Shown here: piece by piece, positions 1 through 64,000 of the stretch | Layout: each line of letters starts with the position of its first letter | How positions within the stretch are numbered: the stretch's first letter is position 1 | NCBI GenBank assembly: GCA_038049695.1 | Contig: CP142457.1 | Location: forward strand, 60,198,501 to 60,262,500 | From: Cinnamomum chago | Lineage: Eukaryota > Streptophyta > Magnoliopsida > Laurales > Lauraceae | Length of the DNA stretch: 64,000 nucleotides | Direction of reading: 5' to 3' | Made by a program: the position numbers and the translations under genes | Notes under the pieces: generated by a model | What the model was told of the DNA's origin: nothing | The model's database searches: none | The model's input: only the letters and a program-made list of their open reading frames with translations

Positions 1-797
1 CTCATAGGACCTCATACCACTCATGAGGTCCCAGTAGCACCGTATAGGTGGGAGGGGACTTTTTGGTGCATTTTTATCCCTTTTTTTAGTCATTTAGTGA
101 TATGATTGATATCGATCATTTTGTAGTGGTTGCTCTCGATTTGTAGAATCCAAATAGAAACTAGATTTTTCTCTTTTGGTTGCCGGTGCTGCTCTAAAGA
201 GGTGGATGCGATGGTGCAGGGACAGGGAGGATGTGAAGGAATGGAGGGCGGTAAGCATGGCGTCTTCTTCATCGGAGGAGGAGGGAGGAATGCCATGGAG
301 GGGGAGGAGGAGGGAGAAGAGGGTAAGGAAGATGGAGGCGAGATTGTAGGCGGAGATGAGGAAGAGGGCTGGGCCTTGAGATAGTGGAGGAGGGAGGGGA
401 TGGGGACCAAGGACCTGCTCACCTTAGGGGAGTGAGAGGAGGCGAGAGCAGGGGATCTGAAGATGGACCTGTAGATTCGTCTTTTTTTGTTCTTTTTTTT
501 TTTTCGTGATATGATCGATACCGATCATTCTGTTGTGTTCAACAAATAAGACAGTTACATGTTGAAGAAAATTTGAAAGATAGAATAGTCGATATCGACT
601 ATTCTATCGTGTTCAGCACATAAAATAGTTACAGAGTGGAAAAGATTTGACTAACAGAATGGTCGATATCAATCAGATCGCAAAATGATAAAAAAAATAA
701 AAAAATAAAAGAGCCATATGAGGACCCCTCCCATGTCCAATATGATACGGGGTCCAAGTAGGACGGATGGGGTCCTACAGGGATTTTTCCCATAAAT
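1..797. mobile_element. Mutator-like TIR element, non-autonomous, left end cut by window
   Basis: The first ~85 bases and the reverse complement of about 712-797 are imperfect terminal inverted repeats. Both arms carry a GGACC block, then a GGGAGGGG block, then a TTTTTAT-rich stretch in the same order and spacing. Long degenerate TIRs of this kind are typical of Mutator-like elements. The interior has no transposase. It has a GA/GC-rich block (about 200-440) quite unlike the AT-rich surroundings, then subterminal repeats of about 75 bp with palindromic cores (about 509-690). The GC-rich block may be a captured gene fragment (Pack-MULE), but this is inference. The outer left end and its target duplication lie outside the window. 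Confidence 0.6.
200..440. other. GA-rich possible captured fragment inside the Mutator-like element
   Basis: A purine-rich, GC-richer block inside the TIR element. The + strand reads as Gly/Glu-rich and the - strand as Pro/Ser-rich low-complexity peptide (about 110 codons open, 422 to 90). Such Pro/Ser-rich sequence is common in first exons of plant genes, so a captured exon fragment is possible. No domain is recognised and no function is assigned. Confidence 0.3.
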
Positions 798-799
798 TT

Positions 800-1780
800 C
801 TCTTAATTATAAAAAAAAAGGTCTATAAATGAAGCTATTCACATTATTATTATTATTTCAAAAAAATAAAAATAAAAACAAGTGGGCTGCATGCATCTCT
901 TTGACCGTAACTTCCAAGCTGGTCCTATGGCTATCCTTCAACTTCTTCCACTGAAAGTGGCAATCAGCATCAATTCTTTCTTTGTTTTTATACTTTCATT
1001 TGTCCATCAATTGGAACTGGATTCTCTTCCGTTTAAAGTGCTATCAGGGATTCATTCTCTCATCTTGGCTGCCATTGGGCTATCCTCTGCTGCGCGGCTG
1101 GCCCTATCATCCCATGGTCTAGATTTCAAACAGCAAACATATGATGCCTTTCCTTACTCCCTTTCCACCTTTCTATGATTCCAGGAAAATGTTAGGAAGT
1201 TGCGCAGTTGCGTACACATGACCTCCCAACTTCTGATCCTCTGAATTTTCCACTCACGCTTGCGGTGAGTGAGGGGAGCACATTCAAAATCCGAACTGCT
1301 CAAGTGAACGAAGGGAGTGAAAATCCCCACTGAACCCATATATTAAAAATGCAAACTACTTCCCTTCAATGGTTAATGAAAATAATTAATAATACAGAAG
1401 ATTTTTTTAATTACAATTTTAATCCTAAGGTCTATTTTTTTATTGAACCAACTTCTATTAGAGTAAAATTTATAGACACTCATACACCATACTAGCAGGG
1501 GTTGCTTGATTTTGTGTGGCTTCAATAGGTGCAGACCCCACTATAGAACTGCAGTCTGTCATACTCCAAAATTGTCGAAACCTAAAATATGAAAAATCTT
1601 CATTCAATTTAATAGTAGACATTTATTTTGAACGATTCAATTTTACGACCTACTCTATAATCACACACACCTCACACAAAGGAATGAGTGAGAAATGTTA
1701 GCAGGCCTTCCCTTAATAAATGGGACCCTTGGTCCCAACCAATGGGAGCCTAGGACTGCCCAACCAGTCCTCTCTCCCTA
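800..1780. other. Upstream region of the OB-fold gene, no gene seen
   Basis: About 1 kb of AT-rich DNA between the Mutator-like element and the OB-fold gene promoter. An open frame of 98 codons at 882-1178 (+) has no recognisable domain and is not called as a gene. Nothing else could be supported here. Confidence 0.5.
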
Positions 1781-1784
1781 TTTC

Positions 1785-1792
1785 TATAAATA
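1785..1792 (+). promoter_or_regulatory. TATA box of the OB-fold gene
   Basis: TATAAATA lies about 140 bases upstream of the ATG at 1926. A pyrimidine-rich leader and the telo-box cluster follow, which fits a plant core promoter with transcription starting near 1815-1825. Confidence 0.6.
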
Positions 1793-1881
1793 AAGCTAAA
1801 CGCAGACGAATGAGAGAGACGTCCTGCGGAAGGAAGCGACCTCTCTTTCTCTCTAACCCTTCCAAGCTCTGCTATCTTTTC

Positions 1882-1907
1882 TAGGGTTAGGGTTAGGGTT
1901 AGGGTTT
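1882..1907 (+). promoter_or_regulatory. Telo-box cluster (TTAGGG-type repeats) in the 5' leader
   Basis: Four consecutive copies of the plant telomere-like unit TAGGGTT lie 20-45 bases before the start codon. Telo-boxes (AAACCCTAA) are known plant promoter or leader elements, frequent in genes for translation and nucleic-acid-handling proteins. Here they are in the 5' UTR of an OB-fold gene. They are too few and too internal to be a telomere relic. Confidence 0.6.
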
Positions 1908-1925
1908 CGTTGTTCGTTCTCAGTG

Positions 1926-4205
1926 ATGGCGACGAGTGCGGGAGCGCAGCAGCAAGGCGGTGCCGGTGGCGCGAAACCGGGCATGAGAAAGCCGGTATTT
2001 ACGAAGGTGGACCAGCTGAAGCCGGGGACGAACGGCCACACCCTCACCGTCAAAGTCGTCAGCTCCAAGACGGTGCTGCAAAAGGGCCGCGCCGCCTCAT
2101 CCCACCTCCGTCAGACCCGCATCGCCGAATGCCTTATCGGCGACGAAACCGGCACCATCGTATTCACCGCTCGCAACGAACAAGGTCCGTATATTCGAAC
2201 GTATTTACGTGCGTACATACTTATAGCATTGATGTATACGGCTTGTTTTGAATCTGTTTACACTCGTAGAAACCCTAACCCTAGATTTTTTTTTTATTAT
2301 ATGTGATTAGAAAATGGCGCCATCAGAACCCTAATCTTCATTCAGTTTAGAAATAGAAGAAGGGTTTTGTCTCTTTTGTTTTCATCCCTTATCTGGAATT
2401 CTTAAGAAGCATTGGTTTTTGTTTACATGGAAAATCGCAATCTCTTTTTGAGGATGCGATTTGTGTAGTGCCATTTCCGTGGACGGATCTTTCTGCTCAG
2501 AAAGGAACCTTTTTTTCTCCCTTAGTTTCTGCGATAGAGAATCCAAATCTGGTGGCGGGATTCCGCATTGAAATTGTGTGGGAATGCAGAATTCTCATGT
2601 AAAACATAAAAATCTCCCAAAGCTTTAGTTGCCCATTTAACACTGAAGGTGGTATGCATCTGGGTCAGTAGTAGAAATAAAATACTCTTCTTTTTTCCCC
2701 TCATTTACGCCCAAATATGCATCTGGGTTAGTATGAAAAAATAGTCTTCCTTTTCCCCTCTCATTTATGCCCTAAATTTATATCTGCTGAGATTCAGTCT
2801 CGAAGTAGATTGAAACAGATTGAGGTTCTTATTATCAGGGGCTGAACCAGGATTCAGGCTATGGGGGGCCATTGTGAGAAAAAAAAAAAAAAAAAATTCT
2901 TGGGGGGTGGGGCGGGTTTGGTGGGGGTGGGTGGGTTGGGCATGGTCACTTCCAGCCCTCCACCCCTGCTTATTATCCTCTTCTTTGGTAGGATGCATTA
3001 CATTCTCTGAATGCTGACCATGATTTAAATTTATTTTTTTTACTGGGGAAAAAAAAAAGCTGTGGTTTTGATAGTGTCTGTTGGGAGCCTACCAAAGAAC
3101 TCTTTGTTTGGATCTGCTTAATGCAAATAACTTAGTTTATGAGCAATCCTTTAGTTCTTGCAATTGGATAGCCAGCGTTACTCATAAGTCTACCAGTGTT
3201 TCATTCTTTGCAATAACAAATTACATGTACACAGAGTTACAAGTAATGGGACTTAGAGTTACTCGTGATGTAAGTACATGGTAACTCACTTCCAACTATC
3301 CAAATGGGGTCTGAGGCAATGATACTATCTCCTTCTATGCCATAACTACTGCTTTAACTTTTCTTGGAACTTTTGTAGTCCCATATTAATGCTTTAGAAC
3401 CTCAAACAGTCTTCACCTTTGCTTCAGACTATGAAAACCCTAATGTCATGTTATTGCCTTCTGAACTTTGAGCGCCCCTGTTTCTGATTTTATTAACTCA
3501 TATTCTGATTAGGATGGTTTCATTGGTTGATGGGAATAACTGAATATGTTTAATGACCATTCCAAAAAAAAAAAATGAATATGGTTAATGGATGTTCGCC
3601 AACTCTAGTTTGGCATTTTTTAGTTGATTTTGGAGTAGTGGTTAGATATGAAATGTATCAGGTAGGAGTCACACTACTGTCTTTTGACCTTGTCTACCAC
3701 AAATTTCCAAGCAAGAAGTAGATTTGGTCTTAAGAAAGGTTGCTTTGACCTGATCCTTTTTTCCCCAGAACAACTTAAATGCAGACTCTTATAAATATTA
3801 CACTCCTAATGAAAACAAAGAGACTTGATTAAAAAACAGAAGATAAGAAAATGTAAAATAATGCTGCTAGACGTGAGTTGTAGTCATTTTAATGACCAAA
3901 AAATATGTGCATGCCAGCAGCTGGGCGTTTGGTGTCCCAACAGCACTATGTAGCACCCAGAGTCTCTTACCTTTTTTTTTTCCTAATTTTTACATTGGCT
4001 TTCTTTCTTTGCAGTTGACTTGATGAAACCAGATACTACTGTGATTCTGCGAAATGCAAAGATTGATATGTTTAAGGGATCAATGAGGCTAGCTGTTGAC
4101 AAGTGGGGCCGAGTTGAAGTCACTGAACCTGCTAAATTTGTAGTTAAAGAGGATAACAACTTGTCTCTAATTGAATATGAACTGGTGAATGTTGTCGATG
4201 AGTGA
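1926..4205 (+). CDS. Small OB-fold nucleic-acid-binding protein (SOSS-B/At4g28440-like)
   Basis: Two exons, 1926-2184 and 4015-4205, joined in phase 1 across a 1.83-kb GT-AG intron to give 149 aa. The N-terminus is Ala/Gly/Gln-rich and flexible (1-20). A single OB-fold spans about residues 25-135, including GTNGHTLTVKVV, the IAECLIGDETGTIVFTARNEQ-type strand pair, and MKPDTTVILRNAKIDMFKG with MRLAVDKWGRVEV. The order and length match the plant family of about 150-aa single-OB proteins related to the ssDNA-binding SOSS-B subunits. Function in RNA or ssDNA binding is inferred from the fold. The ATG at 1926 was chosen because it begins the conserved Met-Ala-Thr-Ser-Ala start after the telo-box leader. 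The intron carries a hAT MITE at 2836-2968. Confidence 0.92.
2836..2968. mobile_element. 133-bp hAT-type MITE in the OB-fold gene intron
   Basis: The element begins CAGGGGCTGA and ends CCACCCCTG, giving a short TIR. It is flanked by a perfect 8-bp duplication CTTATTAT (2828-2835 and 2969-2976). An 8-bp target duplication with CAGGG-type tips is the hAT signature. The inside is an A-run followed by a G-rich stretch and has no coding capacity. Confidence 0.8.
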
Positions 4206-7200
4206 CCAGGATCTCTTTGCTGATGATATATAGAGATGTGAAGAAGGAACAAGGTTTTGAGCTTTTTGATGCCCTTTTGCTGGTCTATTCTTATCCCTAT
4301 GGTCATGCTGCTACTATTGCAGTAAAGTTTATGCAGGAAAACAGTTTGAAGTTGGTATACGAAGTCCCATTAATGCTTTTGATGCCTTTTTTTTCACTTT
4401 AATATTCCTACCATCAACTAGGATTAGCTTATAGTGTCAGCAGGAACAGTTGGCTGTAAACAGAATCAGTTCTTTCTTGTTCTACCTTATGAACGTAAAA
4501 ATATGTGGAGCAAGAATTTCTGGTGTTTATTCTATTGCATACTTTTATTTAATTATTTTCTCTTTTTTCCTTCATTCCTTTTTTCTGTTAAGATCATCAT
4601 CAAAGCCTTCGTTAGAAAAATACAATAAAATCATCAAAGCCATGTCCTATGTTTAAGATGTAAGCCCCTTAAGAAGAGAGAAGAGTTTCATTGTAAACAC
4701 TCCGATACCATTAAAAAAAATCGCAAACACTTTGACACCGAAGAGAGAATTTTTCCCTCATTTTCATTTCTTTTAAATTTTTAGGGTTAGTAATGAAAGA
4801 GATGTTGATATTTGGTTAGCATCAAGTATGCTGTATGACAAGGGCCTGTACCAAAGTAGGAAGACATGAAGGTGCTAATTGCTGTGACACTTGGCTGCAG
4901 GTTCAATTCATTGCCTAGAAGAGAAAAAGTATAATATGTTTCATCGTTTCCATTATTGTTGCAGATTGTGATTTTATCTTGTTAGTATACTATGGAATCT
5001 GTCCATTGTGTTTGGTTATTTATGTTTTCTGCCCGTGGGGCTTGAGGATTCAAGGAATCTAATAGACCACTCCCATTCAGAACGATGCTTGTAGGTAAAT
5101 ATGGGGCTTGAGGATTTCAGGAATCTAGCAAAGGATGCAGGTGGAAAATTATGCTTGGTGTTAGATGTCTTGAGCCACCTGTGAATTTTTCTGACAGATT
5201 TGTGATGAATTTCTTCTTGGATGGTCATGGTTGAACATGCAGACTCATTCGTGATGGATTTCTAGACAATGGCTACTGTTTCGTATGGATGGTTTGAATT
5301 ATAGATGGATGGATAGGCTAACATATTGTTAGAATTTGTATTGCTATATAATATATATAGGTCATTGGTGTTTTCCCTGGCTATTTTATATATATATATA
5401 TTATGAAATCGATATATGCCTATAGACACAAGCTTGTCAAAAGCTTGTCTCATGAAACAATGAAATGATAATTATGCCCAATTGAGCTTTGCTCGAGTAT
5501 CTTGCGAGCTGGCTTGATGTGACATCCTTGGGTGGTGGTACTGGTGGGATGCGAGTGCGACCTTCCTCACTATTGCCATGGCACATGGAGAGGAATCAAA
5601 TCGGTATAGATAAGATTTGATGAAGGCAGGAATCAAATCGGTATAGACTCCTCAAATATCTTCATCACGTCCGAAAGGTGTGAAATTCAGATTTGTAGTG
5701 AAAAATGTAGGCCATTTTCAAGAGTTCCCTTCTGATGATATTGGTAGCAAGGAAGCTGCTCTTAGTCCTTGGAAATTAGGAATTTGGGCCCATACCATAT
5801 GGCAGAGAAATCTTGAGAAACCCCTCACCAAAAAGGGCCTACACATTGTTTCTGTACAACATGCAAACTGGTGTTCCTGTTTGGCATTGGTATCTATCTA
5901 GGGTAAATTAAAATAGCTTTACTTCCATTGCCCTCATTTTATCTAATTAAGGCAAAAGAGCTACTCCTAGTCCTCGGTTCCACCTTGACTCCCTGGAAGC
6001 TATCAAGGAAAATGTAAGCATGAACAGTTAAATGCTAGTTTGAAGCAGATGGAGTTGCTGGATATAGCAATTTAGCTCACCTTTTTAGAACTCGGTGGCT
6101 GTCCAGCCATAAGAATCAACTCAGTTTGCCTGGCAGCTCAGTTGACTGGACACAGTTTTGGTGGAGGGGTATCCTTTTTGTTCGTTGTTTTTTAAACGAT
6201 AGAGAGGCAGTAAAGCAGGTTTTTTTTTTAATCGGCAGTCAATCCTTTATTCCCTGATGAAAGAATAAAATAGTTGAAATAGATATCAACACAATGGAAG
6301 AAGCATTTCGGCCAGCAGACATCCTGCTCTTATAGTGATACCAGTTCGAGGGACGATTTTTGCCTATAGCAGTCCCACATAGCTTGTAAGCGGAAATTTT
6401 GATACACGCCTTTAATTTAGAGGGTCCTGCTTTTATGGTTGGGATGATGAAAAAATTGCAAAATGTTCATGTGCGAGATCAGTAGGTTAAAAAAGTGCAT
6501 GGATCCAATATTGCTATTTATTATACAAGAGTATGACTTCCCCATTGAAAGGTACAGACAACTTGATCATTACCCATATATTACCAGATTAAAGTGCCGT
6601 GCATAATTAAACTTCATATCCTATCTGGGAGAAATTGAGCATTTCAAATCAGTTGTGAATATCAGTTAAATGATTTGCATCCCCGTCAGTCACACTTCAT
6701 CAGGGTGGGTGGAAATTAATGCTTCTATGTAAAGTGGGACGAACAGCATTGAATTTGCTCACCGGCCTCATATCCCATATAACCACTGAGCGAGCCTTCA
6801 TATGCCAAATTTCAAGCTCACAACTCTAATTTTAAGATTTCTCATGCTTAAAGGGAGGGGAAAAAGTAAACCATTAATAGAGGAAACAAAACAAAAATCA
6901 CATCATCCATAAGGCTTTAAATAGGTGAGCGCTGAAATCAGCAGCACAAGTTGCACTGTCGAAATATACTCCAATGAATTTGGAAGTAACGAACTGGTGC
7001 GGTGGGAGCATCACAATGCACATATCTATTGCAGTGAGATCCTACACATTTATCAAAGTCATAAGTCTCCAATTGAGTTGCTACATATCCCCTTACTCGT
7101 ACCACCGTGCAAATTTGTCATATCATCCACCATCTACAATACAAGATACATATGGGTACCACTTAGAACACAAGTTCCTTCTGATGTATAGAAATTAAAA

Positions 7201-10200
7201 CATTGAAAGCAGAGTAGATTCAATCTCATAGCATGTCTCAAATCTCATCAAGTTCAAAAGATCGTTCCTTTGTTCTCGATTAATGAATGAGGTCATATAA
7301 ACATATTACACTATCAATGAAGGGATCTCCCATCCAAATGATTGGAAGATGTGAATGAGCAAGACGATGGATCTCAACAGCCTCACCAAAAAGTACAAGA
7401 TGCCCCCACATACTAGTAACATGACAATTTCCAATAATCTTCCAAATGGATAAAACCCCTCTCCACTTCCTAAAATAACCCCCTGATCAGTAGTAAATGG
7501 GTAGCCATAGACTTGGATCTTGGGAAGTAGATAAATTGGCTATGTTTCAGTATTATTCTCGAAACTCAATTCTTCCAATGAAAATCTTGCTTGAAATAAA
7601 AACAAAGAGGTACTGTGCTCCTTTATACTTCCATGAGAGAGAACTTAAACCTGAAATATCCTCTATTGGTTGTAAGACTACATACAACATACCCAACAAG
7701 TAGAAACCCTAGCGCTTACCAAAGAAGAAACAGAAAGGTTAAAATGAGGGAACAGCCACAAGTTTTACAGCAGACAATCATGTGAATACACCAAAAAGTA
7801 GATAGCAAAACTCAAAAGAAGAGTTTGCACAAGAAAGCTTAACCGACTGAGTCGATCTAAGATGATAGTAAGCAAACAAAAAGATTCAAATAAAATTTCA
7901 GGCATCTCAAGATGAATGATTCATGGCAGAAACAGATCAGGTATGAGTGATGGTTAACATGAGGTGCCCAGCAACCAAAAAAACATTAACACCACAAGAT
8001 TAATAGCCTAAATAGACTTGGAAGGAAGAGGTGAATTACAAAGGAACAATGCAGAAACTTTGCTCCAAGATTCAGTGTCAGTATTTGAGCATTTGAAACC
8101 ATGCAAGGAAGGTGAATGTATGGCATGCTCAAATTGTGGTACATGAAGCTGACATGCAATCAATCCCTCTTAGCGTCTTTGCAATCAAAAGTCAGACCTA
8201 GGCAGTGATAAAAGAGAGTAGAATCCCTAACTTAATCACTTAATAGCTCCTTTTCTATAAACCACTATAAATGAAGCAGCATGATAGCTCTTTAATGGGA
8301 ACATTGAATTGACAAACAATAGTTTTCTTAAGAGACCTACTTGGAAACCTATGGGACTTCTACCATGGATTACTACAATTGCAGAGAAAGCCTAGGCTAA
8401 CGCTAGAGACCACAGTGGCAGTATTTCTTGTGCCTTTTGATCCTCCAGTAACTTTATCCTAATATATTAAATTTTCACATGGTTGCACCCTTTAACTCCT
8501 CCCTCACTATCAAATGTATTTTCTCCCACTTCAACTCACCTTTCTACCAGTAAGTAGTGATACTAACATATCCATAGTCTGGTTCAAAACCACTGGACAA
8601 GATTTTACTGACACAAGGTAGGATTCAATTGCTCAAGCTAATATTGTAGTCACTATCAAAATCCAAACGATAGATAAGTATATCCAATTTCTGTGGACCT
8701 AATAATAAGCCAACAACCTCAAAGGAATTTCACATCATAGTTATCCTTATAAGAAACCAAACCATTATTACCAACTCATGCAGATCAAAGTCTCCTAAGA
8801 AAAATTCAGCCAGATCATTTCCAATAGAGTGCTTACTGGTCAAGCATCATGTTCCTTCTACTGCAGCGATTTTATAACCAAAACTTCACCAGAATCCACG
8901 AAATGCTCGTCACACATCATCGTTGCCAGCTGATTGAATGGCAAAAGATCAGTATTCTCCTTTAGTTTAACAAAAGAATGTTAAAATGAAACAACAGAAG
9001 ATAAGACTTGCAGAAAAGTTCAGGTTATTTGTTCTGCGCTATCCAATGAAAATTCCAATTAGCACTTTACTACACCCATGCCCTATATTCCACCTTCGCA
9101 AGAAATCCCTTGGCAATCTTCCGATGAAAATTACTAAGAAAGGGACTATAAAGTTAAAAAGCAATCCGATCAATGAAGAGAAGCCCCCGGAAGAAAGATT
9201 ATCAGGCTTACAAATTGATGTACCATTGGCAAACTCTATTGTAAGGTTTCTATTTCTAATAGCATAAAGAAAACAAATAGATGGGGGAAAAGGACGGTTA
9301 TAAAGGTCCTGCATGCTTAATAACTACATGCTCCTATCCATCCTAGATCACATTATTTACTCTTTTTGAATATCACATTCTTTACTGTTAAGAAAGTAAG
9401 ACTAGTAAAAATTCTCATTAACACTATAGAAAACCATTTAGACTAAGGGACTGTTTGTTTGCATTAGAATACATAGGAATTGAAAATACAGGAATTCACA
9501 GTCAAATGAGCACTACCGAAGGATTATTAAAGAGTTCAATGTAAATAATATGAGGTGAGGGGTGAGGGATGTAAGGTAAGCAATGTAAATGGGACCTTGA
9601 CTTTTCTAGGATTTGAATTACTATAGTGATGGCTGGGTATTCATCTCTATCTTTCCTCGATTCATTTTCCATTAGAGGGAAGGTTATTTGATGATCATTT
9701 CTGTATATGCACCTTGGATTTCATTTTAAACCACTTATGGCATGAATTCCTATGTATTTTGTGCAAACAAACAGGCTCTAAAGGTCAACGGGAAGAAAGT
9801 TTATCAAGCAGTGATCTAGTACGACATGAAGCGCAAGGTGCCACAGTACAGGTTCCACAAAACAAAGTAACTCTCTAAAGAGCTGTCCATAAGAAGCTGC
9901 TGGTTATGGAAACAAGTGGGTTCCATTTTTTATGCTTTATAAATATTTATAAATAAAATATTTATCGCCAAATAGTATTACATAGTGAAAAGCAAGAAAC
10001 GAAAATTTTGTTATAATAAGGTGCATTCTTCTTCCTCCTCTTTGTCTATTTTTTAACTTAACGTTTGTTAAAGACTTTACTCTTTTTCAGTTTTGGCAGA
10101 CCTCTACTTGCGCACGCATCTCTTTCCAATCACAATGCACAGGATTTGAGCTTGTCCTCTCAGCCCATCATTGTCTCTCTTTTTTTCTTTAAATGGGATC

Positions 10201-12484
10201 TCTTTTCTTGTAACATTGAATTCAAGTGGTATCTTGGCTTGTGAGTTGGGTTTCAAAGGGAATCACGTAGTGTACTTTCCATAGTAGTAAATTTCATTTC
10301 GACCCCTTTTCTTGTTTGCTCTGTATTGAAACATCGCAGTCGAATCAGCGTTTCGGTGTTTCATTTCGATGTTTGATCTTTAATTCATAAACTTTAAAAT
10401 ATATACAATTAGGAGATATGAAAAAGAGTACAAAATGAAATTAACATATATACTATATATATTTAATTCATTCTACTAAATCAATATTGCTATATATTAT
10501 TTCTAAAGATTAATAAATAATTCAGAAGCCATGTGCGTAGGGACAGTGTGAAATTGTGATATTCATTTGAACTCTCATCTCCAGCTACTGGTGTCAGGAC
10601 CAAAGATAACATAAACGCATTGGCATAATCATTACAATATAGAAGACAAAATAGAATCAAAACCAGTATATCTTTTTTGTATAAAAAAAATGGGAAAGAA
10701 ATTTTTTTCGCTACTATCCTTGTTCTGCCAAAATCTGGCCATTTCAAACAGTTCAGCCAAATATGCCGAATTTTGGATTGAAATGGCCAACTAGGTCCAA
10801 AATCCAGGCCAAAATTTTTCATAAGGTTGTTTAGTTTAGTCACCTGACCGAACCCAATGTTTTCAACTAGGCCAAACCGAACCAGAATAGATAACAACAG
10901 TACTTTCTGTTCCAATCCTCGCTGAAAGGTGCCAATGCTTTTCTCAGAATGGGTGGTGTCCAATACCTTGCTGTGAAGGAGAATATGGTGTGTCGGGCCT
11001 TTCATAATCAGAGGGATGTCAGAAGGACACTATGAATTGATATCAAGGTTTTACAAGCTTCAGTCTCCCTAACTCCTGCACCCCCCATCTTCAGTTTTTT
11101 TGTGCAAGGTCATGCCATGATATATGAGATCCAAGAATGTGACTTGGTGAGAGCACCATATCCTCATTAGTTTTTTATGCCTATTGAGATACAGGTAAGG
11201 GTAATAGAGGTATAGATAATGGGTAAGCCCAAATCCTTATTATCTTCACCGGTCGTAGAGCTACAGATATGGGTAGTACCGAGGAGCCTTGAAAGGTTAT
11301 GAAGGAGCACATTAAAGTCTACATCATAGGAGTGCCAAAAGGCATTATTATCTCTTTGGATTACTCAGGATTATTTCCATCTCATTTGATCATTTTTCTG
11401 CATTTGATTGTATGTCATGTATGAGGTAAGTGAATGCTATAATAAAGTCCGTCTTGGTTGAACACCTCAAAATCTTCCTTTTAAAGATCTCCACTTCTCC
11501 CTTGTACTTTCCTTTTCATCTTCTACGGGCCCACGGTAACCAAGCTTATGGGCTTTTGATTCCTGCAAGTTCTTCATGTTTCTTCATTCTTCATTCTTGC
11601 CTCTTTCAATCATTCTCTGGAAGCTCTGGTGGAAATCCTAGAACTACGAGCATACAGCAGTTCTATCAAAAGATAATGAACAAATTATCAAAAGATTCCG
11701 TGGTCTCACGGTCTGCTTGTCGAGTGACTTGAATGAATGGAAGGTAAGACAGAAGAAGAACAGAAGGTCTTCTCAACATTACTGATCTTAAGATATCATC
11801 TCCAAGTAACTCATATTATACGAGACATTATAAATGCCGTCAAAGCCGACCTTAAATAGATGAGATAAGACTTTGATGATGGTGACAAATGAAGATGATG
11901 AGGATGATGATGAGCACAAGCACCATCATATAAGCTCCCCTCAAGGAAGTAGAGCTATGAATAGTCTCATTCTCTTTATGTGTTAGAGAGATGTAAACAG
12001 TTGACTCTCTAACTAAGGAAGGGCCCCAAGAGAGATTTTTTATCCATTAAAATCTTCCTATCTTTCTGATACAATTTCTATTTTCTTTTGACAATTGCTT
12101 GGCCTAAAAGAAAGAAAATGTATACATCTTGTCGATTTCCCATGGGTACTGTATAAACTCAATGCTGATATCCACTATTGCTGAATAATTGCATGTCATA
12201 AAGAAACAATAATACCACGAAAACTTCAATCATTAAATAAATCCATAAAAGGATAAATGACATTCAACAGAAAGAGAAGTCTGCAAGAAATGAAAATACA
12301 AACTACAGGAATGTCTTGAAAAATTCTCCAAAGAAAATTCACTGGTCTCTTCATCTTCCCCAAGATTAAAAAAAAAAAAAAAAAAAAAGACATCCCATCA
12401 CCTAATCTACTGCTGAGAATGCTCACTAATACTCTCAAAAACTTTAAAAAAAGAGAGATTATTCCACTGCAGTCTGCATGATCA
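4206..12484. other. 8.3-kb gene-free stretch
   Basis: AT-rich intergenic DNA after the OB-fold gene's stop codon. It begins with the presumed 3' UTR (about 4206-4660) and contains the Tourist-like MITE at 9447-9778. Open frames here (for example 91 codons at 9314-9039 and 171 codons at 11005-10490, both -) show no known domain and no gene-like codon pattern. No RNA gene was seen. Confidence 0.5.
9447..9778. mobile_element. Tourist-like (PIF/Harbinger) MITE, 332 bp
   Basis: The tips are GGGACTGTTTGTTTGC on the left and, reverse complemented, GAGCCTGTTTGTTTGC on the right. Similarity continues inward for about 35 bp through an ATACATAGGAATT block. The element is flanked by TAA on both sides (9444-9446 and 9779-9781), the three-base TWA duplication expected for PIF/Harbinger elements. 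It is non-coding. Confidence 0.85.
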
Positions 12485-13136
12485 TCATCTAGTTTCATCT
12501 TGGCCTACAAGAGGAATTTAAAAAAAAAAAAAAATAGCATACCACTCTTCTATTAAACAAAAAGAAAGAAGATAAGCAGAATGGAAAACTAACCATAAGA
12601 AATCAGAAAGAAAAGGCTCATTTTATTATGTACCTTGGGAAAGCCAACAGTAAGTAGGGCGAGAAACGGCGAGCATTGAAGTCAGCAGGGCGGAAGATGT
12701 TGCAGAGTGCAGCGGCAGCAGAGACTCCACACAGAAGCTCATCTCAACAGGGGACCTGTATGAAGCAAATACAAGACAAACTATAAGAATCAATATAATA
12801 AAGAAGACAGATTGGTTACCTTACCTTACCTGCTCAGATGTCATTTCAGATCTGTTTGTTGTTGTTGTTGCTGCTGCTATTGCTGATGTTGTTTGTGTAA
12901 GAAAGAATATGTTCTTTCTTGTGATCGTGCATCAATCAATGCAATAGTTTTGTTTGTTATAAGACGAAGAGGAAGAGGAAGAGGTACCTGAGGAGGAAAC
13001 GAGCAGGAGAAGGCGGCTTCTGATTGGGGAGTCGGAAAGAAGAGCGGGCTGCTTTCGTTTCCGTGGTCACCTTTGCGGCTGCGTTGCGAAAGGAGCCGGA
13101 CCGAAATACAGACCTGGCGCAAGCAGCTATGGCCAT
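12485..13136 (-). CDS. NFD6: NUCLEAR FUSION DEFECTIVE 6-like mitochondrial protein
   Basis: Three exons on the - strand, 13136-12988, 12755-12634 and 12504-12485, give 96 aa. The N-terminus is Ala/Arg/Ser-rich without acidic residues ([20 protein letters not shown]), a classic mitochondrial presequence. The conserved family core follows across the first junction: [20 protein letters not shown], then [12 protein letters not shown]. The last exon adds only six residues (QDETR preceded by a split Gly codon). NFD6 of Arabidopsis is a mitochondrial protein of similar size, needed for polar nuclear fusion in the female gametophyte. Its biochemical role is unknown. The family has close homologues, so the exact orthologue is uncertain. 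A nested hAT complex begins only ~100 bp upstream of the ATG. Confidence 0.88.
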
Positions 13137-13226
13137 CTCTCTCTCCCTCTCTCCTCTCAAAGAGTATTATGGTGTTTGATGTGGTGGAAGGAAAAAGGAA
13201 ACAGAGACGAGCTAACAAAGCCTCAC

Positions 13227-13302
13227 CAAAAACCCTACTCCTGAAGATGATTGTAATAAACAGTTAAATCGAGTTTTTATTATCACTTTCACTAGGTGGG
13301 CC
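13227..13302 (-). promoter_or_regulatory. Promoter elements of the NFD6-like gene: telo-box and TGGGCC motif
   Basis: AAACCCTA at about 13229-13236 (telo-box) and TGGGCC at 13297-13302 (site II-type element) lie 95-165 bases upstream of the ATG. This pairing is frequent in plant promoters of mitochondrial and ribosomal protein genes. The TGGGCC motif falls inside the 142-bp segment that is duplicated at 17191-17332, so the duplication carries a copy of the proximal promoter. Confidence 0.45.
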
Positions 13303-13381
13303 AGCCAGTAATTTCCAGTCATTTGGACCCACTCCTATTAAAAATGAAACCTCAGAATGAGCTCGGATCCCTGTTTTGTTC
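13240..13381. repeat. 142-bp direct duplication, left copy (NFD6-like promoter region)
   Basis: Begins CCTGAAGATGATTG and ends CCCTGTTTTGTTC. It matches 17191-17332 over its whole length with about seven substitutions. The left copy abuts a 5'-truncated hAT fragment at its right edge, and the right copy abuts the intact terminus of the same fragment. The geometry is that of an insertion with a very long target duplication. Confidence 0.85.
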
Positions 13382-13403
13382 TCTATTCTTCCCTGTCTAC
13401 GGG

Positions 13404-16400
13404 TAGAGATGTAAAACGGGCCGTGTCGGCCAGCTTCGGCCCGCCAGGGAAAAATCCTGGCACGGCACTACCCGCCATGGGGCGGGCTGGAGCGGGTCGG
13501 GCCAGGCGGGCCTGCTCTGTTTTTTTTTTTTTTTTTCAGTATTAAAAAAAAATAGAACACAAATACACAATTACGGAGAATGACAAAGATATTTAAGTGG
13601 TTCGGTCAAACTCGACCAAATCCACTAAGAAGAGAGAACCATTTGAATCTTAACTTTTTGAAGGTTTCTAAATAGAATTACTTTCAAAACCTTACAATCT
13701 TTTTAGAAAAAAAAAAGAATGTTAAACTTATAAATTTAAAAATTACAATGAAGGAAAAAGTAAAAAATCAAACGTATAGTCCACTAAAGTATTCTACTAG
13801 ATCATAATCTTCCATTGATGTCAACTGTTGCTTCCTCTTATCTGCCAAATACCAGTCTCGTAGGCAAACACAATACTCCACCGTTTCTTCAGTCAGATTA
13901 GTTCTTTTGTCATCCACCACACGTCCACCTGCACTAAAAGCCTGTTCTGATGCTACATAAGACATTGGAATAGTCAATAGATCACGAGCCATGGCGGCTA
14001 ACACCGGATAAACGCTTTCTTGTTGCTTCCACCAAGCTAAAAGGTCAAAACTAGATACATCATGCATCCGTATTACACCGACGTCAAGATACGATGATAA
14101 CTCCGTCACAGTGTTACTTGAACTTGAGCCGGATGCCATGCCCGTAGACAGGGAAGAATACCACACATCCCACTCACCAACACCTGTTTGTTGGACTTCT
14201 GAATTGCCCATACTAAGCCCATTTGTATCCATTTGCTCACAGTATAATTGAAAAAGTGCTTGTAAATTTATCTTAATAGTTGAAAAAGTATTTGAATTTA
14301 TATAATTTATATTTTTATTTATTTCATCAATAAAAAACTGTACACCACTTAATTTTAACCTATGATCAAATACGACAGCTAAAGAAAATGTCATTGGAGC
14401 CTCTTTCCAATATTTATTAAATTTTTCTTCCATGTTTTTAACAGGGGTACTCAGTAAAACATGATCTCAAAATCTACTGAATTGTACAGTAATTTTAAAA
14501 AGCTTCATTAAAGCTTCATTAGATGTGGGATAATATATCCCGGAAAAAAATAATGTTGAAGTATAAAAAGCTTCTAATAAATCCCTTATATGTGCACATA
14601 ACTCCCAATGTTCATCACTAATCATAAAATGTTGTACATGAAAAGCACAAAATTCATTCAGAACAGTTCTCCGGTCAAGTGTATTGTTTAACAAATCATA
14701 CATAGAATTCCATCTTTGTTGTACCTCCTTGGATATTTTAATAGCTGATACGCCTTGCCTCGTACATATTTGGTGCATACAATTGTCTTTTTTGTGCGGA
14801 TGCGAAAATAAATCTAGCAATGTCTTTAATAGAATCTGTGTAAGTTACAATATGCTTTAAACCAATATTTGCAATGAGATTTAAGATGTGACATACACAT
14901 CTATTTTGAAAGATAAAGCTATCTATCAAGGTTGCAAGTGGCATCTGCATTCTCATTAATTCAATAGCCACTGTATTATTACTGGCATTATCTAAAGTTA
15001 CAGATAAAACTTTTTCTTTAATATTATATTCATCTAGTTTTTCCAAAATAAATGTACTTATTCTAGTGCCACTGTGTGGCCATTCAAGAGTGCTAAAACT
15101 AATTATGCGTTTATTAATAATCCATTTTGAATCTATGTTATGTGCAGTAATACAAAGATAATTGTCACCCCCTTGAGATGTCCACATATCTGTGGTTATG
15201 GCTAATCTGCCAGGAATTTCTGCAAGGTAATTTTTTATATTTATTTTCTCTTCCTGCCAGAGTCTAATAGCATCATTTCTGGCTGTATTTCTTGAAATGC
15301 TGTGAAATTGTGGTTGACAATTTACCTGGACCCATTTTTCAAAAAACTCATTTTCAACAAAACAAAATGGTAATTCGGATAACACAATCATTTTAACAAG
15401 ATTTTGTCTACAACTTTGTGCATTAAAAGAAAAAATACCTAAATTGCTACTACTACTACCACCACCAGTACTAGAAATTTGGATCTGTGATCCAGGCCTT
15501 CCTATCCCTACATCAGCCGGCTTATGTAAGGCAAGACATTTTTACTTATGTCTTGTCAAATGACCGATACCCATTTTTGACGAGGCATCATAAATCTTAC
15601 TACAAAATTTGTATTTTGCCTTTTCAACTGTTTTTCCATTTTCAATAACCTCAAACCTTGTAAATATTTTTCAAATTGCTGAAGTTCTATTTCTCTTGGT
15701 TAATTTACGGGAACTCTGAGGAAGTGGTGGTAAATCACCTACTTCATCTTGTAATTCAATAAAATTTCCTTGTTCCCCCCCTAAATTAACTGAAGAAGAT
15801 TATGTGGGAAGTATTTTAGCCATATTTCAAAAAATAAATTTTATAAATAATAACAGTAATAGGCTCTAATAGCCTTCTTTTGTGATAATTAATATAAGAA
15901 ATGGGACAAAATTAGAGTTAATATAATATAAACTTATATATATGTAATCTCAAATTTAAATAATATAAATACCTCTAAATCTTTGAAGGCCCGTTTATTT
16001 TGTCTCTTGATAACTTGATCTTTGGCCCTCCAAAAGCTTCTTAGAGAGAGTGAAAGAGTTGAATGCTTTGAGATAGAACTAGAGAATGTATAAAGAGAAT
16101 GAAAGAGTTGTGTAAATTGGTGAGGAATGAGAATGAGATGGTTAGGGTATTTATAGACTTTGTAAAATGACAAATGACACAAAATACCCCTTATATGATC
16201 GTTTTATAGCTGTTGGGGGGGGGGGGGGGGGGTAAAATGGATTTAAAAAAAAAAAAAGGGGATATGGACGTTGGGCGGGCCTGGCTGGCGGGCCTAGTGG
16301 GCTGGAGGTACCAGCCCACGTGCCAAGCGGGCCTGGCGAGCCCGGACCAAATGGGCCCAGCCTCCTCGGCCCCGCACGGCCCGTGTCTCGGGCCATGTCG

Positions 16401-16451
16401 GGCTATGGCTCGTTGACTGTTCGGCCCGGCCCTACCCATTTAACATCTCTA
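13404..16451 (-). mobile_element. hAT (Ac-like) transposon, 3,048 bp, with degenerate transposase gene
   Basis: The left tip is TAGAGATGTAAAACGGGCC and the right tip ends CATTTAACATCTCTA, so the TIR begins TAGAGATGT. A perfect 8-bp duplication TCTACGGG flanks it (13396-13403 and 16452-16459). The subterminal regions are GC-rich with many GGGCC/GGCCC words. The transposase gene runs on the - strand. The target is an older copy of the same family lying in the opposite orientation, so this is a self-insertion. An 18-G run sits at 16215-16232. Confidence 0.92.
13768..15823 (-). pseudogene. hAT transposase pseudogene (RICESLEEPER/DAYSLEEPER type)
   Basis: The gene reads leftward from an ATG at 15823 over about 685 codon equivalents. 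Recognisable parts in order are a BED zinc finger (FCSKIYDASSK then GHLTRHK, about 15640-15540), the RNase H-like catalytic region (AITTDMWTSQGG and SVTLDNASNN, about 15200-14990), and the C-terminal hAT dimerisation domain (DLLAWWKQQESVYPVLAAMA, SEQAFSAGGRVVDDKRTNL, about 14070-13880). It is broken by early stops (codon 8, just before the BED finger and within it), a frameshift near 14740-14820 and a stop or shift near 14440-14467. Its own product should not be functional, so recent movement would need a transposase supplied in trans. Confidence 0.9.
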
Positions 16452-17190
16452 TCTACGGGCATGGCATCCGGCTCAAGTTCAAGTAACATTGTGATGGAGT
16501 TATCATCGTATCTTGACGTCGGTGTAATACGGATGCAGGATGCATCTAGTTTTGACCTTTTAGCTTGGTGGAAGCAACAAGAAAGCGTTTATCCGTTGTT
16601 AGCCGCCATTGCTCGTGATCTATTGACTATTCTAATGTCTTCTGTAGCATCAGAACATGCTTTTACTGCAGGTGGACGTGTGGTGGATGACAAAAGAACC
16701 AATCTGATTGAAGAAACGGTGGAGTGTTGTGTTTGCCTACAAGACTGGTATTTGGCAGATAAGAGGAAGCAACAATTGACATCAATGGAAGATTATGATC
16801 CAGTAGAATACTTTAGTGGACTACACGTCTGATTTTTTACTTTTTCCTTCATTGTAATTTTTAAATTTATAAGTTTAACGTTCTTTTTTTTTTCTAAAAG
16901 GATTGTAAGGTTTTGAAGGTAATTCTATTTAGAAACCTTCAAGAAGTTAAGATCCAAATGATTCTCTCTTCTCAGTGGAGTAAGTCGAGTTTGACTGAAC
17001 CACTTAAATATCTTTGTCATTATCCGTAATTGTGTATTTGTGTTCTATTTTTTTTAATACTGAAAAAAAAAACAACAGAGCAGGCCCGCCAGCCCGCACC
17101 ATGGCGGGCCGTGCTAGTGGGCAGTGCTGTGCCAGGGTTTTTCCTTGGCGGGCCGAAGCTGGAGCCGGCACGACCCGTTTGACATCTCTA
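16452..17190 (+). mobile_element. 5'-truncated older copy of the same hAT family (3' half)
   Basis: Opposite in orientation to the element at 13404-16451. It carries the C-terminal transposase coding end, the 3' non-coding region and an intact right tip ending GACATCTCTA at 17190. About 20 further bases of this copy lie to the left of the younger insertion (13384-13403, TATTCTTCCCTG...). Everything upstream of that is missing and is replaced by the 142-bp duplicated flank. Confidence 0.88.
16460..16832 (+). pseudogene. hAT transposase C-terminal fragment
   Basis: About 124 codons open to TGA at 16830-16832. It encodes GMASGSSSSN, then the hAT dimerisation domain (DLLAWWKQQESVYPLLAAIA; SEHAFTAGGRVVDDKRTNL; a conserved Tyr-Leu-Ala-Asp near the end). 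It parallels the C-terminus of the nearby pseudogene with scattered substitutions, for example His for Gln in SE(Q/H)AF. It has no start codon or catalytic core of its own. The younger hAT insertion cut it at codons for Ser-Thr-Gly. Confidence 0.88.
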
Positions 17191-17332
17191 CCTGAAGATG
17201 ATTGTAATAAACAATTAAATCAAGTTTTTATTATCACTTTCACTAGGTGGGCCAGCCAGTAATTTCCACTCATTTGGATCCACTCCTATAAAAAATGAAA
17301 CCTTAGAATGAGCCCGGATCCCTGTTTTGTTC
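17191..17332. repeat. 142-bp direct duplication, right copy
   Basis: Same length as 13240-13381 with about seven substitutions. It starts at the exact base after the hAT terminus (CATCTCTA then CCTGAAG). It includes the TGGGCC motif of the NFD6-like proximal promoter. Confidence 0.85.
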
Positions 17333-20300
17333 GGTAAAAACTAGTCAACTGTGTAAAATAACTTCCTTGGTTTTCTCATTCTAAAAAAGCAATTGAGATG
17401 GCACAATAGCATCGAGATATTGTTTCATATAATTTCAGGGGCGGATCGAGGAACTCTTCCTTGGAGGGCTACTCTGTAGAAATAAAATTTTGGAAGGGTC
17501 ACTCACATATAAGAGAGTATATATAATTTTTAAAACATATAATGGCTTTTTTTAAAAACTTTGGGGAATCTATTTCTGCCGCTGTCCAATCCTAAATTGG
17601 TAACGGTGTAAAATCTCTAATATAGCCATTCAATTGCTTGTTTGGAATGAGAAAAAACACGGAAGAAAAGTTATTAATTTAGGATTGGATGAAACAATAG
17701 AAACAAGGGATCCGACCTCCACTAGATGAGATGAAATTCATCTTGAACGGCCGGATTATCTCTATATGGATAGTAGACCCTGCAACTAATGATTGATCTT
17801 CGATTGTTTATAGGGAAGTCCACTCATTGCTTAGGTATCAGGTAAGTCTAATCTTAGGAGCAATGAAAACTGTGTTTTTTATCATGCTTTTACATATCTA
17901 GATCAATCTGATTGGTCAAAGAGGATCCGATCAAGCAAAATGGCTAAATCAGACAGTGGACGGTCAAGTTTAGCCTAATATAAATGGCAAAGTTAATGGT
18001 AAAGCTGTTGAAATCAGTTAGGATGCAAGTCAGATTATAAACAACTCATTTGGGTCAGACCATGAGGCCAATCCAGTCCTCAAAAGCGCCAGCAGTGCAA
18101 AGAACATGGACAAGAAGCAGTTTGACTTCAGCCCACTTGAGCAATGCCTGCCTGCCTTGTCCAGAAAATCCAGCAAGTAGTCAATTATTTGGGCTGGTTG
18201 CAGTACCAGTCTATTGGTCCCAAAACATCAAGCAGAGTCGAAGTGAAGGCCGCCCAAGCCTGCCCATCATTTGGGTTGGGCTCGCTGGCCCAGCCGGAGG
18301 CCCGAATGGGTCCCATTGCTCCCAAACAACCTGCAGGAATTGTGCAGGATTTCAGACAGCCGGCACCATCAACGCTGGTGTTTCCCTTTTATGTTAGGGT
18401 TTGAAATAATTTAGGAATTTACTTGTCTTGATGTAGATGGAGGAGATTTGTTTAGGGTAGTGACAGTGTTTGAGGTGCATATACGCTATGTTAAGGCCTG
18501 TTCTGGGCTTTGGCTGTCCAATCTTGTCTCAAATATTGGGTGGGTCTGTTGGGAGTTGTCCAGTCTCAATCTTAAATTGAACGGGCGTTTGTCAAATCTT
18601 GTCCCGTGTGGGCAAGGGTTTATCATGATCTTGAATATAAGCTAAATATTCTCTAATTATTCATATACTGCCACCAGACATAAGATGTGAATCGGACTTT
18701 AAACCCTCATCTTTTTTCCGAGCTTGGGGTCGGCAATGCAATGTGACAATCAACATGGCGGAGTTTTCTTTTCCGGTGATAGAGTTGAAAAATAAAAAAA
18801 TCAACATAAATTAATCGAAATCAACAATGTATCCTATGTGGGTCAAGTAATGAATAAAAGGACTCGACAAAAATCAACATAAATCATTTTTCTTTTGATA
18901 TGTTAAAAAAGTCATTTAGTGCATTCTCATCATTGTCTGGATCATCGTCACTAGCTAGGTCATGACTAAACCAGTCTTGGGCAAAAACTAATGCTTTTAT
19001 TGTATCCGACTTCAAAGAAGTTTTATGTGGGTCAACTGGTCAAATACTCTCCCTCAAGTGCTAAATGTCTACTCTAAAGCAACTGTGGACACGGGAAATA
19101 ACTAAAATATCGCGAGCCATATGAGATAAAATAGGATACTAAGTTGAATTCTATTTTCACCATTGTAATATATCTATTGTGTCACCTTCTTCTACAGACT
19201 TATCATCAAAATGACGATCTAATTCCGTTTTTTTTTCCAAGTGCCTTACTGATAATTTCTTTTCGATACCCTAAAAAAAGAGAATGGGCCTTTCCATGAG
19301 AATAGTTTTTCATGAATCAGTTCCCCATTCCCCTTCATATTGATGCAAAGAGTTGCATAATATATATATTTTTTATTTTTTATTATGCCCAGGGTATCCC
19401 ATGCCACCCAGCCTTATGGCCCAGGTCTATGACCTGATTTGGCATGCACAGACCAATCCTTGGGGTAACTCACGTGGCCCCACACATGAGTCACCAACTT
19501 GACGCACCGGGTATCCAAGAGGTTTCGAAATGAGGACCTCAAAGCCTTTGGCCGCACACCCTGTTCCTACACCTTCGCCTGGGAGGGCTGCACAATATTA
19601 TTATTACAATGAGAAAGCCCACGATATCATTAAGTTATGGCCTTTTGTATATATGTCAGTAATCAATACTAAGAGTAGAGTTGAGGGTGACTTTCCTTTC
19701 TTTGCAAGAAGTTTTATATAACAAAATGACAATTGACAATCCAACCTTAATATGTGTTGTTCGCTTTATGAGAATTGAATTTAAGACCATATGAACCACA
19801 TGTCTCTCTTTGTTCTGAAGTTCATTGAATTCTTTTTTCCATTCAAAGGCATCTTAATTTTTTCATATAGAAAATGAGAATCCATGTCATGGCCGGGCCG
19901 GGGACGTGCATGTTTTACCTATTTTCAGTCTCATTTTGGCCGGCCTTTAAAACCCTTATTCAAGTCTAGCCCACCAAGCTCAATTTTTTTTAACAGCACT
20001 GTATTTTCAGGCTTGGGCTGGGCCGGATACTCATTTAAATGGGCTCAATTGACAGGCCTAGCCATGTAGAGGGGTCGACTTAATTTCTTTTCTGATTATA
20101 TTCAATGAATGTTGCACATCTGCAGTTCTCTTCGTTTTGGTTTGAGGATTCTCCCAAGTAAGGGCCAAGAAGTTGTATGCCCATCCAAAACGCTCATGAC
20201 TTTTGGCCGACCTACGATTGGCTCGTTTATGCAAGAGTAGTGTAAGGGCTTACCCCAGAACAGCCTCGGCCTGGGCCTATCGTAAGGAACGGACCTAGAC

Positions 20301-20524
20301 ATAACCATGTGGGTGTGGTCACACCAGTTAAACCACAGTGCACTTAAAAAAATCATAGGTCTACCCTTAAAATCCACATGAAAATTCTCAGCTTGTCTCC
20401 AAAACCAAACTACCTATTTTAAGGTTCACACTCCTCGAACGTAAATCCTGAATCCACCACGTCGAATAGCTTTGACAGCCGTAGCCTAGCAAGCATCAGT
20501 CAATGCGCACTCTAAAAATTGACT

Positions 20525-20592
20525 ATAAGAGGATATCCAATGTCATTATTTTAGACTATTAAGAGGATATCCAATGTCATTATTTTATCTTA
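20525..20592. repeat. 34-bp direct tandem repeat, two copies
   Basis: The unit AAGAGGATATCCAATGTCAT followed by TATTTTAGACTAT occurs twice in a row. A third diverged trace (GGATATCTCACGTCATT) follows at about 20607. Confidence 0.7.
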
Positions 20593-20778
20593 TTTTTGGT
20601 TAAAAATAGGATATCTCACGTCATTCATGCATAAAACATGTGATATTAAGTTCATGGCGATGTGGCTGGACCCGGCACGCCATTGGTCAGCCATGTTTTA
20701 GATTCAGAATACCTTACTCTACCCTAAGAATACCTTTACCTTACTCTAAGAATACCATGATCAGTACTCAATAGGGCG

Positions 20779-20802
20779 CCCCCCCCCCCCCCCCCCCCCC
20801 CC
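20779..20802. repeat. Poly-C homopolymer (24 C)
   Basis: An uninterrupted run of 24 C about 100 bases upstream of the PYRB TATA-like box. The exact length is uncertain, because sequencing commonly miscounts such runs. Confidence 0.8.
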
Positions 20803-20862
20803 GCGGTCACTTTCTCCAAAGTTTCCACCTTTGCGACCTATGCCAATGCGTGATCAAGCGCT

Positions 20863-20910
20863 GGCCCACTGATTAGACGGTCCGATTTGTGAAGCCATCT
20901 CTATTTAAAA
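20863..20910 (+). promoter_or_regulatory. Core promoter of PYRB
   Basis: A GGCCCA (site II-type) motif at 20863-20868 and a TATA-like CTATTTAAAA at 20901-20910. A pyrimidine-rich leader follows from about 20935. The leader's probable 5' splice site is at 21018 (AAGAG then GTACC) and the matching acceptor ends at 21713 (ATGCAG), so the first intron lies in the 5' UTR. Confidence 0.5.
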
Positions 20911-21728
20911 CGGGCCGGGCCTTGCAGCCAAAAGCATATCGGTTCCGTTCAGTCTCTCTTCTGGACAATCCAAGCTTCCAAACTCTCCCTCCTCCTTCCT
21001 GCAACAGATTTCAAGAGGTACCCCAATCTCTCTTTCCGTCTCTTGTCTTTAGCAGAGCTACATCTTCTTCCTTGTTTTCTGTGAAAAAGGATAAAGATGG
21101 ATCTTTTCTGTTGTATTGGAACTAGATGGTTCTGTTTTTCTGCTTTGTTTTTGAATAAGAATTGATCATTTCTGTTATATTAGAACTAGATGGACTTTTG
21201 GGATGAAAGAAAATGGATTTGGGTTTTTTTTTTGTTTACTATGATTGCATGTTTGAAAGGATCTTTCAGTAACCACTTGATAGAGATTTTCCTTCTGAGA
21301 GATTTCCTTTGGATTTGATTTTACTTAAACTGGGTTTTCTTCTCTAACTTTTATTTTTGCTTGTTTGGGTCAGAGAGTGAATGGAGAGAAATATGAAGAT
21401 TTCTCTTTCATGCTGTAAATAGAAATCTATTATATGAAACATTCCTAATCATCTGATTGCTGAGAGTTTGGTGTTTGAACATGACTAATGGCTTTGTTTC
21501 TGTGCTAAGCATCCATTCAAACCCAATTATCAAATGTGTACAATTGGAGGAGATTTTTGTTCCTCTTTATGGTTTCCAGATGAATGGTCTAGATTGCTGA
21601 ATTATGGTTGCCTCCTGCACAGTTTGCTTGGCCCAAATTAACTGTAGATTTTGCTTGGAAGATGCTTTTTGTTCCTCTCTTAGTTTTCTAATTAGTGAAC
21701 TTTCATAATGCAGCCAGATTCTGCTGCA

Positions 21729-29205
<7,477 letters not shown>

Positions 29206-30841
29206 GGGTAAATGACCAATGTCCTTGAAATTTTGTCAGGCTATTTATTGCCTTTTCACATCGTCTTCAGTCTTGGGTAGTTCAGCTACATAAAGAACTG
29301 TGAGAATGGTCAAATTTGAAAAAGAAATGCTAGTCATCATCTCATGTTAATGATGAACCTAGATTAAGAAAAAAGAAGTTACCTGTAACCTGAATAAATT
29401 GGTTGAGTAAAGCCTTGCGTTGTTTACTTGTTTATCTTTTTAAAGAAAAGCAGAGAATATACTGAAAAAAAAAAAAAAAAAAAAAAAAACCTCGTTCGTT
29501 TGAGATCTTTATGAACCTGTCCGTCAGGAATCAGAATTTTTTGGAATAATGGTCAGTATTTGTATCAGCAATGGTGTTTTCAGTATTTATTTCAACTACA
29601 GTTAAAAAAAAAAAGGAGAAGAACCTGGCAGATTTGCAATCATGTTATCTATATAGTCCACGTGCACCTTTGAATGCCATAAATCGCTTGGATGGGGAGG
29701 ACTTTTTCCACCTTCCACCTTAACCAGTATTTATGACATTTCCATGCACCGATACTGATTTTTGAAGAAAATGCATAAAACAGGATTTCTATTGTACGTC
29801 TTTCTAGCTCTTATGTTATATGTGAAGTGGAATGGTTGGAAGTTGGAACTTTCCAGTCTGTTGACCTGTATTTGCCTTTGAAAGGACGAAAAGGATGAGT
29901 CCTAATATCCAAGCCCTTGGAATATGCAGCGTAGAAAAATAGCTCATACATCTTCTTTCTGAGGGGAATTCTACACATTGAAATTTTTGGGGCTCTTAAT
30001 ATTGATAGCTATCATCATTGATCTGGAAGTTTATTTTAGCCTAATTTCATCCACGTTGAGGTGGAGACCTTGCCCTTCATGCATGTAGTGATCAAAAGGG
30101 CCCGCAAAGAGGACTGCACTATTATCAGCTGTGGTCAGATTTACTGTATCTGGATCTTAGGCACTTAGGCCAGAAACAATCAAACAGTCATTGGGTGTAG
30201 AAAGGCAAACAAAGCTAGACTCGAATGAACCCTTTCAAACAGTATGGCTCCTATTCATGTTTTCAAAATGACGAAAGTCCTGTGTGTTTGGTACTCAAAT
30301 AGATGAACCATATGTTTGGAAATTGAATGGACTGTGCTGGTTGTCCCTCCAATACCATGGTATGGATTCTGGCTGCAAAATCCATCTCACTGGAGGCCAG
30401 CACGTAGCACAGTTGAAAGGTGCTCAGTATCACAGCCATTTGGTCTGTTCCCGCTGATGTGTGTTTTGCTCTTTGATGGCTGGTTCTAACATGGTAATTT
30501 GTCTGTATTTTATGTGGATTCATTTATCAATCTAGATCGTCCAAAATGTGTGTACAATTAGCTGCTGCTGTTCAAAGGTCGGGGTGTGCAATTGAGAGCT
30601 GGCCTCGAGGATTACAAACAAGTGCAACTGATCTTTTGATCATTGCACTGCAGATATGAGTTATTACTCAAAACCTTAATACTATTTACTAAGGATGATA
30701 TGACTAACATCCACTTCCAAGATGCTGCATTTATAACCCAAACAACATTCACAAAGGAAACAACCTCACAATCTGTACCCGCCGAAACAACCAAATCATG
30801 AACACCACAGGAATATATCTCCCTCAAGACAAATGTAAGCT
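29206..30841. other. Intergenic region between two convergent genes
   Basis: 1.6 kb between the stop codons of PYRB (+) and the 140-aa gene (-). It should hold both 3' UTRs. A 25-A run lies at about 29466-29490. No other gene or element was seen. Confidence 0.6.
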
Positions 30842-33034
30842 TCAGTTTCTTGTTCTGTTCCTACTCCGACTGATCTTAACCATGAGACACAATATCAAAG
30901 GTATACATATGCCTCGAGGCTCTTCCGTTTGGTGTTGCTTTGATGAACGTGGCCTGGCACTCATCATTGATACCCTGTCATGTTCTTCGGGATGATGTAT
31001 CGAGTTGGTTAAGTACAAGTCTCCCTCCCCCGGTCTTATCCCAATCAGTCGGCCCAATGTGATGCTGTGATCTTGGAAGAAGGATCTTGTAGACTGTCAG
31101 ATTCCATGAAAAACTTGGTAAACCTTTAGGTGTTCCTTGATAATAACAATGAAAACAGAAGAAGAATGAGTAAAAAAGAATTACCTCAGTGTCAAATTCA
31201 GATGATGTAAATGAAGAGAAACTGGTTGAGTGCACGCCAAAGTAGTTAGGATCTGTGGAGGCAGCTTGAAATGTCTCCATCACTTGGAATCTCATATTCA
31301 TATTCCCCAGCCCAAGCGGCCAACCACTGGGCATGTCGTTAGCCTGGGAAAGGTTTTACGCATTAATGGTAGAAGTATATGCAACATGATGCTTCCACAG
31401 TTGCAGTCAAGGAAGCTGGATGGATCTATTTAATGAGAACACGATGACAATTTGTTTGTTCGGACCAGTTTTTAACAGGTGGCTTTCAGTATTTCAGGGG
31501 TTTAACAAGTACATCTCACACATTTTGGCTCTGTTTTGATAAGTAGATAGTTGAATGACTAGATGATCATGGATCCTAGAAATGTGAACTAGTACTCGGA
31601 ACACTTTAATCAGTTACCAGCAAACAGAAGGGATGTGTCTTTTCAGGGAATGCGAAAATGGCCAAATATATGATGACAAAATCTTGCTATTTCATTATTT
31701 TTCAGTCATGACTGTAGATCACTGGAAAACATTCTTCTTCTATAAAACTAGTAGATAGAAACTATTCTATCATGTTGAAGAAACAGTAAGTGCTGCAGTT
31801 GGCACTGCAACAGAAATCTAGAAAAGCAACCCAAGAACACTGAGAAGGAATCACCAGAAGGAAAAAAAAAACCCAGTGGGAAGAGATTAGTAAAGAATGG
31901 AAGAGAACCAGATCCTGCATGACTGATAGAAAATAAATGAATTGCTCAATTGGGGGGCAGAATCAGAGGAAAATAAATGAAACTATCGAGCTTGTTGTGA
32001 TCTCAGGCTTATGAGAAGAGATCAATCACGTACAGAAGAACAAAGAGATTTACGTGGTTTGGCTTTCATAGAGAAGACGAGAGAATTACCATGCAATCAT
32101 AATAGAGATATATATCCTAAAGACTCTGAGTCTCTATTTATAATATCTGCCCCAAACCCTGTTCCACTCAAATCCTACTTCTAATCACAGTACAACTTAA
32201 ACAATCCAAGGAACCCGATTAACCAAGACTTATTAACTTCTATTGAGTCATACTAATTAACAGAACTCCAAATGTAAGCAGGGCACTAGTGCTGCAAAGT
32301 TTAAAAAGATTCAGAATGCAAGCAATTAATAAGAATTTGACACAATTTTTTACTCCAAAATAATAGTAGAAATTTACATCCTCTGCATTCAGTGGGCATC
32401 TACATTACAGTAGGCAAACATCAAACTCCATTCACATATTTTGTGGGTTTTCTTAGCATATTCAAATAATATCAATTGGTTAGAAATCAAGAATTTATAA
32501 GAAATTCAAGAGATTAGGACTACATTACTTCCACTCAAACAAAACCAACAAACTTCTACGTTTCCCCAAATATTACCAACGTACCAAAAAGTTGGAGAAT
32601 CAAACGATTCAGATTTCAAAAAACTACCGGAGAAAAGTCAATACCAAGTTACCAACCATCTTGTTGTTAAAGACTTCTTCCACAAATGGGCTAGCAAATA
32701 ATCCTTTTGGAATAGAAAAAAAAAGTCTAAAAAGTTCATCTTATTGGGAGCATCTGTCCCTGCATAACAGAGAAAAAGTAAAGCAGAGTATCTCTAAAAC
32801 TACCACACAAACCTCAAATTCCAAGCCTCTTTTTGCTACGGAGAAAAACTTAAAGAAATACCCATGAATTACACAAGATATTTGTAGAAACTAATCAGAG
32901 AATGACAACATCTCAAATCCCACTCTGAAAAAGAAACCCAACTCCTAAAGGGATGTTTTTTCGAAGTCTCCAGTCAGATTAAAGGCAAACCCAGATGCCA
33001 CCATCCAAGGAATCAAACTGCAACTACAAAAAAC

Positions 33035-33076
<42 letters not shown>

Positions 33077-33343
33077 AACCCAGTGCTCTCTTCAACTTGC
33101 AAAGTGAAACTGCCAAAGAAGAGATGACCAAACAAAGAGAAAAAGAAACTAGTAGCAACCACTCATTTCTTTAGGAAAGCATCTTTCCAGAAGTGCACAT
33201 GATTGTTATCTTTTTTGGGAGATTGGTTAAAGTGCTTGAATTGATCTCTCATGGGATAGATATGAATTATGATGCAGTCAAAGCCAAAGCAAAAGGAGAG
33301 AGAGAGAGAGAGAGAGAGAGAAGAGTCTCACCTCAGCCATCAT
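30842..33343 (-). CDS. Small plant-specific Ser-rich protein of unknown function
   Basis: Three exons on the - strand, 33343-33332, 31343-31185 and 31093-30842, give 140 aa. The first exon encodes only MMAE. Conserved features are SGWPLGLGNMNMRFQVMET (about residues 9-27), a Ser/Phe-rich stretch HSTSFSSFTSSEFDTEST (about 42-59), SFFQDHSITLGRLIGIRPG (about 61-79), and a basic C-terminus. From memory this is the layout of a small plant family of about 120-160 aa with no assigned activity (WPLGL near the start, DTEST...FF...SLGRLIG later). No signal peptide or transmembrane segment is evident. Intron 1 is 2 kb and starts next to a CT tract. Confidence 0.82.
33039..33071. repeat. (GA)n microsatellite in intron 1 of the 140-aa gene
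   Basis: About 16 GA units. A second AG tract lies at about 33297-33320, ending ~10 bases from the exon 1 splice donor at 33331. Confidence 0.9.
33297..33320. repeat. (AG)n microsatellite beside the exon 1 splice donor
   Basis: About 12 units. In the gene's orientation it is a CT tract starting roughly 10 bases after the GT donor. Confidence 0.85.
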
Positions 33344-33688
33344 GGGCTCGTCCACTGAACTGAAAATGCAAGTCAGAACAAAAAGGAGATGTTGTGGAGT
33401 AAAAGCGCTCTGAGGAACATACAAATACCATACAAGCAGTCGCAGAATGACAAAGAGGACTGCGTTGGAAGAGTGTTTTTAAGGAACGTGGGTCCCATCA
33501 AGGATGTTGATTGGCCCTCTTTTCTCTATATTATTATTTTCCGGTTAATTCCGGCTGTTCAAACCGTAAATTTTCACGTTATTTTAAGTTCTCGTCTCTT
33601 CTTCTCAAGAATTTTCTCCTACAAACGTTCTTGCATAGATCATGCTAGAAGTTTAGAGGGCTCTTAGTTGTTTGATGGGTCCCAACCT

Positions 33689-33945
33689 GCCACTTTAACG
33701 AAGAAATCTTCGAGTCCGGATCACCTATCGCATTTGTTATATTTTCACCGTAAGTGGACCAATAATATTCCGCCACGTCATCCAAAATTTCAGGTGATTT
33801 TGATGTTAATTTTTTTTAAAATAAGATGAAAGAGAATCACCTAAATTTTGGGATGACGTGGCGGACTAGTATTAGTCAACTCACGGTAAAAATATAACAA
33901 ATGTGATAGGTGATCTGGACTCAGAAATCTCCACATTAACATGGT
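33689..33945. mobile_element. Foldback MITE, about 257 bp
   Basis: Two arms of about 110 bp (33689-33799 and 33834-33945) are inverted copies of each other. Shared blocks are ATCACCTATC, CATTTGTTATATTTT, CCGCCACGTCATCC and AATTT-CAGGTGATT, with a ~35-bp spacer. The sequence would fold into a long hairpin. No clear target duplication was found, so the superfamily is open. It lies 350-600 bp upstream of the 140-aa gene's start codon. Confidence 0.75.
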
Positions 33946-35654
33946 GAACTTAAGAGTCTAAAGATGTCAATGGGTATCTGAATATATTGATGAGCCAATG
34001 AAAAATGGTTCCAGTGGGAAAAAAAACTTATTTTGGACTGACATGATGGGCCCAAGCATGGATGAGTTACTGATGTCCCAAAAAATATAAGACCCAATGA
34101 CCATAAACCCAAGACCCAAGAGTCTATCAACAGTGGCCGGCACTCCTAACCCATTTAGAGGGACGATAATTTCAAAATACCATTTACCGTTTTGGGTTTT
34201 ACATTACACGGCTCTTAATGGAAGTTTGGTGGGGTTGTTACCAACCAACCATTGAGTTTGAACTTGGAAAATAAGAGGTGTCACTCCTCTCAAGGTGGGT
34301 GTGAATCCAAATCCAAATCAGTTGTTAATCCTATCAGTGGAGCCCACATTTGGAATAAAAACTCCTCATAATAATTACCATCTATTTTTTTTTATTTTAA
34401 TCATGTGGTTTGTGATTGATCAGGACCTACTCGAAATGAAGTAAACTTTGGGCCAGTGCTAATCCAACAGTAGATGGTCGCTTCTAACGGTTTAGATTTG
34501 CATGTAGGGTCCACTGATGAATATAAGTCTAATCATTAAGAATCCGAAACACACGCATGGATAAAATAGGTGAGAAGTAAAGGCAGGAGAGTTAGGAAGG
34601 AAAATAAGATAGATTAGCTGATCTGATCTGCCAAGGTGTCTTTGTAATTGTATCCCCCCCACGTGGCATTAAATGAAGTTTGCGTAAGAAGTGCTGCTCT
34701 GGTCCATTCTCTCACTTGTTTCCCCACCGACAAAAACCAACTCCTTTGGTGGGGCTCACTTGTGAATGACCAAGATCATACATATGTCAGGAGCTCCGCT
34801 AATCTTGCTCATAATCAACTTAAAGTAGTCCACAGAGGTAGGGACCATAAATCTTGACTCAACCTGATGTTCCTAGGTTCGGTTTGACATATATGATCTA
34901 ATTCTTAAATGGGCTGGGGTTGTTTGGGCCGAGTATATCTTTATTATCGGACTTATCGAGCCAAATTGAATTCAATTTAGTTCGTCTAATTACATAATGA
35001 CCTGCCAACTCAACCCAAAATGAGCTTTTGTTCTTTTATTTACATTTGGAACTAAAACTCACACACTTTGTTCTTTTTATTTTTAACGTTAACCATTTGT
35101 TACCTGGCCAACTGGGGAGAGAGCTCATAGAGAACTGCAACTGCAGGAGAAGACCCAGCATATTCAGAGAGAGGATCCAAGGATTGAATCTATGGTAATT
35201 GGGTGAGAAGAAGAAAGCCCAACCGTTCTCATGTCCATGGCCCGTTCAGTTATGGTCGGACACAAAATAAACTTCTGTTAGGTAATCTCTATGGGCTTTC
35301 GGAGAGCCCAACAAATCTCCTTTTGTCGAGTGTAGTTTGGAACTCTCATCCTTACCATGATTTAAGCTTGAAGGTGAAACACGTGAACCTGCTCAAGTCA
35401 GTCAAGCATGGCTGGCATGCATAGAAAGGACAAACGTTCAATGTACACCCTCACGATTAGTCATTGTCACAAATATGGAGTACTTGTAAAGCAATTGTCA
35501 TGGAAAGTTCTCAAGGTATTTTTTCAACTTGATAATTAACTAGGGTTCTACTAAAAGAAAAAAAAAAAAAAACCTTTCACAACTAGGGTATATATATTTG
35601 TAAGAACAATAGCTAAGGATTGCCGAGTCGGTTGGTAATCCCACTTGTCACATG

Positions 35655-36019
35655 TAGGGATGTCAATGGGTACCCAATTCTTTGATTATCCGGAGGTTCC
35701 GATCCGTTAAAAACCGGGTCTGGGTCTTTATTTAGGCCCCGATAAGCAAATGAGTCCGGGTCCGGTTCCACCTTGGTTCGGACCCGTGGACCCGAGACCT
35801 GACACGTTACCTCAATTTTTGAAAATCTATAAAAAAAACCATATTCTTTTAATATGATTCTATACCTAGACCCAGACTCGAATCTAGATCCGTCTCATAA
35901 ATGGTTCCGGTTCCGGTTCCGAAGCCAAGAAACAGGTTCCGAAATGGTTTCGGGTCCGGATCTGGTTCCACTTTCTCCTAAACGGTTCCGGTTTCGGGTC
36001 CGACCCATTTACAATCCTA
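35655..36019. mobile_element. hAT-type MITE, 365 bp
   Basis: The left tip is TAGGGATGTCAATGGGTACC. The right tip, reverse complemented, is TAGGATTGTAAATGGGTCGG. A perfect 8-bp duplication GTCACATG flanks it (35647-35654 and 36020-36027). The interior is dense in GGTTCCG/CGGGTCC words, like a subterminal transposase-binding array. No coding capacity. Confidence 0.88.
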
Positions 36020-36080
36020 GTCACATGTTTTCTTGGAGATTGATTTTTGTATAAGCCACTCTTTGCACTTTGTGGTCTGG

Positions 36081-36420
36081 AAAAAAAAAAGAAAGGAAGT
36101 TTTTTTTTTTTACTTGAAAATTCTAAATCTTATTGAAAAATAATGCAGAAGAAAATGGATTCTTTTTTCTCGTATATAGAGTTAAACTTCTAGAGATATA
36201 TAATAATATTAGTTCCAACAAAAATTATACTTGTGTGGGCTCTTTCAGGTCTCAACTCTCAACTCCATTGGCTAGGGTACTAAAAAAAAATGGAAAAAGA
36301 TGTTTTTAACTTGGAACTTTTAAAATCTTATTGAAAAATAATGCAGAAGAAAATGGACTCTTTTTGCTTGTATATAGAGTTAAATTTCTAGGAATTTATG
36401 ATAATATTAGTTCCCACAAA
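36081..36420. repeat. ~145-bp direct duplication, two copies 198 bp apart
   Basis: Copies at about 36081-36225 and 36281-36420 share TCTTATTGAAAAATAATGCA, GAAGAAAATGGA, GTATATAGAGTTAAA and GATAATATTAGTTCC in the same order. Each starts after an A- and T-rich run. Function unknown. Confidence 0.75.
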
Positions 36421-38097
36421 GTTTATTAAAGGTGAGAGAGATGAAGAATACAAAATGAATGAAGATGTAGATAGACCTAAACTTTCCCAAGATTTGATTT
36501 ATTAGGGTTAGGACTTAGGAGTGGATGTTCACTTTCCCTCTCCCCCTTATTCACTTTCCTTTAAAGGGAGTGCAGTATTGGGAGGTGATTAGGTGCCATT
36601 GTACACTTGTGAAGCGTGGGCCTGACCACGTGATTTTGGAAAGTGCCCGACCGGATTGGGGGCATAGAAGCAAACACGTTGGGTTTGGATTAGGACCATG
36701 GGGAAATGATCCAGTCTCAAGTCCATATAATTTTATATATCTGGACCTGACCCTGATTAAAAATCCTTATAACACTAATATTAATGCGCTAGTTGGGTCT
36801 AGTCAAATCTGCAAGTGCATGGTTACATTTATAAGCCCTAACATGTTTACCACAAATCATTTTGCCTATTGTTGTATATGATAACATTAGTAATGCACTT
36901 TATATAATATAGTATTTGATACATATGGCTCAAATAATCGAAAATTTGGACCCGTGTAGATGGTAATTCGGTTCAATTATCTATCAGGTCCGAAAGAGGG
37001 CCCATATCCGATTTTTTGAGTTGAAACCTATGGATAACCAAGTAATCAATGGTCCATTGACATCCCTGATAGGAGGTATTTAAAGTTTCACCATCCGAAA
37101 ATGGTATCCTTCTTAAATCAACGGCTCAAAATTTTATGGTTAAAATGATTGTGATTATCAACCGTTGATTTGAGGGGGGGATCATGTTTATTTGAATGGG
37201 GGTATAAAGAGAGTTGTCTGACTAAAAACAGGCTTCCAATGGGCTTAAGCCTTAGTTGGACTCGGACCTTAATTGGACACAGGCCTTAATTGGTGGGCTA
37301 GAGTAGAGCCTCCTCTTTCTTTTATGTGGTCGGTCAATTTTGGGATTTAGGGTCCATATAGGACCCCATGCCCAGACTCAGAAGCTTCATCAATCATTAA
37401 AGGGCATGGGATTTGCTAACACAGGTCCAGCCCAAATTTGGCTTGTTGACAGCCCTAAAAGTGGTGATAATTGAAAAAGCAAATCATGTTGGAGTCTACC
37501 CAACGCAAAAAACATTTGATGTTCACATAATGATGAGGATGTGCTGGTACTTGCATAATGCCCAAAAAATTATCAAGACCCCTCCAAATGATGAAATCCA
37601 TTTGAATCACTTTCCTCTAAAGGAAATCACAACGCGCTACATCTGAAATGATGAGGGAAATATGGTGGGCCTCACACAATGTTGGAGATCATGGCATTGC
37701 AATTGAGGAAAAATAAAGACCCATTCACCTAAATGAAAGAATGAACTCAAGGCCCACCCTTTCCAATTGAAAATCATGGGAAGGCCCTCCGAAACATTAG
37801 AATCTTAGTTGGGCCCACCTAGTGATGATGGAATGTTTGGGTGGAGCTGAGCAAGTTTGCACCCATCAAGTAGGCTACAGTCTGGATGCATTATTGAATG
37901 ACCGACATCATGGGCTTGGTCATGACTGGGCGCGAACATGTTTCATGTCTAGCTCCAATATGATTATTTCAATAGGGCAGAGTCGCCCATACTTTTCTAT
38001 CAGCTCCATCATCATTTGGTCCATGGGAATTTTTATCTTCTCCATATCTTTTTCTTTGGGGGCTATTGATTTGGGCAAATCAAGTTTCAAGCATATA

Positions 38098-38114
38098 TAC
38101 AGGCTTTCACCTTT

Positions 38115-38150
<36 letters not shown>

Positions 38151-38322
38151 CGGAGGGTTCCCAACCCTTTGGGCTGGACTAATCCCTCCGGGCCCAGAGG
38201 GAAGCCGGGTAAATCCCCTGTAGCCCTAGTGTGGTAGCGGAGTTTCGAACCCACAACCTCCGGGAGCAAACCGTGGTCCTAAGCCAACTAAGCTACCCCT
38301 TGGGGTTACAGGCTTTCACCTT
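38098..38322 (-). mobile_element. tRNA-derived SINE with 16-bp target duplications
   Basis: The element body is 38306-38114 (-). The 5' part is tRNA-like: GGGGTAGCTTAGTTGGC contains a polymerase III A box, and GGTTCGAAACTCC a B box about 40 bases on. A unique GC-rich segment follows, then a poly(A) tail (T run 38117-38147 on the + strand). Perfect 16-bp duplications TACAGGCTTTCACCTT flank it (38098-38113 and 38307-38322). The long tail and perfect duplications suggest fairly recent insertion. Confidence 0.92.
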
Positions 38323-39592
38323 GAGAGGTCTTGAGTTGAAGGAATGGAACTGCCTATTATGGGGATTTTTCATTGAAAATTCAAGTGACTCAAGATTAAA
38401 CGCACTATCAATGTAGGAGAGACATCCTCAATCTTTACTCCAATAGGTATTGATTCTATTGTAAGATTGTCCATTTGACTGAACACGTGCTAAGCAAAGT
38501 TTTCTCTATAAATTATATTTTCAATTAAATGATCAATCTTACAGCAGGACCAACTCTTATTCTAATAAAATACTGGAGATATCACAACGTTTATTTTGAT
38601 TTTCATAGATGGGCTCACTGGTGACATCCCATACATTGGAAGTAGTTCGAGGAGGTAGTGCAGTCCTGTACACATGTTAATTACCACGTGTGGTTGGGCT
38701 GATCGAATGAAATGGTGATCCATCTGATCGATGGAAGGTGGTTATGAGTGGGAAATCCCATCTTTCTTGAGGTTTCGAGCTCACTAAGCAAACTTAACAC
38801 CAGGGTTAAGGTACTATCGATGTTCGATGGTGATCTGATAGCAAGGTTGACCTGCAATGTAGAAGGACTTATGTTTTGCTCAGGACAAAAGTGAGGAACA
38901 AAAAAGACTTTCTTTGGAGTATCTTTCTTTGTCCTTGCTTGAGTTTTGAGAAAGGTAAATTGTTTTCTACACTGCTAATTTAATTTTTCTATACTCATGT
39001 CATTAATCAGCTGAGTTACAGACGATGACCTCTTTTCTTTTATTCATTAAGAAGCAAAAGAAAAAAGAGATAATTAGCGAAAGGTCCTTAGAATTGAATA
39101 TATCCAGCCTCCAGTCCAAGCAAATTCTTTTTAAGAACTTTGGTCCAAGCAACTAGATTGTTTGCAGCCAGAGGTCCCTACATCCACACGGTTTCATTTT
39201 TTAGGACTAATTTGCCCTTTCAACCATTTTAGGCATAAATTTTGAAATTTAAAATTTCAGATCTTCCTTTCTCCATCCTTCCTAAATCCTCTCAAACGAC
39301 TCAACAGATCGGATTAAAGATTGATCCGGATTTCTGCACTTCGTCTTCATTACAGAAAAGAGCAGGAGTCCAGTCGCCTGAAAAGAACTTGCAGAGGATT
39401 CTTAATTCCGTGCAGAGTTGCCAAAAAGCAGGAGTTTGTTGCAGTCGACAGATCTAGGTGGGCCGCCACGTTTGACTGCTGTAGAAAAATGGGACTCGGA
39501 GTGTAAATCGGAGAGGAAAGAGACGGGCAACGCCTTGGTTCTTCTTTTCCTACTGGACTATTGGTTTGGATTGTTCCGTAGTTGTAGAACAC

Positions 39593-40159
39593 AGATTAGT
39601 GGTTGAGTTTAGTTTCGGTTGCAGGTGGTTGAAGAAAACAGAGCACAGAGTTGGGTTCCTTGAGCTGCAGATGTCGGGGTTCGGTCAGCGTCGCTTCTGA
39701 TCGATTTGCAGATCTGGGATCAGGTCCATAGAGAACATCAATCCCTGTTTCAGGGCAGAGAAGTGGCCCACTCAAGATCAAGATTGTTTCTCCATCTTCT
39801 TCTTCTCCAGAAGAACTAGTAGCAGAGAAACGTTTCCCTTTTCAATTTCTCCGATGGGACGGTTGCGCCGACCGAACGACGACGATGGTGACAACACACC
39901 ATCGGCAGCCAATGGGTTGCCTTCTTCCTCGATCGTCTTCAATCACATCGCTTCGATCACACTCCTCCTATGGTGGCCCACCTCGAGATCAGTGGTTGGG
40001 TTCAGTTTCGATTGCAGGTGGTTGAAGAAGACAGAGCACAGAGTTGGGTTCCTTGAGTTGCAGTTGTCAGGGTTCGGTCAACGTTGCTGCTGATCGATTT
40101 GCAGATCTGGGATTAGGTCCATAGAGAAGATCGATCCTTGTTTCAAGGCAGAGAAGTGG
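39593..40159. repeat. 174-bp direct duplication with 393-bp period
   Basis: Copies at 39593-39766 and 39986-40159 share GCAGGTGGTTGAAGAA, ACAGAGCACAGAGTTGGGTT, TGATCGATTTGCAGATCTGG and GGCAGAGAAGTGG in order, with roughly 10% differences. The spacer has only short similarity. No protein domain was recognised in either copy. Confidence 0.8.
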
Positions 40160-40324
40160 TTCGATTTGCAATTGATCGTCTCCAGAAAAGACCTGCGTTC
40201 TGCAACGTTTCTGACCCTAATTGCAGAGGTCCAGGGTGTTGTGCTGGCTTTAACCAGAGAAGAAGACATTCGCCGGTGCAAAGCAATAACAGAGGATTCA
40301 TCTGTCATATTTCTCTGTGTTTTG

Positions 40325-41275
40325 TGAAATTTATCTGTCTTCTATCATATTTCTCTGTGTTTTTGGCAAATTTATTTGAATTTTGTCAAATTTATCCGAG
40401 CTTTTATCAAATTTATCTGAGTTTTTGTGAAATTTATTTGTCTTCTATCATATTTCTCTGTGTTTTTGGCAAATTTATCTGATTTTTTTAAAATTTATCT
40501 AAGTTTTTTAGCAAATTTATTTACGTTTTTTGAAATATATTTGAGTTTTTAAATTTTATTTGCGTCTTTTGAAATTTATTTATGTCTTTTCAAATTTATT
40601 TACTTTTTTTGAAATAAATTTAACTGAGTCTTTGAAATAAAAATACTTGAGTTTTTGGCAAATTTCTTAGAAATTTGGAAAATGATTTATCCGAGTTTGG
40701 CAAATGTGTTGAATTTTATTTGCGTCTTTTGAAATTTATTTGCGTTATTTGAAATTTATTTACATTTTTTGAATTTATCTAAGTTTTTTGGAAAACTTAT
40801 TTACTTTTTTTGAAATCTATTTGCGTTTTTTAATTTTATTTGCGTCTTTTGAAATTTATTTGTGTCTTTTTAAATTTATTTTTGTTTTTTGAAATAAATT
40901 TAACTGAGTTTTGGAAAAAATACTTGAGTTTTTGGAAAAAAAATTAGAAATTTGGAAAATGATTCATTTGAGTTTAGCAAATGTGTTTGTGTTTTTTAAT
41001 TTTATTTGCGTCTTTTGAAATTTATTTGTATTATTTTGAAATTTAATTGCACTTTTTGAATTTTCTTTGGATTTGTTGAGATTTATTTGATTCTTTTGAA
41101 ATTTATTTACATTTTCTTAAATTTATTTTGATCTTTTTGAAACTTATTTGCATTTTTTTAAATTTATCTGTGTTCTTTTGAAACTTATTGCTTATTTAAA
41201 AAAAAAACTACTTTTTTTAAAAATTTATTTGCATTATTTTAAAATTTACTCGTGTGTTTTTAGAATTTATTTGAA
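40325..41275. repeat. Degenerate AT-rich short-repeat field (~20-bp unit)
   Basis: About 1 kb is built from variants of TTGAAATTTATTTGCGTCTT. The unit recurs dozens of times with changes and occasional fused or lost units. A larger pattern also recurs: GGCAAATTTATCTG at the left, and GAAATAAATTTAACTGAGT followed by GAAAATGATT at about 40610-40690 and 40890-40965. It has no coding capacity and resembles a decayed minisatellite. Confidence 0.75.
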
Positions 41276-44200
41276 AATCTCATTAATGGGATTCCATTAA
41301 TCGTGGGCAATTAAATGGTAGTTGGCCATTATTAATGGGATATCCCACCAATCATGGGGTATGAGAATGTGTGTAAGAGACCTTTGGCTGCATGACTTTT
41401 TTTTGTAGACTGTTTGCAAGAAAGTCACACTTTGAGGGACCTCTCGTCGAATCTCTAAAAAAAAAAAAGTTTATCTAAGTAGCTAGGTGGAATGATGCAC
41501 CCTTTTCTCTTTTGGAATTAAGTATTTTTTTGTCTGAAAAAACCTTCAAAGCAATTCTCTCTGCAATATTAAGTTCAAATATGATGCATGATCTCTGTAA
41601 GCTACTAGGAAAGGTGATGAATCTTAATGAGAACATCTCACCAATAAATCTCTCCAACTAGGAAACAATCTCTCATGTTATATTATCAAATGGCTGAAAT
41701 ACCTTGGACTTTCCATTCAGCGACTGCTTAGACTGTTTGATAAACATGAGGTCAGACCAGGATAATCTAGTGCATGCTGTTGGTCCCACTTGTTGTTAGG
41801 TAGAGCCTTGAAGAAAGCACCCACATGCCTTGAGAGTTGAGATCAATCATGTTGTCACACACTGTTGGATTAATTAACAGTATACATTTTTTCTCATCTG
41901 TATCACAACTAAAAAAGTTGGTTGCGTGTTTTAGCCAGAAAATAAAAAGAGAGTAGGTTGCCTGTATCAATGTCATCATTCCTCAAATTACATTTTACTT
42001 TTTAATCAAGTAAAGTAATCCATCAATACGGGCCCCATATTGATCTATAGTCAGTTTTCTTGGTTTTTTCGTTTTCCCTTCCAATGGAATCCATGTCCTG
42101 GCCAAACAGTGAATAGCTTGTCCCACCAAACAACTATTGCGAGTGAGAATCGACTTCCAAACGGACTGCTAAATTAAATGAAAAGTTATCCAATGCCAAA
42201 TGCTCGATTTTAGAAAGAGAATCACCAACTAATAGAATAATTTATGAGTCATGTATATTCAACTGGTCTCATGTATCCCTCTCAATAAGAAACAAGACTT
42301 TCCTTCAAAAAGGTCAAGCCATTATCATAAAGAGAGCTAGAATGCAGCTGTCTTCTTTTAAATGCCAATTTGGATGGGCCTAACAGTGGTGCAGGGATTT
42401 GTGATCTATAACTCATCCGTTTGTATAACCAAAGTTGCTCAAGTCGATCTTCAGGTCTTTTGTTCTAGGCCCCTTTCAAAGGAACTGACCCAGGCCCAGT
42501 CTGATCAAATTTTGTGGTAGAAAATCAAGGTCCAATCAACCATGGAATGATAGGCCTAAAAAGGGAATAGCTGGCCCAATTACAGATCCGGTTCAGCAAA
42601 ACGTGGGAGTTGGAAAGGTGGTGTTTTCAAAGAGCTGGACCCGAGTTTTTGAATTGCTCAGATCGGGCCTTTTGAAATGGGCTTACCTCCTTGGCCCAAA
42701 CTTGTAATAAAAAGTGCCTAACACCTTCATATTGGGGTCACTCATGCATTTTCATAATCCTTCCTCGCTCATAGGTTGAAAGTGGAAAAAATAATAATGA
42801 GAATGTGACTTTCTATTATCTACATCACTAATATATGGGCCCCATCGTTTCCTGCTATTGAAGTCCCACAACGGATTTCAGTACTCTATGGTCCCATTGT
42901 CTGCATCACTAATATGCAGGCCTCATCATTTCCTCAGCCTTCCTGATCAGGTCTCAAAGAATTCTCTCCACACTGAGACCCACCTTAGAAATCTGAACCA
43001 CTAAAATCACCATCCCACTTCAATTTCACTCTAATTAGAGTTGCCTGACTTTAAGATTGTTAACTTGTATGGAAATTATTTGACTCCTGTATGTGTGGGC
43101 GCACACTTGTGTTTCTTTCTTTCTTTTTTTATTATTAATCTTTAAGTTTATTATTATTATTTTTTTTAATATGAGTGGGCACATGACCCCACATGGAGTG
43201 GAATTTAGCTCAAGAACTATACATTGATTTTGAGAAGATTTTATTTCCAAGATGGATTCCATTGATGAATTTAAGGTACTACTATAAAGAGAAATCTCTT
43301 AGACCGTGTTCCACTTCTCTCTCAAGAATTTCACTACTCTACCAAGAATTTCAAGCAAAGATAATGGGTCATGTTTGGCAATCAAATTCCCGAGGATTCC
43401 TCACTAACTGTTTTTGGAGATTTAAAGAATCTTATACGTTTGGCAATTGTAAATCCTTGGGAACTTAAGTCAATAGAAATCCTCATTTTTTTGGGATTTT
43501 CAAGTCCAATCCATTCCAATAAGATTTGTAAATCCCCTGATTTATGCATTGTTGCTAATTTTAATTTTCTCAACTTTGTACCAATATGTACAGATATGAA
43601 TGTGAGATTCTCGCTCAAATTTGTGGAGTGACAAGGGGGATACAATTTCGGGTGGGATTGGACACTTTCATTGTCTTTATTTCTAAATAATTCTCAACAT
43701 GATTACAACTTCATTCTTAAAACATTTAATAACCAATACCCTCTTAATTGAAGCCTTAAACAAAGGCTAATCACATCTAATATTTATTTAAATAGAAAAC
43801 CAGTAAATGATGCATGTCTGGACATTCTAATGATAAATGAGTGCCGGATTGGTACAAGTAATTGCAAGATAATGAATGCCCTAAACACATGGCTGTTAGT
43901 AAATGTTGAACATGCATTTATGTATCTATCAAAGGGTATCTTAATTTGAGTAAGCTGTGGATGGGAAAATAGAAACTTCTCAGATGTTATTTGGAGCGAT
44001 ACAGCAAATTGGAAAAAAAGAAAATCTTGGTGATGAGTGATTGGTGTTAGAATGAGGATTATGCACTTGGTGGAGAATGGGAGGATCCCAATTCCACTTC
44101 TAGAATCCAATTTGGGGAATTAAAATGAGCTGGACTCCTCCGAGAGACATGAAGAAAAAAATGCTATCTTTGCACCCGCGGACCCGCGTCGGCTCCACTC

Positions 44201-45016
44201 ATTTCTCTCCGTGATAGGCGCTTTTCTCACTTTTTTGACACTTTCATATTCTTGTCGAATGTCGAGTCAGGATGTGTCTCACACTCAAGGTTTTTCCTCA
44301 GTGCAAGGAGTGGAAATGTGGAACACTCAGGCCCTCAGTGGGCTTAACAGGATGTTAAGGGCAGGTATCCTATCAAAGCTACTCTGATATCACAATGTCC
44401 CACATGTGGGAATTATATCTCAAATCCAAACTTTCCAAAATAACTGTTTTCTCTTCTATCAGCTTGGGGCCAAATTTCACTCAAACATAATTTGGACTCG
44501 CTGTTAACTCGATGAATGATGACACAAAGGATTATGACTTACTTTTGTCTCTCCTAACCACATTTTTTTATTATCAACATGAAAATGGGCTTACTAGTAC
44601 TTACTCCTACTGTAATGAAATTTAGCTATTTAGGGAAGAGTTAATACAAGAAAATATAGTATCTTTGAAGGGTTAATTTGCATTTCAGATGTGGGTTCTA
44701 CTAAGGAATTTATAGTGCATAGAGAATTCTGTGCTCGATGGCCTCAGAGGATTCAGATTCATGTCAAAGAAGAGAAAAAAAATAAAAATTAAGGCTGCAT
44801 GAGTCTTTCTCCTGTTAAGCACCGGCCTCATTAACAAAAATAAGCTACATTTATTTCTTTCTCTATAAGAACCAAAACAAAGTATTGTTGAATCTCATCA
44901 CTTCCATTACATGGGTGATTGGCCAACTGCATCTATAACAAGCTTCCATAGTATACATTTATTTCTTGACTGAAACAAGGCGCAATGATCATCCAAACAT
45001 ACACTAATAACTCAAA

Positions 45017-45052
45017 AAAAAAAAAAGAAAGAAAAGAAAAGAAAAGAAAAAC
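45017..45052. repeat. AAAAG microsatellite-like tract
   Basis: An A run followed by several AAAAG/AAAG units, about 130 bases downstream of the E6-like gene's stop codon (on its - strand). Confidence 0.7.
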
Positions 45053-45179
45053 TTATAATTAAGAGATAATTTAGAGACAGACACTTTGAATAACTTAAGG
45101 CTCAATACTACCCATGATCCATTTCCCTTGTTTTTCTCATCATATACTGAAAAACTTCTAAAGGAAAAAAGAGGAAAGT

Positions 45180-45854
45180 TTATGGCAAGAAGTTCTCCTC
45201 ATCCTCTTGGCTGCCTTTGTAGCTATCCACAAAAGTATTGTATTCAGAGGGACTCTCATTGTTACCATAATAACCTTCAGTGTTGTACTTGTTCATCTGA
45301 TTCGTGTTCCCATAGGACCCATATCTCTGACTGCTTCCCTTACCTGTCTCGAACTGATAATTGTTGGTGTTTACCTTACCTGTCCCGAACTGATAATTGT
45401 TGTTGTTGGCATTGACATCATAGTAGTATCGTCCGTTTTCTAGGTACCGTGTGTCGCTCATACCGTATTGATTCTTCTCATATTCGTTGTTGGGGTACTT
45501 GGTGGTGTACTCCTTGTTCATGTAGTTTCTCTTTTCGGTGGTTGTGGCGGCGTATTTTTCTGTGGGGAACTCCGTTGGAGTCTCACGAGCAGTGTACTGG
45601 ACGTTGTTGAATGTGGTGGTGGTGGGTGTAGCTTGGTCAGTTCCATGGCCGTAGAGACCATAGCCATTTTGGTTTTCTTGGTTGTAACTGTAGGGGTCTA
45701 CTTCTTCAGTTGGGGAGGGGGCTGGGATTTGGAGGGGTTCGGCTTCTTTGGCAGTGTTGTAGTGACTAAAGAACTTGCTCTCCCTTGCTTGAACTTGGAA
45801 GGAGGAGATGAGGAAGAGTGTGAGGAGAGAGAGGTGTTTTGGTGAAGGAGCCAT
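45180..45854 (-). CDS. E6-like secreted protein (cotton fibre E6 family)
   Basis: A single exon of 224 aa. Residues 1-~23 form a signal peptide (KHLSLLTLFLISSFQVQA), followed by ARESKFFSHY, which matches the mature start of cotton fibre protein E6. The mature chain is very rich in Asn, Tyr, Thr, Glu and Gly. It has a family-type tyrosine-rich core (SDTRYLENGRYYYDVNAN) and a short internal repeat in which NNYQFGTGK recurs as NNYQFETGK. The C-terminus is acidic. E6 is abundant in elongating cotton fibres and is presumed to act in the cell wall, but its function is unproven. The ATG at 45854 was preferred to an in-frame ATG 18 codons upstream because it starts the signal peptide and lies about 70 bases after the TATA box. 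Confidence 0.9.
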   Translation of the reverse strand: MAPSPKHLSLLTLFLISSFQVQARESKFFSHYNTAKEAEPLQIPAPSPTEEVDPYSYNQENQNGYGLYGHGTDQATPTTTTFNNVQYTARETPTEFPTEKYAATTTEKRNYMNKEYTTKYPNNEYEKNQYGMSDTRYLENGRYYYDVNANNNNYQFGTGKVNTNNYQFETGKGSSQRYGSYGNTNQMNKYNTEGYYGNNESPSEYNTFVDSYKGSQEDEENFLP

Positions 45855-45922
45855 GGGTTGTAGAGGGCTAGGAATGGTGATACAGGAGGAAGTTCTTGTG
45901 GAGAACAAATGTGATGGTACTC

Positions 45923-45930
45923 CTTATATA
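45923..45930 (-). promoter_or_regulatory. TATA box of the E6-like gene
   Basis: TATATAAG on the - strand, about 70 bases upstream of the start codon. A 39-bp TC tract lies about 35 bases further upstream. Confidence 0.7.
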
Positions 45931-45959
45931 GAGGTTTTTAATTGTATGACACTATGACC

Positions 45960-45961
<2 letters not shown>

Positions 45962-46000
<39 letters not shown>
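45962..46000. repeat. (CT)n microsatellite in the E6-like promoter
   Basis: About 19 uninterrupted CT units (GA on the gene's strand), just upstream of the TATA box. GA/CT tracts at this position are common in plant promoters and can bind GAGA-binding BPC proteins. Any effect here is inference. Confidence 0.9.
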
Positions 46001-46003
<3 letters not shown>

Positions 46004-46225
46004 GTCTGGAGACAAGAAAATGGGCGATGATTGTGGTCCCTTTCTGGAATAGCAAGTAAAATTTTCCATCTTCTAAAGGTTTCCGTTTCTGTTATTCCAT
46101 AGATGGGAGAAAGTGGAAAGAAGGTGATCCCCGAGGCACCCCAAAACATATCCCCGGCCCACTAGCTCTCACAATTCACTGGTCCATCGATAAAAAAAAC
46201 ACACATAGTCAAACAGCTTTCCTTA

Positions 46226-46459
46226 GGGCCTATTTATTTGCATTAAAATACATTGAAATTAGATACATAATGTAAGGTAGTTAAAAATGATGACCAAATT
46301 GTGAATATCCAAAGATAAACATTAAACAACATGTTCTTTTAGGAAAATAGAATAAAAGTAGATGCTATTTGATGCTCAACTTTGACATTTTACTTCGGAT
46401 CTTCATTTTTAACCACCCTATTATTAAATTCATGTGTTTTAATGCAACCAAACAAAGCC
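46226..46459. mobile_element. Tourist-like MITE, 234 bp, degenerate
   Basis: The left end GGGCCTATTTATTTGCATTA matches the reverse complement of the right end (GGCTTTGTTTGGTTGCATTA), both continuing AAAAYAC. The left flank is TTA. The right flank is TAT, so the 3-bp duplication is not preserved. It is related in its ends to the element at 9447-9778. Confidence 0.55.
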
Positions 46460-47663
46460 TATCGTCCTGCAAATTGATTGATGAAATACGGGCATTGGTG
46501 TTCATTCTACAAGCATTAAGGAGTCCATCGATCCTTAGGTTGAGATTATACAGTGGAAACAGGTGAAGAGCACAATTTGGGGCGCTCATGAAGGACAGTG
46601 ATGGTTTGGTTGGATTCATCCAATTTTATCACTGAACCCTGTTAGAAAGAAATAGTAAATTAGGCCAAGACTAAGATCATTTGGGCAAATTGGGGTTGTC
46701 TAAAACTCGCGGGTGATGATGCGGGGATGGTGGGGGTGGGGCAGGAAAATAATGGCAGTTAGTTCACGCTGCATGTGCTCATGAACGCTGTCTCTCATCT
46801 CTCGTCAAAAAGTAGAGCTTTTCTCCAATGCTTCTCCTTTCAGTTTTCACTCATTTCTGGAGCAAGTGTAAAACAGAAAGGAGGCCTTTTGACCTCTGGA
46901 GGGAACCTATGCATGTGTCTGTTGGGCTACTCATAAGCTGATGTCGATGGGCTATTCCATCCCCCTTTCACTTTTTCCAGATTTCACATGGTTTAGAATT
47001 ATGCCTGTTTGTTGATTTCCCTTTTAGAAATGTTCCCACTAGCAATTCATGAGAGGAAATAAAACTTTAAAATACCCAGTTCAAAATGAAAGCACTGTTG
47101 TATAGGTGAGTATTGTTCAATTCATATTATACAGTATGGATTTACAAGGGCATGCCTACGAATGTATTAGAGCAGGTTTGAATCGGGTTGAAATCCTACG
47201 GTTGTTCTATTATTATTGCAATATGAACCTTCCAAAATCAACGGTCGGGCACCCCTTTCGTCTCAGATGTAAGGGTGAGATCAGTCTATATGAAGCTCAA
47301 ATTGGGTCATATGGCCGTTGTGGGAGTCTTTCATCGAACGGGGAAATCAAGGAGGCCTAGAGGTGGGCCCAATCTATGGCACCTCGCAGATTATCTCTAA
47401 CTCCAAGAGCTTCCGGCATTAAAATAAAGGTGTATTTATGCGATGAGAAGAATAGAGAACTATTATGATTTTCCATGCAATTCCTTTTTTTAGTTGATTG
47501 GTGCAACGCGCCCTTTCAACTAAAAAGGGAAAAAATGATATGATCTTCCTTGGTACAAAGGATTTAAATTTCTTAAGTGAATGATGCAGAATTCAGCTCT
47601 CTTACAAACATTCGTCAGTAAATTACAAATAACGGAATGTATTTGGTAAGTTTGACATATTTG

Positions 47664-48189
47664 AATGTAATAGGAAAATTCTCAAATAAGGCCTTAGGTT
47701 TTTACCTTATTTAAAAAAAGGACACAAGTTTCAAAACTTTTCAAATCAGTCACCGAGTTTTTCAATAAAACTTCAATTTTGGCTATATGGTCATTTAAAG
47801 GTATTTTTTTATGGAATTTTCTCTCAATTTTTTTAAAATACCCAAAATACCTTCATTTAAAGCCATGACATGGTTCTGATAGTCACTACATTTAGCCGAT
47901 CTCTTTGGAAATGCTAGTTTTTTTTTATCACTTTAAGGCTGTCAGTGAAAAAATTAAAGAAAATATAGAGGAAGTGAATGAGGGTTTTATTTCATTGAAG
48001 GATAATTTTGGTAGTTTAAAAAATTTAAAGAAAAAAGTTGCCGGAAAATAGCTTTAAATGGATGAATGTCCTTAATTGAAAACTTCATGAAAACCTTATG
48101 GACTAATTTTTAAAGTTTTAACACTTGTATCTTTTTTTTGAAATAAGGCAAAAGCTTAAAGACTTATTTGAAGTTTTTCCAATATAATA
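47664..48189. mobile_element. Mutator-like non-autonomous element, 508 bp
   Basis: The element is 47673-48180. Its ends are inverted over at least 80 bp: GGAAAATTCTCAAATAAG on the left against GGAAAAACTTCAAATAAG from the right, then matching CCTTATTT, A-run and ACAAGT blocks. Flanks are AATGTAATA (47664-47672) and AATATAATA (48181-48189), a 9-bp duplication with one change. Long TIRs with a 9-bp duplication identify the Mutator superfamily. No coding. Confidence 0.75.
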
Positions 48190-50113
48190 AACTCACGCTC
48201 TTAGCTAATGGTCCATGTGGACCTGTGTCAGAATCCACTATACTACATTTCTAGCTCTGTAGTACACATCAGAAACATACCCTCCTTTGCAGCTCTCCTA
48301 CAATTCAAATGTTAACCATTGCTTGCCTTATTAACATCAGGTTTTGGACTTGAGCGTTAAAAATCCAATAACTAGCAGTTTGAGCCCAAAATTCATGAAG
48401 ACCATTATATTGCATTTTAGTTTTAAGTGCTGATCTCTTCTAAAACACCTAAACTAGGACTTTGCTTGAAGATTTGGATTCATTTTGGACTATAGTAAAA
48501 CTTTTCCTAGTTATAACAATGACAAAGGTAGGTTGTTTCAACCATTGCATCAGGCATGACTCATGAGATCAGCTTTATATCCATTTATATTATCAGAGCC
48601 CACTACCCAACCAAGTTCTGAAAACCATGTCATGCAAGAAAGAGCCAAATGCTGCAATACGCATGTTCTTCCTCCATTCACGGAGAGAGAGAGAGAGAGA
48701 GAGCTAAACACCACAGCCAATTTCCTCTTTCAAAGGCCCAAGGACTTCCCAAGTTTACAGGCATTACTATATGATGAGAAATTCTTGCTATTCATCCTAG
48801 GTGAAGGAATGCTAATTCAAGGGGATTAAATTTGTGCAGTGAGTAGGCCGATTATAGGTGGGCCCCACTTTGAAAACGAAATACAGAAATTAAGGGAGCG
48901 TTTTGGACTTTGTCTTCTCCATAAACACAGAAATTTTTTCTTATCAAACCATCATTCCTGCTTGCCAAGGGTACATACTTAAAATATTAATAAGAACACT
49001 TGTTTGTTGTTAATTTTACTGTTCATTTGACCCATTTTGGATCGATCTTCCTCTTTATTTTTATTGTTTCTGGTGGCGTGACTAGCGGAGGGAAGGCCCT
49101 GAGAGGCTGAGACAGTGATTGATTTTTCTTCTACTTGCTTTGAAAGTCAAAGAACAGTTTCTCCCGTCCCTTGTGGTAGGCAAGAAACTAGGGCGGCCAG
49201 GACGTTGTAACCAGCTCTATCTGGGCCCGGAGAACCAACAACTGATGGAACTGCCACAAGTCACAACTGGTAAGAGGAGATCAGATTCTCTGATTCCTGA
49301 AATCAATGGAAAGTTTGGCGATATTTCCAGATGTGGCCCACTTATTAAAATCTGAACCAGTCAAAAGAAATGTGGGCATGCGATGAGAACCTAAATGCAT
49401 CATTGCATTTAGGTCCCTCAATGAGGACTTTGTTATACCTTCAAATGATATAATTGGCATTAATTGTAATAATTTTGTATTTACAGGTGAAAAGAGTGAA
49501 ATTCTGAATTAATGAGAAAAAATTGGTACAAACCATAAAGATCTGAATTGGATGCTGGTTTTGGAGGATTGGAAAGAGCGCCAAAGGAGATTTCGTTAAG
49601 GATTCGTTGTTCATCTCTCTCCATGAGTAACTAACTCTCCATCTTAAGGTTGCGATGAAGCCTTAAATCTTGTACTTTTGGTAATGTATAAGTTTTAGGA
49701 TTTTACTTTGAATACTTTAATTATATGACATGAATATTATCTATTCATTGGATTTCTTTGTTAATGCAATATCTAGTTTTGGTATTTTATTCTTGTAAAT
49801 TTGAACACCAGTCATATAATTGTGCTTGAATGAATGTGTTATTAGATCTAAGATAATCTATGCCATAGAGATATGTTATGCCTGGATCTAAACCCACGTG
49901 ACTTATTTATTGACTCTGTGATTGTTTGAAAAATCCCATGTCTATACCTGTCATTGTACGAGGGTAGAGTGGATTCGTACCCTAAGACATTTTCTTCGAT
50001 TGAATCAAACCTTGTTTTTAATTTACTAATTTAGGAATAAAAACCTCAAATCAATACTTTATTTTCTAGTATGATTAATTTAGGAATTTGGGAACCAACA
50101 CAACTTAGCATTT

Positions 50114-50253
50114 CCCAGTGGATACAACACCTGGCTAACATCACTATTCTCATGAGTAGAAATATAGCTAGGTATAATTGTGTCACGGTGAATACGACAC
50201 CCATTTAACATCACTATTCTTACGAGTCCAGAAATAGCTATGTATAATTTATA
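50114..50253. repeat. 70-bp tandem duplication in an LTR-element-like region
   Basis: Two adjacent 70-bp units share GTG-ATAC-ACACC, TAACATCACTATTCT and AGAAATA-AGCTA-GTATAATT. The surrounding 49.6-50.3 kb resembles the untranslated leader of plant gypsy-type elements, where a GTGGATACGACACC-like motif recurs. No polymerase or LTR pair was found, so at most this is a fragment. Confidence 0.5.
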
Positions 50254-52029
50254 TTTCCTAACCTTGTTTTGGGCCCCCCCAACCTCTCTCTAGGAAACAC
50301 TATATATGTCGACATAAACTTATGGTTTAGTGAATTGAAGAACTAGTCAAGTGAAAGTTCAAACTTGATTAGTTATACGATAGAGTATAAATAATTTATA
50401 ATAAAGACAAGACATCAACTCGATCAAAACTACAATTATTTACAGAACAAGTAAAGATAAAGATAGGTATCAAGGATGATCGTTTTTGGTAAAGGATCGA
50501 ATGGTAGTTGCTTGCATCCATCTCCATACCTATTCATAAGTCAATCCCTGCCCCAGTGGGGTTGGACCAACGCCAATTTATGTCAAAAGGGGAATGGTCT
50601 TGGAACGAAATTAACAAGCAAAATAAGATGACTTTGGATAACCCAACCAGTGTGACTTTCAGGCTATGCCATAAGCATTCTAGCACACAACTAGGTAGCT
50701 TTTTTTGGGTCACCACATCTCATCCGACCAGCAGAATTCCTAGAGGCTTCAAGTTCACTTTTTAACAGTGCGCAAATCGAAAACCGAACCGAAAGGAACC
50801 AATTTGGTTTGGTTATTGTTTTTATTCTTTTAATTTTTTTTTACAGAAAAAAATGGCAGTTCAATTGGTGAGAGAAGTTGGACTTCGAGTAACAAAGTGA
50901 GGATTCAAATCTTCTTCATGTGAGGGTTAATAACATACACTAAGCTTTTTACGGTGCCACGCCGCACAATTATGCTGAAAATGTCATGGATGGTGCTCAT
51001 AGTTTTAAGCCCTGTCCGAATATGGAGAAAGTAGGACGGGAAGCAGTTTGCGCAATGGAATTACCTTTGGCTGGTTAAACAATGGGAAAAACCAGGTAGG
51101 ATTTCTCCTCATCTATTGGCGGAAATAAACTGATAATATGAACTCGCAAAATTGCCTCCTAATTGAATGTACATCCTTTTATTTTATCACTTTTTTTTTT
51201 GAAGAAATTTATTTTATCACTTTACAGAAACTTTACCGCAATAGTTGTTCTTATTGTCAAGAGGAACATCTCTGTTAATAGGATACTTTGTGTAAAGTGT
51301 TGATCCCAGTATTCTCTAACATAAGGTGATGGGGTTAATATGTACTAGAAATTGAAATTAGAAGAGGAAAGAATATGCAATCCAAGAGGCGGGCTTTATA
51401 TACAGGCAAGTAAGGCTAGGGAACAACTGGGCAGTCTATTAGCATCTTCCCAACACACAAGTGGAGAACAAGTGATACCTAAAATGTCTTTTGAGATGAT
51501 TAGAATAATAAAATCTCCATGGACATCATTTGTAAGGAATGCGGGCATCTAGGCACCAAAAATGACTGATGCAATTAATGCCCTACACTATATTTTCTCA
51601 ATGAACAAACCCAGCTCCAGTTTTGTAGCTTAAGCATTTGAGCCTTGAGGTCTAAAGTTCAAAGAAATGTACAGTGAGAACTGCAGTGTTTTTCAGTTTC
51701 TTTCGTTTATGAATCCTTATCTACCAGATCATAGTTGTGCAAAGACTACCGGTCCGAACTTTTGTGAAGACAGGCATCAAAGAAGTAAAAGCTTGAGGCA
51801 CAAAATTTGTTCAAAAGTATGTGCAAAAGACACATACACACACACACACACTAAAATTTGAAAGTAGATGGCTGACATAGCCAACGTGAAAAAGAAAAAA
51901 AGATGTGCATAACCCAAAGGGGAAATGTGTATGTTCACATTCAGTGCTGGGATAAAATCTTTTTGCATGGTAAGCTGAAATTGTTCGTCCCATTGTTTTC
52001 TTCGATCAAACATACAGTCTTCCCTGATA

Positions 52030-52181
52030 CTAGCTGAAGCTTGATGAGTATAAGATCCAAGCAGTCATCAATGGGAAGATAATTATAGCAGAAGCCTGAA
52101 ATGCAAAGATCAATTTCATCTGTGATGCCTGCTATAAAGATGTAGCAAGATGCAAAACCTAAAAAACATAAACACAATTTT

Positions 52182-52217
<36 letters not shown>

Positions 52218-54251
52218 CAGGAAAAACACCACCTCCTCGTTGGCAAGAGCTGCAGTAAATTCATTCCTGTCCATGAACTGTTTCACAGAACCTTGAAGCT
52301 GCAAGAATTGTAGTCATTTCAATATTCAATTGATGACATATTTGGAAGAAAAAACAGAAAAGGAAAAAGGACTTGATTGGTCCTGTGCCTAGGACTTGAT
52401 TACATCCTGGGGCCAAGATTATCGATCTCATGCTATATAGGATCTGTGTAAAATATCTCAAAGCTTGAAGATCCTAGTTTTTTTAATTATTTTGACAGCA
52501 ACTTGAGCATGTGAAAAAAGGTGTTCACATTCAACTGAAAAAGATCAAAGATAGGTGGCTATGATATGTAAATCATGAAAAGTTTTAGGCTGCAGCCGCT
52601 GCACCCCCATCCAGGATATGGCATGCAGCTCGAGCCAGGGTCCATTGACAAAGACTCATCATATTAACTTGCCAAATTTCAAAGGTTGACTCATAATGTC
52701 TATGGAAATGTGAAGTTCATTTAGTTTGTAAGATCAATAAATTTCTTAAATTTGAGTTGTACAAAAACCGTGTACTCCTAACTATTATGTGAATGTTGCC
52801 ACACAGTGTTTTTCTTGCTACATGGGATGAGTGGTACTGTGGGTCTAACCTAGGGTACAAGGGATCAACCCCCCTGTCATCCCTAGGAATTGAACTGCCT
52901 CTACCACGGAGCTATTCAGTGGTTTGGCCATACAACATGATCTTAATTGAATGTTGCACCTTACTTAATAATAGCCCTGAGATAATGAAACTATACAAAC
53001 TTTGAAGTCAGTCACTACTGATCCTTCTAGTCATAGGCGGACCTACATACCCGCCCCAGGTCAATTTTAAAAATGCTATAGATTTGAATGGGCTTCAATG
53101 TGTCCCATATGTATGTACTAAACAATTGCCCCACATCAAAACCTTGCTATCGCTCCCACATCACAAAACCTTATTGAAAACGCCTCTCTTCTTTTTTGAC
53201 ATCTTCCCGTAAAGAGTACTAGATCTTTTTCACGCCTTGTCGGTCTTGTCATGGTCAGTCTCTTTCTCTCACCAAATAACTCTAAATAAAGCAATCTGCC
53301 TCCCTCCTTAGATCTACTATAATTCTAATCACTTTATACCTAAATTTGAATCCTTAATCTCCAAATTATAATTTCAATCGCCAAATCCTAATTCAAACCT
53401 TAAGCCCTAAATCACCAAATCGGATATTATCTATAGGTCCAAAGATGACCAAATCACCATTTGGCACACTTTAATCCTCAACTCATACATAAATCAAACA
53501 TTAGGGCTCATATGTTTGGATAACTTGAGTTACATTTAATTGGTAATTTTTCTTCCTTTGCCATGAACCTACAACCAACTATAGGGAATTATTTTTATAG
53601 TTAAGATAAGTGTAGGCAACCAAATCTTTTCGATCCAAATAGATACCTTTGGAAATCCAAATTGGGTAATCGGGTGCTCACCCAAATCACCATTTCAGGG
53701 CATCCACACACCTATGATTAACGGAAATGTTATGTTGCGCTGTTTTAATGATGATGAATTGGGTAGTAGGAAGACACTTCAATTGGGTATTGGGAAGATA
53801 CTTGAATTGGGTAGAAGATCTGAGTATGGAAAAAAGTTTGTGCCTAGTTAAATAAAATCAATTTTCTCTTTTGGCATTGTTAATGTGAAAAAAGTCTAGC
53901 AAAGTGGAACAAAAATTTTGCTCTATCCAAATAAAAATCCTAGGTCCGCCACTGCTTCTAGTAAAGAGAGGAGAAAAATTCTCTCCCACTCTCATGCACA
54001 CATTACACACATGCACAGACAAACATGTCTCTCTCTCATGCTCCTATGAGAGCATCTCTCACCTTATTATGAGAGATAGGGTGAGGGCTTCCACATCAAG
54101 ATACAATGCCAACAACTTAAATGTGAGGGCCCCCACCGTATCTCTCATAGTTAAGGTGAGAGCTATCTCTCGTAGATATAATCAACTTTGATTTATGGGA
54201 CCAGCACTATTCCAACTTAGGATAAGATAAGCTGCAGCTTAGGGGAGCCCT

Positions 54252-54313
<62 letters not shown>

Positions 54314-57300
54314 GAAGGATGGGGGGATTCATACCTCATGATGATAGTTTCGAGCAGCTGATCCATATCTTTTGAACTGTTGTGAAGCTCGAGACAGATA
54401 GGGACTCAAAAAAAAATCCCTGCTCAGTAAATCTGGATCTAGAACAACAAAAACTTTTTGGAGGTGATCTGCATTAAAGCCCTTGATGAACTGTATAGCA
54501 GCATAAAGCATTAGAAATGGTCTCAATACTACAGTAGAAAGGAAACAGTGGACATACTGCTAAGCAAATATTTGAGCTTTACAAAAAAATAATTGAGTAA
54601 AAGTCACGGGCTGAAACATTCATTCATGACCTCACGAGGAAAGATATACATGATACACTTCACAAAAACAATAATTATACATGATACAAAAGTCTGTTAG
54701 CAGCTAAAACTTGAGCATTGTAGCTGATTGAATGGCCGAATTAGTTCGAAGTTCAAACAAAAATTGTTCAAAAGAGTTCATGTACACTCTTTATTAAATC
54801 TAACATGTAGAAAGATCCTTCAAAAAGGGGATGGAAATTCATCACTAAGATTTTTATTCATATGAAACAAAATGGATCACAAATCATCGTTCAAAATGAA
54901 TAATAGAATTGAATGGCTTACAAAAGAAATTAGGGCTATTGAAGTACGATGGTACCTTCAAGAATATACATCTAGTAGAATCTGCTGCAATATGAACTTT
55001 CAAAGTTCGCATCTAAAAAACAGAAATACAGTTGCACACAGTAATATGGGTGTACAGATTTAGTTTCAGATGTATTTATAGGATAAAAATTAGAAAGTAG
55101 AGAAGCTTTAAACTAGAAAATACTTCTGTGATCTGAAGTGCCTGCTCAAGTTGTCGTATCTGGATCCACTGTTCAGTGACAATATTCTCCACCTAGTAAA
55201 TAAACGAACATGTAAGTAAGAAAAGTAGTTTGAGAATAGGTGTCGGTGTGTTGCAGCTGAGCTAATTAACAAAGTTCCAGGAAATAGTATGATAAAGGAA
55301 GAGCAATTTTAAGATCACATAAAAAACTGCCGGTCCTGATTAACACAAACATGAGCACATGCACACGCACACACAGAAGGAGCTGGCCAAATTGACATCA
55401 ATCGATTGGTCTCCTTAGTTTCACTTGATAGTAAGAAGTAAATATTGAAAAGTGTTCTACAATTAGCATATAACTGAACAATCAAATTCAACCATTAAAA
55501 TTTCATGTACGTGCTACAGCATTGGCAGTTAACTGACCTGTTCAACTCGTGAAGTTAGTTCTTCTATTTTCTCCTCAGCATCACGTGTTTTAGATTCCAA
55601 AATGTGAATATCAAAATTGGTCTTCCTTGATGCAGCCCAGAGATTCCGCACCTAAGCATTCTTGTTATCCATTTTTTTCACATTAGTAAAGCTTCCAAAT
55701 CAGCAAATATAAACTTTTGTCTCGTAAAAGATTGAGAAAAGGTCATGACTAGATTGCAAAAGGCAGATATTAAACATAGATAACCTCTTCTTCAAGCCCA
55801 TTAATCCTTTCTTTAGAACTTGGTGAGTCAACTTGCAACTTCTGCAAACATGTAGTTGTACCATGTTCTATCAGATATGCCAAAAAATGATAAATAACGT
55901 CAACAGTAAATTTGGCTTAAAGTATGGATCATTAATAGTCATGAAGAATGTTCATGTTGCATACAAAATAACAAATAAAGAATTAAAACCCAAAAATGCA
56001 TATAAAAGTTTTTTCACATTCATCAACATATACACTCACCATGATTTATAAAACAATTATAAATGTGCATGTTGAGAGCCAAAGAGCAGGGGGTTAAGAT
56101 GATAAAATGGGGTTGATATCCACTCCCCATGATTGTCACGATTCAAGGGGGGCCCACAGCTAGGTGTCAATTATGCACAGTGGATCATCAGCATCTACAT
56201 TGATTACATACATTTCTACATATAACTTCCTCAAACCGGTTGCCTAACCTCCATCTATAATCACACTTAGCAGAAGCCTGATGAATTGCACAAAAGGTAT
56301 ATCAAGGTGTGACCCACAGCCAGGAGTGAATTATGCACAGTGGATCATCGGCTTCTACATTGATTACATACATTTCTACATATAAATTCCTCAAACTGGT
56401 TGCCTAACCTCCATCTATAATCACACTTAGTAGAAGCCTGGTGAATTGCACAAAAGGTATATCTATAATCAAGGTGGGACACACAGCCAGGTGTGAATTC
56501 TGCACAGTGGATCATCAGCATCTACATTGATTACATACATTTCTACATATAAATTCCTCAAACCGGTTGCCTAACCTCCATCTATAATCACACTTAATAG
56601 AAGCCTGATGAATTGCAGAAAAGGTATATCCCTCCATGATAGCCCCCATGCCTCCTAGTTGCTGTAGTCTTTTGCAGTGCAGAGCATGGCTGCAATTTTG
56701 GGAGGTACTATTGCCAAGGGCCAGAAATGGTATGAATTGTTATCATACCCCTTCATGGCCCTGAATAATCCCACCAAAACCATGCTTCGCGGAACCCCTT
56801 ATCGTTTTCAAAATTTAGCTTCCACTTACCTCAGAGGTGGGGGTTGGAGAAGGGGAGAGGTAGTCCATGTATGAGTCCTCCCAGTCCCCCAAACACCCAG
56901 CCAATGGTACCGCGGATCAGTAATGAACACCAACAAACTTTCCCAGAATAAGTCAAGGGAATAAATTACAGATTTCAGCATCGCACCATTGCTCAAATCA
57001 ACTTTTTTTTAATAAGATCAGTCATTCCTCTCCTTCCGGAGGGCAAAGGCCGCAACCAAAAGAAAACAACATTAAAAATATAAAATCAACCATCTCAATC
57101 TGAGTCAATTTCCCATTAATCAAAGAGATTATGCACTGACTGAAGACACCCATTAACCTGAGAAAGGAACTCCGAACAGCTGATGCAAAGGGTCAATGAA
57201 ACAACAAATGGTTGATTTGCCAACCATGAATAAGAAAATGACCAACCTCTATTAACAAGTTGAAAGAACATGGGAAAAAGACAATGAATTTACAAAAATA

Positions 57301-58625
57301 CTCGTGCAGCTGAAAATTTGCTTACATGCAATATTTCTTCTTACCTTCACTTGTACAAGAGTGTATTCATGCATTGATAATACTAAAATTTAACACAAGA
57401 AATATGCAAATACTATGAGACAGAACACTTAAACAAATCTGGTTCAAACCTTATTGTTGAGCAAGACAGTTTCCAGCAATTGGATCATATGGGTCATCTC
57501 CTCAATTTGCTTCTCCTTTTCTTCAAGATACGAGGCTTTAGCATTTAAAATCCCACTACTTTCCTCCAGTGTGGATTCTGCAGTCAGTGTTCTTATGTAA
57601 GCTAACAAACACATTGAATGATTTTTTTCAGCCGAAGGAATCAATCTCCATGAGAACATAATTACACCTATGCTGATGAGTCTTAACCACAAAAACATTC
57701 ATTAAAGAATCTAGTACTTAGTTTAAAGTAATACATTTCCCTAAAAAGCATCCAAAAAAACTAGGGAAATGATATCCCTCAGTCCTGTTTGGTTCATTGG
57801 AATGGAACTAGTTTGCCCTGCCCTTAGATTTACCAGTACTGTCTACCAATAATTGGTTATAGCAAATAACAAAACAACTGTGACTTATGGGAAAATGGGG
57901 TCATCCCAATGCATGAATTGCCATTCATGTGTAAAATGTATTACCTGCACTCCATTTATGGAGATCCAAATGGACCTCTTAGAAATGAGCCCAGATTCTT
58001 AGATGCCCGGAACTCTTTCAGGCCAGGCCTATAAATCAATCAGAGGGGCGCACTTATACCACTCGAAATTAATGTTCCCCTGTATTAGGATCGGGCAGAT
58101 TTCACTCAAACCAAAGTTGGGCCCCACTGTTGAACTCCTCACATGTAAAACACATGATTAAAAAAAGACAAAAAAATAAAATTTAAGCGGAATCAAGCAA
58201 TCAGCACGCGATCACTCCCACAGTGGGTCCAAGCCTGATTGGAATGAAATCATAGCGGGCCATTATCTTCGAGCGACGCGAATTTCATAAGTGGGCCAAA
58301 CTGATGGACTCATAGGCCTAATCCTCTAATTCTAAGCATCATCAGAGGTGGTACCTTTGGTATCTTTATCAGATGGTAGAATGAAATGGTGTTCATCTTT
58401 TAATCCTGCATGGATGAAAACCCACCAACCACCATCTTCTGCTAAAGGCCTTCCCCACTGGATCATTCTCCAAAAACCAATTCTAATCCCACAATTGAGT
58501 AGAAGGAAACCTAAACTTATCATTTTATAAGAATGACTTGCTACAATTGAGTATAGAATAGATGAGTGGGAAAACATCTAGCACTGCAAAATACAATGGA
58601 ATCAAGCTACCAAATTTAGGCTCAA

Positions 58626-58687
<62 letters not shown>

Positions 58688-58998
58688 CAATCAATGCTGA
58701 TGAATGGAATGGAAAACAAAAAAAACAAAAAAAAACTCAAAACCCTAACAGGATGAAAAGGAAATCACAATAGACCTAATCGCGCGATCTTCATCTTCAT
58801 CTCCTGCAATTCGCATGTTAATTCGTTCTTTGAATCTGTGCAAAGAGGATGCGGATCATGGGTAGGTCTAGTGTCGGGGAGAGATGAAATGAACGGCGAT
58901 GAGACGAGGATCAAGATGAGAAGAATGGGCCATTCGATGGTTCTCAAGGATCCTGTGTCGGCATGGAAAGGCGGGAGAGGGATGAGGCGAATTCCCAT
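52030..58998 (-). CDS. Coiled-coil membrane protein of unknown function
   Basis: Nine exons on the - strand: 58998-58776, 57577-57450, 55841-55785, 55651-55538, 55192-55124, 55012-54956, 54490-54335, 52298-52218 and 52095-52030. Every junction is GT-AG and in frame, giving 316 aa. Residues 23-40 (WPILLILILVSSPFISSL) are a signal or anchor segment. Residues ~60-215 are mostly heptad-like coiled coil rich in Glu, Lys, Leu (for example LEEKEKQIEEMTHMIQLLE). A conserved STRCIFLKF block follows, then NYHHELQGSVKQFMDRNEFT, then a C-terminal hydrophobic anchor (FFLASAIIIFPLMTAWILY, about 293-311). The C-terminal layout (YHH...VQ...K.E.....FFLASAL) resembles Arabidopsis At2g24420/At4g31340-type myosin heavy chain-related proteins. 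A membrane tether or scaffold role is only a guess. Confidence 0.85.
52183..52214. repeat. (AG)n microsatellite touching the exon 8 splice donor
   Basis: About 16 units. On the coding strand the donor is GTACTCTCTCT, so the CT tract begins at intron position +4. Confidence 0.9.
52790..52957 (-). mobile_element. SINE-like element in intron 7 of the coiled-coil gene
   Basis: A 148-bp body (52800-52947) between 10-bp repeats TGAATGTTGC (52790-52799 and 52948-52957). The - strand contains TAGCTCCGTGGTAGAG, close to a polymerase III A box, and AGTTCAATTCC, a B box match. The two boxes are closer than usual, so a deletion is likely. There is no long poly(A) tail. Confidence 0.5.
53032..53954. mobile_element. 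Non-autonomous hAT element, copy A (923 bp), in intron 7
   Basis: The tips are CATAGGCGGACCT on the left and AGGTCCGCCACTG on the right. A perfect 8-bp duplication CTTCTAGT flanks it (53024-53031 and 53955-53962). The interior aligns along its length with 60482-61364, for example GTCCRAAGATGACCAAATCA, CATATGTTTGGATAA and AATAAAAATC near the right tip. There is no transposase remnant. The tips differ from the TAGAGATG family at 13404, so this is a separate hAT family. Confidence 0.92.
54253..54311. repeat. (CT)29 microsatellite in intron 7 of the coiled-coil gene
   Basis: 59 bases of uninterrupted CT, about 25 bases after the exon 7 donor (54334) in gene orientation, where it reads as GA. Confidence 0.92.
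56146..56632. repeat. Triplicated ~163-bp tandem repeat in intron 2 of the coiled-coil gene
   Basis: Three head-to-tail copies starting at about 56151, 56311 and 56478. Each runs through CACAGC-AGG-GT, TATGCACAGTGGATCATC, ACATTGATTACATACATTTC, GGTTGCCTAACCTCCATCTA and TAGAAGCCTG-TGAATTGCA. Copies differ at only a few positions, and copy 2 has a 7-bp longer tail. No open frame is conserved. Confidence 0.88.
58631..58684. repeat. (AG)27 microsatellite in intron 1 of the coiled-coil gene
   Basis: 54 uninterrupted bases about 90 bases after the exon 1 donor (58775) in gene orientation, where it reads as CT. Confidence 0.92.
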
Positions 58999-60481
58999 TT
59001 CTCACTGCTCCTTCGATTCGATTTGGGCAGCTAAAAACACAATCTTTCGAAACGTCCTGGGCTTTGAGACCGCCAGTTTGGGAGGTAACTCTACCAATAC
59101 AGTGAAGTGAAGTAAAGTAAAGTTAATTTTGAAAAAAAGACTAAAATACAAGTAGTCTATGATATGATAAATACAAGTAGTCTATGATATGATATCTTTT
59201 AAACTTTTTATATAAGAAAGGGGTGTTTGTTTTTATATTTTAGTAGATAAAAGTTGGTTGTTTTTTTTACTTTCTATTTAAATGAGAGAATTTTAAATTA
59301 AAATATTTTTTATGTAACACCTTGTCTAAAAAATGGAAATTTACTTGAGTTTTACTATGTTGGTAAAGTACCAAACTAGTACAATGATTTTGCTAGGTCT
59401 CATGTCAAGTTTTGTGTATTATGTCATAAAAGTTCTCACTTGGGTGCACATGGCTTGGGTTAGATTTATATTTGAAACGTTTTTTCTTTTTTAATCATAT
59501 AGCATTCAATAGCCTCACTTTAATATTTAAAATATATCTATATTAAAGCTCTTTTCCAATTTACATTAATGAGGAGTATTTCTTATTTTGGGTGGAATCA
59601 GATCTGATTTTTCAATTTGATGGAATCACATAAGTTTTGTGTCAAATTTGGATTTGGATGTGAATCTATAAGTCTACAAGGATGGATCCAGGAATATAAA
59701 AACCATGATTTGAGATCTGATCTGATTTCTATCCCTTTCTATCGTGGTTAGTCTGATAACCAATATTTAAGAAAAAATATTTTAAGAATAATAAAACTGC
59801 TTTGTTTAGAAATTAGAAATTAGGGTTTTTCAATCTTCTTTTTGTCCATTCTTTTTTTTTTCTCCTCCTTCAAACCACATTTGACCTCTTCTTTTTTCAA
59901 TACATATATAACAAACAAGAAATCTGTAGCAGGCGATTTCTCTGGTCTCCAATTACTATCTAGGAAGGAAGGGTAAAAAGAAGATGAAAAGAAATTCTAC
60001 ATCTTAATTTCTAATGGGCTCACTTTATGTTTGTAAGAAGAATTTAAGTGATGAGTAATATAAAAAAAAAAAAATCATATATGGGAGCGCTCATCCAAAC
60101 CGTCCCGAAAGATGGGACCCCCTTGAATTTTACGTGACCCCCCATGATGAATGACACACACCAACCCAAATTGATGGCAGATCGGAGGAGAAGATTGTCC
60201 ATGAGTAATATTAGTTAGTTGATAATAAATACCTATGTCCTGATTAATTTTTCCTATAAAGTTGTTCTTTAAAAATATTACATATTTCCTTTTCTTTTAA
60301 AAAAATATTATATGTTTCATGGAGACACTACTCTACTAAATTAGTGTTTTAGTATTTTGATTTTGTTGTTTCCTCATTTATCATGAACCATCTCTTACAA
60401 CAAGAAATTAGAAAACAAACCCATATCATAATATCGAGGCCACAACCCACGAGTTCCTTTAATAAAATCCATCCTACCGTC

Positions 60482-61364
60482 CAGTGGCGGACTTATGCAT
60501 ACCCACTCCAAGTTGATTTTGAAATTGTAAAAACTTAAATGGCCTTACCTGTCCCCCATATATATAATAATTAGTCTCCCCATGTTTAAACCTTGTGATC
60601 ACCCCATGTTAAAATACCTCGGTGGCTGAGAGTACTTGATCCTATTCGCGTTGTTCTCTTTCAACATCTTTTTTTTACTAAGAACTCAAGATCCTCTTTG
60701 TGCCAATATCGAGCTTCTCGTCGCACTCTCATGGTTAGTCTCTCTCTCGCCAAATAACCCTAAATAAATCATTCTCCCTCCCTCATATTTAGTATAATCC
60801 TAAGCACTCTAGCCCTTAATCTCCAAATCCTAATTCAAACCATAAGCTCTAAATCACCTAATCTAAGCATATCTACAAGTCCGAAGATGACCAAATCACC
60901 AATGACACATTTTAATTTTCAATTCACAAATAAATTAAGCCTTAGAGTTCATATGTTTGGATAATTTGAGTTACATTTAAGTGACAATTTTTCTTTTTTG
61001 CCATGAGCCCATGACCAACTGTAGCGAATTGTTTTTATAGTTAGGTAAGTGTAGGCAACCAAATTTTTTAGGTCGAAATAGAATCCCTTTGGGAACCCAA
61101 ATTGGATAACTGGGTGCTTACCAAAATAACCGTTTCAAGGCATCTAAACACCTAGGATTAAAAGAAATATTATCTTAGTTGTTTTGATGATGATGAATTG
61201 ATGATCACCTAAGTTTGGGAGAGACAGTGGGACGACCCTTCAATTAGGCAAGAGATTTGAGCATGGAAAAGTGCCCAATCATTTGGTATTTTAATGTGGA
61301 AAAAGTTAACAAACTTGAGTAAAAGTTTCGCTCCACCTAAATAAAAATCATGGGTCCGCCACTG
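60482..61364. mobile_element. Non-autonomous hAT element, copy B (883 bp)
   Basis: The tips are CAGTGGCGGAC on the left and GGGTCCGCCACTG on the right. The flanks are CTACCGTC (60474-60481) and CTATCGTC (61365-61372), an 8-bp duplication with one change. The interior is collinear with 53032-53954. This copy keeps the perfect CAGTGGCGGA tip, where copy A has CATAGGCGGA. Confidence 0.9.
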
Positions 61365-61960
61365 CTATCGTCCAAAGTTTCAGGTGAGGCTATTATTTTT
61401 CAAGGCAGGTTTAGATTCATTGGGCAAATAAGTCATTTTTTTGTGGAGTGCTAGTTTTAATCCCACACAAACAACCTATTTACATCTCTAACCATCTCCC
61501 TTTTTCCTAAAGAAATAATGACAAATATATCCTTAGCATCTAAGTTGATGTCGTGTGAATTATCGTTATCTTTTCTTTTCTTTTTTTTTTTTTAATCTTT
61601 TCTAGCTATGATTTGATTTATGAAGGTGATGGATGGGTATTCATCTTCTTCGATTAAAAGGGAGATTATTAATTTATATCCATTCATGGATCTTTATGTT
61701 GTTTCATCATTTATAGCCACTTTTAGAAATATATTTCTCTAAATTCATAAGATTTCAATTCCATAACAAAAAGCTCTAAAGATAATTCACTCTCCAACAT
61801 GAACTTCTAAAAAATTACTGAAAAGAACTATGAAAGTATTTTTTTTTTCCATTTCATTTAGCCCCGTGGGGGAAGAGGATGGGGCCTACTTGGATTGTCA
61901 GTCAAATCAAGTCATCCTAAAACTTGACTTTAGGCCTCATTGTTTAACGCATTAACATGT

Positions 61961-62828
61961 GGGGAAATTCTCCAAAGGGCAAAGCTACCATACACTAAGA
62001 TGCAGCGCCTATTATATGCAAGTGGGGTGGGGCCCACTCTTAAGAAATCCAATTCGTCCATCATCTTTTACACACATCATGTTCTTTGCATATATAACTT
62101 TAAAGTGTATTTCGTGGAGCCTACCATTAGATTGACCTGTTGATTTAAATATGTGCCTAACTTCTATTTCCATAAGGAAAGAGAGAGAAAGTTAATAAAG
62201 TTGAGTCATGTGTTCAGGATGTAGTTAATCCAAGGGTGTGCACATTATTGATTTGAATAATATTTTACTAGCATTATAACCCGTGCTTAGCACAGGTATG
62301 ACCAACACTGCAACTTAAATATTCATGCATGAAAAAAAATATCCATAAATTTTAGAAAGAAAGAAAAAGAAGAAAATATTATACAAGTACCAGTTTATGT
62401 ATTATAAGAGCTCATCACATAGAAATAAAAAAGGAGAAGTGGAGGAGAAAGGAAATGGTAGAGTTTTGGTAGAAAGAGAGTTGCAGAAATGAAAACGTGA
62501 AAGTTTAAGAAATGGGTAGTAGAGGTAGTTTTTTTGTAAAAAGATATAGTTAGTTTGCATGACATAAGTGAGGATAAAACTGAAAAGATTTTAAAAAAAG
62601 AATAACTAATTATCAAAATCATAACTATCGGTTAAAATTAAAGCAAAAACCTCTTGGCTTGATATAGTATAATATGTATATCTCCCAGTGGGTATTAGAA
62701 TTAATGAATAGATTGAATTTATTAAGGGTGGTCCCACCCACTTGCACCCACCTGCATACGTCAAGCGCTGCATCATACTAAGATGCAGCACTGCTGTATG
62801 GTAACTTTGGCCTTTTCCAAAATGCCCC
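61961..62828. mobile_element. Candidate TIR element with ~80-100-bp inverted ends
   Basis: GGGGAAATTCTCCAAAGGGC on the left (61961-62037) pairs with the right end read backwards (62828-62725). Matching blocks are AAAG-TACCATAC, AAGATGCAGCGC, TATGCA and GTGGG. The ends resemble a Mutator-like or foldback element. No 9-bp duplication is preserved. A CCCGTGCTTAGCACAGG near-palindrome inside (about 62281-62297) may mark a further nested piece. Confidence 0.55.
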
Positions 62829-64000
62829 AGGTTTGCATCCCATGAAGGCCCAGCCACAAGTGCCCCGTATTAAAATTATTCTACCATCATTTATTAATAC
62901 ACTTTTTAGGAAAGTGTGTAGGAGAGGAAATATGATAAAAGGCTATAAATAGGCATGTCAAGCGCTGCCTGCCTGGCCCGATCGGGCCACGGGCTGTGCC
63001 TGGAGCGGGCCAAGCGTGCCGTGCCTCGCCTCTTTAAATTTTTTTCCGATTAATTTTCATATTTTTAGTATTAAATTTAAAATTAAAAGTTAAAACACAA
63101 ACACTAATTAAATAAAATTGTTATTTCAGGGCAAAGGGCTTGTCTTTTTTTTTGCTAGAATTTAGAAATGCATTATCAAATTAACCCAAGACTATTAAAG
63201 TTGTGAGGGTGAATGATATGTGATGAAGGGTGTGAAGCATAGAATATAGATATTTACATGGGACCTTGATAGTTGGATATTCATTTGACATCTTCCATTG
63301 ATTCAATTCCATAAAAAAAAAAGAGTTTTTTTTTCTGATTATTTTGAATATTTATTATTGATCGTTTATTTTTAAATACTTATAAAAATATAAAGTCTTA
63401 GAATTCCTTGGAATTCAATTACATGAAACAAACATGCCCCTACATGAATAGTTACATTTGTAGATAGTCTATCTCACTATTTCCTCCTCTACATGCATGT
63501 GAATTGACGCTACGGTCAACTCGAGACTCACCTTACTATTACTCAAAGTTGGATTACATCTTAAAAAGTATTTTATTTAGAGATGATTAGATTTTAAGGA
63601 TATTAAAGCAAGTATTAAGATAATCTAAACGAGCTAATCATTTGCCTAATCCTTATTTACAACAAGACTTTTCCATCTCCTCTACCCTTCCGTGGTATGC
63701 ATAAACTTGGCCAAATATGAAGAATATATAATCCATGTTCAGGAGAAAATTTCCCATTACTCTCGTACATGAAAATCTTAATTATCCATATTGATCATTT
63801 GTTAATAGAGGTGTTAATGAGAAAGGATGGACCAGGTTGAAGGTTGTGTAAGCCCAACCATCTAGTATTGGGCCTAATATTCAGGTCTTAAATATTTAAA
63901 GGCCAATAGTCCACTTAATTGTCAGGCTAGAAAATAGGACTCAAGGCGGGCCAGGTGAGCCGTGCCTAGTTGCCATGGGGATCGATCGTTATGGACAGGT

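Follow-up and report, generated by a model that had tools for sequence, protein, structure and literature searches.

In Cinnamomum chago, 142 bp of neighbouring DNA (D) are found on both sides of a broken hAT element just upstream of a gene, and the first 8 bp of the two copies, CCTGAAGA, occupy the position expected for an ordinary 8-bp target-site duplication. Since CCTGAAGA opens both copies, the locus can be understood as an ordinary insertion in which 134 bp more of its own right flank have taken the place of the 5' part, a structure for which one illegitimate joint suffices, without a 142-bp stagger. If this is true, an ordinary 8-bp target duplication can anchor a much longer apparent one, so that long duplications around broken DNA transposons need not imply long staggered cuts, and a transposon-interrupted promoter can regain its proximal part without excision. 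The anatomy of the locus, its 8-bp repeats and its single joint can be read directly from the 64,000-nt window (the whole stretch of DNA analysed), where the features are as follows.

12988..13136, minus strand: first exon (coding part) of a small gene, ATG at 13136-13134, exon boundaries placed by eye
13240..13381, no strand: D1, gene-proximal copy of the 142-bp segment (sequence reading, repeat alignment, genome search)
13240..13247, no strand: CCTGAAGA, inferred left 8-bp target-site duplication of the outer hAT (the family makes 8-bp duplications)
13382..13383, no strand: TC at the D1/hAT joint, from neither parent (GG in both there)
13384..13403, plus strand: left remnant of the outer hAT, 12 bp and one copy of TCTACGGG (repeat alignment, sequence reading)
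13396..13403, no strand: TCTACGGG, left target-site duplication of the nested hAT
13404..16451, minus strand: nested full-length hAT, 3048 bp, both terminal inverted repeats (TIRs), domains PF05699 and PF14372
16452..16459, no strand: TCTACGGG, right target-site duplication of the nested hAT
16460..17190, plus strand: 3' quarter of the outer hAT (its main remnant), ending in an intact 3' terminus and encoding the hAT dimerisation domain
17191..17332, no strand: D2, distal copy of the 142-bp segment, presumably in its original continuity with the sequence to the right
17191..17198, no strand: CCTGAAGA, inferred right 8-bp target-site duplication of the outer hAT

When aligned, D1 (13240-13381) and D2 (17191-17332) are identical at 135/142 positions, with 7 substitutions and no gaps, i.e. 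a divergence of 4.9% (7/142; 95% interval 2.0-9.9%), in agreement with a previous sequence-only reading that described them as the same 142 bp with about 5% divergence. That reading was also right in placing the start of D2 exactly at the intact hAT terminus, as the first base of D2 (17191) directly follows ...GACATCTCTA, which ends at 17190. The near end of D1 lies 104 bp from the first base of the ATG and is preceded by unique gene-side DNA; no excision footprint is visible at the start of D1 by sequence reading, as expected if D1 was copied from an uninterrupted flank. D could have been a dispersed repeat or a MITE, but a DNA search of the 1.06-Gb genome (E <= 0.001, very common words being skipped) placed it at two positions only, D1 and D2 (E 6.5e-67 and 2.8e-57), which rules this out.

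The outer element carries its 3' terminus only. Taking the nested copy as reference, it lacks positions 1-2291 of 3048 (75%), that is three quarters of its length and not the 5' half as had been proposed, and resumes with TATTC... at position 2292; its main remnant is 91–92% identical to the nested copy and matches PF05699 (E 1.8e-23). D1 had been thought to end exactly at the truncation. Instead, two bases (TC, 13382-13383) intervene, which correspond neither to the element nor to the sequence following D2, and no transposon terminus is apparent at this joint by sequence reading. A search of 62 family loci gave 25 distinct upstream sequences, including the nested copy, which run across the break point and thus rule out a family-wide truncation; their joint-equivalent bases are GG in 23 cases, GT in 1, GA in 1 and TC in none. 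In the register of the joint both parents have GGTA, a 4-base agreement that random registers reach in 0.6% of trials; as the product reads TCTA, microhomology at the joint can be proposed post hoc only.

The nested element lies 12 bp from this joint, a proximity with a chance of ~1.7% under uniform placement (a post hoc figure). Its TIRs, TAGAGATGT... and ...ACATCTCTA, are the same in family copies, and its transposase coding sequence is split over at least three separate ORFs, with matches to PF05699 (hAT dimerisation, E 1.9e-26) and PF14372 (hAT RNase-H-like, E 2.8e-7). Both elements thus display the features of the hAT superfamily, namely hAT transposase domains, an 8-bp target-site duplication and short TIRs, the outer duplication being CCTGAAGA only under the insertion reading and the outer TIR being 3' only. 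The nested element is inserted in an orientation opposite to that of the outer hAT, and together they form inverted arms (13517-14154 and 16446-17083) that are 93% complementary. Did this insertion occur before or after the repair? A full-length element in opposite orientation with the 8-bp duplication TCTACGGG had been correctly recognized, but its designation as a later arrival is not borne out, as sequence ages do not separate the events: at 611 sites, the outer copy departs from the majority base (40 rows, both copies included) 19 times and the nested copy 17 times; their private changes number 6 and 5, and their tree branches measure 2.9% and 2.2%, respectively. The nested insertion may therefore have preceded or followed the repair.

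The sequence-only interpretation is supported in part: it rightly held that simple transposition cannot yield the final structure, but a 142-bp target duplication is unnecessary, because CCTGAAGA persists as the first 8 bp of both D1 and D2. This short repeat was absent from the sequence-only reading, which had nevertheless assigned 8-bp duplications to hAT elements, as observed in 10/15 reassembled family copies with at most one mismatch (8 perfect, 2 with one mismatch). Given that the family makes such duplications and that CCTGAAGA is present, the geometry can be accounted for by an ordinary insertion and a single subsequent illegitimate joint.

The mechanism that we favour, with evenly balanced confidence, is a one-sided repair in which an ordinary insertion broke at its 5' end, and the gene-side end copied 134 bp of flank before being end-joined to the broken element. 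An Ac-like hAT would have inserted ~104 bp upstream of the start codon, generating the CCTGAAGA duplication. A later break at or near its 5' terminus, following transposase cleavage there or breakage, would have left a gene-side end finishing in CCTGAAGA, to be lengthened by a polymerase with the 134 bp of flank that follow CCTGAAGA; the template may have been an insertion-free allele, or the right-hand flank with the 8-bp repeat as primer. Synthesis would then have halted, and end joining would have connected the new end to position 2292 of the broken element, with TC left at the junction. The product would be a composite insertion made of 134 bp of its own flank and the 3' quarter of the element, with CCTGAAGA at both sides. 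A second family element, in inverted orientation, entered 12 bp away from the joint, either before or after the repair.

Several observations support this one-sided repair. The repeat CCTGAAGA lies flush outside the intact 3' terminus and also at the start of D1, and 2 nt of neither parent at the joint are a frequent residue of end joining. The end-joined break at position 2292 with its TC is what abortive gap repair leaves, and aborted gap repair, already named among the explanations by the sequence-only reading, fits this joint. In maize, filler DNA copied from near the break is described, with sizes such as 1–131 bp at wx (PMC2686159), and aborted re-replication joints have from none to 9 bp of microhomology in cases described in another study (PMC4270019). 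As for the template, the finding that Ds excision in Arabidopsis has no influence on crossing over, as reported in PMC1978519, speaks somewhat against the homologue. Other observations are less favourable: a D1/D2 divergence of 4.9% is high if D1 was recently copied from an ordinary allele, and a staggered break, or reversed-ends transposition combined with a deletion, would lead to the same end product.

Other copies of the family give a mixed picture. The best 40 of 464–1324 candidates were scored per family search, and the flank test covered 15 reassembled copies, 8 loci (direct-repeat search), 7 loci and 3 reassembled copies. At one locus, L079, one terminus is intact and the other end truncated, and the flank is repeated on the two sides over 19 bp (one difference) rather than 8; this locus counts for one-sided repair, although an alternative reading is a fold-back deletion in the middle of a palindrome. 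The overlapping L042 gave no repeat in a direct-repeat search, owing to the minimum length of 25 used there. Four loci (L005, L035, L045 and L062) in which one terminus but no far end was seen have no flank duplication and count against one-sided repair, with the proviso that an insertion instead of a truncation may account for them. Neither terminus was seen intact in L011, L021 and L026, which were therefore left out of the one-sided count and entered the direct-repeat search only. At L020, several short matches (up to 38 bp, 84%) between the right flank and the DNA left of the 5' end are read as a tandem array.

The explanation originally put forward, a widely staggered break with ~142-nt single-stranded overhangs filled on both sides and capture of an excised hAT piece bearing one exact terminus, is conceivable but rather unlikely. 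It would produce the X-D-fragment-D-Y arrangement directly, the exact transposon end could derive from an excised linear element, and small tandem duplications have been described as arising by polymerase action at staggered ends (PMC8355091); these too are direct repeats at a repaired break, although no transposon terminus is involved in them as far as described there. However, the flush terminus at D2 then requires the capture of a fragment with an exact transposon end, the 8-bp repeat at that terminus is reduced to a by-product of D, and the normal insertion chemistry seen in 10/15 family copies is ignored.

Another possibility, which we regard as unlikely, is alternative (reversed-ends or hybrid-end) transposition, in which transposase acting on ends from sister chromatids or neighbouring copies would duplicate the flank to give D-hAT-D, a later deletion then taking the tail of a longer D1 and the 5' part of the hAT. 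Three such duplications are known among 7611 hAT insertions in maize. Their repeats measure 147/148 bp (93% identity), 1262/1257 bp (96%) and 116/118 bp (99%), and in the last case the elements are fractured, comprising 288/289 bp of the 3' end (PMC3744419). As in C. chago, these are short direct repeats (116–148 bp in two of the three natural cases) starting exactly at a hAT terminus. But each maize repeat is initiated by an element, whereas here a single outer element stands between the repeats, with the end of D1 joined to the broken element and its start preceded by unique gene-side sequence without a visible footprint. Two events are moreover needed, and the joint between D1 and the fragment lacks a transposon terminus. 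Similarly, aborted re-replication composites such as bz1-m4-D6856 consist of a truncated Ds joined to a copy of the flank that is itself truncated, with an 8-bp duplication outside (PMC4270019). The 8-bp repeat and the right terminus are found here too; unlike in the composites described there, the left edge has no transposon terminus, and no large tandem duplication was found.

A more elaborate scenario, to which we lend little credence, has the inverted nested insertion come first and create a double-Ds-like palindrome, which would have broken beside the inner copy and been repaired by synthesis with the 8-bp target duplication as primer. Inverted nested pairs of this hAT family would then recurrently resolve by one-sided truncation and flank copying anchored in the target-site duplication (142 bp here, 19 bp at L079), here rebuilding the proximal upstream region of the gene. 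The 93% complementary arms indeed show one element lying in opposite orientation inside a partial family copy, and maize sesqui-Ds, reportedly described by Martinez-Ferez and Dooner in 1997, have the same layout. So does the maize double Ds, as presented in PMC3260210; in our case the flank duplication comes in addition.

Two further accounts are very improbable. Small tandem duplications are common in genomes, and D may have been duplicated in tandem first, but the hAT would then have had to insert exactly at the D1/D2 border and the deletion of its 5' part to stop at the end of D1, i.e. two coincidences. A mis-join of an empty to an occupied haplotype in the assembly would look identical to the observed structure, but the 64,000-nt window contains no N run, the joint is non-homologous with 2 extra bases, and 4.9% is judged high for two haplotypes.

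Taken together, the locus is probably the scar of a failed repair in a single plant genome, and comparable structures are already known from maize. One-sided repair resembles abortive gap repair of Ac, which reportedly gives rise to Ds derivatives (Rubin and Levy, 1997), in its sequence of break, partial copying and end joining with filler; in contrast, classical products retain the two termini and lack the middle part, whereas here one terminus is lost and replaced by the element's own flank. Pack-TIRs, as described in PMC8277862, likewise involve a break in or at a transposon and repair by template switching to adjacent sequence, but their filler lies between transposon sequences, and here no element remains to the left of the captured flank. 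A long repeat that opens with an 8-bp target-site duplication and is flush with one intact terminus, the other end being broken, provides a signature that can be searched genome-wide.

The gene beside D1 has a putative splice donor at 12988/12987 and a second exon near 12694. A Pfam search with its first-exon peptide returned no family, and the gene presumably resembles those for plant NFD6-like mitochondrial proteins. As a side effect of the repair, 142 bp of its presumed proximal promoter would again lie beside it.

The apparent 142-bp target duplication around the outer hAT copy, which consists of a gene-proximal (D1) and a distal (D2) copy of one segment on contig C7 of the 1.06-Gb assembly, can be reduced to an ordinary 8-bp duplication combined with a repair joint. 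The elements and the neighbouring gene point to a plant genome. The features of the locus are as follows:

13136-13134, minus strand: start codon of a small gene
up to 13239: unique gene-side DNA
13240-13381: D1
13382-13383: TC
13384-13395: left remnant of the outer hAT (12 bp)
13396-13403: TCTACGGG, left 8-bp duplication of the nested hAT
13404-16451: nested hAT, complete, inverted
16452-16459: TCTACGGG, right 8-bp duplication of the nested hAT
up to 17190: remainder of the outer hAT, with intact 3' terminus
17191-17332: D2

In a gap-free alignment D1 and D2 share 135 of their 142 bases (4.9% divergence, 95% interval 2.0-9.9%), close to the 5% given by the sequence-only reading, and a DNA search of the genome that skipped very common words found no third copy at E <= 0.001. 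That reading also correctly placed the start of D2 right at the intact terminus, and described the nested hAT as full-length, inverted and bordered by an 8-bp duplication. It had D1 abutting the truncation, and D1 does meet the broken hAT, but across an intervening TC; the element had been thought to lack its 5' half, whereas the break lies at element position 2292 of 3048, leaving the 3' quarter. Directly right of the intact terminus lies CCTGAAGA, which also opens D1, and in both D copies it occupies the position where an ordinary hAT insertion leaves its 8-bp duplication. On this reading the order from left to right would be gene-side DNA, CCTGAAGA, a block composed of 134 bp of its own right flank, TC and the hAT 3' quarter holding the nested copy, then CCTGAAGA and the right flank. 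The mechanism first proposed for a 142-bp target duplication is one of several possible. Judged from this arrangement, the joint at 13381-13384 is the sole abnormal one, nested copy left aside. The locus is a variant of a kind already known, and searches of mainly open-access literature found no exact precedent. Right of D2 is a ~42-bp inverted repeat (86%; 17362-17402 and 17625-17665), possibly a small inverted-repeat element.

D1 is the immediate upstream region of the small gene (12650-13136, minus strand, at least two exons), which we take to resemble plant NFD6-like mitochondrial proteins. The original hAT would have inserted 104 bp upstream of the ATG, and D1 would restore 142 bp of presumed proximal promoter beside the gene.

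How may the joint have formed? Among 25 distinct upstream sequences drawn from 62 family loci (nested copy included), the two bases before element position 2292 are GG in 23, GT and GA in one each, and TC in none; since D2 also continues with GG, the TC represents filler or an altered pair. The economical reading of this anatomy is repair at the 5' side of the outer hAT: the gene-side end terminating in CCTGAAGA would have been extended along the flank beyond CCTGAAGA, using an empty allele or, via the 8-bp repeat, the right-hand flank as template, and then end-joined to the broken hAT. This agrees with maize filler DNA copied from near breaks (PMC2686159) and with the joints left by aborted re-replication, whose microhomology ranges from none to 9 bp among the cases consulted (PMC4270019). 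A template in cis is favoured over the homologue by a report that crossing over in Arabidopsis was unaffected by Ds excision (PMC1978519).

The identical sequence would also result if an excised hAT piece had been captured at a staggered break, or if a deletion had followed reversed-ends transposition. In the three natural maize duplications of PMC3744419 an element initiates every repeat, which is not so for D1. A haplotype mis-join during assembly is unlikely, as the window contains no N run, the joint is non-homologous and D1 and D2 differ by 4.9%. As to timing, just 12 bp separate the nested copy from the joint (a chance of ~1.7%, calculated post hoc, if insertion was uniform in the 751-bp remnant), which hints, no more, that the inverted insertion preceded the break and that the break was related to it; neither the D1/D2 divergence with its range nor the terminal branches (outer copy 2.9%, nested copy 2.2%) give any order.

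Among the family loci covered by the flank-repeat test, six copies have one intact terminus and no far end, and two of these six have a flank repeated beyond 8 bp: the D1/D2 locus, which was the starting point of the study, and the inner copy of L079 (L079:1001-6404; G000:C11:8816268-8823400). L079 is an inverted nested pair with a near-palindromic centre, in which TGGTAGAC is cleanly duplicated around the outer element. On both sides of its inverted inner copy (5' terminus intact, 3' end broken) stands one 19-bp stretch of outer-element sequence, the two occurrences differing once. It is weaker evidence for recurrence, since its copies are arranged as a palindrome and the structure could also have arisen by fold-back deletion. 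The other four (L005, L035, L045, L062) lack such a repeat, and may hold an insertion rather than a truncation, as their far end was not found within the 1.2-1.4 kb covered.

The family is large (464-1324 first-look candidates depending on the query, the best 40 being scored for each). Both hAT elements of the locus encode the hAT dimerisation domain (PF05699), and the nested one has a further match to PF14372. Among 15 reassembled copies with sufficient flank, 8-bp duplications are perfect in eight and carry one mismatch in two; none was found at up to one mismatch in L005, L012, L020, L038 and L061. By eye, L012 and L020 appear to have degraded duplications; no 5' TIR was found in L005 and L038 when two mismatches were allowed, and in L061 the TIRs of both ends are present between unmatched flanks. 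The two flanks of the full-length L020 (G000:C5:34285539-34289300) have a number of short repeats in common (at most 38 bp, 84%), and this copy probably inserted into a tandem array. Another copy, L081 (G000:C11:10946585-10950304), is split by ~1.8 kb that starts with TG, ends with CA, has a 5-bp repeat (TTATC) and looks like a solo LTR. Five copies on one strand of G000:C2:70557611-70727409, spaced by ~40 kb (one step 49 kb) and near-identical over the 611 bp compared, suggest a tandem or segmental duplication. In the assembly itself, 11 of the 12 contigs looked at (out of 14) are sized in multiples of 2,500 bases, presumably a scaffolding effect.
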